Shown one piece after another: positions 1 to 64,000 of a stretch of DNA of 64,000 nucleotides (its first letter is position 1; each line of letters opens with the position of its first letter). This stretch comes from Candidatus Zixiibacteriota bacterium. GTDB taxonomy: Bacteria > Zixibacteria > MSB-5A5 > GN15 > FEB-12. Under the pieces are notes generated by a model. The model did not search any database, had not been told where the DNA came from, and saw only the letters and a list, made by a program, of their open reading frames with translations. Both the position numbers and the translations under genes were made by a program. The stretch lies in the NCBI GenBank assembly GCA_020351995.1, contig CP070674.1, positions 2,118,667-2,182,666 of the forward strand, in the 5' to 3' direction.

Positions 1-2
1 CC

Positions 3-1340
3 GTAGTCATGCTGGTCGGTGACGCGATTCTCATCCTGGGGATATATAGTGTGCTGTTTTATACCGAGTGGCGTCTGGCACTCATATTGTTCGCCAGTAT
101 CCCGGTGATCGGCACGATGGTGTGGATTTGCCATCGGAAAACTACGCCCCGGTTTCTGGAGGTTCGCAAAAAGATGGCCGAGGTGACCGCTGCCCTGACC
201 GAGTTCCTGCACGGAATGTCCATTATCCAGATATTCCATCGCGGAGCGTACGCCAGGCAGAAGGTCTACAAAGCCAACCAGGCCAAGTTCAAAGACGATG
301 CCTATGTGAATATCGGGGTGGTTCTGTTTTTCAACTCGGTCTTCTTTCTTGAATACGTGAAGATTGGGCTGGTCCTGGTAATTGGGCCGATTCTCGGGAT
401 CACCTACGGAACGATCTTGATGTTCATTATATACATCTGGCGTTCCTACGAGCCGCTCTGGCGAACATCGGAACAGTTGTCAACCTTCCAGAAAGCTGTG
501 GCCGGCTCGAAGCGTATCTTTGCGCTTCTGTCCCGCGAGTCGAAACTCCCGCTACCGAAAAAACCTGTGAAGTGGGAAAAACTCGAGCGGGCGATACGCT
601 TTGAGAATGTCTCGTTCTCCTATACCGACAACGGTAACTGGGCCCTCAAGGACGCCACCTTCGAAATACCGGTGGGTAAACGAGTGGCCCTGGTTGGTGT
701 CACCGGCGGTGGCAAGACGACGGTGATCTCGCTTCTGTTGAGGCTGTATGACCCGCAGAAGGGCAGGATAACGGTTGACGGCATCGATATTCGCGATATA
801 GCCGTCGAAGGCCTGCGGTCCCGACTGGCTCTGGTGCTTCAGGATATTGTCCTGTTCCCGGGCAATGTGGCCTCGAACATTTCGCTGGAGTCGGAGGATA
901 TTTCAACGGAGTCGATCGAAGCTGCTTCCCGAACGGTTGAAGCTGACCGGTTCGTACGGAAACTGGCTGATGGCTATGCCACCGAAGTCACAGAGAAGGG
1001 TTCAAACTTCAGCCGTGGCGAGCGGCAGTTGCTTTCGTTCGCCCGGGCACTGGCTTTTAACCCGGATGTGCTGATTCTGGACGAAGCAACCAGCTCGGTT
1101 GATCCTGAAACCGAGCGAACGATACAGAGTTCGCTCAGGAAGCTCATGGAAGGGCGGACATCCCTTGTCATTGCCCATCGTCTGTCAACGATACTTGATG
1201 TTGACCAGATACTGGTGATCCGGCGCGGTGAGATCATCGAACGCGGAACCCATACGGAGCTTCTGCTGCAGAATGGCTATTACTCGAAACTATTCCATCT
1301 GCAGTTCAAGAACAAAAACGGAGTATTAGCAAATGCTTGA
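3..1340 (+). CDS. ABC exporter half-transporter, canonical ATP site (5' partial)
   Basis: C-terminal ~445 residues of a fused membrane-plus-ATPase ABC exporter subunit; the reading frame is open to the left edge, so the true start lies outside the window (family length about 580-600). The first ~170 residues hold transmembrane helices. The nucleotide-binding domain follows with Walker A GVTGGGKTT, a signature variant FSRGERQ, Walker B LILDEATSSVD with the catalytic glutamate, and the switch histidine in IAHRLS. It overlaps the next gene by 8 bases, so the two are translationally coupled. With that partner it should form a type I heterodimeric exporter in the inner membrane; the substrate cannot be read from sequence. 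Confidence 0.93.
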   Translation, partial: VVMLVGDAILILGIYSVLFYTEWRLALILFASIPVIGTMVWICHRKTTPRFLEVRKKMAEVTAALTEFLHGMSIIQIFHRGAYARQKVYKANQAKFKDDAYVNIGVVLFFNSVFFLEYVKIGLVLVIGPILGITYGTILMFIIYIWRSYEPLWRTSEQLSTFQKAVAGSKRIFALLSRESKLPLPKKPVKWEKLERAIRFENVSFSYTDNGNWALKDATFEIPVGKRVALVGVTGGGKTTVISLLLRLYDPQKGRITVDGIDIRDIAVEGLRSRLALVLQDIVLFPGNVASNISLESEDISTESIEAASRTVEADRFVRKLADGYATEVTEKGSNFSRGERQLLSFARALAFNPDVLILDEATSSVDPETERTIQSSLRKLMEGRTSLVIAHRLSTILDVDQILVIRRGEIIERGTHTELLLQNGYYSKLFHLQFKNKNGVLANA

Positions 1341-3126
1341 TAAGATAAAATGGTTCTGGAGATATTACCGGGGTTATCCCTACGTGCTGTTTGTACTGTT
1401 GATATTAACACCGGTACAGACAGTCTTTCAGGTATCGATACCCCGGATGATAGAATTTACGGTAGATTTCCTTGACACCGGAATACTTCCGTCGGACAGA
1501 CTGGCCGTATGGCTGAACAATATCGGTCAGAGGCTTGAGCTTAATCCCGAAATTACCTTCGGGCTCAGTTTCATCGCTCTTGGTCTGATTGCCGCCATTC
1601 TCTACGCTTTTGTGCAGAGTCACCGGGCGTGGATGAACATTAAGCTGGAATGGCTGTTCCGCCAGGATGCCTTTAATGACATAACATATAAGGGGCCGGA
1701 CTTTTTCAACCGGTTCCGAACGGGAGATCTGGTAACGAGAATGACCGACGATGTAGCCGAAAAGCTGTCCTGGTTTGCCTGTTCGGGTATATTCCGGCTT
1801 TACGAGGCGCTGTTGATGGTTGTCTTCACGGTAATGATGATGATAACCATCGACCCGTGGCTGACCCTGTGGGCGGCCGGCCCGCTTCCGGTGCTTATCG
1901 TGATATTTTTCAAAACCTCGTCTCTTCTTGACCGAAGGTACGACCACCTTCAGACACGGATATCGAGGTTCAACGATATCATGGAAGCCTGTTTCTCGGG
2001 CATACGCGTCATCAAAGCCTACGTCAGGGAAAAGGCGCAGAAGCTGAAGTTCGAGAATGCCGCGGTTGACCGACGGGAGGCGGAGATTGCCTCTATAAAG
2101 GCATCAACCGTGATTGACTCGCTGTATATGTATATCTGGCAGATCAGTATTCTGATTATTCTGGTCGGCGGCGGATATATGGTAATGGACGCCGGCCTGT
2201 CACGCGGGAAATTGGGGTCGTTCATTTTCTATACCGTGTGGCTGGTCTTTCCGATGTTCGACATCGGCCAGTTTCTGGTGAAGTCGCGGCAATCGGCGGT
2301 GTCCATAAATCGGCTGGTCGAACTTGAGAAAGTTGAGCCGATGGTGTCCGATGCGGGCACCATACGGGGCAACGGCGATATCAAGGGTGGACTCGAGTTC
2401 GAAAACGTGAAGTTTGGCTTTGCCGGGTCCGACCGTGACATCATTGGCGGTGTTTCCCTGGCGATCAAGCCCGGGTCCACCATTGCCCTGGTCGGCAAGG
2501 TCGGTTCGGGCAAGAGCTGGTTGGTGAGCCTGTTGCCAAGACTGGTCGACCCGACCGGCGGTGCCATCCGTCTTGACGGCCGTGACCTGCGGCAGTTTCG
2601 GATAGAAGACCTTCGGCGCAGTATAGGTTACGTGCCGCAGGAACCGGTGCTGTTCAGCGATACCGTTCGCAACAACATTATCCTGGGCCGCGACGAAATC
2701 TCTGAGACTGTCCTCGAGTGGGCAATCGACGTCGCTCAGCTCAAAGACGAAGTTGATTCCTTCCCGAAAGGGCTGGATACGTTCATTGGCACTCGCGGTA
2801 TGTCGATATCGGGTGGGCAGAAGCAGCGGCTGGGACTGGCTAGAGCCTTGGTCGGCAAACCGAGATTGCTTGTACTCGATGATTGTACTTCGGCGCTCGA
2901 TTCAAAAACCGAATCAGCGCTCTGGGAGCGGTTACATCAGGTTCTCCCGGATATGACATCGATTCTCATCACGCACCGACCTGACACCCTTCAGCGGGCG
3001 GACATGATATATGTTCTCGAAGAAGGAGTTGTGGCTGAAGCCGGTACCCATGATATCCTCATAAACAATGGGGGGCAGTATGCGAGGATATATAAGCGCT
3101 TTCAGCTTGAAGAGATGGTGCGATAA
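1333..3126 (+). CDS. ABC exporter half-transporter with degenerate ATP site
   Basis: 597 residues: an N-terminal six-helix transmembrane domain (about 1-320) and a C-terminal ATPase domain. Walker A is GKVGSGKS, the signature is SISGGQKQR and the switch motif is ITHRPD, but Walker B ends LLVLDDCTS: an aspartate replaces the catalytic glutamate. A subunit with this change, paired with a canonical one, is the known pattern of asymmetric heterodimeric exporters (TM287/288, BmrCD). The start ATG overlaps the end of the upstream partner, and a strong hairpin terminator follows. The substrate is unknown; lipids, drugs or peptides are all possible for this family. Confidence 0.93.
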   Translation: MLDKIKWFWRYYRGYPYVLFVLLILTPVQTVFQVSIPRMIEFTVDFLDTGILPSDRLAVWLNNIGQRLELNPEITFGLSFIALGLIAAILYAFVQSHRAWMNIKLEWLFRQDAFNDITYKGPDFFNRFRTGDLVTRMTDDVAEKLSWFACSGIFRLYEALLMVVFTVMMMITIDPWLTLWAAGPLPVLIVIFFKTSSLLDRRYDHLQTRISRFNDIMEACFSGIRVIKAYVREKAQKLKFENAAVDRREAEIASIKASTVIDSLYMYIWQISILIILVGGGYMVMDAGLSRGKLGSFIFYTVWLVFPMFDIGQFLVKSRQSAVSINRLVELEKVEPMVSDAGTIRGNGDIKGGLEFENVKFGFAGSDRDIIGGVSLAIKPGSTIALVGKVGSGKSWLVSLLPRLVDPTGGAIRLDGRDLRQFRIEDLRRSIGYVPQEPVLFSDTVRNNIILGRDEISETVLEWAIDVAQLKDEVDSFPKGLDTFIGTRGMSISGGQKQRLGLARALVGKPRLLVLDDCTSALDSKTESALWERLHQVLPDMTSILITHRPDTLQRADMIYVLEEGVVAEAGTHDILINNGGQYARIYKRFQLEEMVR

Positions 3127-3135
3127 GCCATTTTG

Positions 3136-3179
3136 AACAGGGCATCCAGCTGAGTATACTTGCTGGATGCCCCTGTTTT
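3136..3179 (+). terminator. Intrinsic terminator of the ABC exporter operon
   Basis: A stem of AACAGGGCATCCAGC paired with GCTGGATGCCCCTGTT (one bulged C), an 11-base loop and then TTTTC. It begins 10 bases after the exporter stop codon. Confidence 0.8.
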
Positions 3180-3368
3180 CGCCGCAACCTCTACGTTCAA
3201 CTATCGCTAATAGACTAGCCTTCAACGACTCTGCTCAGCTGCTCGTCTTCACGTTAAGTACGATATGGAGAACGCAAAGCGGCGTTGTCTGGCCTGCGCC
3301 TCATGTTACGTTTTGGCCTGAGTTAACGTTGCGTAGCGACTCAAGGTCATATCCAGGAGGACTTCGGG

Positions 3369-5318
3369 ATGTTCACAAAGCTGCCTAGAGCGCCATTAGC
3401 TGATTCCTGTGCCATTGTCGCACTGTGGATCACCTCCATACTTCTTTTTCCAGGCTGTTCCGGTCATGACGCTTCAACTACTTCTTCATCTCTCCCTGAA
3501 CTGGTTGTTCGGCCAATGACTATGCTGGATACTGCCACCGAGGATGACCCTTTCGGCGAACACAAACTGGTTTTTGTTGACGCCGTTCCATACGCGACAA
3601 TTGACTTCTCCTTCGGCTGTAACAATCCCTGGATGACCCTTTCCAATTATGACGGCACCAATCGTGGCGTCACGAGTGATAGTTTTGCCGTTACGTTTTC
3701 ACCGACCGATCTTCCGGTCGGAGTTCATTACGGTACGATTACCGTTAGATCGGATGAAGCGGCCAACTCGCCTCTGATCATAAACGTTGAGTATACAATT
3801 GAGCCACGATTACCCGAACTTATTGTCAATCCGACCTTACTGGCTTTTTCGGCATCCACCAGCGAGGACATTTTGCCTCCAGACACCTTTATCGTTATCT
3901 GTGGTAATGACTCGAGTGCTGAATATTCTCTTAGCGAACCGGCCGAATGGATAGAACTGACGGGTTTCTCAGGGACCATGCCGGATACCATTATCGTAGG
4001 TGTTTTCCCGGCGATGGCTTCCACCGGAGAAAATGTCGACACGATTTGGGTGAGTTCGGAAAATACGCTTAAATCTCCCCAGATGGTTGTGATCAACCTT
4101 ACGATTCGATTACCCGATCTTATTGTGTCTCCGAACAATCTGATATTCTCAGCATACTCGCACGAGGAAACAGTACCTCCTGACACTTTTGTTGTGACCT
4201 GTAGCAACAATTCGAATGCTGACTATTCTCTTAGTGTACCTGCCGACTGGATAGAACTAACCGGTTTCTCAGGGACCATGCCGGACACTATTGTCGTAAG
4301 TGTTGACCCGGCGATGGTCTCGGCCAGCAAGAACATTGATACCATATGGATTAGTGCCGTAAATACGCTCGAATCTCCTCAGCCGGTTGAGGTCAGCCTT
4401 CTGATTCCGTCGTGGTTTGTGTCGCAAGTATCTCCGTATCCTCATCCTGTTAATGATGTGAAGTTCGTTGACGCCTACACCGGATGGGCCGGAGGATGTG
4501 TCGTGGCCACTACCCAGCGGGATGGTTTTATCCTCGGAACGAATGACGGGGGAGAAACATGGGAAGTCCGGCATTGTATTTGGTCCAGCGATCTTGGAGA
4601 GTTTTTTGGTATTTCTTCTATCGAAATCGCAGGTCAGACTGTATGGGCGGTCGGGGAAAGTGGCATAATCCGCTGCGGTCAGAATTATGGCCTCGACTGG
4701 GAATCAAGATCGACCGGTCTTGCCGACACCGTTGTGACGCTGGCAGATATTGAATTCGTTAACGAACAGATCGGCTGGATAGTTGGCGAGGGGGGAGTGA
4801 TTCTCAAGACTACCGACGGTGGTGATACCTGGCAAGAGCAGACCAGCGGAACGGCAGCGAACCTGTACTCGGTGTCCTTCGTCGATGAATCAAACGGCTG
4901 GGCCGCCGGTTCCTCTCACGTCATCCTGCGTACGAACGATGGTGGTGAAACATGGACCTTGCTGACGAGTGAACTCACCAGCCATCGAAGTGTTTACTTT
5001 ACGGATGCCAACAATGGTTGGGTTGTTACCACGGGGGGAGAGATTGCGCATACTTCTGACGGCGGGAACATATGGACCCCTCAGCAGTCCAATGTCTCGG
5101 GTTGGCTTAATTCAATATTCTTCATAAACAATTCGATTGGATGGGTAGCCGGCCAGGACGGTATACTTCTGTACACCGACGATGCCGGCTTAACCTGGAA
5201 CAGGCAGGTCATTAACACTGACGAGTGGCTGTATACCGTATACTTCATCGATGATTCAACAGGCTGGTGTGCGGGCGGCGGTGGCGTGATATTTCGCACA
5301 ACATCCGGAGGAAATTGA
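3369..5318 (+). CDS. Lipoprotein with BACON-like repeats and a YCF48-type propeller
   Basis: 649 residues. The N-terminus is a lipoprotein signal with a LFPGC lipobox near residue 30. Residues ~45-340 form three immunoglobulin-like (BACON-type) repeats; the second and third are nearly identical around EWIELTGFSGTMPDT and DWIELTGFSGTMPDT. Residues ~345-649 hold six or so YCF48/BNR-like blades, recognisable by TTDGGDTW, TNDGGETW and GWAAG/GWVAG motifs. It is probably a surface or periplasmic binding protein; no enzyme motif is visible. A good ribosome site (CCAGGAGG) precedes the ATG. A paralogue of the same architecture follows at 5780, so the pair arose by tandem duplication. Confidence 0.85.
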   Translation: MFTKLPRAPLADSCAIVALWITSILLFPGCSGHDASTTSSSLPELVVRPMTMLDTATEDDPFGEHKLVFVDAVPYATIDFSFGCNNPWMTLSNYDGTNRGVTSDSFAVTFSPTDLPVGVHYGTITVRSDEAANSPLIINVEYTIEPRLPELIVNPTLLAFSASTSEDILPPDTFIVICGNDSSAEYSLSEPAEWIELTGFSGTMPDTIIVGVFPAMASTGENVDTIWVSSENTLKSPQMVVINLTIRLPDLIVSPNNLIFSAYSHEETVPPDTFVVTCSNNSNADYSLSVPADWIELTGFSGTMPDTIVVSVDPAMVSASKNIDTIWISAVNTLESPQPVEVSLLIPSWFVSQVSPYPHPVNDVKFVDAYTGWAGGCVVATTQRDGFILGTNDGGETWEVRHCIWSSDLGEFFGISSIEIAGQTVWAVGESGIIRCGQNYGLDWESRSTGLADTVVTLADIEFVNEQIGWIVGEGGVILKTTDGGDTWQEQTSGTAANLYSVSFVDESNGWAAGSSHVILRTNDGGETWTLLTSELTSHRSVYFTDANNGWVVTTGGEIAHTSDGGNIWTPQQSNVSGWLNSIFFINNSIGWVAGQDGILLYTDDAGLTWNRQVINTDEWLYTVYFIDDSTGWCAGGGGVIFRTTSGGN

Positions 5319-5779
5319 CCACGCAGGCAAAAGGCAAGCCCGCGAATTCAACTGACATTGATTCTCAACGGTTTTGATCCAGCGCATAGGATCGCTCCAT
5401 GGTGAGCGGTTTCATTGTTTGCGCTGGATAAAAGTACACCGCCATCGCAAAGACGGTAATTGAAATGACAGGATGGCCACTACGCCCGGATATACAAGCG
5501 GTTACAGCGAGAAGACAAGATACGTTGACCTGGTATGGCGCGAACGCCCCCGAAGTCGTTACCCGACCAGGCGGCTCCTCTTATCCGCAACTTAAATTAT
5601 AATCTAGCGTATCATATAGCATATTTGAACAGGTGTGACTCAAATTCGTCTTGCAATATGTGCCCTAAGCCACAAATTAGGGGTAAAAGAGTCCGCTTTA
5701 TGCAGTGCACGTCGTTCCTCATAATAACAATTGAGAATTCCGACCGTATCGGCTTTCTTGGATACAGGAGGTCCAGGGT
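5319..5779. other. 461-base gap between the paralogous lipoprotein genes
   Basis: No convincing gene. It contains a perfect 10-base inverted repeat (ATCCAGCGCA at 5377-5386 and TGCGCTGGAT at 5420-5429) with a smaller nested hairpin in its loop; no U-run follows on either strand. A TATAAT lies at 5598-5603 but lacks a matching -35. A ribosome site (CAGGAGG) precedes the next start. The region may hold a promoter for the second lipoprotein that I cannot identify. Confidence 0.5.
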
Positions 5780-7420
5780 ATGTTCGCCAAACCGCTAAGT
5801 TCACGTTTGTTGTGTTTATTCGGTCTTATCGCGATCGGGTTACTTTCGGTGATCCTTATCGCGGCCTGCTCAGATGATAACCCGTCAGCGCCGACACCCG
5901 TCGAACTGCTGGTATCACCTCAGACGATTGAGGAGTCCTCGGTTGTCGGGATACCCAATCAGAATACCGTTCTGATCAGGGTTGATAGTGAACCGGTTCG
6001 CGAGAGTGCGCGCTTTACGTTCAGTTGCGACGCGTCGTGGATTGAGCTCAGCAATCTTGCCGGCACCGACTATGGCAATACCACCGACAGTTTTTCGGTC
6101 ATGTTTTCGGTGGAGGATTTACCAATTGGCAGCTATACGGATTCTGTTTGCGTGACATCGTCGCAAGCAACCAACTCACCACAGTATATCGAGGTCAATT
6201 ACGTCGTCACGCCCCAGGTACCACACTTAAGAGCCTTTCCTACCTGGCTGCACTATTATGCTGAGACCCCGGATCAGGAAATGGATGTTAGAACCATCAG
6301 GGTATATGCGACTGACGACGGACACTACGATTACACCATCGACCAGGTGGCTGATTGGATAACCATATCGGGAGTTTCAGGGATAACCCCCGATACCTTC
6401 GACATCACGGTCGATCCGTCGATCATCATCACCGGCGCGCATGTGGATACCCTGTGGGTGCACGCCAACGGTTTAAGCGACTCACCCCAGTCAGTGGCCT
6501 GCAGTCTGTATATCCATCCATGGCAGCTTCAGACCTCGCTGTATGAAAACTGGATACTGTACGATATGGATTTCGCCGATGATCTACACGGATGGGCGGT
6601 CGGTCTGATAATGGACGATGAAAACTGGTCAGGGTTCATTGTGAAGACATCAGATGGAGAGCAATGGGAGGACATGCTGTTAACGCCGGCATTTGAAGAT
6701 CAGAGATATGGATTATCTGCCCTTGAGATAGTCGATGACGAGATGTGGATTGTTGGACAAAGCGGGATAATCCGCTATACCCAGAATTGGGGAGAAACCT
6801 GGGACTCCAAATCTACAGGGCTCATTGATACCGTTGTTGACCTGCAAGACATCGAGCTGGTCACCAATCAGATAGGCTGGATTGTAGGAGAGGATGGTCT
6901 GATTCTTAAGACAACCGACGGTGGTGATACCTGGACGCCCCAGAACAGCGGAGCCATCAATGTCCTTAGAGCGTGTAGCTTCGTGGACGAAAACACCGGT
7001 TGGGCAGTTGGTGATGCTATGACTGCATTGCGGACGACTGACGGGGGCGAAAACTGGGTGACAATGACCGGGCCATTCTGGGATAGTCGTGACGTTTTCT
7101 TTATTGATGCCAGTACCGGTTGGATTGTCGGCCACGGAGGCAATGTGTCATTCACTGATGACGGCGGCGTAAGCTGGACAGAGCAGACCACTGATTTCAG
7201 CGGCTGGCTGTACACGGTCTTCTTCTATGATCAATCTATCGGTTGGGCCGCCGGTGAAAGTGGCGCGGTTCTATACACGGACGATGGAGGAACCACATGG
7301 ACGCAGCAAACTACGGGTACCGTCAACACCATCTATTCAGTGGAATTCCGGGATCAGTTGCGGGGCAGGATCGCCGGGCAGCGTGGCGAGATCCGTTACA
7401 CAAACTCAGGTGGAAACTAG
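5780..7420 (+). CDS. Lipoprotein with BACON-like and YCF48-type repeats (paralogue)
   Basis: 546 residues, paralogous to the protein at 3369 but with one fewer BACON-like repeat. The signal peptide ends in a lipobox IAAC near residue 30. Two BACON-like domains (about 38-250) are followed by a beta-propeller of YCF48/BNR blades with TTDGGDTW, TTDGGENW and TDDGGTTW. A paired motif (SGIIRYTQNWGETWDS here, SGIIRCGQNYGLDWES in the paralogue) shows the common origin. It is likely exported and lipid-anchored; function is unknown. A strong ribosome site (CAGGAGG) and a downstream terminator mark it as its own transcription unit or the last gene of one. Confidence 0.85.
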   Translation: MFAKPLSSRLLCLFGLIAIGLLSVILIAACSDDNPSAPTPVELLVSPQTIEESSVVGIPNQNTVLIRVDSEPVRESARFTFSCDASWIELSNLAGTDYGNTTDSFSVMFSVEDLPIGSYTDSVCVTSSQATNSPQYIEVNYVVTPQVPHLRAFPTWLHYYAETPDQEMDVRTIRVYATDDGHYDYTIDQVADWITISGVSGITPDTFDITVDPSIIITGAHVDTLWVHANGLSDSPQSVACSLYIHPWQLQTSLYENWILYDMDFADDLHGWAVGLIMDDENWSGFIVKTSDGEQWEDMLLTPAFEDQRYGLSALEIVDDEMWIVGQSGIIRYTQNWGETWDSKSTGLIDTVVDLQDIELVTNQIGWIVGEDGLILKTTDGGDTWTPQNSGAINVLRACSFVDENTGWAVGDAMTALRTTDGGENWVTMTGPFWDSRDVFFIDASTGWIVGHGGNVSFTDDGGVSWTEQTTDFSGWLYTVFFYDQSIGWAAGESGAVLYTDDGGTTWTQQTTGTVNTIYSVEFRDQLRGRIAGQRGEIRYTNSGGN

Positions 7421-7452
7421 CCGGCCCCTGCCATAGATCAGTCAGTAGTTTT

Positions 7453-7482
7453 GAGCCGGGTTTGACCCGGCTCTTTCATTTT
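7453..7482 (+). terminator. Intrinsic terminator after the second lipoprotein
   Basis: A perfect 9-base stem, GAGCCGGGT and ACCCGGCTC, with loop TTG, followed by TTTCATTTTC. Confidence 0.88.
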
Positions 7483-7509
7483 CAGTATAGCTGATGGCGG
7501 TCTTCTGAA

Positions 7510-8310
7510 TCAGGCCTGAAGGGGCTTTTTCATCTGCGTCACATATATAATGGCCCCGGTCAGGAATAAGCCGATTGAAATGACGTGATTGTAGGTTGGG
7601 TTCATTCCCAGAAACGAGAAATGCATCTCCGGTTCGTAGTAACGGACGTATTCAATAGCGTATCGGAACAGCGCCTCCACCATAAATAGAATGGCGATCA
7701 ACTGGCCAGCGAACTTTCTGCCTTTCATCATGAAATGAAGCAGTACAAATATTCCGAGACCGTAAAGCGAACTGTAAACCTGTGCCGGATGAAGGTGTGC
7801 GTCACCAAATACATAGGAAGGAATCGATCTTTCAGGAAAGGAGACACCCCAGGGCAAATCCGTTGGGGTACCGAAACAACAACCGTTGAGAAAACAGCCC
7901 AGCCTGGTAACCGCCAGCCCGAGCCCAAGGGTCGGGGAGAAGAAGTCGAATACCTCGAGAATCGAGATATTCTTCAGCCGACAATAAACCCATATTCCGA
8001 TCAGGGCCAGTATGACACCGCCATACAGGTTCAGACCGGCGATCCCGAACTGATCACCCGAAAACGGATTAAAAGCTCTCAGGAGGTTACCGGAAAAATC
8101 GTCCAGGTGGGTCACGACATAGAATAGTCTGGCACCCACGACACCACCTATAATGATTATGTACGCGATTGTAAGAAATTGCTCGAAAGGCTTGTTGTAT
8201 TTTTCGGTCAAATACTTGATATACCACACGCCCAGGAAGAACGATATGGCCAAAGCCAACCCGTAGCTTCGAACAGGCAGTGGCCCGATATTGAATAGCT
8301 CAGGATACAT
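7510..8310 (-). CDS. lgt: Phosphatidylglycerol-prolipoprotein diacylglyceryl transferase
   Basis: 266 residues, the usual Lgt length, with about seven membrane helices. It transfers diacylglycerol from phosphatidylglycerol to the lipobox cysteine of prelipoproteins in the inner membrane. Family signatures are visible: an N-terminal LPVRSYGLALA, GARLFYVV, NLYGG, the signature loop RLGCFLNGCCFG and HPAQVYSSLYG. It is the last gene of a three-gene minus-strand operon (rsmI, PAP2 protein, lgt) and overlaps the PAP2 gene by 11 bases. The lipoproteins at 3369, 5780, 18042 and 19282 are natural substrates. Confidence 0.96.
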   Translation of the reverse strand: MYPELFNIGPLPVRSYGLALAISFFLGVWYIKYLTEKYNKPFEQFLTIAYIIIIGGVVGARLFYVVTHLDDFSGNLLRAFNPFSGDQFGIAGLNLYGGVILALIGIWVYCRLKNISILEVFDFFSPTLGLGLAVTRLGCFLNGCCFGTPTDLPWGVSFPERSIPSYVFGDAHLHPAQVYSSLYGLGIFVLLHFMMKGRKFAGQLIAILFMVEALFRYAIEYVRYYEPEMHFSFLGMNPTYNHVISIGLFLTGAIIYVTQMKKPLQA

Positions 8311-9232
8311 TTTCTGTTAAGGGCTCCTTAATTGATTCACTATTATAACGCTTTGTAGCCGAAACCGGGTAGTAATTCCATATAAAAAGTGTTGAAGCTA
8401 GGCCAATCACCCCACCTACAATCACGTCGGATACATAATGATACCTTCCCCAGAACGTGCCTATACCCAACCCGATAACCAGCGGAAGAAGCAGCCAGCT
8501 TGCCTTTCGGTAGTATCTGAAACAGTACAAAAAAATCACCAGGCCGACCGCGAAGTGAGACGAGGGCATACAACCGCCTCGGACAGCCCCCATGGTGATG
8601 ATGAGCTCCGTCAGCGGCCGGAATACAGGACCGTCAATATCGTTCATATAGGCCGATGCGAAGTACCACCGGGGTCCTTCTATCGGATAAACAAAGAATA
8701 GGAAATACGAGATAAAGAATGTCAGGCAAATGGCCGTCAAAGAACTCCTCAGTAGTTGATAGTCTTTCTTTATGAATGCACCCAGTAGAAAGACCGGGAT
8801 CATCAAATAGTAACTGAAGTAGCATAGCGAGAAGATCTCATTCAACCACACGCTAAGCAGATGGCGATCGATGTAAATGGTCGGATACACTCCGAGGACC
8901 GATTTCTCGAAACCGGTTAACTGCCAGTCATAGAAGCTGTCGAATAGCAGAAACATCGTTCCACCGGTTTCGCGATAAAAAAAGGTAAACAGCAGGCCGG
9001 GATATAATAAGCGAATCAGGTCAGTCAGCCTGGTTCCCTCAACGGGAACGTACCGCGCGATCGCAGCCACCAGGGCCGCGACACTGGAATAGAATAGTAA
9101 TTCATCCCGGTAATTGGCAAAAGGCCGTCCGATCACCAATATCAGAGCAACCATGGCCAGGCAATAGCTAATAATTACTTTGTCGAAGGGTAATATAGCG
9201 AAGACCTGTGACCGCGAAGGACTGTGATTCAC
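8300..9232 (-). CDS. PAP2-superfamily membrane phosphatase / phosphotransferase
   Basis: 310 residues, polytopic, with several membrane helices from about residue 15 to the end. The last third carries the PAP2 catalytic motifs: GGCMPSSHFAVGL (catalytic histidine after PSS) and GRYHYVSDVIVG (nucleophile histidine and aspartate). An upstream PIEGPRWY segment resembles inositolphosphotransferase-type PAP2 proteins. It probably acts on a phospholipid or polyprenyl phosphate in the membrane; the exact substrate is unclear. It lies 7 bases after rsmI and overlaps lgt, so it is co-transcribed with both. Confidence 0.85.
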   Translation of the reverse strand: MNHSPSRSQVFAILPFDKVIISYCLAMVALILVIGRPFANYRDELLFYSSVAALVAAIARYVPVEGTRLTDLIRLLYPGLLFTFFYRETGGTMFLLFDSFYDWQLTGFEKSVLGVYPTIYIDRHLLSVWLNEIFSLCYFSYYLMIPVFLLGAFIKKDYQLLRSSLTAICLTFFISYFLFFVYPIEGPRWYFASAYMNDIDGPVFRPLTELIITMGAVRGGCMPSSHFAVGLVIFLYCFRYYRKASWLLLPLVIGLGIGTFWGRYHYVSDVIVGGVIGLASTLFIWNYYPVSATKRYNSESIKEPLTENVS

Positions 9233-9239
9233 TGCTGCT

Positions 9240-9926
9240 CTACTCCCGGTTTCCCTCTACGATCAGCACAATCTCGCCCTTGATAGGTTTCTCACCGAGC
9301 ATGTTGACAACGTCAGCGGTCTTGCCACGCAGAAACTCTTCGAATTTCTTGCTGATTTCACGGGCCAGGCACATCTCGCGCTGGCCCAGTATTTCACCTA
9401 TGTCATGAAGTGTTTTCGATATCCGGTGCGGTGACTCGTAGAAAACCAGAGTGTGCTCAAGCGGTCTTAATTGCTCAAGTCGTTTTCGGCGAGCGGCCTT
9501 CTTAGCCGGCAAGAAGCCTTCGAAAAAGAACCGATCGGTGGGTAGCCCCGAAGCGGTAAGGGCCGGGATAAGCGCGGTGGGACCGGGAAGGGGCACTATT
9601 TCCACCTGGTTATCGATAGCGGTTCGTACAATTCGATAAGCCGGGTCGGAGATGCCGGGTGAACCGCCGTCGGTTATCACTGCTATCGAGGTTCCATCCA
9701 GAACGTTGCTCATCAACTGACGGGCTCGCCCGGCCTCATTGAAATTATGGTAACTTATAAGCTTCTTTTTCAGGCCGAGCTTCTTGAGCAGACTTCCACT
9801 ATGGCGGGTGTCTTCACAGGCGACAATATCGACTTCGCTCAGTACCTCCACTGCGCGTCCGGTAATATCACCCATGTTTCCAATCGGGGTGGGGACAAGG
9901 TAAATCTTACCCTTAGGTTTACTCAT
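9240..9926 (-). CDS. rsmI: 16S rRNA (cytidine-1402-2'-O)-methyltransferase
   Basis: About 228 residues from the ATG at 9926; an in-frame TTG at 9938 would add MKPN. The ATG is preferred because the family usually begins shortly before the LVPTPIGN motif. Other tetrapyrrole-methylase-type signatures are ACEDTRHSG, ITDGGSPGISDPAY, VPLPGPTA, LPTDRFFFEGFLP and FYESPHR. The enzyme methylates the ribose of C1402 in the decoding centre of the 30S subunit. It is the first gene of the minus-strand operon and diverges from ssb. Confidence 0.95.
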   Translation of the reverse strand: MSKPKGKIYLVPTPIGNMGDITGRAVEVLSEVDIVACEDTRHSGSLLKKLGLKKKLISYHNFNEAGRARQLMSNVLDGTSIAVITDGGSPGISDPAYRIVRTAIDNQVEIVPLPGPTALIPALTASGLPTDRFFFEGFLPAKKAARRKRLEQLRPLEHTLVFYESPHRISKTLHDIGEILGQREMCLAREISKKFEEFLRGKTADVVNMLGEKPIKGEIVLIVEGNRE

Positions 9927-10020
9927 GTTGGGCTTCAATTGACTTTATTGTGACCTGGCCTTCTTTGAGGATTCTACGATAAAGCAAAGTCACATATTCA
10001 TCAAGCAAAATATCGCGTCC

Positions 10021-10050
10021 TTGACATCGAGCCGGCGGTCACCATATATT
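10021..10050 (+). promoter_or_regulatory. Sigma-70-type promoter for ssb
   Basis: A consensus -35 TTGACA (10021-10026) and TATATT (10045-10050) are separated by 18 bases, 38 bases upstream of the ssb start. Confidence 0.65.
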
Positions 10051-10087
10051 GCGGCGTTAATTTCTAACAGCAAACGATAGGGGAATT

Positions 10088-10516
10088 ATGTCGGTAAACA
10101 AAGCCATTCTGTTAGGTAATCTTGGCAAGGACCCGGAATTGCGCTATACGCCGAGTGGAAAGGCCGTGGCCACATTCCCGCTGGCCACCACCGAGCGCTG
10201 GACCGGGCAGGACGGCCAGAAGAGCGAATCCACTACCTGGCACAATATCGTGGCATGGGGACGACAGGCCGAGGTTATCAAGGAATATCTGGCCAAGGGA
10301 CGACAGGTGTATGTCGAGGGACGCATTGTGAATCGCTCTTATGATGATAAAGACGGGAATAAGCGGTACGTCTCGGAAGTCGTCGTGCAGAATTTCCAGT
10401 TCATCGGCGGTCGCGGGGAGGGTTCCGCGCCGGATAAGGATTTGTCGCAGGCTCCACCTGAGGATGTCCCGCCGCCGGTTCAGGGCGGGGCCGACGACGA
10501 CGATCTGCCTTTCTAG
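10088..10516 (+). CDS. ssb: Single-stranded DNA-binding protein
   Basis: 142 residues. The OB fold occupies about 1-108, with the typical opening VNKAILLGNLGKDPELRYT and a central TTWHNIVAWG. A short acidic, proline-rich linker leads to the C-terminal tip DDDDLPF, the conserved peptide that binds replication and repair partners. It coats single-stranded DNA as a tetramer. The ribosome site AGGGG lies just upstream of the ATG, with a consensus promoter before it and an intrinsic terminator after it, so it is monocistronic. Confidence 0.97.
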   Translation: MSVNKAILLGNLGKDPELRYTPSGKAVATFPLATTERWTGQDGQKSESTTWHNIVAWGRQAEVIKEYLAKGRQVYVEGRIVNRSYDDKDGNKRYVSEVVVQNFQFIGGRGEGSAPDKDLSQAPPEDVPPPVQGGADDDDLPF

Positions 10517-10540
10517 TCAGATATTGAGCATCAGCTCATT

Positions 10541-10574
10541 GAGCCCTGCAAGCCTTTGGCGGCAGGGCTCTTTT
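10541..10574 (+). terminator. Intrinsic terminator of ssb
   Basis: A 9-base perfect stem, GAGCCCTGC and GCAGGGCTC, followed by TTTT. Confidence 0.85.
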
Positions 10575-10706
10575 CAGTTCAATTTTCAGGCAGCATTTTA
10601 CTCAGATTTTATACTAATAAACTCCTCTTCATAGGCCGAAAAGATGGTCGCTACAGGTTTATATATGTCAGACCGGGGAGAGTCTATGAACATAGGAGGA
10701 AAAATC

Positions 10707-11279
10707 ATGGCCAGTCACATTACGAGCAGCGGCATTCGCGGCAACATTTTTCACGACTACAAACAGGTCTGGTTGATGGCAGGGGGAGCGGTATTGTTAT
10801 CCGCAATGACAATCATCTACTACAGCTACAAGTGGTACAACGAGCAAATTGAGCATGTCGTCAATAAATTTGAAATGGCTGCTATCACCTTGATGCCATA
10901 TATGATTTCTGCGGTGGTGGCCGCTATTACCACTATAGCCATTCGCGAAATTCTGCCGATCCTTAAGAGTGCCCGTGTAACCCGCCATATCCAGACCAGA
11001 GTGAAGCTTCTGGCTGAGGGTGACCTGACAACTGTCTCCAGGCTCGAATGCGACAACGAGCAGCTCAAAGAAATCGCCACACAGCTTAATTACGCCATAG
11101 GCTTCATCGGTTCCTCGATAGCCCAGTGGAAGATAATTAACCGGCAGCAGTGGGATTTGCTCGAAAACATAAGACATGCCACGGCGAAAGGAGAACATGG
11201 CCGGGCTCTGAAAATGATTGAGAAGATGGAAGAAAACTGGAGAATGACAGCTACTATCGAGAGCAGATTCAAAACCTGA
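10707..11279 (+). CDS. Two-helix membrane protein with HAMP-like domain
   Basis: 190 residues from the ATG at 10707, which follows a strong ribosome site AGGAGG; an upstream in-frame ATG at 10644 has no such site. Two membrane helices (about residues 20-45 and 62-90) are separated by only a short loop. They are followed by a HAMP-like helical segment (LLAEGDLTTVSRLECDNEQLKEI) and a helical tail. There is no chemoreceptor signalling tip, kinase or cyclase domain, so output must come from another protein or from the helices themselves. It converges on lpxD with only 2 bases between the stop codons. I do not recognise a named family. Confidence 0.75.
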   Translation: MASHITSSGIRGNIFHDYKQVWLMAGGAVLLSAMTIIYYSYKWYNEQIEHVVNKFEMAAITLMPYMISAVVAAITTIAIREILPILKSARVTRHIQTRVKLLAEGDLTTVSRLECDNEQLKEIATQLNYAIGFIGSSIAQWKIINRQQWDLLENIRHATAKGEHGRALKMIEKMEENWRMTATIESRFKT

Positions 11280-11281
11280 CT

Positions 11282-12325
11282 TTAGTCGGGCTTTTTACTT
11301 TCGAGCTTTTTGACTCTCTTGAGCAGCTCCGGCAGGCGTGACAGAGCGGCCTCGATTCGCAGCGAATCTTTTATGTCGTGAGCGGGCGACCCGAGTACTG
11401 TCTTGCCTGCCGGGATCGATTTGGCCACCCCCGATTGGGCCCCAACCCTAACACCGTCACCAATATCCAGATGCCCGATAATGCCAACCTGCCCGGCCAG
11501 GATTACACCATTACCCAGCCGCGTCGACCCTGATATGCCCACCTGAGAAACGATAATACTGTTGTTGCCGATTTCCACGTTGTGAGCAATCTGCACTAGA
11601 TTGTCGATCTTTGTACCGCGGCCTATCACAGTGGGTCCCATAGTTCCCCGGTCTACTGAACAGTTCGATCCAATCTCAACATCGTCGCCGATTTCCACCC
11701 AACCCACCTGCTTGATTTTCTTGAGGCCCTCCGGAGATTCAGCGAACCCGAAACCATCCGACCCGATGACAGTCGAAGAGTGAATTATCACATTGTTGCC
11801 GACTTTGCAGCCATCCATAATGTACACGCCCGGGTAGATCAGGCAATTTTCACCGACTGAAGCGTCCTTGCCGACATACACCGACGACAACAGTTGGCTT
11901 CCCTTGCCCACAGTCGCGCCGTCCTTGATATGACACAGGGGGCCGATGGCGGCCGCCGGGGCCACTTCGGCACTCTCATCAACTATGGTCGAGCTGTCAA
12001 TCCCCTGCGGAACGAGTTGCGAATCCGGGTAGAGAATATCGATAACCCGGGCAAAGGTCAGGTATGGATTGGAATGCCTCAGCACCGCCAGATGCTGGCA
12101 TGGAGTGTCCTTGTCGAGAATTACGGCCGAAGCTTTAGTCTTGGGAAGATGAACAAGATAACGCGGGTTGGCGATAAAAGTTATATCTCCGGTCTGAGCC
12201 TTGTCGACCGGGGCGGCACCACTGATCTTGATGCCACCGTCACCAGACAGCTCTGATTGCGTTTTTTCGGCAAGTTCGCCTAGAGTTACGCAGATACTGT
12301 TACTCTTCCTTTTCAAGGTACTCAA
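11282..12325 (-). CDS. lpxD: UDP-3-O-(3-hydroxyacyl)glucosamine N-acyltransferase
   Basis: 347 residues. An N-terminal uridine-binding domain (to about 110) is followed by a left-handed beta-helix of hexapeptide repeats and a C-terminal helix. The catalytic histidine lies in QIAHNVEIG, and GSDGFGF is a family hallmark. The enzyme adds the N-linked acyl chain in lipid A synthesis, so the organism has an LPS-type outer membrane. The start overlaps the end of skp by 26 bases in the rplU-bamA-skp-lpxD operon. Confidence 0.95.
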   Translation of the reverse strand: MSTLKRKSNSICVTLGELAEKTQSELSGDGGIKISGAAPVDKAQTGDITFIANPRYLVHLPKTKASAVILDKDTPCQHLAVLRHSNPYLTFARVIDILYPDSQLVPQGIDSSTIVDESAEVAPAAAIGPLCHIKDGATVGKGSQLLSSVYVGKDASVGENCLIYPGVYIMDGCKVGNNVIIHSSTVIGSDGFGFAESPEGLKKIKQVGWVEIGDDVEIGSNCSVDRGTMGPTVIGRGTKIDNLVQIAHNVEIGNNSIIVSQVGISGSTRLGNGVILAGQVGIIGHLDIGDGVRVGAQSGVAKSIPAGKTVLGSPAHDIKDSLRIEAALSRLPELLKRVKKLESKKPD

Positions 12326-12836
12326 GAACCTTCTCAGTGACGTCGAAGTTATCTTTTATAAAGCCCAGCCCGCTCTGACGAGTGAATATGACGTCATAAT
12401 CTCCCTCGACCGCCACTGCTTCGATAGCGCTGTTGAGCCGCTCGATCAGCGGGTCCAGTAAACCGGCATGCTTCTGTTCGGCAGTACCGCCGGGAGCGTA
12501 AATCTGGCGAGTGTAAGCATCAAGCGATTCCTGCTTGGCGCGGATAGCTGCTTCTTTTTCTCTTCTCTTTTCCTCGGAGAGAATCAGCTTTTGCTTGTTG
12601 TATTCGTCTATCAGTTCGTCAATCTCTCTTTGCTTGGCCGCCGCTTCCTCATCCCAGGCTCTGGCCTCTACTTCCCATTGCTCCTGTGCCCGTTGCCAGC
12701 CGGAATACCTTTGCTGAATTACCTGGTCATCAACAAAACCGACCTTCAGCCCCTGGGCATTCGATACCTGAACCGCTAGGGCAAAGGTAATAAGCGCGAA
12801 AACGAGCAGTAGCGAGACTCTTCTAAAAGTAAACAT
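12300..12836 (-). CDS. skp: Periplasmic OmpH/Skp-like chaperone
   Basis: 178 residues with a signal peptide (cleaved after about VSNA). The mature protein begins KVGFVDDQVIQQRY, the usual N-terminal strand of the OmpH family. A long charged coiled coil follows (about 55-120), the tentacle that holds unfolded outer-membrane proteins. It ends with a short beta segment. It sits between bamA and lpxD, the classic Gram-negative arrangement for delivering barrels to the Bam machine. Confidence 0.9.
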   Translation of the reverse strand: MFTFRRVSLLLVFALITFALAVQVSNAQGLKVGFVDDQVIQQRYSGWQRAQEQWEVEARAWDEEAAAKQREIDELIDEYNKQKLILSEEKRREKEAAIRAKQESLDAYTRQIYAPGGTAEQKHAGLLDPLIERLNSAIEAVAVEGDYDVIFTRQSGLGFIKDNFDVTEKVLEYLEKEE

Positions 12837-12868
12837 ATGGTTCCCCTGATTATTGAATTGTTATGATG

Positions 12869-15385
12869 TTACCTGAATGTTGTGCCTATCTGAAAATGAG
12901 GTTTCCAGCCTCTAGGCTGCGTCACCTCATAGCCGCGTAAGCTAGGGTTGTACCTGATCACCTGGTCAAGTGAATAGGCCAGGTCAAAACCCAGGGTACC
13001 TATACCGGGTACCACGATGCGGAATCCAAACCCGACCCCTCGATACAGGTCGTCGAAGCGAATATCCCGCTTGCGCAGCCACGAGTTGCCGGCATCGAAG
13101 AACAAAAGCGCGTAGACCTGTTGTGATACAACCGGAAACTGCAGTTCGATATTGGAAACAAGCATATACTTACCCCGTACGCGCACTCTGGTGCCTGGAC
13201 CCACGGTTATGGAGTCAGGAGGTGGCGGGATGTCGCCTTCGAAATCCGGAACGTCGTTGGTGTACCAGTAGAGAGTGTCTGAGAAATTGACCACGGAGTC
13301 GGGAGTTAGGCTGCCATCCTCATATCCTCTTATGATGCCGTCGAAAGCGGTACCACCGGGAGTGAACCGGTCCGACAGGAGTATTCTGCTGTCATCTCCC
13401 CCTGGTGAAGTGACGACCCCGTACTGAACCTTTGCGGCCAGGGCGAAATTCCAGAAAAGGGGAATGAACTTTGCCACCTCAATAGAGTGTTTCTGATATT
13501 TCCAAAATCCCCCGAGCGGGCCACCGGTGTTTTCGAAGGTGTAGCTTAGCTTCGACCCCGAGGTCGCAAACTCGGGCAGATTCCGTGAATCGCGCTGTAC
13601 GGTGAAGGAGATCCTCGAAGCGGAGTTCCACTCCTCATTATACTGAAGGATTGAACCGGGAAAGGGTAAGCGGTTCAGCGTCGAATGGGGCAACTTGCTC
13701 AACTTTTGGCCTGACTCATCGGTTACCCATAGCTCCACCTGATAGGAGTTTGCCCCTACGAAATCGTCGTCGAAATCATGATACCGGGCCCGCTCCAGCC
13801 GATAAGACGTAAAGACACGGAAATAGTTGTCCGGCCAGCGCAATCGGCGCCCCAGGCGAATCGAGCCACCCTGCCGGCCCTCGGTGTAGTCTCCAAACCA
13901 GCGGCGGTTTAGGGTGTAGAGTTGGGAACCCATCAGCGTGGGGCGGCCGAACAACCACGGCTCCGTAAACGAGACCGACAAAGAATTACGATTACTCCCG
14001 AACTCGGTGTTGAAAGAAAGGCTCTGACCCATCCCTCTGAAGTTCGGGATACCCACTCCAAGCTGACCGACTACCTTGTCCTGGCTGTTGTAGCCGGCTC
14101 CGGCCGATATCTGACCGGTCTGCTTCTCCTCGACCTTGAACTCGACATCAACGTCGCCGCTCGGCAAATTGATTGGCGTCGGGACCACGTTGGCAAAATA
14201 ATTCAGGGCCATGACCTCGCGAATTGACCTGATCAGAAGCTCCCTGCTAAACCGCTGGCCGGGCAGGCTGGTTATCTCGCGACGGATGACCTTGTCTTTG
14301 GTCTTGGTGTTTCCGACGATTCTCACCAGGTTGATCTTCGACGGCAAGCCCTCAACGATATCGTAAGTGATGTCAATCAGCGAGTCGTTACGCGTTATGC
14401 GTTCGTCGAACATGCGCATGTTGAGGTGGCCGATATCGTAATAGGCTGAATAAAGCTGTTCGAACGATTCGTTGTATTTCTCGACATTGAAAACATCCCC
14501 CTCATCGTACTTAAGGGACTTGCGCAGTTGATTCGCAGAAAGCTCGGCGTTGTTTCGAAAGTTTACGTTGCCGAAGTAATAACGCGGCCCTTCGTACACA
14601 TCGAGATAAATCGTCATCCGGTTGATGCTGGTGTCAATCGAAATGGAGTCGGAAACCAGGTAGGCATCGATAAATCCCCTTTTGTGAAATTCGTCGATGA
14701 TCTTCTCGAGATCCTCGGCATATTTATCCTGGGCGAAATCGGAACTCCGCAAGAAGCCTCTCTTGCGATTACGCATCTTGTCAATTATATCCTCATCGGG
14801 GACGCGATCATTGCCGGTCAGGATGACCTGCTGAACCTTTACTTTCGATTTCTCATCGACTTTGTATCTGAGGATGGCTTCGGTGGAATCCGGGCTGTAT
14901 TCAAGCTCCGACTTTATGGTTGCCTGAAAGAACCCCTTTTCGCCGTACATGGCCTTGACTTCGCCGCGCTTCTTCTCGATCAAGTAGGGAGAGATGTAGC
15001 CGCCGACACCCAGCCCCAGTTCCTCCTTGATATCCTTGGTGTCGATTTTGCTGTTGCCCTCGATCTCCAGACCGGAAAGCTTGGGCAGCTCTTTGACAAT
15101 AATATATACCTTGAGCCCCCCCATGACCTCTTCGGCGTTTATCTGCACATCGGAGAAAATCCCCAATCCGTAGAGCCGCGTAATGGTCTCACCGGTGATA
15201 ATGGGTGTGAGAGGAGAACCGATGGCTATTGACGAAACGCCCAGGATCAGTGATTTTGAGGCAACCCGGTTGCCGACCACTTCGATCTCAACAACATTGA
15301 ATACCTGTTGTGCTTGAACCGAGGCAATGATTACAGTCAGGGCGGCAATAATGATTAGAGCTGTCCGTGCTCCAGTTTTAAACAT
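12869..15385 (-). CDS. bamA: Outer membrane protein assembly factor BamA
   Basis: 838 residues with a signal peptide ending near SVQA. Residues ~28-425 contain five POTRA domains, seen as repeated IEIEGNxxxxxxxI patterns such as LSGLEIEGNSKI and VQQVILTGNDRV. The rest is an Omp85 barrel with NTEFGSNRNSLSVSFTEPW, GGTAFDGIIRGYE, FFDAGNSW and a final aromatic F-x-F-R type end (QIGTTFR). It inserts barrel proteins into the outer membrane. It lies 8 bases after rplU and is followed by skp. Confidence 0.96.
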   Translation of the reverse strand: MFKTGARTALIIIAALTVIIASVQAQQVFNVVEIEVVGNRVASKSLILGVSSIAIGSPLTPIITGETITRLYGLGIFSDVQINAEEVMGGLKVYIIVKELPKLSGLEIEGNSKIDTKDIKEELGLGVGGYISPYLIEKKRGEVKAMYGEKGFFQATIKSELEYSPDSTEAILRYKVDEKSKVKVQQVILTGNDRVPDEDIIDKMRNRKRGFLRSSDFAQDKYAEDLEKIIDEFHKRGFIDAYLVSDSISIDTSINRMTIYLDVYEGPRYYFGNVNFRNNAELSANQLRKSLKYDEGDVFNVEKYNESFEQLYSAYYDIGHLNMRMFDERITRNDSLIDITYDIVEGLPSKINLVRIVGNTKTKDKVIRREITSLPGQRFSRELLIRSIREVMALNYFANVVPTPINLPSGDVDVEFKVEEKQTGQISAGAGYNSQDKVVGQLGVGIPNFRGMGQSLSFNTEFGSNRNSLSVSFTEPWLFGRPTLMGSQLYTLNRRWFGDYTEGRQGGSIRLGRRLRWPDNYFRVFTSYRLERARYHDFDDDFVGANSYQVELWVTDESGQKLSKLPHSTLNRLPFPGSILQYNEEWNSASRISFTVQRDSRNLPEFATSGSKLSYTFENTGGPLGGFWKYQKHSIEVAKFIPLFWNFALAAKVQYGVVTSPGGDDSRILLSDRFTPGGTAFDGIIRGYEDGSLTPDSVVNFSDTLYWYTNDVPDFEGDIPPPPDSITVGPGTRVRVRGKYMLVSNIELQFPVVSQQVYALLFFDAGNSWLRKRDIRFDDLYRGVGFGFRIVVPGIGTLGFDLAYSLDQVIRYNPSLRGYEVTQPRGWKPHFQIGTTFR

Positions 15386-15393
15386 CGATAAAC

Positions 15394-15720
15394 CTAATTC
15401 TTGGTCTTGGGCGCGACAATCTTATTGATCTTTACTTCGCTATATTTCTGCCGATGGCCCTGGGTGCGCCGGTATTTAGTGCGTCGCTTGTACTTGTAAA
15501 CCAGGACCTTGTCGCTCTTGCCGTGCTCAATAACTTCGGCCTGTATTTTGGCGTTGGCCACGTAGGGTGTGCCGATCAGGGTGCGACCTTTATCCTTAAC
15601 CAAAAGGATGTCGGTTATGTCGATCTTTGCCCCCTGTTTCGCATTTTGCAGGGGCGCTTTTATGATTTCACCTTCCTCCGCGGAGAACTGGATTCCGGAA
15701 AGCTTGAAAACCGCGTACAT
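15394..15720 (-). CDS. rplU: 50S ribosomal protein L21
   Basis: 108 residues, full length. It opens MYAVFKLSGIQF and carries the L21 signature KYKRRTKYRRTQGHRQKYSEVKI split across its second half. It binds 23S rRNA in the large subunit. A good ribosome site (CTGGAGG) precedes the start. The neighbour downstream is bamA rather than rpmA (L27) and obg, which is unusual. Confidence 0.96.
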   Translation of the reverse strand: MYAVFKLSGIQFSAEEGEIIKAPLQNAKQGAKIDITDILLVKDKGRTLIGTPYVANAKIQAEVIEHGKSDKVLVYKYKRRTKYRRTQGHRQKYSEVKINKIVAPKTKN

Positions 15721-15772
15721 TTATATCCTCCAGGTAATCGAAATTATTTTCCGGCTTAAAGTTAAGCTGTAA

Positions 15773-15800
15773 ATAGTAACATTTTTCTCAGTCAAGTCAA
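15773..15800 (-). promoter_or_regulatory. Candidate promoter of the rplU-bamA-skp-lpxD operon
   Basis: On the minus strand TTGACT (15800-15795) and TACTAT (15778-15773) are spaced by 16 bases, about 53 bases upstream of the rplU start. The shared intergenic region also serves the divergent uvrB. Confidence 0.45.
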
Positions 15801-15904
15801 GGCAATTTTTCCAATCTCTCCAGGCCTTTGATTCTCAGACCTTAAACTCCTGTAACTACTTATGGTTCCAGTTTAACAGAGCCGTATGTGTCCGGGATTT
15901 GCGA

Positions 15905-15933
15905 TTGCGACCGGCGCTGGATGGGGATATATT
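15905..15933 (+). promoter_or_regulatory. Candidate promoter of uvrB
   Basis: TTGCGA (15905-15910) and TATATT (15928-15933) are separated by 17 bases and end 33 bases before the uvrB ATG. No obvious LexA-type operator was seen. Confidence 0.4.
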
Positions 15934-15966
15934 GATAGTTTGATTTTGCTACGGTAATTTAATGTT

Positions 15967-18006
15967 ATGAAACGGACCACCGGAACACACAATCAGGGCA
16001 TCAGCCGGTCGTTTGAGCTGCAATCGAGTTTTACCCCCAAGGGTGATCAACCCGAGGCTATCCGGCAGCTTCTTAATGGAATCGAGTCCGGTGAGAAATA
16101 CCACACCCTGCTGGGCGTCACCGGGTCGGGCAAGACCTTCACTATAGCCAACGTCATTGCCCGGACAAACCGGCCGACCCTGGTAATTTCGCACAACAAG
16201 ACCCTGGCGGCCCAGTTGTACGGAGAACTGAAGGCATTTTTCCCCAGAAACGCTGTCGAGTTCTTCATCAGCTACTACGATTATTATCAACCGGAAGCTT
16301 ACATCCCAACCACCGATACATACATCGAGAAGGATACTTCGATAAACGACGATATCGACCGGCTGCGGCTGAGAGCCACCGCCTCCCTCCTGGAGAGGGA
16401 TGATGTTATAATAGTCGCCTCGGTCTCCTGTATTTATGGACTCGGCTCTCCAGAGGAGTATAAGAGGCAATTTGTGTTTATCGAAAAGGGATCCGAAGTG
16501 GACCGGGACGAAGTTATACGCACCCTGATATCTATCCATTACAATCGCAATGATGTTTCATTCACGCGCGGAAATTTTCGGGTCCGGGGAGATACCATTG
16601 AATTAATCCCGGCCTATCATGAAAACGCCTTCAGGATCGAGTTCTTCGGTGACACTATCGAACGGATCGCCGAAATCGACCCCCTCACCGGCGAAATAAT
16701 TAACGAAAGGACCCGGGTCGCGGTGTACCCGGCCAAGCACTTCATTACCTCCGCTCCCCAGCTGGAGAGGGCCATTGAAGAGATTAAAGTGGAACTCAAA
16801 GAGGCAAGGGATAATTTTGCTGCTGAAAATAAGTTACTGGAAGCGCAGCGCATAGAAATGCGCACCAAATATGATCTGGAAATGCTCAAGGAGGTTGGCT
16901 ATTGCGCCGGTATTGAAAACTACTCGCGGCATCTGACGGGCCGCAAACCGGGGGAGAGACCGTTCACACTTATTGATTTCTTTCCCGAAAATTTCCTGAC
17001 CATAATCGACGAATCCCACCAGACCATACCCCAGATACGCGCCATGTATGCTGGTGACCGTAGCCGAAAAGAGACGCTCGTGGCTCATGGGTTCAGACTC
17101 CCGTCGGCTCTCGATAATCGGCCTCTCTTTTTCGAGGAATTCGAAAACCTCACCGGGCAAACAATCTACGTTTCGGCAACCCCGGCCGAATATGAATTGG
17201 AGAAGTGTCAGGGTATAGTTGTGGACCAGGTAATCCGACCGACCGGACTGCTGGATCCGAAGATTACGGTCAAGCCGCTCTCCACTCAGGTTGATGATCT
17301 ATTGGAGGAAGTGAGAGTGCGCCAGGCCAATAAAGAGAGGGTCCTGGTCACTACCCTTACCAAGCGTATGGCCGAGGACCTGACTGATTACATGAAGAAA
17401 ATGGGCGTCCGCGTTAGGTATCTTCATAGCGAAATTGACGCCATAGACAGAACCGAAATCATTCGTGACCTTCGGTTGGCGGAATTTGATGTGCTGGTTG
17501 GGGTTAACCTGCTGCGGGAAGGGCTGGATCTGCCCGAAGTATCGCTTGTGGCCATTCTCGATGCCGACAAGGAGGGGTTTTTGCGGTCGGAACGCTCGCT
17601 TATTCAAACCGTAGGAAGAGCCGCCCGCAACAAGAACGGAGAGGTTATACTTTACGCTGATAAGGTTACTGACTCGATGCGCAAGGCTATTGATGAAACT
17701 GAGCGAAGACGGGTTAAGCAGACGGAATACAATCAAAAGCACAATATTGATCCGGAAACCATTTTTAAGACCCGGGAGGAGATCCTTCGGTCGACAAGCT
17801 TCGCCGACGCGAAAACTGTTGAAGAAAAGAAGTTTGAAAAGCCGGATTATTTTGATACCATGCGAAAAGAGGATCAGGTGGCCTTCATGTTGAAGGCCAT
17901 GAAACAGGCTGCCGACAACCTCGACTTTGAAACCGCCATGCTGATCAGGGACGAGATTAAAGAAATCAAGGCCGAGTTGAAAAAAGGGAAAAACAAAAAG
18001 AGATAG
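15967..18006 (+). CDS. uvrB: Excinuclease ABC subunit B
   Basis: 679 residues, full length. UvrB is the DNA-loading helicase-fold subunit of nucleotide excision repair, passing lesions from UvrA to UvrC. It shows Walker A GVTGSGKT, the beta-hairpin [12 protein letters not shown] that clamps DNA, the Walker B-type DESH box (IIDESHQT) and motif [11 protein letters not shown]. The C-terminal UVR domain ([20 protein letters not shown]) binds UvrC. The ribosome site before the ATG is weak. Confidence 0.97.
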
Positions 18007-18041
18007 ATGTTCGTCTGACATTAAAACTAACGGAATGAACG

Positions 18042-18908
18042 GTGATCAAGCATATGTTTCCTAAGCTACTTATTATATTAGCCCTCTGCGCGGCGGTCGT
18101 CCTGGTGGTGCCCGGTTGCGAGGAACAGGAAGTTTATACCATTTCCCAGGAAGAGGAACTGGAGCGCTTTATAACCGACAGTGAAGAAGGCCGGGAACTC
18201 TTCCGAATTCATGACCTTGTTGTCGACGCTGTCTATAATTACGCCGGTAACGATACCAATTACACTGACATGTTAATTTCCACCTCCCGGTCAGTGGAGG
18301 TAGTCGCCAGCGAAGATTCGTTGATTGATATCGGGGTCGGTCTCTACTTCTTTGCCACTATAACGGTCCGCGACAAAGTCATCGGACGCACCCAAAAGCA
18401 AATCGGTGAACAGACGATCGAGGAGAATTTCGAGATAAATATTGAGCGCAGGGCCTATATGATAAAGCTGGGTGACAACAGCCAGGCTTTTGCCGGGTGG
18501 ATCATCTATGGATATGATGGCGGTCACCCGATTCCGGCTGTTAAGGTGATAACACCGGACGCTGACACCTTTGCCGTCCATTATAACCGGGATCTGATTA
18601 TCAACAACACGACTATCGAGGGATTTCTCGATATCGATGACGTTTTTATGCTGGACAAGGGCGCTCAGGTGATTATTGACGGTTGCGTGTTCAACAGATC
18701 GGCTGTGAATTACGAAGGCACAGGTGGCTTCTTCATCGACGGCTTTACCCATCCGCATACGACCGGCACCTGCGTTGCGGATACCATAAACGTTGCCGCT
18801 GTTACTGATAGGTTCTGGAACACACTATTTATTAGGACTTACGCTGGCGAGGACACAGAGGTTGTGTATTATAACGGGTCCTTTGTGCCGTACAAGATCG
18901 ATCTCTGA
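18042..18908 (+). CDS. Predicted lipoprotein of unknown function
   Basis: 288 residues from a GTG start (an ATG 12 bases downstream is an alternative). The signal peptide ends in a VVPGC lipobox near residue 26. The mature part has no catalytic motif I recognise. It is rich in beta-strand-forming stretches and ends with a segment (VDGCVFNRSAVNYEG-like, then TDRFWNTLFIRTYAGE) that looks extracellular. It lies 35 bases after uvrB and could be read from the same transcript. It is a hypothetical periplasmic or surface lipoprotein. Confidence 0.75.
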   Translation: MIKHMFPKLLIILALCAAVVLVVPGCEEQEVYTISQEEELERFITDSEEGRELFRIHDLVVDAVYNYAGNDTNYTDMLISTSRSVEVVASEDSLIDIGVGLYFFATITVRDKVIGRTQKQIGEQTIEENFEINIERRAYMIKLGDNSQAFAGWIIYGYDGGHPIPAVKVITPDADTFAVHYNRDLIINNTTIEGFLDIDDVFMLDKGAQVIIDGCVFNRSAVNYEGTGGFFIDGFTHPHTTGTCVADTINVAAVTDRFWNTLFIRTYAGEDTEVVYYNGSFVPYKIDL

Positions 18909-19281
18909 GCCGTGTGGGGCGAACGGTTTCCTGAGTTCTGACTTTTCGGTGAACTGCGATCCGTCTCTCGCTGTTTACCCTGAAACGGTAGGACTTTGAA
19001 TGGCAACAATTGAAAAGGGGCGCGTTTTGACTAATATACATCCGTCAGAAGCCAGGGGCTGCACGATGCTCGAATGGCTTGACAGCAAACACACATTCTC
19101 GTTCAACTCATATTGTGATCCGGCTGAATTCCTCCTGTTTGACCTGGCATAGCCTGTCGGAACAAAAGCTAAGTCTATCGGCAAAACCGATTCGCCCTGT
19201 TTTTTGTTGAATATCAATACTCGACAGCGGTAATATGTAAAAGCCAATCACTAAACATCGCCAACTAAACAAGGAGGTCCT
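18909..19281. other. 373-base gap before the SPFH lipoprotein gene
   Basis: No gene seen. A small hairpin (ATCGG/CCGAT at 19177-19191) followed after 9 bases by TTTTTT (19200-19205) is a weak terminator candidate. A possible promoter, TTGAAT (19207-19212), 18 bases, TAATAT (19231-19236), lies 45 bases before the next start. A ribosome site AAGGAGG follows. Confidence 0.4.
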
Positions 19282-20091
19282 ATGATTCGAAAGAAATTAC
19301 ACCACCTGCCTCTATTGCTGATTCTAACTTTGTCTCTCACCCTGGTAGGTTGCGGTACCCAGATTGACTCTGGCTATCGCGGCGTTTTTTACTACAAATT
19401 CGGTGATGGAACCGAGATGGGAAAAATTTATAGCGAGGGTTTCATCTGGCATTTCCCGTGGAATACCATGTTTACTTACCCGGTTCGCTTACAGGAGCAA
19501 CTGGAAAACCTGACCGTGCTCTCTTCTGACGGTGCCACGATTAAAATGGAGGTATCGTTACTGTATAGACCCCAAATTGACAAGCTCGACTCTCTGCAGA
19601 TTACGGTCGGTCCAAATTATTATAATATCGCGGTGGCACCCAATATCAGGGGTATCGCTCGAACTGTGGCGGGAAGGTACAAACCCGAAGAAATATACTC
19701 CACCAAACGGGATCAGGTCAATGTCGAGATCCTCAACCAGCTGCAGGAGGCCCTTGCTGCCAAGTTTATCGTCATCGAGAATGTAGTCGTTCGTGACGTT
19801 GAAATCCCGGCCAAGATATCTGAGGCTATCAATTTCAAGCTGACTGCCGATCAGGAAGCCCAGAAAATGCAGTTTACAATCGAGAAGGAGAGGCTCGAGG
19901 CTGAGCGAAAGAGAATCGAGGCTCAGGGTATCGCCGACTTCCAGCAGATTGTGTCCGCCGGCATCACGCCGTCGCTCCTGAAGTGGAAGGGCATCGAAGC
20001 TACCCTCAAAATCGCCGAATCGCCCAACACCAAAGTAGTCATCGTGGGTAATGATGCCGGTAGCCTGCCTATTATCCTGGGTGGGCAATAA
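19282..20091 (+). CDS. SPFH/prohibitin-family protein with lipoprotein signal
   Basis: 269 residues. The prohibitin-type SPFH fold spans about 30-200: GYRGVFYYKFG, EGFIWHFPW, LSSDGATIKMEVSLLYRP and a coiled coil after residue 185 (EKERLEAERKRIEAQGIA). In place of the usual transmembrane anchor the N-terminus has a lipobox LVGC near residue 25, so it is probably lipid-anchored on the outer side of the inner membrane or on the outer membrane. SPFH proteins form large membrane-organising rings and often regulate FtsH-type proteases. A strong ribosome site AAGGAGG precedes the ATG. Confidence 0.88.
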   Translation: MIRKKLHHLPLLLILTLSLTLVGCGTQIDSGYRGVFYYKFGDGTEMGKIYSEGFIWHFPWNTMFTYPVRLQEQLENLTVLSSDGATIKMEVSLLYRPQIDKLDSLQITVGPNYYNIAVAPNIRGIARTVAGRYKPEEIYSTKRDQVNVEILNQLQEALAAKFIVIENVVVRDVEIPAKISEAINFKLTADQEAQKMQFTIEKERLEAERKRIEAQGIADFQQIVSAGITPSLLKWKGIEATLKIAESPNTKVVIVGNDAGSLPIILGGQ

Positions 20092-20124
20092 GTTAGCGCC
20101 GTAATTTTGGGAATAATGGTAAAG

Positions 20125-20155
20125 CCGCGGCAGGGGCGAGTTGTTCCTGCCGCGG
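20125..20155 (+). other. GC-rich hairpin between the SPFH and TPR genes
   Basis: A perfect 10-base stem, CCGCGGCAGG and CCTGCCGCGG, with an 11-base loop but no U-run after it. It may be a processing or stability element within a polycistronic transcript, or a poor terminator. Confidence 0.5.
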
Positions 20156-20175
20156 GTAGAGGACGGGGGAAAATA

Positions 20176-21150
20176 ATGTTGAAGCAGCAAATTCTGATGA
20201 CGTTAATGGTGCTTACTGCACTGATGATGCCGTGGTCTGCGAGTGCTCAACCTTCTGAGCGTCTTACACTCAGCCTGCCGGACCTTGACTGGGCTCTCCA
20301 GATCGACGTGCCCGACTTCAAAATCAAAAGCGGTGGCCTGAGACCCGACGGTTTGGCAACCAAAGCCGTGGCGGTCAACGATGCTACCGGAATTGTCCTC
20401 TCCGTTTTTATTGAGGTTGCTCAGAAACCCGGCGACAGTCGCGTGGCCAGGGAATACTACTTGAGCGGCATTGAGCAATCTCCGATGAAAGAAGAGCAGA
20501 TGGTAACGAGCGAAGACGGCGATGTTGCCCTGCTGGAATACGTCATTAAAGAATACCAGGGCGTTAAGGTCAACCAGAGAAACGTCAATGCCTACATGGT
20601 CAGGGATGAATTCTGGGTCGACGTTCACCTGTCCAAGGCCGAATACGTCGATTCTGAGAAGAAACTCTTTGACGAACTGCTCGCGTCCGTTGTGATTGTC
20701 GATGACTACATTCAGACTGAGATGGACAATCTTATTTACGCGTCTTCGTTCTATATGGAGCGGAATTTAGAGAAGGCCGCTGTTTACTATGAGAAGGCTA
20801 TCGAAAAGGACCTGGCTTCCACCACGCTTCCCCTTGAGCTCTGGAGGGTGGCCGTGGACAACCTGGGAATGGCGTACGGAATGAGCGGTGACCTTGAAAA
20901 TTCGAAACGGGTTCTGCTCAAAGGCATCCGGCAGGATCCCGACTATCCTATGTTCTATTATAACCTTGCCTGCACCTGTGCCGAGTTGAATGACGAAGAC
21001 GCTGCCATGTCCAACCTTCGAAAAGCTTACGAAAGAAAAGGGAATATGATCAAAGGTGAGCAATTCCCTGACCCCAGGAGCGATTCTTCATTCGAAAAAT
21101 ATGTCAGCGACCCCGATTTTCTGGCCTTGCTGGCGGAGTTCGAAGATTAA
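20176..21150 (+). CDS. Exported protein with TPR-like repeats
   Basis: 324 residues from the ATG at 20176, chosen because it follows a purine-rich site (GGGGGA) and opens directly into a signal peptide cleaved near SASA; an in-frame ATG at 20107 would add 23 residues. The N-terminal half is an unrecognised beta-rich domain. The C-terminal half (about 200-310) has helical TPR-type repeats such as ASSFYMERNLEKAAVYYEKAI and PMFYYNLACTCAELND. It is likely a periplasmic protein-interaction factor. It shares direction and close spacing with the SPFH gene. Confidence 0.8.
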   Translation: MLKQQILMTLMVLTALMMPWSASAQPSERLTLSLPDLDWALQIDVPDFKIKSGGLRPDGLATKAVAVNDATGIVLSVFIEVAQKPGDSRVAREYYLSGIEQSPMKEEQMVTSEDGDVALLEYVIKEYQGVKVNQRNVNAYMVRDEFWVDVHLSKAEYVDSEKKLFDELLASVVIVDDYIQTEMDNLIYASSFYMERNLEKAAVYYEKAIEKDLASTTLPLELWRVAVDNLGMAYGMSGDLENSKRVLLKGIRQDPDYPMFYYNLACTCAELNDEDAAMSNLRKAYERKGNMIKGEQFPDPRSDSSFEKYVSDPDFLALLAEFED

Positions 21151-21642
21151 AATATGATAAATGTAGCAGGAGTTCATCCGTTGAATCCCTGCTACTCCTG
21201 GTAAGAGAGCGTTTAATTAATCGCTCTTCATTGAAACCCGGCTAACCCCAGTCTGCGCGTATCTATATCAACTGTCTTTGCCCGGTGCCCCACCGTTTTG
21301 TCCTGAGCCCCGAAGGATTGCTGTGGGCTCCTGTACGGAAACCGTCAACCAGAGTACCACCGACGGCACCCTCGACAAAACCACACAATGTGCGGAAACG
21401 AACCCAAATACGCGTAAGCTACTGTAGGCCAGTCTGGTGCGGCGGAATGGGCGTAAGGGATTTCTATCTTTCCTCAGACACTGGAAACTGTGCGTGCAGG
21501 TGCATCCGGCGGCTCTCTGCGAGCCGAAACTTTCAATCTTGCCTCACATTAGAATGGTCCTTATACTCCAAAATATTCCGGCGGTGGCCAAACGCGCGTC
21601 TCTTCACGCTACTGCCGAGCAACGGGTTGGAGACAGACAAGT
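21151..21642. other. 492-base gap with terminator-like hairpins
   Basis: Two hairpins follow the TPR gene: GTAGCAGG/CCTGCTAC (21163-21195) and AGAGCG/CGCTCT (21206-21227), together probably ending the upstream transcript although U-runs are poor. The remaining ~400 bases have no feature I can support; overlapping open frames there lack ribosome sites and family resemblance. Confidence 0.4.
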
Positions 21643-23172
21643 ATGCCGGCAAAGATCGCTAAAGTAGTAGTGGGAATCGCCCTCTCGGTTGCCGGAGTGC
21701 TGCTTTTGCGCTCCGCCTGGGATTCGCTGAGCTGGCGTTATGTTCTTGACTCACCCATAATGGTGTACGCCGGATTCCTTCTCGACCACGGCTATATCCC
21801 GTATCGGGATTTCTTCGACATGAACGTGCCCGGCACCTACTTTATAATGTGGTTCATGGGTCAGGTTTTCGGTTGGGGAGACACTGCCTTTCGGGCATCT
21901 GATCTTATCTGTCTGGGGATAATCTCGGCGTCGACGTTCTTCTGGATGCGTCGGTTCGGTCTTTTCGCGGCGATAGCGGCTTCGATTGCCTTTCCTCTGT
22001 GGTATCTGGGTTACGGCTCTCACTTTAGTATGCAGCGAGAGTACCTTGCTCTGGTTCCGCTGGCCCTGCTGCTGGTTGTCGCGACTGTACCGACTGGGCT
22101 CGGCCCGGTGCTCCGATTCATCCTTTCAGGGATATTGACAGCCGCTGTTGTTCTCATAAAGCCGCAGTTCTTTCTCCTGGCGCTGCCGGTCGTAATTGTC
22201 CTGATACTGGAGTCCAGTACCTCGACACGGCGGCGGTGGCTTCGCCTCGGATTAGCAGGCGGCTTTATCCTGCCGTGTCTGGCCACGTTCCTATATTTGG
22301 TGGTGACCGGTGCTCTCTCTCCGTTTTTGGATATAGTTGCCAACTATTGGCCGCTTTACACCGGCCTGACCAGGTACCATGAACCTATCGGTGGCTGGGA
22401 TCGCGTAACATACATACTGCTTTCCACCATTTATGGCCTGACCATGTTTTACCTTCCTGCCGCGGTGGCCGGGCTTATAGTGCTTTTCCGTGATGACGAA
22501 AAGAAACGCGACGCTGTGATGATTACCGGCATCCTGGCGGCCGCTGCTATCTACCCTGCTCTGGGGGGACAATTTTTCGGCTATCACTGGATCCCTTTCA
22601 ATTACGTCGCAATATGTGCCACGTCCCTGGCTGCCCGCACTCTGACAGGTGAAACGTTTGACGTCAAAGCAGCCGTCCCTGTCGTTCTCGTATTATTCAT
22701 GCTGCTCTCGCTGTCAACAATCTCTTATGAACGCATAGGGGTTTCATGGAAAGGATTTGGCGGAGAAGAGGTTGTCAGCAACGGTGTTCCTGACGGAGTA
22801 AACGAGTTTCTCAGCGACAGAATGCAGCCGGGAGATCTTGTTCAGCCTCTGGACTGGACCAGCGGGGCAGTTCACGGGATGCTGATGGCGCAGGCCCGAC
22901 CCGCGACAAGATTTATCTATGACTTCCATTTTTACCATCATGTCTCGGACCCGTACATCGCTGCGCTTCGTCAGGAGTTTATGCGCGAACTGTCGGCCAA
23001 AATGCCCAGATTCATCATTCAGGTTCTGGACAAGAGACCCTGGCCGAAGGGCGAGGATACGTCAAGACAGTTTCCTGGGCTGACTTCATTTTTGCAGCAA
23101 AACTATATGATTGCAAAACGCGGTCGTACTTACCTGATTTTCGAGAGAAGAGATGCCATGCCCGGCCTGTGA
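21643..23172 (+). CDS. Polytopic membrane protein, GT39-like
   Basis: 509 residues with about ten membrane helices followed by a soluble C-terminal domain (about 370-509). The first periplasmic loop (SPIMVYAGFLLDHGYIPYRDFFDMN) resembles that of polyprenyl-phosphate-dependent glycosyltransferases of the GT39/ArnT type, where acidic residues here bind the lipid-sugar donor. It could transfer a sugar to protein or lipid across the membrane, but the match is only by pattern. It converges on rlmH with 32 bases between them. Confidence 0.65.
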   Translation: MPAKIAKVVVGIALSVAGVLLLRSAWDSLSWRYVLDSPIMVYAGFLLDHGYIPYRDFFDMNVPGTYFIMWFMGQVFGWGDTAFRASDLICLGIISASTFFWMRRFGLFAAIAASIAFPLWYLGYGSHFSMQREYLALVPLALLLVVATVPTGLGPVLRFILSGILTAAVVLIKPQFFLLALPVVIVLILESSTSTRRRWLRLGLAGGFILPCLATFLYLVVTGALSPFLDIVANYWPLYTGLTRYHEPIGGWDRVTYILLSTIYGLTMFYLPAAVAGLIVLFRDDEKKRDAVMITGILAAAAIYPALGGQFFGYHWIPFNYVAICATSLAARTLTGETFDVKAAVPVVLVLFMLLSLSTISYERIGVSWKGFGGEEVVSNGVPDGVNEFLSDRMQPGDLVQPLDWTSGAVHGMLMAQARPATRFIYDFHFYHHVSDPYIAALRQEFMRELSAKMPRFIIQVLDKRPWPKGEDTSRQFPGLTSFLQQNYMIAKRGRTYLIFERRDAMPGL

Positions 23173-23204
23173 TTAGCTGCCGGGGCACCCTTCAAAACAG
23201 ACCA

Positions 23205-23675
23205 CTACTTATGGTAATCTGTGCCGTGCGTTATGGAAAGAGCCCTGTAGATCTGTTCCAGAAGAACCAGCCTGACCAGCTGATGAGAAAAAGTTAAAGG
23301 TGATAACGACACAACTTCACTGACCTGAGATAGCACCGATCGATGCAGTCCGTGGGGGCCGCCGATAATGAAATTTATGATGCCTCGGGAGGTGTCTATC
23401 TTAGCCTGCAACCACTTCGCGAACTCATCGGTATCCATCTTCCGGCCGCGGTTGGCCAGGGCGATGTTGAAACCTTTTGACATTAAAGTTGAGATGCGCT
23501 CTGCCTCCCGCCTCATGATCTGATCTGGCGGAATGGAGGGGGCGGCTTTTGTGGACGGGACTATTTTGACCTCCACCACCGCGAAGCGTTTAAGAAGCTT
23601 GATATAGTGGGCACACGCCTCGGAAACCCAGGTGTCCTTATCCTTGCCGACGGCGATGATTCTGAGTTTAATCAA
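23205..23675 (-). CDS. rlmH: 23S rRNA (pseudouridine-1915-N3)-methyltransferase
   Basis: 156 residues, full length for the SPOUT-family RlmH. It shows the opening KLRIIAVGK, the knotted SAM site FIIGGPHGLH and the end LVLLEQIYRALSITHGTDYHK. It methylates pseudouridine 1915 in helix 69 of assembled ribosomes. It overlaps the preceding gene by 8 bases and ends the eight-gene minus-strand operon. Confidence 0.96.
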   Translation of the reverse strand: MIKLRIIAVGKDKDTWVSEACAHYIKLLKRFAVVEVKIVPSTKAAPSIPPDQIMRREAERISTLMSKGFNIALANRGRKMDTDEFAKWLQAKIDTSRGIINFIIGGPHGLHRSVLSQVSEVVSLSPLTFSHQLVRLVLLEQIYRALSITHGTDYHK

Positions 23676-24069
23676 GCGGAATCACCTTGATTATTACACG
23701 CCGCTGCCTGGGTCCGTCGAATTCACAAAAATACAGTCCCTGCCACGTACCCAGCACCAGATGTTTATTCTCAAACAGGATCTGCTGTGAAAAGCCCATC
23801 AGGGACGCCTTGATATGGGCGTCAGCGTTGCCTTCGCTGTGATGATAGTTGTCGTTCTGCGGGATTTCCTTGTTGAGCTTATATAGGATATCCCGCTGAA
23901 CGTCGGGGTCGGCGTTCTCATTAATAGTGATCCCTGCTGTTGTGTGCGGTACAAAACAAAAAACCACTCCGCTGATATGGTCGCTCCTGGCCACCGCTTC
24001 CTGAGCAAGATGCGTTATATCCACCAATTCTTCGCGTCGCCGCGTTTCGACCTTAAATGTGTCCATCAC
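23668..24069 (-). CDS. YjbQ / UPF0047 family protein
   Basis: 133 residues, full length for the family. Characteristic segments are VVFCFVPHTTAGITINENADPDV, HSEGNADAHIKASLMG and LGTWQGLYFCEFDGPRQRRV, including the histidines that bind metal in known structures. Members have been linked to thiamine phosphate synthase activity, but the cellular role is not settled. It overlaps ftsY by 4 bases (ATGA) and rlmH by 8, so translation is coupled. Confidence 0.92.
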   Translation of the reverse strand: MMDTFKVETRRREELVDITHLAQEAVARSDHISGVVFCFVPHTTAGITINENADPDVQRDILYKLNKEIPQNDNYHHSEGNADAHIKASLMGFSQQILFENKHLVLGTWQGLYFCEFDGPRQRRVIIKVIPLD

Positions 24070-24980
24070 TCGAACAGAGCCTCCGTAAATTCCCCGGCAT
24101 CGAAGCGCTGCAGGTCGTCGATTCCTTCACCGAGACCGACGAAATCAACCGGTACGCCGAGTTCCTCGGCAACGCCTATGATTATCCCACCTTTTGCTGT
24201 ACCGTCCAGTTTGGTGACGATGATGCCATCGCACCCTACAGCTTCGGTAAACACTTTCACCTGCGAAATGGCATTCTGCCCGGTCGAACCGTCAATTATT
24301 AGTTTACTGTATATTGGGGCATCGGGCAGGGCTTTGCCGATCACCCTCTTTATCTTCTTCAATTCTTCCATCAGGTTGGATTTGGTATGAAGTCTCCCGG
24401 CCGTGTCTACCAGCAACAGATCGGCCCCGCGCGCCAGGCTTGCTTTGGCGGCATCATATGCCACTGCCGCCGGGTCGGACCCCGTCTGAGACTTCACAAT
24501 TTCGACATTGCTTCTTTCGGCCCAGATGGCAACCTGATCGATCGCCGCCGCCCGGAAGGTATCGCACGCGGCGATTATGACCATCTTTCCCCGGGCGGAA
24601 AAATTCGTGGCCAGCTTACCGATGGTTGTTGTCTTACCGACTCCGTTGACACCTACGATCAGCCACACCACCGGAGTCTTGTCATCTTCACTAAAGATGG
24701 GTGCATCGCCACGGGAAAGGATCTCGGTAATTTCTTCTTTCAGTAACCCGAAAATATCATTCACATCGGTGAGTTTTTCCTGGCTCGCTTGCTCTCGTAA
24801 GAAGTCAATGAGGCGAGTAGTGGCAGCGACGCCCACATCGGCCTCGATAAGTATTTCCTCGATGTCATCCAGAAGGTCATCGTCGATCTTTCGCCGCGTG
24901 ATGACCTGTGAAATCTTGCCAAGGAGACCAACCCTGGTTCTAGCGAGGGACTGCTTCAGTTTCTCGAACGGACCTGCCAT
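24066..24980 (-). CDS. ftsY: Signal recognition particle receptor FtsY
   Basis: 304 residues, comprising the NG domain with almost no acidic A domain. The GTPase motifs are G1 GVNGVGKTTTIGKLA, DTFRAAAIDQ, G3 LLVDTAGRLHTK, G4 TKLDGTAKGG and the final GLGEGIDDLQRFDAGEF. It receives ribosome-nascent chain complexes from SRP and hands them to SecYEG. It lies 14 bases after smc, a linkage seen in many bacteria. Confidence 0.97.
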   Translation of the reverse strand: MAGPFEKLKQSLARTRVGLLGKISQVITRRKIDDDLLDDIEEILIEADVGVAATTRLIDFLREQASQEKLTDVNDIFGLLKEEITEILSRGDAPIFSEDDKTPVVWLIVGVNGVGKTTTIGKLATNFSARGKMVIIAACDTFRAAAIDQVAIWAERSNVEIVKSQTGSDPAAVAYDAAKASLARGADLLLVDTAGRLHTKSNLMEELKKIKRVIGKALPDAPIYSKLIIDGSTGQNAISQVKVFTEAVGCDGIIVTKLDGTAKGGIIIGVAEELGVPVDFVGLGEGIDDLQRFDAGEFTEALFE

Positions 24981-24994
24981 GGGAACAAGAAATC

Positions 24995-27900
24995 TTACTG
25001 TTCTTCCTCTTCAGCGGGAGTCGGCTTGGCCAGCGATGGGTTTATCCGTTCCTTAATTCTTTCAGGCAGCTCGTCGCCATCATCGGCCGATGCCTCATCC
25101 GTGATTTCAGGTGTACTACCGTTACCTGGTTCAGAATCACCGTCGATAACCGCTTCTTCGTGACTAATTATGAGTTCGCCCGCCTCATCGGATTCGATAT
25201 CAGAGAATTTGACTGCTACCAGCTTTGAAACCCCGAACTGCTCCATAGTGACCCCATAGAGATTATGGGCTGTTTCCATCGTAATCTTGTTGTGGGTGAT
25301 TATGATGAACTGGGTCTGTTCAGCGAATTTCCTGATAATCTTGAGGAACCGGTGGCAGTTGGCGTCGTCAAGAGGAGCATCTATTTCATCGAGAACGCAG
25401 AATGGTGATGGCTTTACAAGATAGAGTGAAAACAGGAGGGAAATCGCTGTAAGAGCTCTTTCACCACCTGACATCATGGTGATTGAAAGCAACTTCTTGC
25501 CTTTGGGCCGGGCGATGATCTCGATGTCCGACTCCAATGGATCGCTCGGATCCCTGAGAAATATATCGGCCTCACCCCCGGTGAACAACTCGACAAAGAG
25601 GTTCTTGAAATTGACTTTTACCTTATTGAACGTCTCCAGGAAAAGCTGGCGGGCGGTGTGATTGATTTTTGTAATCGTAGTCTGGAGATCCTCTTTGGCT
25701 GCCGTCAGGTCGGACAATTGCTCTTCCAAAAAGGCCTTTCTCTCGGCCGCAGTCTTATACTCCTCGAGAGCGAGCAGGTTAACGGCCCCGAAACTCTTGA
25801 GTTTTTCTTTCAGTTCGCGCAACTGACCTATGGCCTCTTGATCAGACAGGCTCTCATCGGGACAGGCAGCTTCTATGTCGCCCACGTTGACATCGTATTC
25901 CTCGGTAATCCGCTGCGTGATCGAACCTAACTCGGATTCGATCGTGTTAAGACGTATGTCAAGTTGATGAGCATCCGAACTCTGCCGCTCCTTTTCGCTT
26001 CGAACTTCCTTGGCCTCTTTTTCCTTTTGCGACAGGCGGTCGAGGAGTTCTCCCTGCTTAGTGCGCAGGGCACTCTGGCGGTCGATGATATCGTTACGTT
26101 CCTTAAAAGCGTTCTTGAGCTCGCCTTCAAGCCTGGTTATAGCCGCTTCGGAACTGGCTATAACCTCTCTGGCCTGATCGATCTCCCGCTTCTTTGTATC
26201 GATGTTCGAGGCGATGTCGCTTTGTAGATCGCGCTGATGTTGAAGCTTACTCGCAATCTGTTCAATTTGACCCCTGGCTTCGACCAATCTAACCTGGGAA
26301 TTAGATACCTGTTGAAGAGCCCCAGTGGCTGCTGCCTCGAGGTCGGAAAGTTCCTCGGACGACTGGCTTATGCTCGTTTCCAGCTCATTGCGCTTGAGCG
26401 CGAGCTGGCCGGAGTCCAGCCCCAGGGTATATTGACGATGCCCTATCTTCTCGAGCTTGTCGCCGAAGTTTTTCTTCTCTTTGATCAGCCGCTCTCGTTC
26501 CGCGTCGATCGCGCGGCATTCGTATTCTTTCTCGCTCACCTTGGAGCGTGCCGCTTCGATTTCCTCGACTAGGCTTTCGACTTTTTCCACCAGCCGGCTC
26601 TGCTCGGCTCGCACGCCCGCCGCCTCGGCGGTGGCCCTGTCTTTCTCCGACTTTACCGCGGAGAGTTGCCTGGAAATTTCGGCGATCATATTGTCTTGTT
26701 CGCGGACCTTTTCTTTCCGCCGGAAGAGGGGCAGTTTATCATCCGAACCGCCGGAAATAATATTCTTACTGTAAACATCACCCGAAGTGGACACGGCTTT
26801 GAAACCATAGGGGAGACGCTCGAGTATTTCGTCCGGAGTGAAACCGCTCTTGAAAACGGCGGTGCGGGCCAACACAGCCTGCATGAGGGGCGTTAAATGG
26901 TCATCTGTGGTGACGAAGTTATCCAGCCACCCAATAAACTGTGGCATTTCGAGCTCTGGTCTCTTGACGGCCGGGTTTATGGTGCCGGTATCGGGTACCA
27001 GCACCCCTGCTCTACCCTTGTTTTGAGATTTGAGAAAGCCAATAACGGCTTCCCCGGTGGCTCGACTATCACAAATGATGAATCGCGACAATTCCCCAAG
27101 GGCAGCCTCTGCCGCCACCTCCAGACCTTCTTTTGGCACGAACTTTTCGGCGACCGTACCGTAGATGCCGGGCCAGCGTGCCCGGTTATCCATAGCTGCC
27201 TTTACCCCGGATTCGTACCCTTCGTATTGGAGCATCATGTCCTCGAGAAGACCTTTGCGAGCCTCGCATGCTTCGATCGAGGCTGTCAGGTTGGCAATCT
27301 CATGGGTAAGCTCTTCGCTTTTGGACACGAGATCTGATAATTTTTGTGACAGGTCGTCGTCCTTGCGGTCGCAGTCAGCCTTACTTGAAAGGAGTTCCTC
27401 CAGGTTACGGTGGGATGCTTCGAGGTCGCTCTCTGCCGCCTCGCGTTGCTGGCGCTTCTCTTCAAGTGCGCTCTCAGTCATTGAGATTGCGCTCTTCAAT
27501 TCTTCCATTTGCTGCCTGAGGTTGTCTTCTTCGGTTTTACCTGAAGATAGTTGTCCCTCCAGTTCCACCAACAATTTGTTCTCTTGCTCTTTGGCCGACC
27601 GGGCTGCCAGAAGTATCTTGTCTGCCTGTGCCTGCCCCGCCTCTGCTTCTCTTAACTGTTCTTCGATGTCTGTCAGGGCAGCCTTTTGATTCTTGAGGGT
27701 CTGTGATGTTTCTCTTTCCTGTTCTGCCAGCAGCCCGGACCGCTTTGTCAACGCCGCAATCTCATTCTCATTGCGTTCGATAAGGACAGCTGCGTTTGAT
27801 TTCTTCTCCTTATGGATAGAAATTCCTTTTTCAAGTGTATGAGCATTCTCGGATATCTCGTACACCTGGTTTCCAACCCGGCTTAACTCCTGTTCGATGT

Positions 27901-28732
27901 CAATCTGGTCTTTGCGCTCGGCTTCAAGTCGGGCTGATATGCTATCGAGGGAGGTCTCATTCGCCGAAAGCTGATCGATCAATCGATCCCGTTTGGCCTT
28001 CAGTTCGCGGGCCTCCTGCCAAATGTTCTTGATGCGCTTGGACCCGAGGTATACCTCCCAATCGCGGATAGCACTCTGGACCTTTTGGTACCTCTCGGCC
28101 TTTTTTTGCTGGCGTCTCAATGAATTGACCTGGGTTTTTACCTCGGCGTAAATGTCATTGAGGCGGAGAAAATCATTTTCGGTGGCTTCAAGTTTTCTCA
28201 GCGCCGCCCGCTTGCGCTGCTTGAACTTGGTGATGCCGGCCGCTTCCTCAAACAGAAAGCGCCGTTCCTCGGCTTTGTCGGATATGACCGCTTCGATCAT
28301 ATCCTGCTGAATGACGGAGTAGGAATGCGCCCCCACACCCGTGTCATAGAACAGTTCGGTGATGTCCTTGAGGCGGCAGGGGACTTTGTTGAGCAGGTAT
28401 TCTGACTCGCCGCTGCGAAAGAGCCGTCGTGTAATCTGAACCTCGCTGTACTCGGTAGGCAGTACCCCCCGATTGTTTACCAGAGACAGGGTGACCTCGG
28501 CCATCCCCAACGGCCTCATATCCCGGGTGCCGTTGAAAATGACTTCTTCCATCTTGCTGCCTCGGAGGAGGGTTACTTTTTGTTCACCCAGCACCCAGCG
28601 CAGAGCGTCGAGGATGTTTGTCTTGCCGCAGCCGTTGGGACCGACAATGGCTGTTATGCCGCTCGAAAAATGTATGGTCGTCTTGTTCGCAAACGACTTG
28701 AATCCCAGTATGTCCAGCTTCTTAAGGTACAC
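24995..28732 (-). CDS. smc: Chromosome segregation ATPase SMC
   Basis: 1245 residues. N-terminal head with Walker A GPNGCGKTN and the R-loop region; two long coiled coils (about 170-500 and 670-1020); a hinge around 510-660 (EGYESGVKAAMDN, PGIYGTVAEKFVP). The C-terminal head has the signature MSGGERALTAI and Walker B FCVLDEIDAPLDD. A ~90-residue acidic tail follows, longer than usual. It condenses and separates chromosomes with ScpA and ScpB, which are not in this window. Confidence 0.97.
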   Translation of the reverse strand: MYLKKLDILGFKSFANKTTIHFSSGITAIVGPNGCGKTNILDALRWVLGEQKVTLLRGSKMEEVIFNGTRDMRPLGMAEVTLSLVNNRGVLPTEYSEVQITRRLFRSGESEYLLNKVPCRLKDITELFYDTGVGAHSYSVIQQDMIEAVISDKAEERRFLFEEAAGITKFKQRKRAALRKLEATENDFLRLNDIYAEVKTQVNSLRRQQKKAERYQKVQSAIRDWEVYLGSKRIKNIWQEARELKAKRDRLIDQLSANETSLDSISARLEAERKDQIDIEQELSRVGNQVYEISENAHTLEKGISIHKEKKSNAAVLIERNENEIAALTKRSGLLAEQERETSQTLKNQKAALTDIEEQLREAEAGQAQADKILLAARSAKEQENKLLVELEGQLSSGKTEEDNLRQQMEELKSAISMTESALEEKRQQREAAESDLEASHRNLEELLSSKADCDRKDDDLSQKLSDLVSKSEELTHEIANLTASIEACEARKGLLEDMMLQYEGYESGVKAAMDNRARWPGIYGTVAEKFVPKEGLEVAAEAALGELSRFIICDSRATGEAVIGFLKSQNKGRAGVLVPDTGTINPAVKRPELEMPQFIGWLDNFVTTDDHLTPLMQAVLARTAVFKSGFTPDEILERLPYGFKAVSTSGDVYSKNIISGGSDDKLPLFRRKEKVREQDNMIAEISRQLSAVKSEKDRATAEAAGVRAEQSRLVEKVESLVEEIEAARSKVSEKEYECRAIDAERERLIKEKKNFGDKLEKIGHRQYTLGLDSGQLALKRNELETSISQSSEELSDLEAAATGALQQVSNSQVRLVEARGQIEQIASKLQHQRDLQSDIASNIDTKKREIDQAREVIASSEAAITRLEGELKNAFKERNDIIDRQSALRTKQGELLDRLSQKEKEAKEVRSEKERQSSDAHQLDIRLNTIESELGSITQRITEEYDVNVGDIEAACPDESLSDQEAIGQLRELKEKLKSFGAVNLLALEEYKTAAERKAFLEEQLSDLTAAKEDLQTTITKINHTARQLFLETFNKVKVNFKNLFVELFTGGEADIFLRDPSDPLESDIEIIARPKGKKLLSITMMSGGERALTAISLLFSLYLVKPSPFCVLDEIDAPLDDANCHRFLKIIRKFAEQTQFIIITHNKITMETAHNLYGVTMEQFGVSKLVAVKFSDIESDEAGELIISHEEAVIDGDSEPGNGSTPEITDEASADDGDELPERIKERINPSLAKPTPAEEEEQ

Positions 28733-28750
28733 AGCGCCTCCAGATTGATA

Positions 28751-29323
28751 TCAACTGCGAGCTGTCCGCTCGTCACTGCTCTCTTTGATCAATTTAATGG
28801 TTTCTAATAGCGACCGGTAAATATTCCGCTCGTCTCTCAAGTATTTGGTTTTAATCTCAAGGTTGTAATAAGGCCTCCCCAGGTGATTGCCCCGCCCGAT
28901 ACGCACGGCATTCGGGAAATTCAAAAGGATGCTGGACGTGAAGTTGGTCTGTTCCAGATTGAGATCCAGCACGAGGTCAATCTTCATGTTTCTCAAGGTG
29001 TCGACGTAACTTCGTTTCGGCAAACCGGTCCAGGTCAGCTGATCTGACGACGGTGAAAGAATCTGAAAACCCTTGCGCGGAAAGATGTCGTTGACCTTCA
29101 TCCCTGGTACACAGAGCAGGGCGATCTCGGCTGGCTTAAACAGTTCGGTGATCGTAGGAAGAAATTGCTTGACCAGGGTTAGTTCCCTCAGGCCGCCGGG
29201 AAGACAGACTAATATATGTTTGGGATTTCTGAGTGAATCCGGAAAAATCACATCGCCGGATTCCATGCGTTTCGCGTTTTGCCTGATCTGCAGGCCAGCG
29301 ACGATGTCCTTAAGTCTGATCAT
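28751..29323 (-). CDS. Short glycosyltransferase family 9-like protein
   Basis: 190 residues that resemble only the N-terminal Rossmann half of heptosyltransferase-type GT-B enzymes: HILVCLPGGLRELTLVKQFLP, IALLCVPGM, IDLVLDLNLEQTNFTS. The nucleotide-sugar-binding C-terminal half is absent. It is therefore unlikely to be an active glycosyltransferase alone and may be a binding or partner protein. Its start overlaps the end of the rodZ-like gene by 14 bases, and smc follows 18 bases later. The reading frame is intact, so it does not look like decay. Confidence 0.7.
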   Translation of the reverse strand: MIRLKDIVAGLQIRQNAKRMESGDVIFPDSLRNPKHILVCLPGGLRELTLVKQFLPTITELFKPAEIALLCVPGMKVNDIFPRKGFQILSPSSDQLTWTGLPKRSYVDTLRNMKIDLVLDLNLEQTNFTSSILLNFPNAVRIGRGNHLGRPYYNLEIKTKYLRDERNIYRSLLETIKLIKESSDERTARS

Positions 29324-30311
29324 TGTCTTCTCTGTCCGTGGTGCTCTGGTCGGTACTGTCTATCGCCACCGGGACCTCTGTCGCCGTGTCACTGGTCGGA
29401 CTGGTCGATTGCTCTTGACGGTTAATCTCTGTCGGGGCAGGTGCCGTGACCCGGGCAGGTCCGGTTTCGGTGCCCCTTCTGAGGATTTCATCAACATTCA
29501 GCTGGTTAATTTCGACACGAGAAATGCGACCGGTTATGCTATCGCGTAAGTTTACCGGCTGACCGTTCAGTTCCACGTCGACCTGAGAGGGAATCCCTAC
29601 CGATACCGTCATTCGGTACATTGCCTCAACATCATAAACCCTCCCGGGGATCAGGTTTCTGAAAATGACCGTATCGCCATCAGCCAGTACCGTTGACCAG
29701 CTCTGGTTACGCGCCGTTAGCCTCAGGGTCATCTTCTCCGGTTCACTATAACCGGTAACATCCCACTCGACCTCGGTCTGTTCTTCAACCTGCTCAGGCC
29801 GGGATGCAGCGGTGCTGGTTACCGACGATGGCTCAGCCGGTGGCTCCGTGTCGCCGCGATCAGCGCTCTCCGACGCAAAGAATACGAGGTATATCACTAT
29901 GAATACAATGAATGCCGCAACAATGCCTCCGAGAATGAACAGAAGTTTCTTCACCGAGAGGCCGTTTTCATCCGTCTTCTTCTCTGCTCTGGCTTCACTG
30001 TCGGGTCTGGACTCTTTCTCCCTGGCCGGTCCGGCATCTTTGACCGTATCACTATTCTCAACGGCCTCACCGATATCCTCCTTGATGGCCTCGATCGTGC
30101 GCTGATAGTCTATGCCAAGTGTCTCTGCGTAAGTCTTCGCGAACAGATTGTAGTAGATCTGTGAGGGCAATGAGGCCACCTCACCTTCTTCGATGTGACG
30201 CAAATTAGCTTCGCCGATCTTCAACTGTTCGGAAAGCTCCTCGAGCTTGATACCTTTCCGTTTCCGTTCCAGCTTTAGCAGTTCACCGAATTTTTTATGT
30301 AATTCACTCAT
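29310..30311 (-). CDS. rodZ: RodZ-like helix-turn-helix membrane protein
   Basis: 333 residues. A cytoplasmic HTH domain (about 1-75, LLKLERKRKGIKLEELSEQLKI and IEEGEVASLPSQIYYNLFAKTYAETLGID) is followed by a charged linker. One membrane helix lies near 122-145 (LLFILGGIVAAFIVFIVIYL). A periplasmic domain of the DUF4115 type and a low-complexity Ser/Thr tail complete it. RodZ links MreB filaments to the cell-wall elongation machinery. It follows maf by 10 bases. Confidence 0.88.
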   Translation of the reverse strand: MSELHKKFGELLKLERKRKGIKLEELSEQLKIGEANLRHIEEGEVASLPSQIYYNLFAKTYAETLGIDYQRTIEAIKEDIGEAVENSDTVKDAGPAREKESRPDSEARAEKKTDENGLSVKKLLFILGGIVAAFIVFIVIYLVFFASESADRGDTEPPAEPSSVTSTAASRPEQVEEQTEVEWDVTGYSEPEKMTLRLTARNQSWSTVLADGDTVIFRNLIPGRVYDVEAMYRMTVSVGIPSQVDVELNGQPVNLRDSITGRISRVEINQLNVDEILRRGTETGPARVTAPAPTEINRQEQSTSPTSDTATEVPVAIDSTDQSTTDREDNDQT

Positions 30312-30321
30312 AGCAAATAGA

Positions 30322-30942
30322 TTACGTACTCTTAGAAGACTCCATTATCCTTTGCGCTAAGCTTTCCAGAAGTTCGCGCGGAAACCCAATGACAGTATCT
30401 AAGTTACCCTCTATACTGTCAACTAAAAATGCCCCCATACCCTGTATACCGTAGGCGCCAGCTTTATCCATGGGTTCCCCCGAAGCAATATACTCCTTGA
30501 GCTGCCTCTCCGAGACCGCGTTGAAAAACACTTCGGTTAATTCATACCCGCTCGCCAGAATGCCCGAGGAATCAGCGGCGGCGAGAGCCGTACACACAGT
30601 ATGTCGTTTACCCGCCAGAGAAGAGAGGATGCGATAGGCATCATGTTCATCCATAGGTTTGCCCAGCACCGTCCCGGCCAGCACTACAACCGTATCGCAT
30701 CCTATTACAAGCTGTCTATCGCTGAGCCTTCCTGATATCAACAGCGCTTTATCACGGGCGAGTCTTTCGGCGTAGTCATAAGGTGGTTCGTTGGGAAGCT
30801 GGTCCTCTTCAAGATCGGGGATTATCTGCTTGAACGGAACCCCGGTTTCCGTTAGCAGTTTGAGGCGTCGGGGCGAACTGGAGCCAAGGATAATCTCATA
30901 TTCCCGGGCCAGCTCTGTGAGGTATTTATACTTCGTGCTCAA
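30322..30942 (-). CDS. maf: Maf-family nucleoside triphosphate pyrophosphatase
   Basis: 206 residues. It has the family hallmarks ILGSSSPRRLKLL, the ExxK-like and DTVV segment (VIGCDTVVVLAG), GKPMDEHDAYRILSSLAGKRHTV and DKAGAYGIQGMGAFLVDSIEG. Maf proteins hydrolyse non-canonical or pyrimidine nucleoside triphosphates to monophosphates. The start overlaps dtd by 17 bases. Confidence 0.95.
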   Translation of the reverse strand: MSTKYKYLTELAREYEIILGSSSPRRLKLLTETGVPFKQIIPDLEEDQLPNEPPYDYAERLARDKALLISGRLSDRQLVIGCDTVVVLAGTVLGKPMDEHDAYRILSSLAGKRHTVCTALAAADSSGILASGYELTEVFFNAVSERQLKEYIASGEPMDKAGAYGIQGMGAFLVDSIEGNLDTVIGFPRELLESLAQRIMESSKST

Positions 30943-31369
30943 GAATAATCGTTACCGGTCCGGTGTTGTTGAATCTCAGATCCATCCGGGCACCGAACAC
31001 CCCGGTGGATACTTTCAAACCATAGCTTCCTACCGATTCGATAAACCTGTCATACAGCCTCTCAGCCTCGCCCGGCTCTAATGCTTCGGTAAATGCTGGC
31101 CGGCGGCCCTTGCTGGTGTCAGCGTACAACGTAAATTGCGAGACGATCATAATTTCAGCACCGACATCAATCGCCGACAGGTTCATTTTGCCTTGGTCAT
31201 CTTCAAAAATCCGCAGGTTTACAGCTTTGTCAGCCAGCTTCACACAGCTGGCCTCCCGGTCCCCGGTTTTGGTCCCCATCAATATCAGTAATCCCCGGCC
31301 CGAGGTACTGTGAATCTGACCGTCGATAGCCAGTTTCACACCATCTGTTCGCTGCACCACTAAACGCAA
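30926..31369 (-). CDS. dtd: D-aminoacyl-tRNA deacylase
   Basis: 147 residues, full length. The conserved active-site elements are MRLVVQR at the start, the SQFTLYAD strand, KGRRPAF and NNTGPVTI near the end, corresponding to the Gly-cisPro pocket that excludes L-amino acids. It removes D-amino acids (and glycine from tRNA-Ala) wrongly attached to tRNA. It is the first gene of the eight-gene minus-strand operon and is divergent from the activase gene. Confidence 0.95.
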   Translation of the reverse strand: MRLVVQRTDGVKLAIDGQIHSTSGRGLLILMGTKTGDREASCVKLADKAVNLRIFEDDQGKMNLSAIDVGAEIMIVSQFTLYADTSKGRRPAFTEALEPGEAERLYDRFIESVGSYGLKVSTGVFGARMDLRFNNTGPVTIILEHEV

Positions 31370-31498
31370 GTTATGGGCTCCATTATGAGTTCGGAATATA
31401 CGCTAACTTTTGACAAAGACAACTAAATTTAAAAAAGACCAAAGTAGCCGCTAATAATTTGCTTGCATAACGGTCAACGGCCGTATTGATTTACTGGC

Positions 31499-34400
31499 AT
31501 GGCGGGGTACTCATTGTTTCTGGGAATTGATATTGGTTCGGTGTCGGTCAAGCTTGTCCTTTGTCAAGACGGCCGTCTGGAGCGAACCGTATATCGCAGA
31601 TTTCACGGACGTCCGTTTGAAACCCTGTACGATATTCTCAAAGATCAGTTCGCTGATATAAACGGAGAACCGGTCAGGCTGGGCCACACAGGTATCGGAG
31701 GGAAAACGGCCCAGTCCATTCTCGGTGGCAAATTTTTTGGTGAAATTGCGTCGCTTGCCGCAGGCAATTTCCATGCTGTCCCCGAAGCCAGAACCGTCGT
31801 CGAGATGGGCGGCGAGGATTCCAAACTGCTGATACTTGACAGCCGACGAAGAATCGTCAGGGATTTCGCCATGAATGCTCAGTGCGCGGCGGGTACCGGC
31901 TCATTCTTGGATCAACAGGCTAATCGCCTGAAGATATCCATTGAGGATGAGTTCGGCCGCCTGGCTCTCAGGTCGAAAAATCCGCCGAGAATCGCCGGTC
32001 GATGCTCGGTGTTCGCCAAATCAGACATGATTCACCTTCAGCAGATCGCGACCCCGGACTATGATATTGTCGCTGGTCTTTGTTTCGCAGTGGCCAGGAA
32101 CTTTAAAAGTAGCATCGCTCGGGGCAAGAAATTCGAGCACCCGGTCGTGTTCGAAGGCGGGGTGGCGGCTAACCCCGGTATGGTGAGGGCATTTACAGAT
32201 ATTCTGGAACTGCAAAACGGGGAGTTGATAGTCCCCCAAAACTACAATGTGATTGCTGCTCTCGGCGCGGCCCTGTTGGCCGGCCATGAAGACAGCAGCG
32301 CAACAACCTTTGACATTGACAAAGTGGTCGGTTACCTGAAGTTTCGCGAAGTCGCTGAGTCTGACCGACAGGCCCTGTCATTCGACTACCCTGACTCAAA
32401 ATTCTATGACACCACCCTTACGCCCAGTCCGACCGACATCGATAATCTCGACGTTTTTCTCGGCGTCGATGTCGGGTCGCTTTCGACTAACCTGGTGCTC
32501 ATTGACAGGGAACATAAGGTAATCGCCCGTCGGTATCTCATGACGGAAGGCCGGCCTATCGAAGCCGTGCGCCGAGGGTTAAGGGAAATCAGCGATGAGG
32601 TCGGCGACAGGGTCAATGTTCAAGCTGTGGGCACCACCGGCTCGGGGCGTTATCTCATCGGTGATATTCTGGGAGCCGATGTTGTCCGTAATGAGATTAC
32701 CGCGCAGGCCACGGCAGCGGTTGATCTTAATCCTGACGTTGATACGATATTTGAGATCGGCGGCCAGGACTCAAAGTACATCTCCATCGATAAGCGGTCA
32801 GTCATCGACTTCGAGATGAACAAAGCCTGTGCCGCCGGTACCGGGTCTTTCCTTCAGGAACAGGCAGAGAAACTTGATATCAACATTGAAACGGAATTCT
32901 CCGACCGCGCCCTTCAGGCAACCTGTCCCGTAGGGTGTGGGGAGCGCTGTACCGTTTTTATGGAATCGGATCTGGTCGCTCATCAGCGAAGCGGTGCCTC
33001 CAAAGACGATCTCCTGGCTGGATTGGCATACTCCATCGCCGCCAATTATCTGACCAAGGTGGTTGGGGACCGACGGGTAGGTGAACACATCTTCTTCCAG
33101 GGTGGTGTCGCCTGGAACAAGGCTGTAGTGGCGGCATTCGAGAAACTTACGGGCAAGAGTGTTACTGTCCCGCCGCACCACGATGTCACCGGTGCTATCG
33201 GGGCAGCTATTCTGGCCGAGGAGTGGCTCGCCCAGGCGGATTTCAAGACCACCTTTCGCGGCTTTGACATACACAAAAGGCAATATCAACTGGAGTCCTT
33301 CCAGTGCGAGGACTGCCCCAACCAGTGTGAGATCCATAAAGTTGAGATGGAGGGGGTGGCGCCTCTGTGCTACGGTGCACGCTGTGAAAAGTATGAGGTA
33401 GAAAAGAAAAACAAGGATCTCCTTCCGCCCGACCACACCCGCATGAGACAACGCCTGCTGGCGGCGAAGTACAACGATGGCGCACCGTCCGGGAAGTATC
33501 GGGGAACTGTAGGCATTCCCCGCGTTCTGCACTACTTTGAATACTACCCGTTTTGGAGAGCTTTCTTTGAATCGGCCGGGTTCTCCATTGTAACCTCCGA
33601 TGCCTCCAGTCAGTCTATTGTGGAAGAGGCACTGGAATTATTCAGCGCCGAAACTTGCTTCCCAATTAAGATTGTCTACGGACACATAGCCAATCTGCTG
33701 GACAAGAATATCGATTACATCTTCCTGCCGTCTTTGATCAAAGTGGCCGAGGGCGGCAACGATACCGAGGGCGGGGCTTATATATGCCCTTACGTGCAGA
33801 CAATCGGTTCTTCGATAGAAGCCCGCTTCGGGCTGAAGGAAACCGGTATCAAGTTCATAACGCGGCCGATATACTTGAGCGAGGATGCTGGTGACCTGCG
33901 ACACAAGCTAAAAGGGCTGGCCTCGGATTTCCGGCTTTCGGACAAGCGATTCAGTCGATCGGTCGACGCCGGTCTCAAAGCCTATCAGGCCTACAAACAG
34001 GTCATTCGAGAAGAGGGTGAGAAGGTTCTCCGGAATCTGGGTCCCGATGACAGGGTTCTGGTTATAGTGAGCCGCCCGTATAATGGCTATGACCGAAGAT
34101 TGTCGCTGGATCTGCCCGACAAGATACGCAATCTCGGGGTGAAGGCTATCCCGCTTGACTTTCTCGCCATCGATAACGACCAGAATGATACACCGTTTAT
34201 GTACTGGCGATATGGCCGAAAGATACTCGCCGCCGCCCGTTATATTCGTGAACACCCCAATCTCTTCGCAGTATATATTACTTCGTTCGGGTGCGGACCG
34301 GATTCATTTATAACTCATTTCTTTCGCAAGGCTATGGCCGGTAAACCGTACCTTCAACTTGAGCTTGATGAACATTCCGCCGACGCCGGGCTCATAACCC

Positions 34401-35719
34401 GCTGCGAGGCTTTCGTCGATTCTCTAAGGTTCTACCGGTTCAAAAAACCTGTCAGCCGGTTCAGTATCGCCTGTGATGACTTCCGTCCTTTCGAAAAAAC
34501 CATTTACATCCCCAACATGTGCGACCACGCCTACGCGCTTCGTAGTGCCTTTGAAAGATGTGGACTCAAGTCCGAGGTTCTTGATGAACCGGACTCCCAG
34601 ACTCTTGAGATTGGCAAAAAGTTCACCTCGGGCAAGGAGTGTTTCCCGTGTGTGATAACCACTGGTGACATGGTGAAAAAAATCAGGTCTCCTGGATTTG
34701 ACAGAGCGAGAGCGGTGTTTTTCATGCCCGGTGCTAATGGGCCGTGCCGGTTTGGACTGTACAGCCAGTTTCACCGAATGGTCCTTGACGATTTGGGGTA
34801 TACCGACATTCCAATTTACTCTCCTAACTCCGATAACGGCTATGCCGATTTCGGTTTGGATGGAACGGCCTTTCGCAAGATAGCCTGGAAGGGGATGGTC
34901 TTTATCGACTGTCTGCAGAAACTGTTATTTAGTCTTAGGCCGTACGAGGTCAATAATGGTGAGACAGAGAAAATCTATTTACGCTTATTGAGTTCTCTCG
35001 ACCATGCCCTGGTTCGCGACGAATCCTTGGAGGAAGTGGCCGAGAAGGCTGTAGCGCAATTCAGCCAGATTGAGACAAGTGGTCCCATCCGTCCGCTGGT
35101 TGGTGTGGTCGGCGAGATCTATCTGCGCAACAACCGCTTTTCAAATAATCACTTAATACGATCGCTTGAGAAGCTGGGCCTTGAGGTTTGGCTGGCCACC
35201 TTTGCCGAATGGCCGCTCTACACATCACTCACTTACCGCAGGGATTCAATAGCCAACTTTGATTTCAAGGGGTTGCTAGAAAGCACTCTTCAGATTTTTG
35301 TGCAGAGGTATCACGAACACAAGATCCACCGGGCCTTCACGCGCGGCCATCCGCTCCGCTCCGATTACCCGGTTGACAGAGTCATGAAACTGGCCACTCG
35401 ATATCTGCAGTTGGACTACAAGGGGGAGGCTATTCTCTCCATCGGCAAGGCCATCGAGATGGCTCAGCAGGGCGCCTCGGGTATCGTTAATGCTATGCCG
35501 TTCAACTGCATGCCCGGTACGGTGGTGTCCTCCCTGTCGAAGAAAATCTCAGAAGACCTTGGTTCCATCCCATGGCTCAATATCAGCTACGAAGGTCTGC
35601 GGGACTCGGGTGAAGAAACTCGTCTGGAAGCATTTGCCGAGCAGGTCAGGGCATTCTACCTGGGTGAAGCGCGAACAGAGGAACCCGGAAGAGTTCCGTC
35701 AGACCCGTTTGAAGTGTAG
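31499..35719 (+). CDS. Double-domain acyl-CoA dehydratase activase, fused
   Basis: 1406 residues. Two BcrAD/BadFG-type ASKHA ATPase domains lie in tandem: the first opens with LFLGIDIGSVSVK and has QCAAGTGSF near 128; the second opens near 317 with FLGVDVGSLSTN and has KACAAGTGSF near 443. Cysteines in these motifs hold the bridging [4Fe-4S] cluster in known activators. A cysteine-rich segment follows (CEDCPNQC, CYGARC, about 604-630). The rest (about 660-1406) is DUF2229 and a 2-hydroxyacyl-CoA dehydratase-like region with conserved CFPIK, CGPDSF and CFPCV motifs. Known activators use ATP to inject one electron into 2-hydroxyacyl-CoA dehydratases or benzoyl-CoA reductase. The physiological target of these giant fused proteins is not established. 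Confidence 0.9.
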   Translation: MAGYSLFLGIDIGSVSVKLVLCQDGRLERTVYRRFHGRPFETLYDILKDQFADINGEPVRLGHTGIGGKTAQSILGGKFFGEIASLAAGNFHAVPEARTVVEMGGEDSKLLILDSRRRIVRDFAMNAQCAAGTGSFLDQQANRLKISIEDEFGRLALRSKNPPRIAGRCSVFAKSDMIHLQQIATPDYDIVAGLCFAVARNFKSSIARGKKFEHPVVFEGGVAANPGMVRAFTDILELQNGELIVPQNYNVIAALGAALLAGHEDSSATTFDIDKVVGYLKFREVAESDRQALSFDYPDSKFYDTTLTPSPTDIDNLDVFLGVDVGSLSTNLVLIDREHKVIARRYLMTEGRPIEAVRRGLREISDEVGDRVNVQAVGTTGSGRYLIGDILGADVVRNEITAQATAAVDLNPDVDTIFEIGGQDSKYISIDKRSVIDFEMNKACAAGTGSFLQEQAEKLDINIETEFSDRALQATCPVGCGERCTVFMESDLVAHQRSGASKDDLLAGLAYSIAANYLTKVVGDRRVGEHIFFQGGVAWNKAVVAAFEKLTGKSVTVPPHHDVTGAIGAAILAEEWLAQADFKTTFRGFDIHKRQYQLESFQCEDCPNQCEIHKVEMEGVAPLCYGARCEKYEVEKKNKDLLPPDHTRMRQRLLAAKYNDGAPSGKYRGTVGIPRVLHYFEYYPFWRAFFESAGFSIVTSDASSQSIVEEALELFSAETCFPIKIVYGHIANLLDKNIDYIFLPSLIKVAEGGNDTEGGAYICPYVQTIGSSIEARFGLKETGIKFITRPIYLSEDAGDLRHKLKGLASDFRLSDKRFSRSVDAGLKAYQAYKQVIREEGEKVLRNLGPDDRVLVIVSRPYNGYDRRLSLDLPDKIRNLGVKAIPLDFLAIDNDQNDTPFMYWRYGRKILAAARYIREHPNLFAVYITSFGCGPDSFITHFFRKAMAGKPYLQLELDEHSADAGLITRCEAFVDSLRFYRFKKPVSRFSIACDDFRPFEKTIYIPNMCDHAYALRSAFERCGLKSEVLDEPDSQTLEIGKKFTSGKECFPCVITTGDMVKKIRSPGFDRARAVFFMPGANGPCRFGLYSQFHRMVLDDLGYTDIPIYSPNSDNGYADFGLDGTAFRKIAWKGMVFIDCLQKLLFSLRPYEVNNGETEKIYLRLLSSLDHALVRDESLEEVAEKAVAQFSQIETSGPIRPLVGVVGEIYLRNNRFSNNHLIRSLEKLGLEVWLATFAEWPLYTSLTYRRDSIANFDFKGLLESTLQIFVQRYHEHKIHRAFTRGHPLRSDYPVDRVMKLATRYLQLDYKGEAILSIGKAIEMAQQGASGIVNAMPFNCMPGTVVSSLSKKISEDLGSIPWLNISYEGLRDSGEETRLEAFAEQVRAFYLGEARTEEPGRVPSDPFEV

Positions 35720-35872
35720 CGCTTTGCGGCAGGCCTGCCTTGCGTACGCACTCGATTTGTGCTGCCACCGCAATAAATACTTGATATTGAAGTCAACTGA
35801 CCGTAGAATTGACCGACAGTGAACGCGCGGATTGATTTATCATGCGATTCAGGAACAAGCTGCAGGGTCTCC

Positions 35873-35881
35873 TGTTATAAT
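35873..35881 (+). promoter_or_regulatory. Extended -10 promoter for trxA
   Basis: TGTTATAAT is a perfect extended -10 element, 39 bases before the trxA start. A weak -35 (GGAACA, 35852-35857) lies 18 bases upstream of the hexamer. Confidence 0.5.
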
Positions 35882-35920
35882 GAGGAAAATTCGGAATTAA
35901 GTTATTGATTGGAGGTATCC

Positions 35921-36247
35921 ATGAGTAAACCGCTGAACATTACCGATGACACCTTTGAAGAGGAGGTACTCCAGTCCGACAAGCCTGTCATCGTCGATTT
36001 CTGGGCTACCTGGTGCGGGCCGTGCAAAATGATCGCTCCAATTCTTGAAGAAATTGCCGACGAGTATTCAGGCAGAGTGAAAGTGGTCAAGCTCGATGTT
36101 GACGTCAATAACCAGACCGCCGGTAAATATAATATAATGTCAATTCCCTCATTACTGTTTTTCAAGGGCGGTGAGATGGTTGACCAGATAGTTGGTGCTA
36201 TGCCAAAGGCCCAGCTTACGGCTCGTCTTGAAAAAGTCCTCAGTTGA
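35921..36247 (+). CDS. trxA: Thioredoxin
   Basis: 108 residues from the ATG at 35921; the ribosome site GGAGG lies 5 bases upstream, ruling out the longer TTG frame. The active site is ATWCGPCKM and the cis-proline is in SIPSLLFF. It is a general cytoplasmic disulfide reductase fed by thioredoxin reductase. It has its own promoter and terminator, so it is monocistronic. Confidence 0.97.
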   Translation: MSKPLNITDDTFEEEVLQSDKPVIVDFWATWCGPCKMIAPILEEIADEYSGRVKVVKLDVDVNNQTAGKYNIMSIPSLLFFKGGEMVDQIVGAMPKAQLTARLEKVLS

Positions 36248-36270
36248 GATTTACGGAAATAAAATCTGAC

Positions 36271-36302
36271 ACGGCCCGGACCCTCCGGGCCGTTTATTTT
36301 TA
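36271..36302 (+). terminator. Intrinsic terminator of trxA
   Basis: A perfect 10-base stem, ACGGCCCGGA and TCCGGGCCGT, with loop CCC, followed by TTATTTTTA. Confidence 0.9.
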
Positions 36303-36399
36303 GCTCGGAACAAGTCGCGTTTTTTTATCATTCTTAGGAATATGAGTATATTATATTACCTGATGGCTTCCGGGCGAGGCGAAGGTGAGGAATAGCGTA

Positions 36400-36495
36400 A
36401 TGGATTGGTACGATATCATCTTCGGCGGTGCTTTTTTCGTCATCTGGCTGCTTCTGGTGACGATAGTTCTGCCACGTTTTGGTATAAATACCTGA
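36400..36495 (+). CDS. 31-residue single-pass membrane peptide
   Basis: A short frame encoding MDWYDIIFGG, then a continuous hydrophobic helix (AFFVIWLLLVTIVLP) and a basic end RFGINT. A purine-rich site GGTGAGGAA lies 7 bases before the ATG. The size, the negative N-terminus, one helix and an arginine after it fit a genuine small membrane protein. It lies between the trxA terminator and the rhomboid gene, in a stretch otherwise without genes. I recognise no family; chance is possible for such a short frame. Confidence 0.45.
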   Translation: MDWYDIIFGGAFFVIWLLLVTIVLPRFGINT

Positions 36496-36628
36496 GCAAC
36501 CGTGAGCCGGGAGCCCCAGGATGGGGACGAAACAGTTGAAAAGAAAAAACATGGGCATGGAAACAAGCCTCCATGCTAAGGTAAAACGACGGCTTTTAAA
36601 TGAAATGCAAACTTGGCCGATAAAGTGA

Positions 36629-37456
36629 ATGATGCGGTACTATCGAAGTCCAGACGGTGAGGTTCGGAGAGGATTCGGGATCGGGCCCGGTCGGATATCA
36701 CCCTTCATTAAGGTGATGTTGATCGCAAACACGGTAATTTTCCTGTTGCAATATCTGTTTCCACAGGTTGAGAATAGTCTCGGTTTGGTTCCGGGAGAGT
36801 TCTTCCGGGAGTTTCCCAATCGAATTTACCAGCCGTTCACCTACATGTTTCTGCACGGAGGTATAGGGCATATCTTCTTTAATATGTTTGCCCTATGGAT
36901 GTTCGGGACCGAGATTGAATATGCTCTGGGGACAAAGAGGTTTGCCAGGTTTTACGTTTTGTCAGGGCTTGCCGGCGCTCTGCTCGTATTAGTGGTGAAG
37001 CAGAACCAGCTCATCCCGACGATCGGTGCTTCTGCGGCTATCTATGGTGTCCTGGCGGCTTATTGGGTCAGTTTTCCGAATCGGCATCTGTACCTGTATT
37101 TTCTTTTCCCGGTTAAAGTTAAGTGGGCGATTCCGGGTTTGATGCTGATAGGGTTTCTTTTTGGGGGCCGCAACGTAGCTCACTTCGCTCATCTTGGAGG
37201 TGCTCTGTTTGGACTCCTCTACTATAAAACGGATTGGCGTACGATAACCCTGGGACGGAAAATTAAAGACTTGCGCTACCGGAGGCAATCAGCGAAACTG
37301 GAGAAAAACCGCCAAAAAGCCGAAGAAATAATGAGGAGAGTAGATGAAATCCTCGACAAGATCAACCAGGTCGGGATAGAGAATATTTCCAAGGAAGACC
37401 GCCGGTTTCTGGAAGAGGCGTCATCAAAACTATCAGACAAGAAAATAAACGATTAG
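36629..37456 (+). CDS. Rhomboid-family intramembrane serine protease
   Basis: 275 residues with about six membrane helices in the first 200. The catalytic serine lies in TIGASAAIYG and the catalytic histidine in VAHFAHLGGALFG; FLHGGIGHIFFNMFALWMFG is the typical second-helix motif. The cytoplasmic tail (about 205-275) is helical and carries DEILDKINQVGIENISKEDRRFLEEAS, a module often found on bacterial rhomboids. It cleaves membrane proteins within the bilayer; the substrate is unknown. The pseudo-receiver gene follows 16 bases later. Confidence 0.93.
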   Translation: MMRYYRSPDGEVRRGFGIGPGRISPFIKVMLIANTVIFLLQYLFPQVENSLGLVPGEFFREFPNRIYQPFTYMFLHGGIGHIFFNMFALWMFGTEIEYALGTKRFARFYVLSGLAGALLVLVVKQNQLIPTIGASAAIYGVLAAYWVSFPNRHLYLYFLFPVKVKWAIPGLMLIGFLFGGRNVAHFAHLGGALFGLLYYKTDWRTITLGRKIKDLRYRRQSAKLEKNRQKAEEIMRRVDEILDKINQVGIENISKEDRRFLEEASSKLSDKKIND

Positions 37457-37472
37457 CGGTGGTGTAGATAGC

Positions 37473-38669
37473 ATGCATAAAAGAGTCCTGCTTGCCGAAG
37501 AGTCCGACACCGTTCGCGGGGCAGCTGAGTCAGCCCTCAGACAGAACGGGTTCGAAGTAATATCTGTTGTGTCGGGAGATAAAGCGCTTGAGGTTCTGGA
37601 ACTCTCGCGCCCGGATATGATCATAGTCGGGACTGATCTTGAGGGAAGAGGACGCAAGCCTCTATATGAGCACGTGCAGGAAAACGATCAGCTATCGGCG
37701 GTGCCGCTTCTGCTTCTGGCCGACGACCAACAGAAAGAGCTTCCCTTTCCCGATGAGGTGATTATAAGAAAACCCATCGAGCCAAAAGAGTTTATTGACA
37801 AAGTTAATAACCTCGCCGGCAAACCGGCACAGACCCGGAGTTCGAGTGACGGGCCTAATCCACTCAGCGACGCTACCCTTGAGGATGACCTGCTGGACGC
37901 GGCCCTTGGTCTGGACCAGATTGATGTGACCGAATCGGAAGTTATGGACAAGACTCAGGTACCGGAGAATCAGAAGAAGAGACAGTCAGGCGATGGCACT
38001 GATACCGACGACCTTACTGATTCGGGAAGAGTCGAATCGCTGTTGATACGCGATGAGCATGCTGAAATCACTCATGGGACACCGGAAACCCGTAAGGAGG
38101 ATCCGCAGTCATCGTCAGGCAAGCTTGAAATTCTCAATGACCAGTATGGTCTAATCGATAGACAGGCAGCCAATCTGGAGAACGACGACAAAGCCCATGA
38201 CTACAATTGGTTTATCAACGAGATGCAAAAAGACGCCTCCGGGTTCCCCGGAGGATCGTCCGACTCCAAAACACCCGCCGAGGAGCTGAACTTCTCGGAA
38301 CCGTCGTCGCTGGTCGACCCGGTAACACCCCCGCCCGAAGCGAAACAGTCGCGCTCGAACGACTCAGCTCAGAGTGGCGTCGATAAGTTTATCGATGAAT
38401 TCAAATCGGAAATTGAGAAGATTCGTTCCACTGAGCCTGAGAGTATCACTGTTGCCGAGGATGGGAAGGCCGGGAAAAGCGTGGGGACGCTTAGCTGGCA
38501 GGATTCGCTGGAGAAAATGACCCCGGAGCAGATAAATCTGTTCACACGCGAGTTTATTAATGAGCTGGCCGAGAAAATCGCCAAACTTATTGCCGCCAAG
38601 ATAGATGAAGAGAAATTACTTATCATGCTCAAGAGAGAAATTATCCAGAGCATTGAGAAGAATCAATAA
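37473..38669 (+). CDS. Pseudo-receiver domain protein with disordered middle
   Basis: 398 residues. The first ~115 are a CheY-like receiver fold: VLLAEESDTVRGAAESALRQNGFEV, RPDMIIVGTDL and the conserved lysine-proline IIRKPIEP. The position expected for the phosphate-accepting aspartate is glycine (PDMIIVG), so ordinary phosphorylation is unlikely. A long acidic, Ser/Asp-rich linker (about 120-330) leads to a conserved helical end (FTREFINELAEKIAKLIAAKI). It is probably an adaptor; co-transcription with the rhomboid gene and ccdA is plausible. Confidence 0.8.
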   Translation: MHKRVLLAEESDTVRGAAESALRQNGFEVISVVSGDKALEVLELSRPDMIIVGTDLEGRGRKPLYEHVQENDQLSAVPLLLLADDQQKELPFPDEVIIRKPIEPKEFIDKVNNLAGKPAQTRSSSDGPNPLSDATLEDDLLDAALGLDQIDVTESEVMDKTQVPENQKKRQSGDGTDTDDLTDSGRVESLLIRDEHAEITHGTPETRKEDPQSSSGKLEILNDQYGLIDRQAANLENDDKAHDYNWFINEMQKDASGFPGGSSDSKTPAEELNFSEPSSLVDPVTPPPEAKQSRSNDSAQSGVDKFIDEFKSEIEKIRSTEPESITVAEDGKAGKSVGTLSWQDSLEKMTPEQINLFTREFINELAEKIAKLIAAKIDEEKLLIMLKREIIQSIEKNQ

Positions 38670-38736
38670 TCGGCAAACTTTGCCCCCACACAGCTGTTTA
38701 ATGACCTGAGATCTTATCATAGGATGATAACAAGCG

Positions 38737-39483
38737 ATGTTGTTTGACCAGCCGACCGTCGAAATCCCAGCCGCAATATTAGCAGGGCTTTTGTCTTTTG
38801 TCTCACCTTGTGTTCTACCGCTGATCCCCGGATACCTGTCCTTTATATCGGGCGTGTCTATCGAGGAACTCAGCAGCCGGCAAAAAACTGGCTCCCAGTA
38901 CGGGAAGCTGGTGCTCAATACAGTCTTTTTCGTGTTGGGGTTTTCCCTGGTGTTTGTTTTGCTCGGTGCCGGCGCGACGAAGATTGGCCGGTTGCTTCAG
39001 GAAAATCTGGACATTTTTAACAAAGTGGCGGGAGCAGTGGTGTTCGTCTTCGGTCTGCATGTCGCCGGACTGTTGAAAATTAAGGCTTTGATGTATGAGA
39101 AGAGATTTCACGCCCGGCAGAAATCGATGGGGGTTTTTGGATCGATGGCTATCGGCATCGCCTTCGCCTTCGGATGGACCCCGTGTATTGGTCCCATTCT
39201 GGGTGCCATCCTCACCCTCGCCGCTCAACAGGGATCGATCAACCAGGGCATCGTTCTGTTGTTGTTCTATTCGGCCGGGTTGGGAATTCCATTCATCCTT
39301 ACGGCGCTGCTGTTCAATTATTTAATCGGGGCCTTCGGCTTCATCAAAAGACATTTCCGCGTCGTGGAAATTGTCTCCGGCGTTCTCTTGATGCTCGTCG
39401 GCGTGCTGATATTCTTCAATCTCCTGCAGCGAATCTCCGTCTTCATTCTGGAGAGTTTTCCGGCGCTTCAAAATATCGGATAA
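38737..39483 (+). CDS. ccdA: CcdA-type thiol-disulfide transporter
   Basis: 248 residues with six membrane helices. The two key cysteines are in FVSPCVLPLIPGY (helix 1) and FGWTPCIGPILG (helix 4), as in CcdA and the DsbD core. It moves reducing power from cytoplasmic thioredoxin across the membrane, usually for cytochrome c maturation or periplasmic thiol repair. A strong terminator follows. Confidence 0.94.
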   Translation: MLFDQPTVEIPAAILAGLLSFVSPCVLPLIPGYLSFISGVSIEELSSRQKTGSQYGKLVLNTVFFVLGFSLVFVLLGAGATKIGRLLQENLDIFNKVAGAVVFVFGLHVAGLLKIKALMYEKRFHARQKSMGVFGSMAIGIAFAFGWTPCIGPILGAILTLAAQQGSINQGIVLLLFYSAGLGIPFILTALLFNYLIGAFGFIKRHFRVVEIVSGVLLMLVGVLIFFNLLQRISVFILESFPALQNIG

Positions 39484-39512
39484 ATAGTGGATTTTTTGTC
39501 TTGCGTACCTTG

Positions 39513-39535
39513 ACCGCCCCTGTGGCGGTTTTTAT
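39513..39535 (+). terminator. Intrinsic terminator of ccdA
   Basis: Stem ACCGCC and GGCGGT with loop CCTGT, followed by TTTTTAT. Confidence 0.8.
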
Positions 39536-39572
39536 ATTGTCCCAAAACCAAACTGACAACCAGCAAGGTGAC

Positions 39573-40322
39573 ATGCACCAGAAGAAGAAAAGACATTCCG
39601 TTATCGCTATATGCATCCAGGAACCACAGGAAGACGGTTCTTCGATGGACTTCGGACCCATTCAGGGTGACAATCTGCGTTTTCTGCATCAGGCGTTTAT
39701 TACCGACACCATCGTAAATGCCAGTGCCATCGAAAACGCTGATATCAGGCTTTACTACATCGACCTGCCCGAACGGAAAAAGCTTGTGAAGATAGTCACG
39801 GATTATCTCGCCAACCGCCTTAAAGGGAAGAATGACGATTTCTTCAAGAGTCGATTCAAGAACATTGAGCTCGACAGAGAGCGATGGGGAATACGCATAG
39901 AAAAAGTCTTCCAGGACTGCTTCAAGCAGGGCTATAAACATGTACTGGTAATCGGCAGTCGCACACCAACCGTCAAAGCCAGGATGTTCGATTCGGCCCT
40001 GAAAATGCTGACGAAATCGGATGCCGTCTTCGGCCCGACTCCGGAAGGCCGTTACTATGTAATCGGTATGTCCGGTTCCTATAAGATCAATCTCTCGGAA
40101 TTCGACTGGAAATCGCCGGCCATCTACTCCGAGGTGGCCGATGCTTTCTCACAGAAGAGCCTGGCCTGGTCAGAGCTCGAAATCTGGTACTGCGTCGAGA
40201 ATACCGAAGAGATCGAGATGATGATTCGCGATATCAATCAGTTCCGGTTCGAAGGCGACGAACAGACCGCCCGTGAAACCGAAAAGGTCCTGGAAAGAAT
40301 TCTCGCTCGACTGGAGCCCTGA
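39573..40322 (+). CDS. DUF2064-like glycosyltransferase-fold protein
   Basis: 249 residues from the ATG at 39573; an open frame extending upstream to 39174 only shadows ccdA in another frame. The GT-A-like core shows HVLVIGSRTPTV, SDAVFGPTPEGRYYVIGMSG and a helical C-terminus, matching the TIGR04282/DUF2064 family, which resembles nucleotidyl- and glycosyl-transferases but has no firm reaction. The usual DxD-like site appears as GSRTPT here, so activity is uncertain. The stop codon directly abuts the TTG start of the next gene. Confidence 0.75.
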   Translation: MHQKKKRHSVIAICIQEPQEDGSSMDFGPIQGDNLRFLHQAFITDTIVNASAIENADIRLYYIDLPERKKLVKIVTDYLANRLKGKNDDFFKSRFKNIELDRERWGIRIEKVFQDCFKQGYKHVLVIGSRTPTVKARMFDSALKMLTKSDAVFGPTPEGRYYVIGMSGSYKINLSEFDWKSPAIYSEVADAFSQKSLAWSELEIWYCVENTEEIEMMIRDINQFRFEGDEQTARETEKVLERILARLEP

Positions 40323-41057
40323 TTGCAACGGCAACTTCAAAAACTAAACTCCATACAAATCAAAGAAATGGTGCCGGCGGAAATCGACACCGTTCTTCTC
40401 CCCGTGGGCACGGTCGAGGCTCATGGATCGGCCTGCCTGGGGACCGATAACCTGATTCCGGAAGCTATCGCCGAAAGTATCGCCGGGCGACTGAACGCCC
40501 TTATCGCGCCGACCATCAGTTACGGTATCACCAAATCACTTTATCGTTATCCCGGCGGCTTCACAATCAAGCCCGAGACTTTCAGACTGTATATCAGGGA
40601 CGTGCTCGATTCTCTGGCGAATTCATCGTTCAAAAACGTCTTCATTCTCAACGGTCACGGCGGCAACAATACCGATCTGAAAACTCTGGCCTATGAGTTC
40701 CACCGTGATCGAAAAGTGAACATCGCCGTGCTTCACTGGTGGCAGTTGTGTGCCGACATGACCCGTGAATTCTTCGGCCACGTCGGCGGTCACGCCGGAA
40801 CCGATGAAACCGCCATGGTTCAGGCCATCGACCCCGAGCAGGCCTATGAACAGATGCACGATGACGATCTGGCCTACTATTTCCGGCCGGGGGCCGATGT
40901 TTACCCGGTGCCGGGAACCATACTGCTGTACCAGGAAGGCGAAGGCTTACCCAATTTCGACCTCGAAAGAGCCCGTCAGTACCGGGAAAAAGTTTTTCAG
41001 TGCGTTGGCGAATTCGCCGAATCTGTGCTTGCACGCTGGCGCAAGTTTGACCTCTGA
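40323..41057 (+). CDS. Creatininase-family amidohydrolase
   Basis: 244 residues from a TTG placed directly after the upstream stop, implying coupling. Metal-binding motifs of the family are LLPVGTVEAHG, GTDNLIPE, LNGHGGNNTD and the acidic GTDETAM. Relatives hydrolyse cyclic or open amides (creatinine, formamidopyrimidine intermediates, mycofactocin peptide in MftE). The substrate here is unknown. A long hairpin terminator follows. Confidence 0.9.
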   Translation: MQRQLQKLNSIQIKEMVPAEIDTVLLPVGTVEAHGSACLGTDNLIPEAIAESIAGRLNALIAPTISYGITKSLYRYPGGFTIKPETFRLYIRDVLDSLANSSFKNVFILNGHGGNNTDLKTLAYEFHRDRKVNIAVLHWWQLCADMTREFFGHVGGHAGTDETAMVQAIDPEQAYEQMHDDDLAYYFRPGADVYPVPGTILLYQEGEGLPNFDLERARQYREKVFQCVGEFAESVLARWRKFDL

Positions 41058-41110
41058 TATTCTGCCGGAAATTACACAGCCATCATCGCTAAAAACCAAT
41101 CCTCTTACCG

Positions 41111-41155
41111 CCGATAGATAAAGAAAGGTATTTTTCTTTGTTATCTCGGCTTTTC
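41111..41155 (+). terminator. Long AT-rich terminator after the creatininase gene
   Basis: CCGA, AGATAA and GAAA pair with TTTC, TTATCT and CGG around a short loop, with small bulges, and TTTT follows. Confidence 0.6.
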
Positions 41156-41191
41156 AGCAGATGACTTATCCAGTAGTTGGAGGATATTACC

Positions 41192-41821
41192 ATGCAGGCG
41201 GTAAGCAGCCAAACACAAACGGGGCAACATCCGATGCGCCGATACATCGCCACGCAACTTCAGGGCGGCGCCGATCGGGAAGTCATTGTCGCGGAACTCG
41301 GCAAATCCGGAATCGATGAACAGACCGCGAGGAAGCTGGTGGAAGACGTTTATCAGGAAACACTCAACGGTCCCATAAAGCTCTCAGAGTCGGCACCATC
41401 AATTCAGCCGGCCATTTTAGGTGGCCTGGCGGCGTCAATCATCGCCGGCGCCGTCTGGGGCGGTGTGGCCCTGCTCACCGGATGGGAACTGGGGTTGATG
41501 GCCTGGTTTGTTGGAGCAGTGGTTGGATACGCCGTGCTCCTGTTCTCCAAAGGTGAGACCAGTTCCACTCACCAGTTGATCGCGGTGGGCTATTCCATCG
41601 TCGGCATCCTTATCGGAAGGTATGTCACTTTTTATGTCATCCTCAAAGAGTTCGTGACACAGGAACTGGGTCCTGAAACGGCCGCCGGCATGTCGATCTT
41701 TTCGCTACAGCTGTTCGGCGAATTCCTTGGTGGCATGGGCGAATTCCTTGGTCTGTGGGATCTTCTCTGGATGGCTTTCGCCTGTATCACGGCCTGGAAA
41801 CTCACCGGCAACCGAGGTTGA
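41192..41821 (+). CDS. Membrane protein with four predicted helices
   Basis: 209 residues from the ATG at 41192, preceded by TTGGAGGA. The cytoplasmic N-terminus (about 15-60) is a small helical module (YIATQLQGGADREVIVAELGKSGIDEQTARKLV split here for length) that looks like a UBA- or SHOCT-type helix pair. Four membrane helices follow from about residue 70. Near the end the sequence FGEFLGGMGEFLG reflects a 15-base direct repeat in the DNA. No function is recognised. Confidence 0.75.
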   Translation: MQAVSSQTQTGQHPMRRYIATQLQGGADREVIVAELGKSGIDEQTARKLVEDVYQETLNGPIKLSESAPSIQPAILGGLAASIIAGAVWGGVALLTGWELGLMAWFVGAVVGYAVLLFSKGETSSTHQLIAVGYSIVGILIGRYVTFYVILKEFVTQELGPETAAGMSIFSLQLFGEFLGGMGEFLGLWDLLWMAFACITAWKLTGNRG

Positions 41822-41897
41822 TTCAACCCTCCCCGGTTTAAATATCTGGAGTTTGCGACCCACACGCGTGGCCAATCTGTTACGGTGGGCCAGCATT

Positions 41898-42146
41898 ATG
41901 TTTTGGCGTTGGTTCATAACTGCTCTGCTGATTATTCTGGGTTTACTGTACTTGAATGCAGCCTTCAGTTATTTTTGGGCAGCGGGAGTATCATCGGTCG
42001 CGGATCGCGAGCCCTATCTCAGGTACGCTTACGTCGATTTGGCTCTCACCATTCTATTTCTTATAAGTGCCGCGGTAATGCTTGTTAAGAACATTCGGCG
42101 TTTGAGGAAAACGGAAGATCGACCAACCCACAATAACGAAGATTAG
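41898..42146 (+). CDS. Small two-helix membrane protein
   Basis: 82 residues from the ATG at 41898; the open frame continues upstream through the previous gene's 3' end but that part looks non-coding. Two hydrophobic helices (about 5-28 and 45-63) flank a short loop with conserved-looking tyrosines, and the tail is basic then hydrophilic. No family recognised. It converges on the outer-membrane protein gene with 8 bases between stops. Confidence 0.55.
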   Translation: MFWRWFITALLIILGLLYLNAAFSYFWAAGVSSVADREPYLRYAYVDLALTILFLISAAVMLVKNIRRLRKTEDRPTHNNED

Positions 42147-42154
42147 CCGACAAA

Positions 42155-42964
42155 TCAAAACTTCTCTATATACGTAATGCTAATCTCGCGCGTGACAGTG
42201 GTGGACTCGCGACGGTTCTGCAGCAGATCCTTCACATGAAACTCAAGCTCGAGATTCTTCGTGAACAGCCACTTGACTCCCATATTCAAATAGCCCCGAC
42301 CCTTACCGCCAAAGATATTCGGCTCATTGTTGGGTCGTGAGGAAGCATCATCATTCAGCCCCACGTCATATTCCATCAACAGGGCCAGGTTGTACTTGAA
42401 GGTCGCGTCGAGACCCAGGAAGAAGTTGAAATCGTCATCGCCGTCAAAGTCCTTTTCCAGCGAATAATTGCTGCCCAGGTGCCAGCCCGCCGTCCAGTTG
42501 TAAAAATAGAAACTCCGGCTGACCACCACATAGAACCCACGTGACTTGAACGTGTAACGGTCATATTCGTCGTTCCACGCCCCGAATCCCTGTGAGCAAA
42601 ATCCGACTGTGACCGCGGGGAAATACTCCAGTTCGTCGATGACCCGAAACTTCACCTGGAATTCAATACTCGGGTTCCAGTTGGGGTCGGTGTTGGAAAT
42701 GATATCCTCACCGCCATACGAAATACCAAGAGTCAGGCGATTGGACAGGCCGATGTTGGTTGCTCCAATGGCTCCGCCGTTAGGGAAAATGCGAACACCG
42801 ATGTCGAAAAAGCCTCGTGGGAAAGTCCCGGCGGTCGGTACGTCGACCAGCCATCGCGGGGGTACGTCGTACAGGTTGGCGGAAAATTCTTCCTGGGCTC
42901 GCGGGCGGGAGCACAAACCGGCAAGCATCGCGAAGGTAACGAACAGTATATATTTCTTTTTCAT
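42155..42964 (-). CDS. Predicted outer-membrane beta-barrel protein
   Basis: 269 residues with a signal peptide (cleaved near PRAQ). The mature protein is a series of amphipathic strands with alternating aromatic residues (RLTLGISYGGEDI, GFYVVVSRSFYFYNWTAGW, NLALLMEYDVGLND, ELEFHVKDLL) and ends in phenylalanine (ISITYIEKF), as expected for a Bam-inserted barrel. Its role (porin, assembly or adhesion) cannot be told. It is transcribed alone on the minus strand. Confidence 0.78.
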   Translation of the reverse strand: MKKKYILFVTFAMLAGLCSRPRAQEEFSANLYDVPPRWLVDVPTAGTFPRGFFDIGVRIFPNGGAIGATNIGLSNRLTLGISYGGEDIISNTDPNWNPSIEFQVKFRVIDELEYFPAVTVGFCSQGFGAWNDEYDRYTFKSRGFYVVVSRSFYFYNWTAGWHLGSNYSLEKDFDGDDDFNFFLGLDATFKYNLALLMEYDVGLNDDASSRPNNEPNIFGGKGRGYLNMGVKWLFTKNLELEFHVKDLLQNRRESTTVTREISITYIEKF

Positions 42965-43060
42965 AATATGTTTCCTGTCTGCCTCGTGACAACTAGTTAC
43001 ATCAACTATGTTGAAATTATAGGGGAGCTAAAAAGGGCAAGTCAATTTAAAACAGTTGAC

Positions 43061-43930
43061 TTATTCGAAGCCGGTCATGCGCCTGAAATGATGGGAAAAG
43101 GCCTCGGTGACGGGACCGGTGCTGATCCGGTGAGTCTCCCGACGGATCTTAATGCTCCCCACCCCGACCACAAGTTTCAGCGAGCTTGAAATGAAAACCT
43201 CATCGGCATTGAGTAGCGTGTTCAGGGTGCCGTTCTTTTCGGTGACATCGAAACCGAGCCGCTTCGATTCTCTCAGCACAATTTTCCGTGTGACACCTTC
43301 GAGACATCCCGAGCCGATCGGTGGAGTGAATACGTGACCCTTTTTTACCCAGTAGATATTCGCCGAGGTAACCTCGGCCACCTGGTGGCTCTCGTTGAGC
43401 AGCAAAGCGTCATCGCACCCAACTGCCTTCGCCTGTTTCAGGGCGGCGGCATGTATGGCGTAGGAGAGTGTCTTGATAATACGGAAGACTGATTTCTGGT
43501 CGACGCGAAATTCGGAGACATGAAGTTTGAATGGCTCCTCCGGCAATTCATGCGGCGAAACGATAAGAACCACCTGCGGTTTTCCGGGTAAGCCGACCCA
43601 GCGGGCTGATTCGCCGCTGGTGACGGTGAGGCGTAATTTCTTTACTTCGTCCGGATGAGCCCTGAGCGCGCTTTTCATCCATTTGCGGAGAGCTTCTTTC
43701 TTGGCGGGGATATCAAGGTTGATGACTTTGGCGCCACGGTAGAGACGCCTGAGATGTTCTTCGGCGAAGATGGCGTGATCATCTTTGGCCAGAAAGGTCT
43801 CGAACAGACCCTCGGCGTAGAGCAGGGAGTTATCAAAAACTGATATTTTGTCCTGACCTCGTCTGACGATACGGCCATTGACCGATGTAATGGTCTTTAG
43901 AGGTTTGTTGATTTCAGCGGCTTTTGCCAT
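43061..43930 (-). CDS. Class IV PLP-dependent aminotransferase
   Basis: 289 residues of the IlvE/PabC fold. The PLP lysine is in IKTLSYAIH; QVAEVTSANIYWV and GCLEGVTRKIVL are the glutamate and phosphate-binding motifs of this class. Members include branched-chain aminotransferase, D-alanine transaminase and aminodeoxychorismate lyase. The length and lack of the longer BCAT insert favour aminodeoxychorismate lyase or D-amino acid transaminase, but I cannot separate these. Confidence 0.87.
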   Translation of the reverse strand: MAKAAEINKPLKTITSVNGRIVRRGQDKISVFDNSLLYAEGLFETFLAKDDHAIFAEEHLRRLYRGAKVINLDIPAKKEALRKWMKSALRAHPDEVKKLRLTVTSGESARWVGLPGKPQVVLIVSPHELPEEPFKLHVSEFRVDQKSVFRIIKTLSYAIHAAALKQAKAVGCDDALLLNESHQVAEVTSANIYWVKKGHVFTPPIGSGCLEGVTRKIVLRESKRLGFDVTEKNGTLNTLLNADEVFISSSLKLVVGVGSIKIRRETHRISTGPVTEAFSHHFRRMTGFE

Positions 43931-44236
43931 TTGAGACTCGCTTGAGCGAGATTCATTATAAGACGGTGAAGCAGTGCTGTCAGCCAGTTTTTTCCTTTCC
44001 CGTGTGTTTTGATATGTGTATTTGCGCCAATAAGTTAGCGTGGCGTTTGCGAAGCGGGGGGTTAATCACCGCATTTTTGGGTCAGGGGGGTACAAAAAAG
44101 CCATTGACGGCCCGACAATAATCGTTAAATTATTATATATCAAGGCAATAGGCCAGAATGAAAGCCGGGTTATTTTGGAACTCGGGGCCGATTTGTGGGT
44201 ATTAAATAATAGACGGACCAAGACACAGGTGTACCT
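43931..44236. other. 306-base divergent region before the sigma operon
   Basis: No gene seen. It contains a candidate promoter TTGACG (44104-44109), 16 bases, TAAATT (44126-44131), about 105 bases before the sigma factor start; an AT-rich stretch follows it. Confidence 0.4.
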
Positions 44237-44839
44237 ATGGTGAAGGAAACGGAAAAAGACATCGATTTCACCCTGATAAGAGCGGTACAGAACGGCGACA
44301 TGGTTGCTTTCAACAGTTTGGTCGATAGATATAAAGACCGTCTGATGAACGTGATCGGCCGCATGTTGTCATCGGCCGAAGAAGCCCAGGACATAGTCCA
44401 GGAGACTTTCGTTCGGGTTTACCAGCACCGGCAGTCGTTCAATTTTCAGCACTGCTTTTCAACCTGGATTTACACGATTGCCCTGAACCTGGCCCGAAAT
44501 GAATTGCGAAAGAGAAAGAAGTTCAAGTTTTACGAGATAACGGAAATGAAAGGGAACGAAGCCGATCTGGCGGTGGAGATGAAGCTCCCCAGCCGTCTGC
44601 CCGAGGCCTTGAGCGCCGCTATCAAGGAGCTTCCCGAGAAATACCGCGTGGCCTTTATGCTGCGGGATATTCAGGAGCTTCCCTATGAAGAGGTGGCCAA
44701 GATACTCGGTGTTCCCCTGGGGACGGTCAAGTCCCGCGTGAATAGAGCTCGGATGATGTTACGTGATAAATTGCAACCTAAACTGGAGGGCTACAATGCG
44801 CTGTCGAAGAGTGCGCTCTTACCTGTCAGCTTACTCTAA
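44237..44839 (+). CDS. ECF-type RNA polymerase sigma factor
   Basis: 200 residues. Region 2 (about 22-90) shows FNSLVDRYKDRLMNVIGRML, EEAQDIVQETFVRVYQ and FSTWIYTIALNLARNELRKRKK. Region 4 (about 125-185) has IKELPEKYRVAFMLRDIQELPYEEVAKILGVPLGTVKSRVNRAR, quoted here as two adjoining parts of the classic sigma-70 region 4. Such factors redirect polymerase to stress promoters. The anti-sigma gene begins 44 bases before this gene ends. Confidence 0.95.
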   Translation: MVKETEKDIDFTLIRAVQNGDMVAFNSLVDRYKDRLMNVIGRMLSSAEEAQDIVQETFVRVYQHRQSFNFQHCFSTWIYTIALNLARNELRKRKKFKFYEITEMKGNEADLAVEMKLPSRLPEALSAAIKELPEKYRVAFMLRDIQELPYEEVAKILGVPLGTVKSRVNRARMMLRDKLQPKLEGYNALSKSALLPVSLL

Positions 44840-45491
44840 TGATGAGTTGGTCGATCGTGACAGGTTAGCGGTAAGCGAGCACCTTTCGACGTGTTCAGCT
44901 TGTCGCAAAGAGGCAGCCATATACAAGTCGATAATTGAATCGCGGCCGGAGGCAAATGAGCTGAAGGTCTCAGACGATTTTAACGTGAAACTCCTTAACC
45001 GAATTGCTCAGGAGCGATTTGCGGAAACACGCACTAAAGCACATTTGCCAAGGACCGCGCCAAGAATTGTCTGGGGACGAGCCGTACCGGCCTTTGTTAC
45101 GGCTTGCCTGGTGCTTCTGGTGTCGGTTTCCGTATTTTCGCCACGGCTGGAAGAGGACACCGATCTGGTTGATTTAAGCTCCGCAGTGCTTAATGACGAC
45201 TATCGTACCGTTCAGCCAACAGCGAACCCCAATATGACCGCCAAACTGGATCACAGTTGGTCCTTAAATGACCAGCTGGCCCGACTGGACAGGGTGAGTA
45301 ATATTTCAGACCGGATAACCCAGATGAGCGGTTATGACTGGGACGTTTACTCCTCTGGAATGAAACTCACGGCGTCCTACGCCGGTCAGCGCGTGCCCTA
45401 TGTAGCGGATTATTTCCGCGTACGTCCGGTCGTGCGCGTTTATGGAGTTCCCGAGGCAGCATCAGTTAAGGAGGTCACAAGGGTATATTAG
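44796..45491 (+). CDS. Anti-sigma factor with zinc-finger motif
   Basis: 231 residues from the ATG at 44796, which follows CTGGAGGG; the frame overlaps the sigma gene by 44 bases. The N-terminal ~60 residues form the ZAS domain with HLSTCSACRK (HxxxCxxC), which binds and blocks the sigma factor. One membrane helix lies near 90-110 (AVPAFVTACLVLLVSVSVF). The periplasmic part has no domain I recognise. It should release the sigma factor after an envelope signal. Confidence 0.92.
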   Translation: MRCRRVRSYLSAYSNDELVDRDRLAVSEHLSTCSACRKEAAIYKSIIESRPEANELKVSDDFNVKLLNRIAQERFAETRTKAHLPRTAPRIVWGRAVPAFVTACLVLLVSVSVFSPRLEEDTDLVDLSSAVLNDDYRTVQPTANPNMTAKLDHSWSLNDQLARLDRVSNISDRITQMSGYDWDVYSSGMKLTASYAGQRVPYVADYFRVRPVVRVYGVPEAASVKEVTRVY

Positions 45492-45492
45492 A

Positions 45493-46677
45493 ATGCTAAT
45501 GACTGGTTTTAGAAGAGCCGCCGGGAAGTGTGCGTGGATGACTTTTTGGGCGGTTCTTTTTTGCTCATCGACATCAGGCCAGGAGAGTTCGCTCAGCGTA
45601 TTCGAGCGTGGTCTGAATGACCTGATCTACCAGCTTTCGCGTTCGGTGGTTACTGTGGAGGTCTATTATCCACAGCCGGCGGGAGCTACCGGAAGCGCCG
45701 CCGATGGCGCCGTTTTCAACCTGATCTCGAGTGGGCTCATCTATGATTCGGCCGGGCATGTCCTGACCGTAGCTTCATCTATCGTCGGCAAGCCTGCCAT
45801 TGTGGTTCGATTCGACGACCAGGCGCTACCCGCCGAGGTTAAGGGCATTGACTATCGCACGGGCCTGGTAATGCTCAGAGTGGCCAAACCGATAGGTATC
45901 CCCGTCAAGTTGAGCCTTCAGCACGGCTGTGCCGGTCAAATGGTTTTCGCCCTTGGCAACGCCTATGGTCTGCGGGCGGCGCCTTCGATGGGATTCTGCG
46001 CCGGGCTGAGACCGGATGGGATTGTCCAGTTCACGGCGCCCATTTCTTCGGGTACGCTGGGGGGTGGGTTGTTTGACCTTTCCGGGCAGTTGATAGGTGT
46101 TATCACCGGCGGTGTTCGGCAGGAAAACCGGGACGAGATAGGTCTGGCTATCTCCGCCCCGGAGATTTCCAGCGCCGCCCGGTATTTAATCGCAAACGGC
46201 GACCGGCTGGCTGGCTACCTGGGCCTGAGTACAACCGAGATTGACATCTTCCCGCCGCTTCAAATCAGTCGGACAGGTAATCTGATCCAGGCCGGAAGCG
46301 GCGACATCCAGGTGGGCAACGGAGTGGTTGTTACAAGTGTGGTCCCGTCTTCTCCGGCGGCCAGGGCGGGCATAAGAAAGGGAGATCTGCTGTTCAGCAT
46401 AAACCGGCAGGCGCTGCCCTCGGCGGTGCAGTTGGCTAATATGATCAAGCAGTCGACCCCGGGGACGATTGTCGAGTTTGGAATTATGAGACAGAATCGA
46501 ACCTACTTCGTACCGGTCAAAATCGGCCAGGCGCAGGTCCAATCCTTTCAGTCATCGGTCAGCATTACCTATGAGGAATATGAGTCGATTGATGTCACTG
46601 ACTCTCTCCTGCGTGAGATAGAGTCTCTCAAGGAAACCATTCGATATCTCGAGCAGCGTCTAAAACAGCTGCGCTGA
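45493..46677 (+). CDS. Catalytically dead HtrA-like protein with PDZ domain
   Basis: 394 residues from the ATG at 45493; an upstream in-frame ATG at 45442 lies inside the anti-sigma gene. A signal peptide precedes a trypsin-like fold (about 40-240), a PDZ domain (about 270-350) and a short C-terminal coiled coil. All three catalytic positions are changed: histidine is serine in HVLTVASSIV, aspartate is glycine in DYRTGLVML and serine is leucine in SGTLGGGLF (family GNSGGPL). It follows the anti-sigma gene directly, so it is more likely a periplasmic sensor or chaperone than a protease. Confidence 0.85.
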   Translation: MLMTGFRRAAGKCAWMTFWAVLFCSSTSGQESSLSVFERGLNDLIYQLSRSVVTVEVYYPQPAGATGSAADGAVFNLISSGLIYDSAGHVLTVASSIVGKPAIVVRFDDQALPAEVKGIDYRTGLVMLRVAKPIGIPVKLSLQHGCAGQMVFALGNAYGLRAAPSMGFCAGLRPDGIVQFTAPISSGTLGGGLFDLSGQLIGVITGGVRQENRDEIGLAISAPEISSAARYLIANGDRLAGYLGLSTTEIDIFPPLQISRTGNLIQAGSGDIQVGNGVVVTSVVPSSPAARAGIRKGDLLFSINRQALPSAVQLANMIKQSTPGTIVEFGIMRQNRTYFVPVKIGQAQVQSFQSSVSITYEEYESIDVTDSLLREIESLKETIRYLEQRLKQLR

Positions 46678-46723
46678 CAAATTTAACATTGCCATTATCG
46701 ACCGCCCTCCGTTATTTACAACC

Positions 46724-47389
46724 ATGAATCTGACTGCGAATCGACAAGAGTTTGTTCGTCGGCTGGAACAATTCTCACCGGCAAACCACGCGGCTGAACG
46801 AGCCGTAGCCATGTATTCGGCTGCTGTCACACTAGCCGATGATGACACCCTGGAGTTCGCCATAAGTGTCGGACAGGGATGCGCGCTGACACCGCAGATT
46901 TTCTATGAAGTCGTATTGCAGTCTTATCTTTTCTTGGGTTTTCCGCGAATGCTCCTTGCCGCGGAAAACCTGAGCCGGATTTTTCCCTTAAGTCACAACG
47001 GATTCAGGCTCGAACGAATCAGTTCTTCAGAGGCGCAACAATGGTTCGAGGATGGGGTGGAGTTGTGTAAGAAAGTCTATGGTGAAAAATATGAGAGCCT
47101 GATGCGAAAGGTGGGCAGCATGGCGCCGGAGGTCTTCCGGTGGATGATAATTGAGGGGTACGGCAAGGTTCTGTCCCGGCCAGCGCTGGACATGGTTAGC
47201 CGGGAGTTGTCGATAATCGCCTTCCTTATGATGGAAAACCGAAAGAGGCAACTTCACTCGCATATCGAGGGGGCGCTCAACATTGGGGCATCGGTTGAAC
47301 TGGTTCAAACCGTTATAAACGATATCGGCTCGGCCTCCGGAGACGGCCACGAAACAGCCCTGGAGTTGCTGAGAGGTCAGGGAAACTGA
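46724..47389 (+). CDS. Carboxymuconolactone decarboxylase-fold protein
   Basis: 221 residues, all-helical. Two halves each resemble the AhpD/CMD fold (LEFAISVGQGCALTPQIFYEVV and LSIIAFLMMENRKRQLHSHIEGALNIGAS, the latter carrying the conserved histidines). The CxxC of AhpD peroxidase partners is missing, so a redox role is not supported. It ends 2 bases before tamB and belongs to the same operon. Confidence 0.8.
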   Translation: MNLTANRQEFVRRLEQFSPANHAAERAVAMYSAAVTLADDDTLEFAISVGQGCALTPQIFYEVVLQSYLFLGFPRMLLAAENLSRIFPLSHNGFRLERISSSEAQQWFEDGVELCKKVYGEKYESLMRKVGSMAPEVFRWMIIEGYGKVLSRPALDMVSRELSIIAFLMMENRKRQLHSHIEGALNIGASVELVQTVINDIGSASGDGHETALELLRGQGN

Positions 47390-47391
47390 CG

Positions 47392-50300
47392 ATGCGCCGC
47401 CTGCTGAAAATACTGGTTATCGCTCTGATCTGTTTCATTGTAGTCCTTGGCGGAGCCTATATCTACATATTTCATCTGGGCGGCATCGAGTCTATTATCA
47501 ATGCCCGGATTGCCGGTCTTGTGGAAGAGAGGTACCGGCTGGAGGTTCACGTAGGCAGGGTCAAGGGCAGTTATCTGTCGGATCTGGTGATCGAAAATGT
47601 CGTTGCCTATTACAGCGATTCCACCCATCGATATCAGCTTCTCAACATACCCAGAATTGCCACTTCGTATGCCATCGCCAATCTGTGGGATGAGCGCTTC
47701 ATCTTTGACTACCTCAGCATCGATTCGGCGGAGATAGTCCTCCTGCAGGACACATCGGGAGCCTGGGTGATACCTGATTTTAGGCCGGAGCCGAAAGAGG
47801 GTGACACAGCCAGGGCCCCGCTTCCGTCATTCTCGATCGGCAATCTGAACCTCAGGGATCTCAGCGTCAAACTTATCAAGCCCGATGACACGGTCATATT
47901 TGATGATATCTTTGTCTCGCTGGCTTTCAAGGGTGAGGCCAATACCTATTCGGTCGACGTGGAGCAGTTCGAGTTTTCTTCGAGCGAGCGGAAACTGGAA
48001 CTCAACGCTGCCGGTGGGAAAGTTACCTTTGCTGAAAATCGTCTGTTATTTCAGGACATGGCGCTGGTTTCGGGTGAATCGCGGCTGAAATTAGGAGGCA
48101 ACGTCGATCTTAACAAGGAGCCGACCGGTACCGTTGTCTTCGCCGCCGACAACATGAACCTGGCCGATATAACAGCCTACGTGGGGCCGAAGCTGAGTGG
48201 CCTTGTGGACGTGAACGGCTCGGTTAGTTTCGTCGGAGCGAGTTTAAGCGGGACCGTTGATGTCGGCGGAGAGTTTCTCCTGGCCAGTTTCGAGAATCTA
48301 TTCCTCGATTTTTCCTACGACAACAAGTTCCTGCAGTTTGACACGGTTTACGGCACCATCCTGGGAAACTGCGGGATTGACGGCAGCGGTTATATTGATT
48401 TCTCCGGTCCCGTTGAAGCCTACATGCTGGATGCCGGTATCAAAGGTTTTAATCTTAACAATCTCATCAACGGTACTTTCGAATCGGACCTTAACGGCAA
48501 CATTGTCATTTACGGTGAATCCTTTAGTAACGACAACCTGGTTCTGGATATTCGGGCCGACCTGTACGAGTCATCCTTCGATGAATACCCGATCCAGCGC
48601 GGCATCGGCGGGATGGTCATCACGACCGATTCAATTGTCTTTCTCGATTCGTTCCGGGTAGATTACTTCGAGAACATTTTCTACGCTTCCGGGGTGATCG
48701 ACTACAATGAGAATATGAGTCTCGACATTGACATCGACCTTCAGAATCTGGACCGCTACAAAGGCAAACTGTTTATTGACCAGCCGGGCGGAAGGGGCAT
48801 CGCTCACGCCTCCATGACTGGACGAACATCCGACCCGGATCTTAAGGGAGATTTTGTATCCGACTCGGTATGGGTCTATGGTTTGTATTCTGACTCGATG
48901 TATGCCACGGTCGAAATCGAGCGGTTCTTGAGCCGAAAGCTTGGGACGGTCGAGGTTGACTTTTACAGTGGTACGGCCTGGGATATGCCCTACGATACCG
49001 GTTATGCGCAACTCAGGGTCGATTCGAATCTTGTCTTTTTTGATACGGCTTCCACACACAATCCGTATACCCAGCTCTGCGCCGCCGGACAATATGATTA
49101 CGAGGCCGTTCCCGGGTCTCTGAATGTGGATACCCTGTGCCTGAACCTTTTTGGTCAGGCCTTCTATAATCGTTCGGACATTATTGTTGATGTTGATACC
49201 CTGGGCTTTGACTTCAAGCAGGCGGCTATCGGTAATAACGGAGCCGGGCTGTCCGTTAGCGGACGAGCTAATTATGACGAAACCATGGACCTGATGCTTT
49301 CTATCGAGCGAATTCCGATCAAGCCGTGGAAAAATATCTGGGCCGAGAGCTTGCTCGTGGACGGATACCTGTCGGCCGATGCGTCGGTCGGAGGCTCTTT
49401 CATGAGTCCGGAGTTTGTCCTAACTGCGCACATAGATTCTCTGGAATACCACGACCTGATGCTCGGGGAGATGGTTACCGGCGTTGACTATAAGGACCGG
49501 TTGCTGACGATTGAGAACTTCCAGATACTGTCGGGCTATGGCGATTATCGCGCTGAGGGATCATTCTATGTTGATCTGGCTTTCACGGCCGATTCACTGG
49601 AACGTTTTCCCTACCTGCCCATGGAGATATACATAGCGGCAGTCGATAGCCGCTTCGATCTGGTAAGCCTGCTCCAGCCCTCGGTGGAAGAGTTGACAGG
49701 TGACTTCTTCGCCGATGTTGTGCTATCCGGGACACCCAGGGAACCTCATCTGGATGGTGAGGCCTTTATGCTCGCTCCGGAACTCAAGTACTTCGACCTC
49801 GAGCGCCGGTTTCATGGTGATTCAATAGCTGTTACTATGTCAGACAACAGGATTATTATCGATACCCTGGAAACTTACGTGTTCAAGGATGAGGGAAAAC
49901 CGGAGAGAGGTCGGATTTCCGCTGTCGCAACAGGAACGATAACGGTCCTATCGCTGGACAAGTTCTACTACGATCTCGATGTCAGGATCGACGAGGCCTT
50001 CCCCTTCAAGTATGAACTGGACGACATATCGGGTGAAGTAAAAGGTCGGCTGCATGTGGAAGGTGCGGAACCTCCTGAGGTCACAGGTGACCTGACCCTG
50101 GTATCAATGAATTATTTCGTAAATTTCGCCGAGCCCAATCAACTCTCCCCGGTTATCAAGGCCTTTACTGGTGATAATCTCTGGGATCTAGAGATAGATT
50201 TCACCATACCGTCCAATTACTGGATCAAAAATGACGATATTGATGCCGAGTTTGCCGGCGAGGTAACTATGATTCGTGAATCCGGGAAGTATAGCTTTGT

Positions 50301-50958
50301 GGGGCAGATGGAGGTTCTCCGTGGGCGCGGCTTTTTGTTCGACAAGAGTTTTCAACTCGAATCAGGCGGACTTGTTACATTCGAGGGCGGGGAGACCTTC
50401 AATCCGTTTCTCGACATTGAAGCGTATACATATATTACAGGGGTCAGGAGTACCGCGGAGGACGAGAGTCAAACCGAACGGCTTCGATTGGGAATTCTGA
50501 TTACGAACACACTCGAGGAGCCTGAAATTAATGTAACCGAGGACTCTGACGTGGTTTCCCGCGAGGACATCCTTCCTCTGATTGTGGCCGATCAATACTC
50601 AGGCGAAGCGGGTACCGCTACCACCAGCCTCGAAGGGAGAGTGGCCAACCTCGTTTCAGCAGAGTTATCTCAGTTCGGCTACCGGCAATTGGGTCGCAGG
50701 TTGGGAGTAGAGACGATTGAAATCGATCCCGCTTACTCGGGACAGCTTGATCCGCGCAGTGCCAGAGTGACCGTGGGTGCCCAGGATTTCGCCACTATTC
50801 CTAACCTGTATGTCTATGGACGCACACCGCTATCCGTTTCCAGAGGGCAGTTGGAAGTCGGTTTCGAATATCGGTTCAGCAAGGAGTTCATCCTGGAAGG
50901 TCTGGGTGATGAGGAAGGACTCTATCACGTTAATCTGATACTCAACTGGGAATTCTAG
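47392..50958 (+). CDS. tamB: TamB-family (DUF490) translocation and assembly protein
   Basis: 1188 residues. An N-terminal membrane anchor (about 5-27) precedes a very long run of beta strands typical of the lipid-transporting groove shared by TamB and AsmA proteins. The C-terminal ~350 residues match the DUF490 domain: SPVIKAFTGDNLWDLEIDFTIP, SYFVGQMEVLRGRGFLFDKSF-like, DVVSREDILPLIV, NLVSAELSQFGYR and a final aromatic barrel-like end. It spans from the inner membrane toward the outer membrane and works with an Omp85 partner, here the next gene, only 3 bases away. Confidence 0.92.
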   Translation: MRRLLKILVIALICFIVVLGGAYIYIFHLGGIESIINARIAGLVEERYRLEVHVGRVKGSYLSDLVIENVVAYYSDSTHRYQLLNIPRIATSYAIANLWDERFIFDYLSIDSAEIVLLQDTSGAWVIPDFRPEPKEGDTARAPLPSFSIGNLNLRDLSVKLIKPDDTVIFDDIFVSLAFKGEANTYSVDVEQFEFSSSERKLELNAAGGKVTFAENRLLFQDMALVSGESRLKLGGNVDLNKEPTGTVVFAADNMNLADITAYVGPKLSGLVDVNGSVSFVGASLSGTVDVGGEFLLASFENLFLDFSYDNKFLQFDTVYGTILGNCGIDGSGYIDFSGPVEAYMLDAGIKGFNLNNLINGTFESDLNGNIVIYGESFSNDNLVLDIRADLYESSFDEYPIQRGIGGMVITTDSIVFLDSFRVDYFENIFYASGVIDYNENMSLDIDIDLQNLDRYKGKLFIDQPGGRGIAHASMTGRTSDPDLKGDFVSDSVWVYGLYSDSMYATVEIERFLSRKLGTVEVDFYSGTAWDMPYDTGYAQLRVDSNLVFFDTASTHNPYTQLCAAGQYDYEAVPGSLNVDTLCLNLFGQAFYNRSDIIVDVDTLGFDFKQAAIGNNGAGLSVSGRANYDETMDLMLSIERIPIKPWKNIWAESLLVDGYLSADASVGGSFMSPEFVLTAHIDSLEYHDLMLGEMVTGVDYKDRLLTIENFQILSGYGDYRAEGSFYVDLAFTADSLERFPYLPMEIYIAAVDSRFDLVSLLQPSVEELTGDFFADVVLSGTPREPHLDGEAFMLAPELKYFDLERRFHGDSIAVTMSDNRIIIDTLETYVFKDEGKPERGRISAVATGTITVLSLDKFYYDLDVRIDEAFPFKYELDDISGEVKGRLHVEGAEPPEVTGDLTLVSMNYFVNFAEPNQLSPVIKAFTGDNLWDLEIDFTIPSNYWIKNDDIDAEFAGEVTMIRESGKYSFVGQMEVLRGRGFLFDKSFQLESGGLVTFEGGETFNPFLDIEAYTYITGVRSTAEDESQTERLRLGILITNTLEEPEINVTEDSDVVSREDILPLIVADQYSGEAGTATTSLEGRVANLVSAELSQFGYRQLGRRLGVETIEIDPAYSGQLDPRSARVTVGAQDFATIPNLYVYGRTPLSVSRGQLEVGFEYRFSKEFILEGLGDEEGLYHVNLILNWEF

Positions 50959-50961
50959 GCC

Positions 50962-52893
50962 GTGAAGAAGTATCTACTATCGGGCTTTATGATAGTACTC
51001 CTCTGGTCCTCAGGAAGCGGTCAGACAATCGATCGTGAAACCCTGCGCTGGATGCGCGACCGGCCAATCATCGATTCCATTGAAATCACGATCGAACCGG
51101 TGACAATCCGGGATTCGATTACGGCCAGTGATGTCCGGGCCCAGATGTACTCGAAAAAGTGGAACCCACTTCACTGGCTGAGGGGAGAGCGGCGCAGCCA
51201 CCTTCAGCGCGAGACTCTCGACAGGGATACCCTTGAAATAAAATATCTCTATCTCACCAGAGGCTTCCTGGGAGTGAAGGTCGGCGAAACATTTGAGATG
51301 GACCAGAAAGACTCATCGGCTATCGTCAAAGTTCATATCGATCCCGGTCGTGAGTACATCTATGGCCAGACGGGTGTCACAGGAGATTTCAAGCCGGCGT
51401 TTAATAACCTTCTGGCCAGACCTCACCGGAAACTAAAAGAAAGCAAACCGGTTAACCTGCTTGCCGTCCAGCAGGCAACCTTTGATATGAAAACTGTTCT
51501 GGCGAATAATGGGTATCCCTACGCCAAAGTGAGTTTCGAGTTCGATACCGTAACAGCACCCCCTGAGGCCGACCTTACCTTCAAAGTGCAGACAGGTTCC
51601 AAGGTCCATTTCGGTGAGGTCGAAGTTGTTGGCTCAAAAAACTACCCCGAATCGGTCGCGCGTCGGGAACTGACGTTCAAAAAGGGCGACCTTTATCGTC
51701 GAAAAGATATCCTTGATTCCCAGCGCCGGCTCTTTGAGTCGGGCTATTTCAGTTACCTCCAGTTGAGCCAGGCGGGGAACAATGGTGACAGTTTGAACCC
51801 TGATTTCCAGCTTCGCATAAGAGAGCGCAAACCCAAATTTGTTAATATCAAGACCGGTGCCGGTCAGTCGGAACTCAAGGACCTCATCTGGGATTTCTCG
51901 CTTGGAGTAGGGAAACGTAATTTCTTTGGTTCGCGTCGGGTGAGCCTGACTTCCGACTATTCTTTCTCGCTGGGTCAGGAATCGCGCCTCATTACACATC
52001 GTTACCGCCTGCGCTATACCGAGCCGTGGCTTCTGGGAATAAGAATGCCTCTCACCCTGACCGGCGAGTACGAACCGCCGATCAAGTCAACCCTGCAGGA
52101 TTACACTATTACCCAGTGGACCGTGTCGGCCTCGACCACAAAATGGTATGAACTGAAAATCAAGATAACGGCGGGCATCGAGTATAATGAGGTCAAAATC
52201 ACCGACGTTCCCGAGGAAACCGTTCAGGAGTTGAAAGAGGCCGAAGGTATTTCGGTACGGCGGCGTATGTTTACCACTTATCGGCGGGACAGCCGGGACA
52301 ATATCTTTATCGCCCGGTCCGGCTCTCTGACCGACCTCGCGGTGGAGTTCGTCGGCGGTTTTCTGGGTGGTGACGACGACTATTATAAAATCGAAGCAAG
52401 CTGGGCCCGCTACCGGGTTGTCTGGCCTGGTTGGACCTGGGCAACACGGTTTAAAGGCGGCTACGCGACCGAGTTTGGTGACTCGCCGGACGTACCGACA
52501 GAAGAGAGACTGTACCTGGGCGGCGCCAACACGATTCGCGGCTTCAGGGAAAATACTCTCGGTCCCTTGCGCGAGGATGGTTCGGCCGAGGGCGCCCGCA
52601 TCTCGCTGATTTGCAACCAGGAATTCCGGTGGAAGACAATTCAGGTCCTCAGATGGATCCCGCTGAAGGTTTTCGAAACCCTGCCTCTGTACCAGTCGAT
52701 ATTCCTTGATGTCGGCAACGGCTTTCGTAATGGTGAAGAAATTGCCTGGGAGAATCTTGCCGTCAGCTACGGCGCCGGCTTTCAGATTGTTTCTCCGGCC
52801 GGGCCAATTCGTATCGACTACGCTCGGCGGGTCAAGACCGAAAAATATGACTTTGACAGCCGGTGGCACTTCACTATATTATATGCCTTTTAG
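50962..52893 (+). CDS. Omp85-family outer-membrane protein (TamA/BamA-like)
   Basis: 643 residues from a GTG start, with a signal peptide (cleaved near SGSG). About three POTRA domains occupy residues 35-310 (VHFGEVEVVGSKNYPESVARRELTFKKGD is the last, quoted in part). The barrel follows with DYSFSLGQE, RLYLGGANTIRGFRENTLGP and FLDVGNGFR, and the end HFTILYAF. The short POTRA set and the tamB gene 3 bases upstream make it the TamA-type partner, separate from the bamA at 12869. Confidence 0.92.
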   Translation: MKKYLLSGFMIVLLWSSGSGQTIDRETLRWMRDRPIIDSIEITIEPVTIRDSITASDVRAQMYSKKWNPLHWLRGERRSHLQRETLDRDTLEIKYLYLTRGFLGVKVGETFEMDQKDSSAIVKVHIDPGREYIYGQTGVTGDFKPAFNNLLARPHRKLKESKPVNLLAVQQATFDMKTVLANNGYPYAKVSFEFDTVTAPPEADLTFKVQTGSKVHFGEVEVVGSKNYPESVARRELTFKKGDLYRRKDILDSQRRLFESGYFSYLQLSQAGNNGDSLNPDFQLRIRERKPKFVNIKTGAGQSELKDLIWDFSLGVGKRNFFGSRRVSLTSDYSFSLGQESRLITHRYRLRYTEPWLLGIRMPLTLTGEYEPPIKSTLQDYTITQWTVSASTTKWYELKIKITAGIEYNEVKITDVPEETVQELKEAEGISVRRRMFTTYRRDSRDNIFIARSGSLTDLAVEFVGGFLGGDDDYYKIEASWARYRVVWPGWTWATRFKGGYATEFGDSPDVPTEERLYLGGANTIRGFRENTLGPLREDGSAEGARISLICNQEFRWKTIQVLRWIPLKVFETLPLYQSIFLDVGNGFRNGEEIAWENLAVSYGAGFQIVSPAGPIRIDYARRVKTEKYDFDSRWHFTILYAF

Positions 52894-52977
52894 CAGTTAA
52901 CATATTACCGGAACAAGCATTAGGTTGCCTGCGTTGATGATATTACCTTAATCTGGAATTTATCCTTAAGGATATAT

Positions 52978-54147
52978 ATGGAACCAATCTACCTCGACCA
53001 TAACGCCACCACCCCGGTCGATCCCGAAGTTGTCGACGCCATGCTGCCCTTTCTGTACAATAAGTTTGGCAATGCCAGCTCGGTACACGCAACCGGCCGC
53101 GATGCCAAAGTGGCTTTGGAAAAGGCCAGGGAGATAATAGCTGAAGTCATAAACTGCGAGCCATCAGAGTTATATTTCACATCCGGCGGTACCGAGTCGG
53201 ATAATATTGCCATCCTGGGCACCGCTTACCGTTTATGGGACAAGAAACGGCACCTTATCGTAGGCGCCGCCGAGCACCATGCGGTGCTTGAACCCGCTGA
53301 GTATCTGGCTCATACGGAGGGCTTTGAGCTTAACTTTCTGCCTGTTGACAAAGAAGGGTTTTCCTCCGGCGATTCTTTGGCCGCGCTTCTTAGAGAAGAC
53401 ACCTTAATAGTCTCGGTTATGCACGCCAATAATGAAACGGGTACAATTCAGGATATCGCCGCCCTGACGGCTGTGACCCACGATCATAAGTGCCTGTTTC
53501 ATACCGACGCCGTCCAATCTACGGGAAAGGTCAAGGTTGATGTCAAGGCGATGGGCGTGGACATGGCCTCGATAACGGCTCACAAGATCTACGGCCCCAA
53601 AGGCATCGGCGCTCTTTATGTTCGCGCCGGGGTTAAAGTGTGGCCGCTGTTTTACGGCGGGGCTCACGAGAAAAAGCGCCGGCCCGGCACCGAAAATGTT
53701 GCTGGAGCCGTCGGCTTTGCCAAGGCTCTCGAGGTAGCCCTTCGCCGGCAGGAATCCGACTACAACAAGATGAGCGAACTGGCCGACTATTTCATTGATA
53801 AGGTCACTGACACCATCCCCGACGTAGTGCTGAACGGGCCGCGAAAAAACCGGGTGCCGCAAACAATGAATATCTCCTTCAAGGGTATCGAGGGAGAATC
53901 CATCGTGCTGGCCCTGGACCTCAAGGGAATAGCCTGCTCCTCCGGTTCGGCCTGTACCTCAGGCGCCACCGAGCCGTCTCACGTTCTCAAGGCCATGGGC
54001 GTGGATCCCATACTGGCGCAGGGTGCCATTCGATTCTCTATCGGGCGCTCAACCACCAGAGATCAGCTGGATCATGTTCTTTCGGTGTTGCCTGAGGTTA
54101 TTGGAAAACTGCGTGAAATGTCGCCGGTTTACAGCCGCGAAAAATGA
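52978..54147 (+). CDS. nifS: Cysteine desulfurase
   Basis: 389 residues of the NifS/IscS type. It shows IYLDHNATTPVDPEV, TSGGTESDN, the PLP lysine in ITAHKIYGPKG and the catalytic cysteine loop ACSSGSACTSG. It takes sulfur from cysteine as a persulfide for iron-sulfur clusters and thio-modified tRNA. mnmA follows, its usual sulfur acceptor, and two radical SAM genes that need iron-sulfur clusters lie further downstream. No iscU or nifU was seen in the window. Confidence 0.96.
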   Translation: MEPIYLDHNATTPVDPEVVDAMLPFLYNKFGNASSVHATGRDAKVALEKAREIIAEVINCEPSELYFTSGGTESDNIAILGTAYRLWDKKRHLIVGAAEHHAVLEPAEYLAHTEGFELNFLPVDKEGFSSGDSLAALLREDTLIVSVMHANNETGTIQDIAALTAVTHDHKCLFHTDAVQSTGKVKVDVKAMGVDMASITAHKIYGPKGIGALYVRAGVKVWPLFYGGAHEKKRRPGTENVAGAVGFAKALEVALRRQESDYNKMSELADYFIDKVTDTIPDVVLNGPRKNRVPQTMNISFKGIEGESIVLALDLKGIACSSGSACTSGATEPSHVLKAMGVDPILAQGAIRFSIGRSTTRDQLDHVLSVLPEVIGKLREMSPVYSREK

Positions 54148-54162
54148 TATATCCGAATTAAA

Positions 54163-54199
54163 GAGCGAGGTTGCAAGGGTCGCTCGGCGGCCCTTTTGC
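54163..54199 (+). promoter_or_regulatory. Overlapping alternative hairpins between nifS and mnmA
   Basis: GAGCGA (54163-54168) can pair with TCGCTC (54180-54185), and GCAAGGG (54173-54179) with CCCTTTTGC (54191-54199). The two stems interleave, so they exclude each other, as in attenuators; the second ends in a short U-run. Confidence 0.35.
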
Positions 54200-54212
54200 T
54201 TGAGATACAGTC

Positions 54213-55298
54213 ATGAGCGCAAGAGTACTGGTAGCCATGTCCGGCGGAGTCGATTCCTCGGTAACCGCCCTCCTGCTAAAAGAGCTCGGTTACGAGATTG
54301 TCGGCGCTCACATGAAGCTCTGGGATTTCGTCGATGTGGGCGGAGACATCCATAAAGATGGCCGATGCTGTACTGTTGATTCAATCAACGATTGCCGGAT
54401 GGTCTGTGACTCCATCGGCGCCCCGTTCTATGTCCTCAACATGTCTCAGCAGTTCAAGGAAAAAGTCATTAATGACTTTGTGGCTGAGTACCGGGCAGGG
54501 CGTACACCTAACCCATGTATCAGGTGCAATTCCGAGATAAAATGGGACGCCTTTCTTCGCAAAGCTGAAGAAGTCGGCTGCGACTATATCGCCACCGGTC
54601 ACTACGCGATTATCGAGCAGGGCGACGGCGACCGTTACTTTATCCGCAAAGGCGCAGATAAGACCCGGGATCAGTCCTACGTTCTGTGGGGAATCTCACA
54701 GGAGGCCCTGTCAAAAACTATAATGCCGCTGGGGGCGATGCTTAAGTCTGAAGTCCGGGGGCTGGCCCGGAAATTCAATCTCCGCACGGCGGAGAAGACC
54801 GAATCGCGTGAGATCTGCTTCGTCGCCGATGATGATTATCACCGCTTTTTGGTCGAATACGAGGCCAAGGAAGGTCGTACCTATGAACCGGGAGATATCG
54901 TTCATGAGGACGGCACTGTGCTGGGTCAGCACAAGGGGACACCGTTCTACACCATCGGCCAACGGCGGGGGCTGGGAGTGGCCTATCCGACCCCTTTGTA
55001 TGTGCAGCGAATCGATGTTGAGAACAATCGCGTTATTGTAGGTGATGATAGCTCCTTGTACACCGATGAGCTCCGAGCGGAGAACGTAAACTGGGTCAGT
55101 ATAGAACCGCCCGACGACCCTGTAAACGTTGACATCAAGATTCGCTATCAGCACGAGGCCGCACCGGCCACCCTGACGGCCTTGACGGAGGACAGGGTAC
55201 ATGCTGTATTCGACCAGAAGCAGCGCGCTATCACACCGGGCCAGTCGGCGGTCTTCTACGACGGTAATCTTCTTCTTGGCGGCGGCGTGATCGCATAG
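54213..55298 (+). CDS. mnmA: tRNA-uridine 2-sulfurtransferase
   Basis: 361 residues, full length. It has the PP-loop MSGGVDSSVTALLL, the catalytic cysteines in TPNPCIRCN and REICFVADDDY, and the C-terminal beta-barrel ending GQSAVFYDGNLLLGGGVIA. It makes s2U34 in tRNAs for Lys, Glu and Gln, using sulfur from the desulfurase encoded just upstream. Confidence 0.97.
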   Translation: MSARVLVAMSGGVDSSVTALLLKELGYEIVGAHMKLWDFVDVGGDIHKDGRCCTVDSINDCRMVCDSIGAPFYVLNMSQQFKEKVINDFVAEYRAGRTPNPCIRCNSEIKWDAFLRKAEEVGCDYIATGHYAIIEQGDGDRYFIRKGADKTRDQSYVLWGISQEALSKTIMPLGAMLKSEVRGLARKFNLRTAEKTESREICFVADDDYHRFLVEYEAKEGRTYEPGDIVHEDGTVLGQHKGTPFYTIGQRRGLGVAYPTPLYVQRIDVENNRVIVGDDSSLYTDELRAENVNWVSIEPPDDPVNVDIKIRYQHEAAPATLTALTEDRVHAVFDQKQRAITPGQSAVFYDGNLLLGGGVIA

Positions 55299-55333
55299 TG
55301 AGGTCTGCGACCCGATACCCCTTACTAATCCCC

Positions 55334-55361
55334 TTGACAACAGCCCATAAAACGGTATCTT
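55334..55361 (+). promoter_or_regulatory. Candidate promoter of the radical SAM peptide locus
   Basis: A perfect -35 TTGACA (55334-55339) with TATCTT (55356-55361) after 16 bases; TATAAA also lies slightly downstream. It is about 85 bases before the start of the first maturase gene and separates it from mnmA. Confidence 0.5.
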
Positions 55362-55445
55362 TATAAAATAGAGCTCTAAGGACCGCATCGTTGCGCAAAC
55401 AACACTAACTTCACTGTACAAAAATCCTCATACGAAAGATGCCAG

Positions 55446-56774
55446 GTGCAAGCCTCTCGCTTTAATAAAACCGTCGATCTTGAAAACGGCAGTAAGCTTC
55501 TCTTTAACGCCACCACCGGTGCCATTGCCGAACTGCCGCCGGATATGTACTCGCCGATACGCAGGCTGATAGAATTACCCGATTCAGCCCAGACGGCCGA
55601 AGACAAAGAGCAAGTCGATCACTTACACTACGGTGGCTTTCTCGTTGAAAAAGAACCCGGCGAATTGACCCAGCTTAAGGTCGAATACGGAGACCAGCGC
55701 TTTGGCGGCTCCATTTTCACCCTGGGCATCGTCCCGACCCTAGAGTGTAACCTTGCCTGTTCTTACTGCGCCGGCCGAAAAAACCCGGGCCGCATGACCC
55801 GTCATGTGGAGAAAGCCTTGCTCCAATGGGCCGCCCGGTACATCAGGAAGGCCGACGAAACCCGGATAACCTGGTACGGGGGAGAGCCGCTTCTTTGTGT
55901 TGATACGATTGAACGTATCCAACAGGGCTTTGCCGAAATGGCAAGCGGATATAAGGCAACCCTGGCGGGCAGTACTATTCTCACCAATGGATACCTTTTA
56001 AGTGGTGATATGGCTCGTCGTCTGAAATCCGCCGGGGTAATGTCGGCTCAGGTAACACTTGACGGCTCACTGGAGAAACACGACTCCTGTCGCCCGGATT
56101 CAGACGGTAAACCTACTTTTGACAGAATTATTGACAACATTTGCGAAGCCGCCAAAGATCTTGACGTTGTCGTTCGCGTAAACGTCCATGACGGTGATAT
56201 GACCACCGCCAGAGAGGCCGTGGAGATGCTTGATCAGAAGGATATCCTCTCAAAAGTCGGGTTCTATTTTGGGGAAGCCACCGGGGGATGCGAGGTCTGC
56301 TCGGATGTTACCGGTCGATGCCGCCTGAGTGAGTCGCATGCTCAGGCGCAACTGGCGATATACCGGGCGCTTGCCAGTAACACTAACTGCCGCATGGACT
56401 TCCCGTATCTGACCCCGGGTTCACGATGCGGGTCAACCCGGTCCAATTCGTTTCAGGTGGCCCCGTCCGGCTATCTATTCAAGTGTCAGCATCAAGTCTC
56501 CCCCAGGGTAGACAGTTCGGTGGGAAGTATCTTCTCCGATCAGGTTGAGGACTTCCAGCAATCCAACCAATGGGTTTTTGCCCGCCACGACCCGCTCGGC
56601 AGCTCCAAGTGTCTTGAGTGCGATATACTGCCGGTTTGTATGGGAGGCTGTCCTCGCGAGGCGAAGAAAGAACACAACGAAATCCAATATAAATGCAGTC
56701 CACTGAAAGACATCATGGGAGAGCTTCTTGTACTTAGATACCTTTACGAAGTAGGAGAGGAGGTGACCAGTTGA
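55446..56774 (+). CDS. Radical SAM/SPASM peptide maturase A
   Basis: 442 residues from a GTG. An N-terminal segment (about 1-90) containing NATTGAIAELPPDMY resembles the leader-binding region found on many peptide maturases. The radical SAM cluster site is CNLACSYC (C101, C105, C108), with WYGGEP near 144. The C-terminal SPASM domain has the full seven-cysteine pattern: C328-x13-G-x4-C347, then CLECDILPVCMGGC (C389-C402) and C417. Three further cysteines lie at 282, 285 and 292. Such enzymes install carbon-sulfur, carbon-carbon or ether crosslinks in ribosomal peptides. Its stop codon overlaps the start of the first peptide gene. Confidence 0.9.
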   Translation: MQASRFNKTVDLENGSKLLFNATTGAIAELPPDMYSPIRRLIELPDSAQTAEDKEQVDHLHYGGFLVEKEPGELTQLKVEYGDQRFGGSIFTLGIVPTLECNLACSYCAGRKNPGRMTRHVEKALLQWAARYIRKADETRITWYGGEPLLCVDTIERIQQGFAEMASGYKATLAGSTILTNGYLLSGDMARRLKSAGVMSAQVTLDGSLEKHDSCRPDSDGKPTFDRIIDNICEAAKDLDVVVRVNVHDGDMTTAREAVEMLDQKDILSKVGFYFGEATGGCEVCSDVTGRCRLSESHAQAQLAIYRALASNTNCRMDFPYLTPGSRCGSTRSNSFQVAPSGYLFKCQHQVSPRVDSSVGSIFSDQVEDFQQSNQWVFARHDPLGSSKCLECDILPVCMGGCPREAKKEHNEIQYKCSPLKDIMGELLVLRYLYEVGEEVTS

Positions 56775-56887
56775 TCTTTATCGTTCATCCGACGCGCTCG
56801 GCGCAGAAACCGTGTGGGCTGAAATTGGGACCGTGCCCGAAGAAGGCAATATCCATTCTTCCGCCGATGTACATGGCTTCCCCGTAA
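56771..56887 (+). CDS. Candidate RiPP precursor peptide 1 (38 aa)
   Basis: Starts with TTG overlapping the maturase A stop (TTGA), 7 bases after GAGAGGAGG. The product begins MIFIVHPTRSAQ, has cysteines at 15 and 22 (KPCGLKLGPCPKK) and ends ISILPPMYMASP. It is a close paralogue of peptide 2: in the first 11 codons they differ at five codons, four synonymously and one Ile/Val. That shows selection on the protein. The maturase next to it is the likely modifying enzyme. The family is not recognised. Confidence 0.75.
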   Translation: MIFIVHPTRSAQKPCGLKLGPCPKKAISILPPMYMASP

Positions 56888-56904
56888 TTCGGGCGCGCCT
56901 GTTA

Positions 56905-56946
56905 GTCTGGAATCAATGCTCTTAATATAATAGGCAAATTCCAGAC
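56905..56946 (+). other. Hairpin after peptide 1 gene
   Basis: GTCTGGAAT pairs perfectly with ATTCCAGAC over a 24-base loop, starting 17 bases after the peptide 1 stop. The same stem recurs after peptide 2 with base changes that keep pairing. Confidence 0.6.
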
Positions 56947-57002
56947 ACATGGAGTTATGCTGTGCTCGCAGTACCTTTTAAAATCTGAGAGGAGGTGACC
57001 AG

Positions 57003-57137
57003 TTGATCTTTGTCGTTCACCCGACTCGTTCGGCCTCCGGCGACTGCAGTCAAGTAGGACCGTGTTCGCCGAAGTACCGTCCGTGCAGGACGAAGGCGAT
57101 TTATATTCTGCCGCCGATGTATATAGGTCCGCAGTAA
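57003..57137 (+). CDS. Candidate RiPP precursor peptide 2 (44 aa)
   Basis: TTG start after GAGAGGAGGTGA. The product begins MIFVVHPTRSAS, has cysteines at 15, 21 and 28 (GPCSPKYRPC) and ends AIYILPPMYIGPQ. It sits exactly 232 bases downstream of peptide 1 as the second copy of a duplicated unit. Compared with peptide 1, the two ends are conserved and the middle is lengthened by six residues, the pattern expected for a leader, a variable core and a conserved tail. Confidence 0.75.
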   Translation: MIFVVHPTRSASGDCSQVGPCSPKYRPCRTKAIYILPPMYIGPQ

Positions 57138-57154
57138 TTCAGGTGTACCCGTCA

Positions 57155-57194
57155 GTTTGGGATCAATGTTCGGACAAATAGGCAAATTCCAGAC
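57155..57194 (+). other. Hairpin after peptide 2 gene
   Basis: GTTTGGGAT pairs with ATTCCAGAC using two G-U pairs at the positions that differ from the first copy (57155-57163 with 57186-57194). Confidence 0.6.
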
Positions 57195-57250
57195 GCATGG
57201 AGTTTTGCTGTGTTCGCAGTACCTTTTAGCATCTGAGAGGAGGTGAATCC

Positions 57251-57388
57251 GTGAAATTCATCGTACCGCCCACCAAGGGAGGCAACGGGCCGAAATGCCC
57301 GCCGAAGACAAACCCCTGCGAAGTTGTCTGTTCGACTTTTTGCACCACATTATGCAAGATATTCTTCCCTATTATCCCGCCGTGGTAA
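57251..57388 (+). CDS. Candidate RiPP precursor peptide 3 (45 aa)
   Basis: GTG start after GAGAGGAGGTGA. The product begins MKFIVPPTKGGNGP and has cysteines at 16, 23, 27, 31 and 35, the last four as CEVVCSTFCTTLC (CxxxCxxxCxxxC). It ends KIFFPIIPPW. Its first ten codons differ from those of peptide 5 at five positions, all synonymous. The evenly spaced cysteine ladder resembles cores modified by radical SAM thioether-forming enzymes, such as SCIFF peptides, though the leader is unrelated to those. Confidence 0.78.
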   Translation: MKFIVPPTKGGNGPKCPPKTNPCEVVCSTFCTTLCKIFFPIIPPW

Positions 57389-57420
57389 TAGTCTGAAGTA
57401 TTTCTCTGGGAGTTTGCGTG

Positions 57421-57464
57421 GGAGACGTTGGCGCACCGAAAAACCGGCGTCTCCTGATTCTTTT
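57421..57464 (+). terminator. Terminator-like hairpin after peptide 3
   Basis: GGAGACG and CGTCTCC (57421-57427 with 57448-57454), followed by TGATTCTTTT. Similar hairpins follow peptides 4 and 5. Confidence 0.65.
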
Positions 57465-57491
57465 ACGGCCTCCGGATCGTGCATAATCATC

Positions 57492-57520
57492 TTGACCTTG
57501 AAGGCTTGTGGCAATATGTT
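57492..57520 (+). promoter_or_regulatory. Candidate promoter for peptide 4
   Basis: TTGACC (57492-57497) and TATGTT (57515-57520) with the ideal 17-base spacing, after the peptide 3 hairpin. Confidence 0.55.
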
Positions 57521-57723
57521 AACAATGATATATCGTCCGCGGCGAGGTATATCAGAAAACTAATGCGGCATCCTGGCGTCAATCATTGAACCCTCACAGC
57601 ATTAACGATGACATTTGACTTCCGGATATTGTGCTGAGATTGCCCCGAGTTTTATCGGGGTCATCTCGACAATGGCTCGATACTCTATTTGACTCGCAGT
57701 CGGCGAGAGGAGGCACCTGAACG

Positions 57724-57861
57724 CTGTTTATCGTACCGCCCGTTTTTTCGGGGAAAAAGGGACCATGTCCGGATAAAGTCTGGCCGTGCGGAATCCTGTG
57801 CGCGACCTTTTGCAGTGATAACTGCAAGGTGGTGTTTGTAATCATCCCGCCCAAGCCATAA
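57724..57861 (+). CDS. Candidate RiPP precursor peptide 4 (45 aa, unusual start)
   Basis: From a CTG at 57724 (or ACG at 57721); the frame is closed by TGA just upstream, so no ATG, GTG or TTG can serve. GAGAGGAGG lies 10 bases before the CTG. The product is MFIVPPVFSGKKGPCP, then PCGILCATFCSDNCK and a hydrophobic end VVFVIIPPKP. Cysteines at 15, 22, 26, 30 and 34 have exactly the spacing of peptide 3. Either a rare start codon is used or this copy has lost its start and is silent. Confidence 0.6.
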   Translation: MFIVPPVFSGKKGPCPDKVWPCGILCATFCSDNCKVVFVIIPPKP

Positions 57862-57885
57862 ATCAGGTAGACCTTGGTATTGAGT

Positions 57886-57929
57886 GAGAGGCGCATATCC
57901 GAAGTGGAATCTGCGTCTCCCTTGTTTTT
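57886..57929 (+). terminator. Terminator-like hairpin after peptide 4
   Basis: GAGA and CGCA pair with TGCG and TCTC around a bulge and an inner TCC/GGA stem, followed by CCCTTGTTTTTG. Confidence 0.6.
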
Positions 57930-57963
57930 GCCCGTTGACCAATTTTGCGTCGACATATCGAAC

Positions 57964-57992
57964 TTGACGAAAATCGAATCCAACCGTATTAT
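57964..57992 (+). promoter_or_regulatory. Candidate promoter for peptide 5
   Basis: TTGACG (57964-57969) and TATTAT (57987-57992), each one base from consensus, with the ideal 17-base spacing. Confidence 0.65.
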
Positions 57993-58166
57993 TATTGTTA
58001 AAGCACGCTCATTTTGTGAGCGCGCTCATGTGAGTGTAGAACCTGACGGTTTCATGTCTGAAACTTCCGGGACCCGTATATTAGTCCGAAATGCGTGCGT
58101 ATAGCATGATCTAAAGAAACCGCTAAACCTTTATCCGCGAGACAACAGACGAGAGGAGGTGAACCT

Positions 58167-58265
58167 GTGAAGTTTATCGTTCCACCCACCAAGGGCAAGA
58201 ACAAACCGTGCCCGACTTTTTGCCCGCGCTTGATTTACTTGATTAAATCCCCGGTTCTGCCGTAA
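58167..58265 (+). CDS. Candidate RiPP precursor peptide 5 (32 aa)
   Basis: GTG start after GAGAGGAGGTGA. The product begins MKFIVPPTKGKNK, has cysteines at 15 and 19 (PCPTFCPR) and ends YLIKSPVLP. It is the shortest member and keeps a single CxxxC step with the TFC tripeptide seen in peptides 3 and 4. The codons of its first block differ from those of peptide 3 only synonymously. It has its own promoter and a strong 3' hairpin and lies just before maturase B. Confidence 0.75.
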   Translation: MKFIVPPTKGKNKPCPTFCPRLIYLIKSPVLP

Positions 58266-58290
58266 TTGTAAGTAACGCAAAGTGTCTTAA

Positions 58291-58329
58291 GGGAGACGCG
58301 GCTATATCGACCCGGCTGCGTTTCCCTTC
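58291..58329 (+). terminator. Terminator-like hairpin after peptide 5
   Basis: GGGAGACGCGGCT pairs with GGCTGCGTTTCCC over 13 positions, including three G-U pairs. The following U-run is short (TTCT), so read-through into maturase B is likely. Confidence 0.6.
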
Positions 58330-58359
58330 TGAAAAATAGTGCAGTATTAAGATCGACCT

Positions 58360-59382
58360 ATGGAGCAACAAGACCAAGCCCGTTCTGCGGGTTGGGGAAT
58401 AACCCGCCGATGTAACCTGTCCTGTCCGCACTGCTATAGTGCCGCCTGGAAATCTTCCAAGGACGAGCTCTCCACCGACGAATGTCGTCAGGTCATAGAC
58501 ACCATGCCTGAGTTGGGGGTGGACACAATCGGGTGGACGGGTGGCGAGCCGCTTATCCGCAAAGATCTCGAGGAGCTCATTACTTATGCGCATTCGCTCG
58601 GTATCGATTCGGGTATAACCACTAACGGCATCCTGCTAACCCAAAAGCGAGTAGATAGTATCGCCAAAGCCGGCGTAAACTCTTTCCAGATTAGTCTCGA
58701 CGGTTCTACTGCGGAGCGAAATCGCGACATCCGCGGCGCCCGGCTGAAAGATTTCGAAATTATCATCAATGGCATTAAGATGTCACTTCAGGCCGGGCTG
58801 CCGGTCTATATGGCAATGATTGTCGGGCTGGCGACTCTGGATGATGTCCTTCCATATATCGATTTGGCGCGCGAGCTGGGCGTTACGTCGGTCAGGTTCT
58901 GTGGCTTCGTGCCGCACGGCAGCGCTACCGACGAAGCGGTCAGGAAGCGGCTGGACTACTCGGATCAACCGGAGAAACTCGCCGAGCTGGTTGACCAGCT
59001 TCTGGATATTGAGTCGCCCAAGCTCATTCTCGACCCTGCCCATGGTCCTCTGCCACCGTCCTACGAATTCCACAAGTGCATTGCCGGTGTTGGAACTTTC
59101 TATATATCTGACAACGGCAATGTCTATCCATGCACCGGGTTGCTGGGTGAGCGGTTCCTGGTTGACAATGTCCGAAACCGCCCGCTGCCGGAAATCATCA
59201 GAGATCCCAAGATGACTGAAATGGTTTCGTACGACCGCAATAACATCCACGGCCATTGCCGCGAATGTCCTTATTTCCGCGTTTGTCGGGGGGCCTGTCG
59301 CGGCGCCGTCTATGCCCACACCGGCGACCTCGACGCTTCCTTCCCGGTATGTCTTTTCAGAGCTTCGCAGAATCTTCCCTGA
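58360..59382 (+). CDS. Radical SAM/SPASM peptide maturase B
   Basis: 340 residues. The radical SAM site CNLSCPHCY (C18, C22, C25) lies at the very N-terminus, followed by GWTGGEPL and ISLDGST. The C-terminal SPASM set is complete: CIAGVGTFYISDNGNVYPC, then CRECPYFRVCRGAC and a last cysteine in FPVC. It is of the PqqE/AhbD/NirJ type in architecture. Unlike maturase A it has no N-terminal extension for leader binding. Its place immediately after the five peptide genes suggests a second modification step on them, though a separate role (for example heme or cofactor synthesis) is possible. Confidence 0.88.
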   Translation: MEQQDQARSAGWGITRRCNLSCPHCYSAAWKSSKDELSTDECRQVIDTMPELGVDTIGWTGGEPLIRKDLEELITYAHSLGIDSGITTNGILLTQKRVDSIAKAGVNSFQISLDGSTAERNRDIRGARLKDFEIIINGIKMSLQAGLPVYMAMIVGLATLDDVLPYIDLARELGVTSVRFCGFVPHGSATDEAVRKRLDYSDQPEKLAELVDQLLDIESPKLILDPAHGPLPPSYEFHKCIAGVGTFYISDNGNVYPCTGLLGERFLVDNVRNRPLPEIIRDPKMTEMVSYDRNNIHGHCRECPYFRVCRGACRGAVYAHTGDLDASFPVCLFRASQNLP

Positions 59383-59415
59383 AAGCCGATCGACAGCTGA
59401 CATCCAAAAATATCG

Positions 59416-59446
59416 TTGACCTTGGCCATTTGCGCCTCAATATTGT
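59416..59446 (+). promoter_or_regulatory. Candidate promoter of the UPF0173 gene
   Basis: TTGACC (59416-59421) and TATTGT (59441-59446) or overlapping AATATT, spaced 17-19 bases, about 40 bases upstream of the start. Confidence 0.35.
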
Positions 59447-59485
59447 ATTTTGCTGCGTCAATAACAAAAATCAAGGAGTGAAAAT

Positions 59486-60163
59486 ATGCCGGAAGTCAAA
59501 TTTCTAGGTCATTCCTGTGTGACAATCACGGAAGGAGCGCACAAGCTCGTCATTGATCCGTTTATTTCTGACAATCCCAAAGCGCCCGTCAAGGCGGATG
59601 ATATCGATGCCAATTATGTGCTGCTTACCCACGGCCACGGAGATCACGTTGGCGACGCGATCACGATCGCCAAGCGCAACAAGGCCACGGTCATCGCCAA
59701 TTTCGAACTCGCCAGTCTTTGCGCCAGCCAGGGAGTCGACATACATCCCCTGCACATCGGAGGTTCACATAAGTTTGATTTTGGCCGGGTAAAGCTTACC
59801 ATTGCTCATCACGGCGGTGGATACGGCCCTGATGCGTCCCGATATACCGGCCCAGCCTGTGGTTTCCTCGTGACTATCGGTGGCGTTACCGTTTATCATT
59901 CCGGTGATACCGGCCTGTTTTATGATATGAAGCTGATCGGCGAAATGAACCGCATCGACCTGGCCTTTCTGCCTATCGGTGACAACTTCACTATGGGGGT
60001 TGATGACGCCGTCAAGGCCGTCGAATTTCTTAAACCTGCCAAGGTGGTGCCCATCCACTACGACACCTGGGATATCATTGCCGAAGACCCCAAGCGATTT
60101 GCCGAAAAGGTATCGGGGTCCGAGGTCGTCGTTCTCCAACCTGGCCAGGGTCTCAAGCTTTAG
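59486..60163 (+). CDS. UPF0173 metal-dependent hydrolase
   Basis: 225 residues of the metallo-beta-lactamase fold, UlaG-like branch. Metal ligands are visible in FLGHSCV, LLTHGHGDHVGD, IAHHGGGYG, YHSGDTG and VPIHYDTW. The natural substrate of this widespread family is not known. The ribosome site AAGGAG is good, and a strong terminator follows. It lies next to the peptide locus but appears to have its own promoter, so a link is only positional. Confidence 0.93.
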   Translation: MPEVKFLGHSCVTITEGAHKLVIDPFISDNPKAPVKADDIDANYVLLTHGHGDHVGDAITIAKRNKATVIANFELASLCASQGVDIHPLHIGGSHKFDFGRVKLTIAHHGGGYGPDASRYTGPACGFLVTIGGVTVYHSGDTGLFYDMKLIGEMNRIDLAFLPIGDNFTMGVDDAVKAVEFLKPAKVVPIHYDTWDIIAEDPKRFAEKVSGSEVVVLQPGQGLKL

Positions 60164-60186
60164 TCCATACCAATCAAGAGCTTCGT

Positions 60187-60218
60187 CAGAAAGGGGCCCG
60201 TGCCCCTTTCTGATTTTA
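60187..60218 (+). terminator. Intrinsic terminator of the UPF0173 gene
   Basis: A perfect 11-base stem, CAGAAAGGGGC and GCCCCTTTCTG, with loop CCGT, followed by ATTTTAAT. Confidence 0.88.
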
Positions 60219-60284
60219 ATTGCTTCCCGATAGTTTTCATGCTAACATTTCAATCTAACCTGACACGAAGGACTATAAGAGTAT

Positions 60285-63122
60285 ATGAGAAGGGCCGTGA
60301 AAGTAATCGGCTGGGTAGCCGGCATAATTATTGGAGTCTTGATCCTTGCCATTATTGGCCTGTGGTTGTTTTTCCCCGTCGAAAAAGCTAAAGACATGGC
60401 TGTCGAGAAGGGTAGCGCACAACTCGGACGAACCATCACGGTGGAGAGCGCGGACATCTCGTTCTGGGGCGGTCTCGGAGTTAAACTCGGCAATGTGACT
60501 GTCGGCAATCCGCCTGAAATGGCGGAGGGGCAACTGTTGACGGCGGAGAATGTCGATGTCAAACTGCGAATACTCCCGTTGTTGACAGGCAACTATAAGA
60601 TCGACCGACTTGTAATCAATCACCCCGAAATATCAATGGTCAAACGTCGTGACGGCGTGAACAACTTTACCTTCAAGACACTCGAGAAAAAAGCGCCTCC
60701 GGAACTTGCCGAAAAAGCCGCGCCCGAGGCTAAAGCTGCGGCGGTTGCGGTAACATTCGATAAGCTCGTGATCAATCACGGTTCATTGACATATGTCGAT
60801 GACAGTTCCGGGGTCAGCTTTGGTCTGAACGATCTGGACCTGTCCACGTCGCTGACGAGTCCGCGTAAGAACCTTTACAGGTCTTCGGGAGAGATCTCCA
60901 TCGCGTCCGCTGTATTGCCTGCTGACTTGCCGTTGCCCCCGCTTTCTCTCAAGCTCAACTATCACGCGGACTATGACTTTGATGCCAAGCTTATCACTTT
61001 CGATGAAACGGAGTTGGAACTAAGTAAACTCAAGTTCGATCTCAAGGGTGATGTCTCAGACCCTACCGGCCAGCTCAAAAGCAAAATGACTGTCAAATCC
61101 GCAAAGATCTCAGTGGGGGATTTTCTTTCTCTGCTTCCACCTGAAAAGCTCGAGGCCACCAGGGACATTACCATTACCGGTGACTTCGCTCTTGATCTCG
61201 ACCTCGAATATGACCCGAACAACATCGATACTCTGACATACTATGGTACGGCTGTGGTTACGGGGATGAATCTGACTCACAGGGAAGTCTCCGGCGAATT
61301 CAAATTCAAGCGGGCCCTCATAGACTTCAAGAATAACAATCTTCGCTTCAACATCGAGGAAGGATACTTTGACAGCAAACCGGTCAAAGGACATCTGGTT
61401 GTAGACAATTTCTCCGATCCCACTGTTAACGGGGAATTGGCCGGTACGCTGAATCTTGCCTACCTGCAGCCGTTTCTCCCGGCCGAGGGTGGTCACCAGG
61501 TCGCCGGTGAAAGCCAGTTCGATCTGAAGCTATCCGGGAAAACCAACGACTTCGCGGCTATGAATTTCTCCGGAAGCGTGAAGGTGGCTGGGGGTAAATA
61601 CAGTTCGGCCCTGCTGTTTGAACCGGTGGAATCATTTGACCTCGATGTTTATTTCGATAACCGGCTCACTCATGTCAAAAAGCTGACCGGGCGAATGAAG
61701 TCGGGAAACCTTGCTTTCGAGGGCCGACTCAACGATCTTGTTCCGTACTTTTTGGCCGACTCTGTCACCCGTCCTGTCATACATCCCACTATTGATGGCG
61801 AGATCTCCGGCAAGGTTGACCTGGCTATAGCCAATGGCTTTTTGCCGCCGAAAGGTGATCCGGAGTTGAACGGCCAGTTGGAAACCCGGATAAAACTGAC
61901 CGGGGTGCTGACTCAATATGACAAGCTTAAGCCAGGTGGCACACTCTCTATTCGGCAAGCGTCGTACACGGACTCTCTTTTGCCTGAACCGGTGACGCAT
62001 TTCGAAGCCGATATGGTCATCAGCCCGGACACGATTACCATCAGTAATATGACGGCGCGGTTTGTTTCCAGCGATGCCACGTTTTCGGGCAAATTGGCCA
62101 ATCCGTTCCCATATTTGCTTCCGGTTGAAGGTGTGGATCGTACCGAAGTCAAAAAGCCCATTTTCCTGTTCAAACTGTCATCTCATCGATTCGACACGGA
62201 CAAAATGTTCCCCGAAGCGGTGCCGGGCTCGGGTGAGAATCGTGCCACTATGTCGCTCGATTCGGTGTCGACGTTTATCCTTCCCGACATTGACGGCCTG
62301 GGGACCTTTGAGGCCGATACGATTATATACAGCGGCGTGGAGTTAACCTCTATTCAGGGAAAAATAAAAATTCACGACCGGAAAATAGAGTGCTACGACG
62401 CCATTGGCAAAGTCTATACAGGTGATGTTGCCGGGAACACGACTATTGATCTTAACGATTTTGCCCAACCCCGTTATTCCGGCGAGTTCAAAGCCTCAAA
62501 TGTCGAAGCTAACGATTTCATAAGCCGTTTCACAAGGTTCGGGGGGATGGTGTTCGGTAAGGTCAATCTGGAAGGAGACTATGCCGCCAGGGGTTGGGAA
62601 CCAACAGATTTCATCAAGTCTCTCAACATGAACTCGGCGTATACCCAGCTCGAGGGCAAGCTCGTCACCTCCGGGGTGGTGTATTCCTTACTGAACGAGT
62701 TGGCCGAACAGGCCGGCCAGTCTTTTAATAACGAGCAGGCGCTAAAAGACCTCAAGACAAATATTCTGGTCAAAGATGGCCGGGTGGGGCTTGACAAGCT
62801 CAAGACAAAATTGGGGAAAGTGGGTGATGTTGAACTCGGCGGCTTCTACGGCCTGCTTTCAAATGAGATCGACTTCAGCGGGACTATTCTTCTATCGGAG
62901 GAGTGGACACAAAAACTATTCTCGCAAAAGGGCCTGCTCAGCGGTCTGGCCGGGCTTCTCACTGACAAAAGCGTCAATCGTGTCAAGCTCCCGATTGCGT
63001 TCGGAGGAACACCCAACAAGCCCGAATTCAAGATCGACTACGATGCCCTGACCGAGAGTCTGGGCGATGACCTTAAGAAGGATGCCGGAGACCTGCTGAA
63101 AAATCTCTTTAAGAAGAAATGA
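60285..63122 (+). CDS. AsmA-family protein
   Basis: 945 residues. One N-terminal membrane helix (about 6-30) is followed by the AsmA N-terminal motif (ITVESADISFWGGLGVKLGNVTVGNPP, here split as IT-VESADISFWGG and LGVKLGNVTVGNP) and a long series of beta strands forming a groove. The C-terminal ~120 residues contain the AsmA_2-like conserved segment with LLNELAEQAGQ and GVGDVELGGFYGLLSNEIDFSG-like strands. Such proteins move phospholipid between the membranes or limit outer-membrane protein assembly. With tamB at 47392 it is the second AsmA-like protein in the window. Confidence 0.88.
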   Translation: MRRAVKVIGWVAGIIIGVLILAIIGLWLFFPVEKAKDMAVEKGSAQLGRTITVESADISFWGGLGVKLGNVTVGNPPEMAEGQLLTAENVDVKLRILPLLTGNYKIDRLVINHPEISMVKRRDGVNNFTFKTLEKKAPPELAEKAAPEAKAAAVAVTFDKLVINHGSLTYVDDSSGVSFGLNDLDLSTSLTSPRKNLYRSSGEISIASAVLPADLPLPPLSLKLNYHADYDFDAKLITFDETELELSKLKFDLKGDVSDPTGQLKSKMTVKSAKISVGDFLSLLPPEKLEATRDITITGDFALDLDLEYDPNNIDTLTYYGTAVVTGMNLTHREVSGEFKFKRALIDFKNNNLRFNIEEGYFDSKPVKGHLVVDNFSDPTVNGELAGTLNLAYLQPFLPAEGGHQVAGESQFDLKLSGKTNDFAAMNFSGSVKVAGGKYSSALLFEPVESFDLDVYFDNRLTHVKKLTGRMKSGNLAFEGRLNDLVPYFLADSVTRPVIHPTIDGEISGKVDLAIANGFLPPKGDPELNGQLETRIKLTGVLTQYDKLKPGGTLSIRQASYTDSLLPEPVTHFEADMVISPDTITISNMTARFVSSDATFSGKLANPFPYLLPVEGVDRTEVKKPIFLFKLSSHRFDTDKMFPEAVPGSGENRATMSLDSVSTFILPDIDGLGTFEADTIIYSGVELTSIQGKIKIHDRKIECYDAIGKVYTGDVAGNTTIDLNDFAQPRYSGEFKASNVEANDFISRFTRFGGMVFGKVNLEGDYAARGWEPTDFIKSLNMNSAYTQLEGKLVTSGVVYSLLNELAEQAGQSFNNEQALKDLKTNILVKDGRVGLDKLKTKLGKVGDVELGGFYGLLSNEIDFSGTILLSEEWTQKLFSQKGLLSGLAGLLTDKSVNRVKLPIAFGGTPNKPEFKIDYDALTESLGDDLKKDAGDLLKNLFKKK

Positions 63123-63170
63123 TATCAGTCGTTTTGACGACCGATCCTGAACGCCGCAAGAGGGTGACAG

Positions 63171-63857
63171 ATGGTCTGGCTTGCTGAACAGCTGGGAGTC
63201 CTTACAAAAATATTCTATTACCTGATACAGGTTGTACACTGGACAATTCTGATATCGGTGTCGGCGTATATCCTGGCGTTGGTCCTGGGGCTGATCTTCG
63301 GTATAGCTCGCATCTCGCGTAATCGCTTTATCCGGGGTCTGGCCGGGATATATATAAATGTCCTTAGAGGTGTACCCCTGCTTGTCCTGATATTCTTCTT
63401 TTATTTCGGACTGGGTAAATTTATAAACCTCGACCGATTCGTGGCCGGCGTGATCGCGGTGGGGGTTTGTTATGGCGCTTATATGGCGGAGATCTTCCGG
63501 TCCGGCATTGAGGCTATCGATTACGGCCAGCATGAGGCTGCCATGTCACTGGGTATGACCCGCTGGCAGACTCTTCGCCACATAATCCTCCCCCAATCGT
63601 TTCGTATTGTCGTCGCTCCGGGAGCCAACGAATTCATCGCGTGTCTGAAAGATTCGTCCCTGGTTTCGATTATCGGGCTGAGGGAGCTCACACGGGCCGG
63701 ACGGGAATACGCCGCCCAATATTTTCTCGATTTTCATACCTGGCTGATGGTGGGTCTCATATACCTGATTATGACCCTGACCCTCACGAGACTGGTTAAG
63801 CGTTTGGAAAAGAAATTCGCCATCCATGGTTACGGAGCGAGCCGCGATGATCATTGA
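63171..63857 (+). CDS. Polar amino acid ABC transporter permease
   Basis: 228 residues with about five membrane helices, of the HisM/GlnP family. The EAA loop that docks to the ATPase is [21 protein letters not shown]; also typical are [18 protein letters not shown] and [17 protein letters not shown]. It imports an amino acid or similar polar solute together with the ATPase encoded immediately downstream, which overlaps it by 11 bases. The solute-binding protein is not in the window. Confidence 0.95.
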
Positions 63858-64000
63858 GATAAAGGATGTGGTGTGTCGATTCGGCACTGTGACAGCGCTC
63901 GATGGAATTAGCCTCGCCGTCAAGCAGGGCGAGGTCGTGGTTGTTCTGGGTCCATCAGGGTCTGGCAAATCCACCCTTCTGAGATGCCTCAACGCGCTGG
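63847..64000 (+). CDS. Polar amino acid ABC transporter ATPase (3' partial)
   Basis: The first 51 residues of a GlnQ/HisP-type ATPase, cut by the window end. It opens [13 protein letters not shown], then [14 protein letters not shown] and Walker [16 protein letters not shown]. It overlaps the permease gene by 11 bases and powers it. Confidence 0.93.

Follow-up and report, generated by a model that had tools for sequence, protein, structure and literature searches.

Two radical SAM/SPASM enzymes, A and B, enclose five genes for short Cys/Pro peptides at positions 55446-59382 of the window (the whole 64,000-nucleotide stretch of DNA that was analysed), whose host is a Zixibacterium, a member of the uncultured phylum Zixibacteria. 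The cassette is a real RiPP cassette, and its peptide genes are real, conserved and consistently associated with A and B; it is almost certain that A and B act on these peptides, by a chemistry that is presumed. The preferred reading, to which a probability of about two in three may be attached, is that of a “Clo7bot-like” RiPP cassette with an obligate second SPASM enzyme, in which the RRE of A docks the leader, A forms thioethers and B acts too. The two-enzyme cassette forms a distinct and apparently undescribed branch of the Clo7bot-like modified-peptide family. What is new here is the obligate enzyme B, a C-terminal tail (F.ILPPW) found only with B, a minimal precursor of 27-28 residues, and a parallel two-SPASM system (“type 2”) in the same phylum.

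Table 1. Features of the cassette, in window coordinates
Feature	Position	Strand	Start	Description
Enzyme A	55446..56774	+	GTG	442 aa; radical SAM/SPASM protein with a predicted RRE-like domain (about residues 1-86); Clo7bot-like maturase superfamily
P1	56771..56887	+	TTG	MIFIVHPTRSAQKPCGLKLGPCPKKAISILPPMYMASP; overlaps stop codon of A
97-nt direct repeat	56929-57025 and 57177-57273 (span 56929..57273)	+		copies 81% identical
P2	57003..57137	+	TTG	MIFVVHPTRSASGDCSQVGPCSPKYRPCRTKAIYILPPMYIGPQ
P3	57251..57388	+	GTG	MKFIVPPTKGGNGPKCPPKTNPCEVVCSTFCTTLCKIFFPIIPPW
P4	57721..57861	+	ACG only	(M)LFIVPPVFSGKKGPCPDKVWPCGILCATFCSDNCKVVFVIIPPKP; usual register; 46 aa
P5	58167..58265	+	GTG	MKFIVPPTKGKNKPCPTFCPRLIYLIKSPVLP
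Enzyme B	58360..59382	+	ATG	340 aa; second radical SAM/SPASM protein, without RRE domain

Precursor genes

The Shine-Dalgarno sequence GGAGG lies upstream of every peptide gene at identical spacing. The combination of GGAGG, a start codon, 24-60 codons and the leader pattern occurs four times in the window, while in 200 dinucleotide shuffles it occurs 0.005 times on average and at most once. The copies of the 97-nt repeat carry the 5' region, the Shine-Dalgarno sequence and the start of P2 and P3, and the repeat is a tandem duplication of precursor units. The earlier note had counted five tiny genes; the peptides are indeed real, but the fourth has no ATG, GTG or TTG codon, only an ACG in the exact register (which gives 46 aa), and must therefore have a rare start, contain a sequence error or be a decayed gene.

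None of the five peptides matches a Pfam or NCBIfam model. A profile built from the peptides and searched in relatives, as the earlier note had proposed, revealed five further peptides (MRFIEKRQDNKLNACPYYCKKMFYILPPW and kin) in two genomes (G046 and G049), and P1 matches the precursor profile in its own genome at 2.7e-11. The peptide genes are under purifying selection, with 12 synonymous and 0 nonsynonymous changes between the precursors of loci L038 and L039. Loci of this genus hold 5, 2 and 1 precursors with 2-5 cysteines, which agrees with the small, variable peptide set that had been supposed. The smallest precursors have 27-28 residues, leader and tail included (the 27-mer is MRIVQKSKETRKPCPCYKIMFYILPPW). 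One precursor (MKMIEKPKDKTKDPKICIKLLFLILPPW, L036) has a single cysteine and those of L044, L048 and L172 have a different core, IIC..IIC, so that cysteine thioether formation may be neither the only nor the common modification of precursors of this type (“type 1”). Between positions 55000 and 60300 no Rfam element was found at E <= 1, and promoter and terminator scans of the locus gave results near the level of shuffles.

The two SPASM enzymes

Both enzymes possess the complete cysteine sets that the earlier note had assigned to them, conserved in alignments, and the short genes lie adjacent, as is typical of radical SAM/SPASM RiPP maturases in the broad sense. The radical SAM motif CX3CX2C is formed by C101/C105/C108 in A and by C18/C22/C25 in B; the SPASM cysteines are C328, C347, C389, C392, C398, C402 and C417 in A and C240, C258, C300, C303, C309, C313 and C331 in B. 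In the alignments of B the CX3CX2C cysteines are invariant and the SPASM cysteines invariant or nearly so.

No named maturase family has a cut-off that enzyme A reaches: it scores 222 bits against TIGR04463 (cut-off 525), the top-scoring NCBIfam model by a hair, 220 bits against the Clo7bot maturase TIGR04334 (cut-off 600), 108 bits against PapB NF047865 (cut-off 340) and 61 bits against SCIFF TIGR03974 (cut-off 425). The Pfam PqqD model gave no match in A, and the assignment of its RRE therefore rests on the AF2 structure model (pLDDT 87.5), which predicts at the N-terminus the b3a3 winged helix of maturases in RRE-dependent RiPP systems (E7-11, E17-21, E26-30, H32-43, H51-62, H73-86). Among the close matches, only CteB (5WHY/5WGG, Z 25) and TigE (8VPO) align with the model over its whole length including the N-terminus, from residues 4 and 1 respectively, and CteB is the best full-length structural match, at 17-18% identity. 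Judged from this predicted fold, sactipeptide or ranthipeptide chemistry by A is plausible.

Enzyme B matches the Pfam SPASM model PF13186 and falls between the AhbD-, NirJ2-, PqqE- and MftC-like families, with scores below the cut-offs of AhbD TIGR04545 (178 bits, cut-off 500), StsB (143 bits, cut-off 625), MftC (139 bits, cut-off 265) and PqqE (133 bits, cut-off 381). Its AF2 model, which is weaker than that of A (pLDDT 74.6, 12 sequences), is nearest to SkfB, SuiB and PqqE.

Recurrence and co-evolution of the enzyme pair

The A-B pair, accompanied by short peptides between its members or next to them, is found at 21 loci including that of the window (the type 1 loci), nearly all of them in Zixibacteria, and at most of these the precursors lie between A and B. 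The earlier identification of a RiPP locus is borne out by the homologous peptides that adjoin the pair at 19 of the 21 loci (the other two are contigs of ~3 kb), and no unrelated family was matched. Among 61 genomes, A1 and B1, the enzymes of type 1, occur in the same 14 (Fisher 7e-13), and B1 is found without A1 in G049 only, at a contig edge. Distances between A sequences follow those between B sequences (r 0.72) and those between precursors (r 0.57), with 0 of 5000 permutations in each case. This co-occurrence and co-evolution suggests that a single enzyme pair makes the set, as had been proposed.

The A-B loci occupy differing gene neighbourhoods, which outside close relatives have no additional conserved gene family. 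The upstream cysteine desulfurase and MnmA and the downstream UPF0173-type hydrolase were rejected as parts of the system, since they lie beside A-B only in three genomes of the same genus and other neighbours replace them elsewhere; in an empty-site comparison with a genome of the same genus (G003), the MnmA query gave no match. No conserved exporter or peptidase was found at type 1 loci, and the ABC matches in L034 and L035, which resemble amino-acid import ATPases, were rejected as exporters.

Leader block and C-terminal tail

The leader was thought in the earlier note to be unlike that of any known precursor family, a view that has to be revised: the block M[IK]F[IV]V[HP]P of the window peptides is the leader block M[KE][YFM][IV][VI][EK]P of Clo7bot-like precursors, which in Firmicutes and further phyla lie beside A-type enzymes and belong to a superfamily that is named and chemically uncharacterised. 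The wider Clo7bot-like combination of M[KE][YFM][IV][VI].P beside an A-type enzyme is found. In A-only loci the leader block is present in 11 of 36 peptides near A as against 3 of 78 elsewhere (p 1.6e-4). None of the five peptides matched the Clo7bot precursor model TIGR04333 (cut-off 31 bits) at E <= 1, and the model had no match in the 61 genomes or in the control genomes, so that this silence says little by itself; positive controls from L096 scored 42.6 and 31.0, and the leader of L055 gave a weak match to positions 1-9 (9.4 bits, E 0.91).

The tail motif occurs in 55 of the 71 peptides of A+B loci and in none of the 11 peptides of A-only loci that bear the leader, but because the pattern was derived from A+B loci, which share ancestry, the link between tail and B is suggestive only.

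The type 2 cassette

The type 2 cassette occurs in the same phylum, and the genome of the window has one as well (L049). Its precursors combine the leader M[IV][YF]LIDP with a cysteine-bearing core and the conserved tail PLYG[IV].P, and its enzymes are a SPASM protein, A2, and a second one, B2, to which many loci add a B12-radical SAM protein and an ABC exporter. A2 falls in a separate clade, closer to Firmicute Clo7bot-like enzymes, and scores 360 bits against the Clo7bot maturase profile; B2 scores with nif11_3/GDL maturases, and B1 and B2 differ in their best-scoring profiles.

Proposed mechanism and alternatives

In the proposed mechanism, the ~7 N-terminal residues of the peptides (M[IK]F[IV]V.P) would bind as a beta strand to the RRE-like domain at the N-terminus of A, and A, as a SPASM enzyme of the CteB/PapB type, would abstract hydrogen atoms and join the cysteine sulfurs of the variable PC..C middle to nearby residues, giving thioethers of the ranthipeptide or sactipeptide type. 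B would act on the same peptides; because the conserved hydrophobic tail accompanies B, the enzyme may either make a second modification at the tail (F.ILPPW and variants) or complete the reaction of A as a partner subunit, like TrnD of thuricin CD. Export of the product would probably depend on a transporter gene outside the locus, perhaps the one in the genome's own type 2 cassette. In this genus the precursor genes have multiplied and their cores diversified. A more specific proposal, which is offered tentatively, is a division of labour in which an RRE-bearing SPASM enzyme crosslinks the variable cysteine core and an RRE-less SPASM enzyme of the AhbD/MftC/PqqE type carries out another kind of radical modification at the conserved tail (ILPPW here, PLYGIPP in the type 2 cassette), an arrangement that would have arisen twice in one uncultured phylum.

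It is rather unlikely that B has no separate chemistry and only supports A within a complex, as TrnD does for TrnC, the tail being merely a binding site. The strict pairing and co-evolution of A and B would fit such a partnership, and the two radical SAM enzymes of thuricin CD do form a tight complex in which the radical SAM cluster of TrnD is dispensable (PMC12093266); but B lacks an RRE and sits on a SPASM branch other than that of A, and its conserved cysteines suggest catalysis, although TrnD also keeps its cluster, so that this conservation is not decisive. It is improbable that the cassette is an ordinary Clo7bot-like one, in which A carries out every modification and B, though genetically linked, catalyses something unrelated. 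The leader block is common to both and in Clo7bot-like cassettes of other phyla no B lies near A, but B1 is missing from genomes without A1, save the one with a contig break, despite the differing neighbourhoods, and most loci place the precursors between A and B.

The scores of B with the MftC, PqqE, AhbD and NirJ profiles and the lack of a conserved exporter at type 1 loci would suit enzymes that convert the ends of the peptides into a small redox cofactor or tag, as for PQQ or mycofactocin, and make no thioether peptide. Little probability attaches to this explanation, since a single cofactor would not call for five divergent cores with 2-5 cysteines in one locus, A is of the cysteine-peptide maturase type, and outside close relatives type 1 loci have no further conserved gene family. 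Chance open reading frames or regulatory leader peptides could be as short as these and have TTG, GTG or even ACG starts, but the homologues in 19 loci, the purifying selection and a rate far above that of shuffles make it scarcely credible that the peptides are anything of this kind.

The cassette offers a defined, testable enzyme pair whose natural substrates are unusually small (27-28 residues). Natural variants of the core are ready to hand, and B is the only obvious partner of the conserved tail, so that the role of the second SPASM enzyme in a two-SPASM RiPP becomes directly testable. The uncultured Zixibacteria carry two or more systems of such a kind, and the Clo7bot leader block reaches well beyond the Firmicutes.

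Comparison with known systems

The searched literature contained no paper on TIGR04463 or Clo7bot and none on Zixibacterial RiPPs. The cassette resembles Clo7bot (TIGR04333/TIGR04334) in its leader (MK[YF]IVKP in Clo7bot) and its tandem short cysteine-bearing precursors; A aligns to positions 2-435 of the 440-position maturase profile, and a Zixibacterial peptide, MRYIVKPQEP..., matches positions 1-9 of the precursor profile. It differs in falling below both cut-offs, in always having a second SPASM enzyme, and in its F.ILPPW tail and fewer cysteines. TIGR04463 (rSAM_vs_C_rich) is the top NCBIfam model for A, but its cut-off is not reached. CteB (SCIFF) and PapB (freyrasin) share with A the architecture of RRE, radical SAM and SPASM, while their precursors are not recognisably related to those of the window beyond being short and cysteine-bearing; in CteB the leader sits on the RRE as a beta strand, and a site open to a cysteine is present at one SPASM cluster (PMC8326336). 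Thuricin CD, a system with two precursors in which two different radical SAM proteins, TrnC and TrnD, likewise serve short cysteine-bearing peptides (PMC12093266), differs in that the window's B has no RRE-type N-terminal domain and in its precursors. The type 2 cassette, like that of the window, pairs two SPASM enzymes with a leader, a cysteine core and a conserved tail.

Enzymes and precursor array in the window

The window contains a real RiPP cassette, in which two radical SAM/SPASM enzymes, A and B, stand around five short precursor frames (P1 to P5), an arrangement that the earlier note had described and that a fresh reading of the frames confirmed. The CX3CX2C motif and SPASM cysteines of both enzymes are kept across aligned homologues. 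P1 overlaps the stop codon of A, GGAGG precedes all five short frames at identical spacing, and a ribosome site together with the leader pattern (N-terminal M[IK]F[IV]V[HP]P) is met four times in the window as against 0.005 times per shuffle. The ACG start of P4 may be a rare start codon, a sequence error or the sign of a dying gene. The repeat search detects a 97-nt unit common to P2 and P3 (81% identical), which spans the 5' region and start, and a 48-nt unit common to P1 and P2 (92%), and the array has therefore grown by duplication. The window is part of one 3.6-Mb contig, and G002, a relative of the same genus, agrees in sequence and position with CP070756.1 (Candidatus Zixiibacteriota bin295). 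Unrelated to the cassette, the window also encodes two secreted paralogues in tandem, in which a T-x-D-G-G-x-T-W motif recurs and which by eye resemble YCF48.

Coordinates of the cassette genes and of other loci discussed in the text
Feature	Location	Strand	Description
A	window 55446-56774		CX3CX2C and complete SPASM Cys set
P4	window 57721-57861		open from ACG only, where sister precursors have TTG/GTG; distance to Shine-Dalgarno site unchanged
B	window 58360-59382		CX3CX2C and complete SPASM Cys set
Secreted paralogues	window 3369-5318 and 5780-7420		tandem
L049 (type 2)	G000:C1:2708000-2721000		own genome; A2, B2, ABC exporter; precursors MMVYLIDPRDLIKGGNGCKKKGC...PLYGVPPPPQ and MMVFLIDPGNLKGKKC...PLYGIPPI
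Cobalamin-binding radical SAM protein	L052:7714-9225		B12-binding and Radical_SAM
L193	G040:C124:4000-12000; 4291-5902 of reversed locus	minus	A-like enzyme (27-31%), six tandem precursors

Recurrence and co-evolution

A was searched in 61 relatives and 132 genomes of the phylum, and B in the 61 relatives, of which the same 14 are marked by A1 (E below 1e-79) and by B1 (E below 1e-70), the enzymes of the window's cassette type, type 1 (Fisher 7e-13, ignoring relatedness). B1 without A1 occurs among the 61 only in G049, at a contig end. With the phylum and contig searches, 21 type 1 loci were obtained, one of them (L059) from a MAG labelled Acidobacteria. The RiPP assignment of the earlier note is upheld by the short P1-P5 homologues at 19 of the 21, which are either flanked by A and B or next to them; the other two loci are contigs of ~3 kb.

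The commonest type 1 precursor is a minimal form (MKFIEKPKTAQAKPCPCYNRLFYILPPNPVK, MRIIETARQAQSKPCPCYKMLFLILPPW, MRIVQKSKETRKPCPCYKIMFYILPPW), of which the window set is an expanded and diversified version (32-46 residues, 2-5 Cys). IIC..IIC cores occur in one A1 subclade (L044, L048, L172), where YIIC..xGPL.IIC replaces PCPC..ILPP, e.g. MKLIRLPNDLMVKRPHYIICKVNGPLKIICGVW. Two precursors compared between L038 and L039 differ by 12 synonymous and 0 nonsynonymous changes. Enzyme distances correlate with precursor distances (r 0.57, 0/5000 permutations), as do A distances with B distances (r 0.72, 0/5000).

The proposed profile search, with 18 precursors against 61 genomes, matched the A-B loci and added members (MRFIEKRQDNKLNACPYYCKKMFYILPPW etc.) in G046 and G049, on contigs without A or B in fragmented assemblies. 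These are tandem type 1 precursors (L191, G046:C73; L190, G049:C53), which in L190 adjoin a gene resembling an Fe-S oxidoreductase; either they act in trans or the assembly is broken.

Sister systems

A sister cassette, type 2, is present in the window's own genome and many others, with precursors M[IV][YF]LIDP...C...PLYG[IV].P followed by A2 and B2; genes for an ABC exporter and a B12-binding radical SAM protein often come next. About 36/132 phylum genomes have A2-like enzymes, and type 2 accompanies type 1 in 17/18 type 1 genomes (hypergeometric 1.2e-10, ignoring relatedness); on one reading, type 1 uses the exporter of type 2. In L052 and seven other type 2 loci the cobalamin-binding protein after A2-B2 may be a third tailoring enzyme.

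In a quick tree of 110 A-like proteins, the A1 clade (22 rows, support 100) and the A2 clade (23 rows, support 99) are distinct, with different neighbours. Since the best profiles of the second enzyme differ (AhbD for B1; nif11_3 and GDL maturases for B2), it may have been recruited twice. A third Zixibacterial class, L193, has precursors such as MEFITNPFLLSEDVTLSVGEPAGVCGINLGCCCLALTGS with a kept GCCC..LTGS end.

Predicted structures and proposed mechanism

The model of A (pLDDT 87.5) starts with three strands and three helices, a predicted RRE-like arrangement, and among its top structural matches CteB and TigE alone also align across this part. The CteB leader forms a beta strand on the CteB RRE, and one CteB SPASM cluster has an open site able to meet a substrate Cys (PMC8326336); the seven-Cys SPASM set of A would fit a site of this kind. 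The model of B (pLDDT 74.6) resembles SkfB, SuiB and PqqE.

The cassette has conserved precursors, an obligate enzyme pair, co-evolving parts and an RRE-like model for A. The leader would dock, A would make the Cys thioethers, B would modify the tail (ILPP-type in type 1, PLYG-type in type 2) or serve as a partner, and export would proceed through another locus. A partner role of B alongside A is a live rival to tail modification because in thuricin CD two rSAM enzymes work together and the rSAM chemistry of one is dispensable (PMC12093266).

That the tail may be B's substrate is bound up with its distribution: it ends 55/71 peptides of A+B loci and 0/11 leader-bearing peptides of loci with A only, a link to B that is suggestive and not proof, since the pattern was defined on the A+B loci themselves and the loci are related.

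Comparison with Clo7bot

The leader, which the earlier note considered unlike any precursor family, is in fact carried by peptides such as MKYIVEPSHRFAEGFCFGCREQC, MKMIVEPIEFDTRSATCSYTC and MKFVVNPTHVEELAFC, whose genes adjoin those of A-like enzymes from Firmicutes, Spirochaetota and other groups. In A-only loci it occurs in 11/36 peptides near A vs 3/78 elsewhere (p 1.6e-4), and by the NCBIfam cut-off of 31 bits the peptides of one locus, L096, which score 42.6 and 31.0 bits, are Clo7bot. The Clo7bot profile aligns at its first nine positions with the Zixibacterial peptide MRYIVKPQEPAPKSCPWYCTRFFPILPPYVDEF, although at 9.4 bits and E 0.91 this match is weak taken by itself. In every named family tested, the enzymes and peptides of the cassette score under cut-off. 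The cassette belongs within the Clo7bot-like SPASM peptides, outside Clo7bot proper. The Clo7bot-like A-only loci have no B neighbour, whereas B is present in type 1 and type 2 cassettes.

Follow-up and report, generated by a model that had tools for sequence, protein, structure and literature searches.

A cassette in the window analysed here (the whole 64,000-nucleotide stretch of DNA, from a Candidatus Zixiibacteriota bacterium) encodes two radical-SAM maturases, A and B, and five short peptides, and we read it, with a probability of roughly 0.6, as a Clo7bot-like, ranthipeptide-type thioether RiPP system in which peptides 1 to 5 are the precursors, A forms thioethers in repeated, directional Cys-to-Thr steps and B is its partner. 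The kind of system is known (radical-SAM, cysteine-rich RiPPs of the Clo7bot neighbourhood); its branch, here called type I, and the repeated Cys-x-Thr step are undescribed in the literature searched, the open literature having yielded no paper on the type I cassette or branch and none joining Zixibacteria, RiPPs and radical SAM. We computed the genes, the ladder of evenly spaced cysteines in two of the peptides, its conservation at genus level, the threonine bias, the pairing of A with B, the selection acting on the precursors of relatives and the fold relationship of A.

The genes follow one another in the order mnmA (tRNA-thiolation), maturase A, five short genes, radical-SAM gene B and an MBL-fold hydrolase, with A, the five peptides and B on the forward strand. 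Maturase A (55446..56774, 442 aa) is assigned as a radical SAM / SPASM peptide maturase from Pfam, NCBIfam, its conserved cysteines, a structure model and its fold; maturase B (58360..59382, 340 aa), a second radical SAM / SPASM protein that is without an RRE, is assigned from Pfam, NCBIfam and its relatives. Between them lie peptide 1 (56771..56887; TTG start, 38 aa, two cysteines, no ladder, ISILPP tail), whose start and the maturase A stop codon overlap, and which has a homologue at the same position in the relative G002; peptide 2 (57003..57137; TTG start, 44 aa, three cysteines, IYILPP tail, with C-R-T inside); peptide 3 (57251..57388; GTG start, 45 aa, tail FFPIIPPW); peptide 4 (57724..57861; CTG start and 45 aa, or 46 if begun at the possible ACG at 57721, tail VFVIIPPKP); and peptide 5 (58167..58265; GTG start, 32 aa). 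Four of the five (1, 2, 3 and 5) are preceded by GAGAGGAGGTGA, and peptide 4 by GAGAGGAGG. Peptide 4 is omitted from a standard ORF list because it has no ATG, GTG or TTG start, the in-frame codons before FIVPP being TGA (57718), ACG (57721) and CTG (57724); the ACG stands at the same spacing from GAGAGGAGG as the GTG of peptide 3 does from its own upstream element, with the CTG three bases beyond, and with such a non-standard start peptide 4 might be poorly translated. A second precursor in G002 (IFVSVIGPEASRKKPCPLPS..., near 7186 of locus L035) resembles peptide 4 (57721-57726) in having no standard start and a good ribosome-binding site at about the usual distance.

A stable, terminator-like hairpin with a T-rich 3' side follows peptide 3 on the same strand (57389..57465, folding at -22.3 kcal/mol), and similar hairpins follow peptide 4 (57862-57935, -20.2 kcal/mol) and peptide 5 (58266-58330, -27.3 kcal/mol); every precursor may be its own transcription unit. 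None of the three was listed by a simple terminator scan, counts of promoter-like and terminator-like signals gave no useful excess over shuffles, and an Rfam search at the peptides returned no RNA family, its single listing, CC2171, falling far under the gathering score. The three hairpins share a strong GGGAGACG...CGTCTCCC form with the T-rich 3' side, and a sequence like them lies 3' of the second G002 precursor (L035, after 7186). Further out, a large protein, AsmA-like by appearance, is encoded downstream of the hydrolase (60285-63122), and a pair that appears TamB-like and Omp85-like (47392-52893) lies upstream of a cysteine desulfurase and mnmA; this order around the cassette is common to G001 and G002. 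The neighbouring MBL-hydrolase gene had no match in the genus-mate G003, and hence there was no empty site for comparison.

The cysteines stand at positions 16, 23, 27, 31 and 35 of peptide 3 (steps CEVVC-CSTFC-CTTLC) and, reading from the CTG, at 15, 22, 26, 30 and 34 of peptide 4 (CGILC-CATFC-CSDNC). The first-pass annotation of this DNA had reported C-x6-C-x3-C-x3-C-x3-C in both 45-residue peptides, with PC, TFC and IIPP in common and a single step, CPTFC, retained in peptide 5 (58167-58265), all of which our reading bears out, peptide 4 being 45 aa if read from CTG; FIVPP and CK are common to peptides 3 and 4 too. The only acidic residues in the two ladders lie within two steps, CEVVC and CSDNC. 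The spacing is far from what composition would give: the five window peptides hold seven i,i+4 cysteine pairs against 1.26 in shuffles, a number reached in none of 5000, and CxxxCxxxCxxxC occurs in the 64 kb only in peptides 3 and 4 and one 16-residue stretch on the minus strand, its mean in 20 mononucleotide shuffles of the window being 0. The coding DNA of peptides 3 and 4 is 56% identical and 12 of their 24 shared residues use different codons, which argues that the ladder spacing has been kept through long divergence. By sequence the two are old paralogues, so that their common spacing does not count as two independent events. Peptides 1 and 2, and also the regions upstream of peptides 2 and 3, are duplicated units, 73-81% identical. 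A precursor profile finds peptides 3, 4 and 5 at E values of 2.8e-6, 5.5e-7 and 9.3e-10, each of these peptides being itself a row of the profile.

In a scan of a genome collection maturase A alone gave no match and an alignment query did; the search for relatives with maturase A reached 24 of 61 genomes at E <= 1e-20. In a tree of 55 A proteins the window's A falls within a clade of 19 type I proteins (SH-aLRT 100), of which one record is labelled Acidobacteria and the others come from Zixiibacteriota or from genomes in the order of the window. Type II, a second clade, has 12 proteins (support 99) and sits on a supported branch with the Clo7bot-type maturases of Clostridia. The pairing of A and B is constant, B being 44-65% identical and standing beside A in 15 type I loci, whose neighbourhoods showed no conserved exporter, protease or metal partner gene. 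Type II loci comprise A', B', precursors of the form MIYLIDP...YGVPP and a complete ABC exporter; some add a B12-dependent radical-SAM protein. With type I, the radical-SAM RiPPs gain an undescribed two-maturase branch, and one from a phylum represented here by metagenome-assembled genomes alone.

Type I precursors have a leader of the form M-[KRIL]-[FIL]-[ILV]-x-x-[PS] (MKFIxxP type), a start of the core as '(K)P-C-P' and a hydrophobic, ILPP-type tail, and in the window and several relatives their genes overlap the stop of A or lie directly against it. They evolve under purifying selection and are genes, not chance frames: substitutions between close relatives are nearly all synonymous (the type I pair L039/L040 shows 12 synonymous changes and 1 replacement, the type II pair L052/L033 21 and 2). 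In the genus-mate G001 (locus L036) a 50-aa peptide in the corresponding position reads C-PTD-C-ALL-C-GTY-C-PTL-C, with five cysteines all at i+4; its first gap is x3, not x6, and it has three residues fewer ahead of the second cysteine. G002, whose maturase A is the closest, yielded no ladder peptide, and most other type I loci have one C-P-x-x-C step (CPWYC, CPYYC, CPWLC) or only CPC. The first-pass annotation had held that orthologues without the spacing would speak against its reading, and on this the relatives divide: the ladder persists in the genus-mate, with its five cysteines and altered first gap, and is not kept outside the genus, where the objection partly holds. From this distribution the ladder is conserved beyond the two window copies but is genus-specific, an elaboration of a simpler core. 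The relatives provide a natural series of precursors, from Cys-Pro-Cys through one C-P-x-x-C step to the five-cysteine ladder, with related leader and tail, and are thereby a ready means of testing how an enzyme like CteB counts repeated cross-links and sets their direction. Cysteine pairs at i,i+4 outnumber those of every shuffle in three groups of precursors: 12 against 1.8 for the window genus, 24 against 4.7 for type II, the paralogous family, and 27 against 11 for distant Clo7bot-like loci.

Within the window genus the C-x3-C steps follow a consensus, C-[PSAG]-T-[FLY]-C (CSTFC, CTTLC, CATFC, CPTFC, CGTYC, CPTLC, CPTDC), which type II precursors partly share (CATLC, CSTYC, CGTYC, CTTFC, CATFC, CKTYC). 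Threonine stands at C+2 in 7 of 12 steps of the window genus, with 0.8 expected, and in 8 of 23 type II steps, with 1.7 expected, and neither count is reached in 3000 shuffles; the test was devised after the motif had been noticed and the sequences are related, so that the shuffle counts overstate significance and the figures are indicative. A hydrophobic or aromatic residue occupies C+3 in 9 of 12 and 18 of 23 steps, respectively. Distant Clo7bot-like peptides are not enriched in threonine at C+2 (3 of 25). The SCIFF precursors taken for comparison, which come from three Clostridia-type genomes, also form a ladder of i+4 steps with Thr at C+2; they read CQTSCQSACKTSC, or GGCGECQTSCQSACKTSC, with steps CQTSC / CKTSC (C-x-T-S-C). 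The thioether of CteA has been placed between Cys32 and Thr34, through the threonine gamma-carbon (PMC8326336, PMC8172795), an earlier study having put it at Thr37. The C-x-T-x-C step common to the window genus and SCIFF looks more like analogy, or a very ancient shared origin, than membership, because the two maturases are of distinct families (A reaches 60.9 bits on TIGR03974, the SCIFF maturase model, whose cut-off is 425); shared by otherwise unlike precursors, it yields a concrete prediction of the acceptor residue. Most type I precursors, with CPC or CPxxC, have no C-x-T step, and threonine therefore cannot be a general acceptor in the type I enzyme clade.

Both maturases carry the CxxxCxxC motif and the seven-cysteine SPASM set of SPASM-domain radical SAM enzymes. 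In A (Pfam Radical_SAM, 1.2e-14), C101, C105 and C108 are invariant among 16 sequences, as are the seven SPASM cysteines (C328-x13-G342-x4-C347, C389-x2-C392-x5-C398-x3-C402 and C417); in B (Radical_SAM 4e-29, SPASM 1.4e-8) the corresponding C18/C22/C25 and C240...C331 are conserved. The structure model of A (pLDDT 80.5) has at its N-terminus, with high confidence, strands at 7-11, 17-21 and 26-30 and helices at 32-43, 51-62 and 73-86, the three strands and three helices of the winged helix of an RRE, and we assign an RRE-like domain to about residues 1-85; CteB, which bears an RRE, aligns from residue 4. CteB, the SCIFF thioether synthase, is the nearest solved structure of A by sequence profile (5wgg, 4.5e-24), by Foldseek (5why/5wgg, E 1e-16, TM 0.67-0.70) and by VIA-align, which superimposes it on residues 4-437 with a Z of 24. 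TigE (8vpo), a further radical-SAM RiPP maturase, matches along the entire length as well (Z 21.4), and anSME matches the core equally closely (Z 23.8). As modelled, the fold favours an RRE-bearing peptide radical-SAM maturase and leans toward thioether chemistry without proving it. In CteB, the auxiliary cluster closest to the active site leaves one site open, which a cysteine of the peptide can occupy (PMC6231123). In A there is no cysteine shortly before C328, but the linker cysteines C285 and C292 are invariant and could fill such a site. Within the superfamily, maturase B sides with PqqE, mycofactocin, AhbD-NirJ and SkfB; none of its NCBIfam scores (AhbD, NirJ2, mycofactocin, PqqE) reaches the cut-off, and its nearest solved structures are PqqE (6c8v) and SkfB (6efn).

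From these elements we infer the leader docking, the thioether chemistry and its order, the acceptor positions, the role of B and the biological use, as follows. Peptides 1 to 5 would be RiPP precursors, and their short leader, of the MKFIVPP type, would probably bind to the RRE of maturase A as a docked beta-strand. The enzyme would then form sulfur-to-carbon thioether bonds from the precursor cysteines. A ranthipeptide is defined by cysteine linked to the beta or gamma carbon of another residue, and what points in this direction is the C-x-T context together with the CteB-like fold. In peptides 3 and 4 the C-x-T-[FLY]-C repeats suggest several links in the same direction, each running from a cysteine to the threonine two residues on, as in Cys32-Thr34 of CteA, and maturase A would make them successively along the chain. 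Steps without threonine (CEVVC, CGILC, CALLC) may use other acceptors or be left free and open. Maturase B, the constant partner, may carry out a second modification, possibly at the constant tail, or help with the first. Against this, a shared fold shows no function, TigE over its full length and anSME over its core matching A too, and the choice of threonine is at odds with the precursors that have no C-x-T (most of type I) or no Thr enrichment (the distant Clo7bot-like peptides); the after-the-fact design of the threonine test and the non-standard start of peptide 4 weigh against it as well. A bolder version, in which A and B are an exporter-less, two-step intracellular pathway to a small cofactor-like or redox peptide, B altering the conserved Cys-Pro-Cys-Tyr / ILPP core and the window genus having expanded that core into successive Cys-to-Thr thioethers, one per repeat, with an undescribed ranthipeptide topology, strikes us as a long shot.

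The same precursors could instead be sactipeptides, with cysteines linked to residues of the conserved tail. No other part of the type I precursors is conserved as widely as the ILPP / IIPP tail, kept even in peptides with CPC only, and the sactisynthase SkfB is among the nearest solved structures of B; however, this leaves the threonine bias within the ladder unexplained, cysteine number varies between 1 and 5 beside a nearly constant tail, and A is nearest to CteB, whose product was reassigned to a C-gamma link (PMC8326336), and we consider the reading unlikely. Free cysteines binding a metal or an Fe-S cluster, with the radical enzymes modifying other residues such as the conserved Ile/Leu/Pro tail, are distinctly improbable. 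Radical-SAM RiPP maturases such as TvgB act on aliphatic residues (PMC9062424), which makes a reaction away from cysteine possible, and the ILPP tail is conserved where the ladder is not; but C-x3-C repeats are no usual cluster or metal motif, and the cysteine spacing and threonine bias are common to two families of this maturase type. Metal binding by the ladder, raised in the first-pass annotation beside directional thioether formation, found no evidence in our analysis, no metal partner gene being conserved at type I loci. That the ladder is a functionless accident of recent duplication of one precursor gene is largely excluded, for although parts of the cassette are clearly duplicated (the 73-81% identical units described above) and no ladder was found in the nearest relative, G002, the DNA of peptides 3 and 4 is only 56% identical and every second residue that they share has a different codon, G001 has its own five-cysteine i+4 ladder, and type II and Clo7bot-like peptides are likewise enriched in this spacing.

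Returning to the Clo7bot-like thioether reading, the cassette shares features with several known systems and departs from each: (i) The nearest family of A by sequence is Clo7bot with its sister maturase family TIGR04463, which the first-pass annotation had not named, at scores below the cut-offs (TIGR04463, 222 bits of 525; TIGR04334 Clo7bot, 220 of 600); on TIGR04334 a type I relative (L037) scores 341 and two Clostridia loci 596 (L105) and 590 (L115). Clo7bot and the present cassette both have several small cysteine-rich peptides beside one SPASM maturase, a leader M-x-[FYW]-[IVL]-x-x-P and cysteines often at i,i+4, whereas here B is always present, the tail is ILPP / IIPP, A forms its own clade and the scores lie far under the cut-offs. 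The sole NCBIfam match of peptide 3 is the Clo7bot peptide TIGR04333, at only 9 bits (cut-off 31; E 1.2), the other 23 type I precursors having no match to a model that gives 40 and 34.5 bits to the L115 peptides used as positive control. Membership of Clo7bot (TIGR04334/TIGR04333) is rejected on these scores. (ii) SCIFF (CteA/CteB, Tte1186) shares the i+4 ladder, Thr at C+2 and, in CteB, the nearest fold over the full length including the RRE, and differs in that there are two maturases here, several peptides, another leader and tail, and no membership by family model. The resemblance to SCIFF precursors proposed in the first-pass annotation thus holds for the ladder, its threonines and the fold; membership (TIGR03973/TIGR03974) is rejected, with A at 60.9 of 425 bits and no precursor matching TIGR03973 at E<=10. 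Searched across genomes, TIGR03973 matched in three Clostridia-type genomes and gave no match in the window's own, where the controls of that search were also silent. That leader and tail are unlike those of SCIFF was correctly noted there. (iii) Freyrasin and its maturase PapB have repeated Cys-x3 steps along a short core and one SPASM enzyme (PMC9413430), but PapB links Cys to Asp/Glu in CX3D/E, whereas the window ladder has Cys at Cys+4; this type (CX3D or CX3E core) is rejected, the ladder steps of peptides 3 and 4 being Cys-x3-Cys, and A scores 107.7 bits of 340 against PapB. PapB also shows that the spacing need not be due to one helix face, on which the first-pass annotation had placed the thiols, for it links Cys-Xn-Asp with n = 0-6 and accepts D-residues (PMC9413430). 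(iv) Cys-every-fifth peptides (CefB, NF038107) have evenly spaced cysteines and a related maturase; here i+4 occurs in three steps with no long regular repeat, and A is below the cut-off (156 bits of 600). (v) The thuricin CD and ruminococcin C cassettes also have two radical-SAM maturases beside small cysteine-bearing precursors (PMC12093266, PMC8188230); they are antimicrobial sactipeptides with alpha-carbon links, in contrast to a type I cassette without a conserved adjoining exporter or peptidase.

Several further loci are of note. Loci L180 (G049:C53) and L181 (G046:C73) have type I precursors (MRFIEKRQ...NNCPWLCKKLVYYILPPW), two to three in number, with no maturase in the contig stretch read, which indicates that precursors can be orphaned from A and B. 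Among the loci L120 (3527), L101 (5379) and L129 (4499), those of Cloacimonadota and Eisenbacteria encode longer peptides with evenly spaced cysteines, and that of Fusobacterium encodes GCSVLCPTFCPRLC, with a PTFC step as in peptide 5 and an unrelated tail. The window's own genome has a second, paralogous cassette of type II at 2.71 Mb (G000:C1:2707000-2722000, L049), comprising A', B', two precursors (MVYLIDP... and MVFLIDP...) and an ABC exporter; a tricorn-like S41 protease gene lies nearby, and two genus-mates have its homologue close to their type II cassettes too. In the type II cassettes of two genomes, L052 (3737-5164) and L054, a B12-binding radical-SAM protein, a candidate peptide methyltransferase, is encoded between B' and the exporter.
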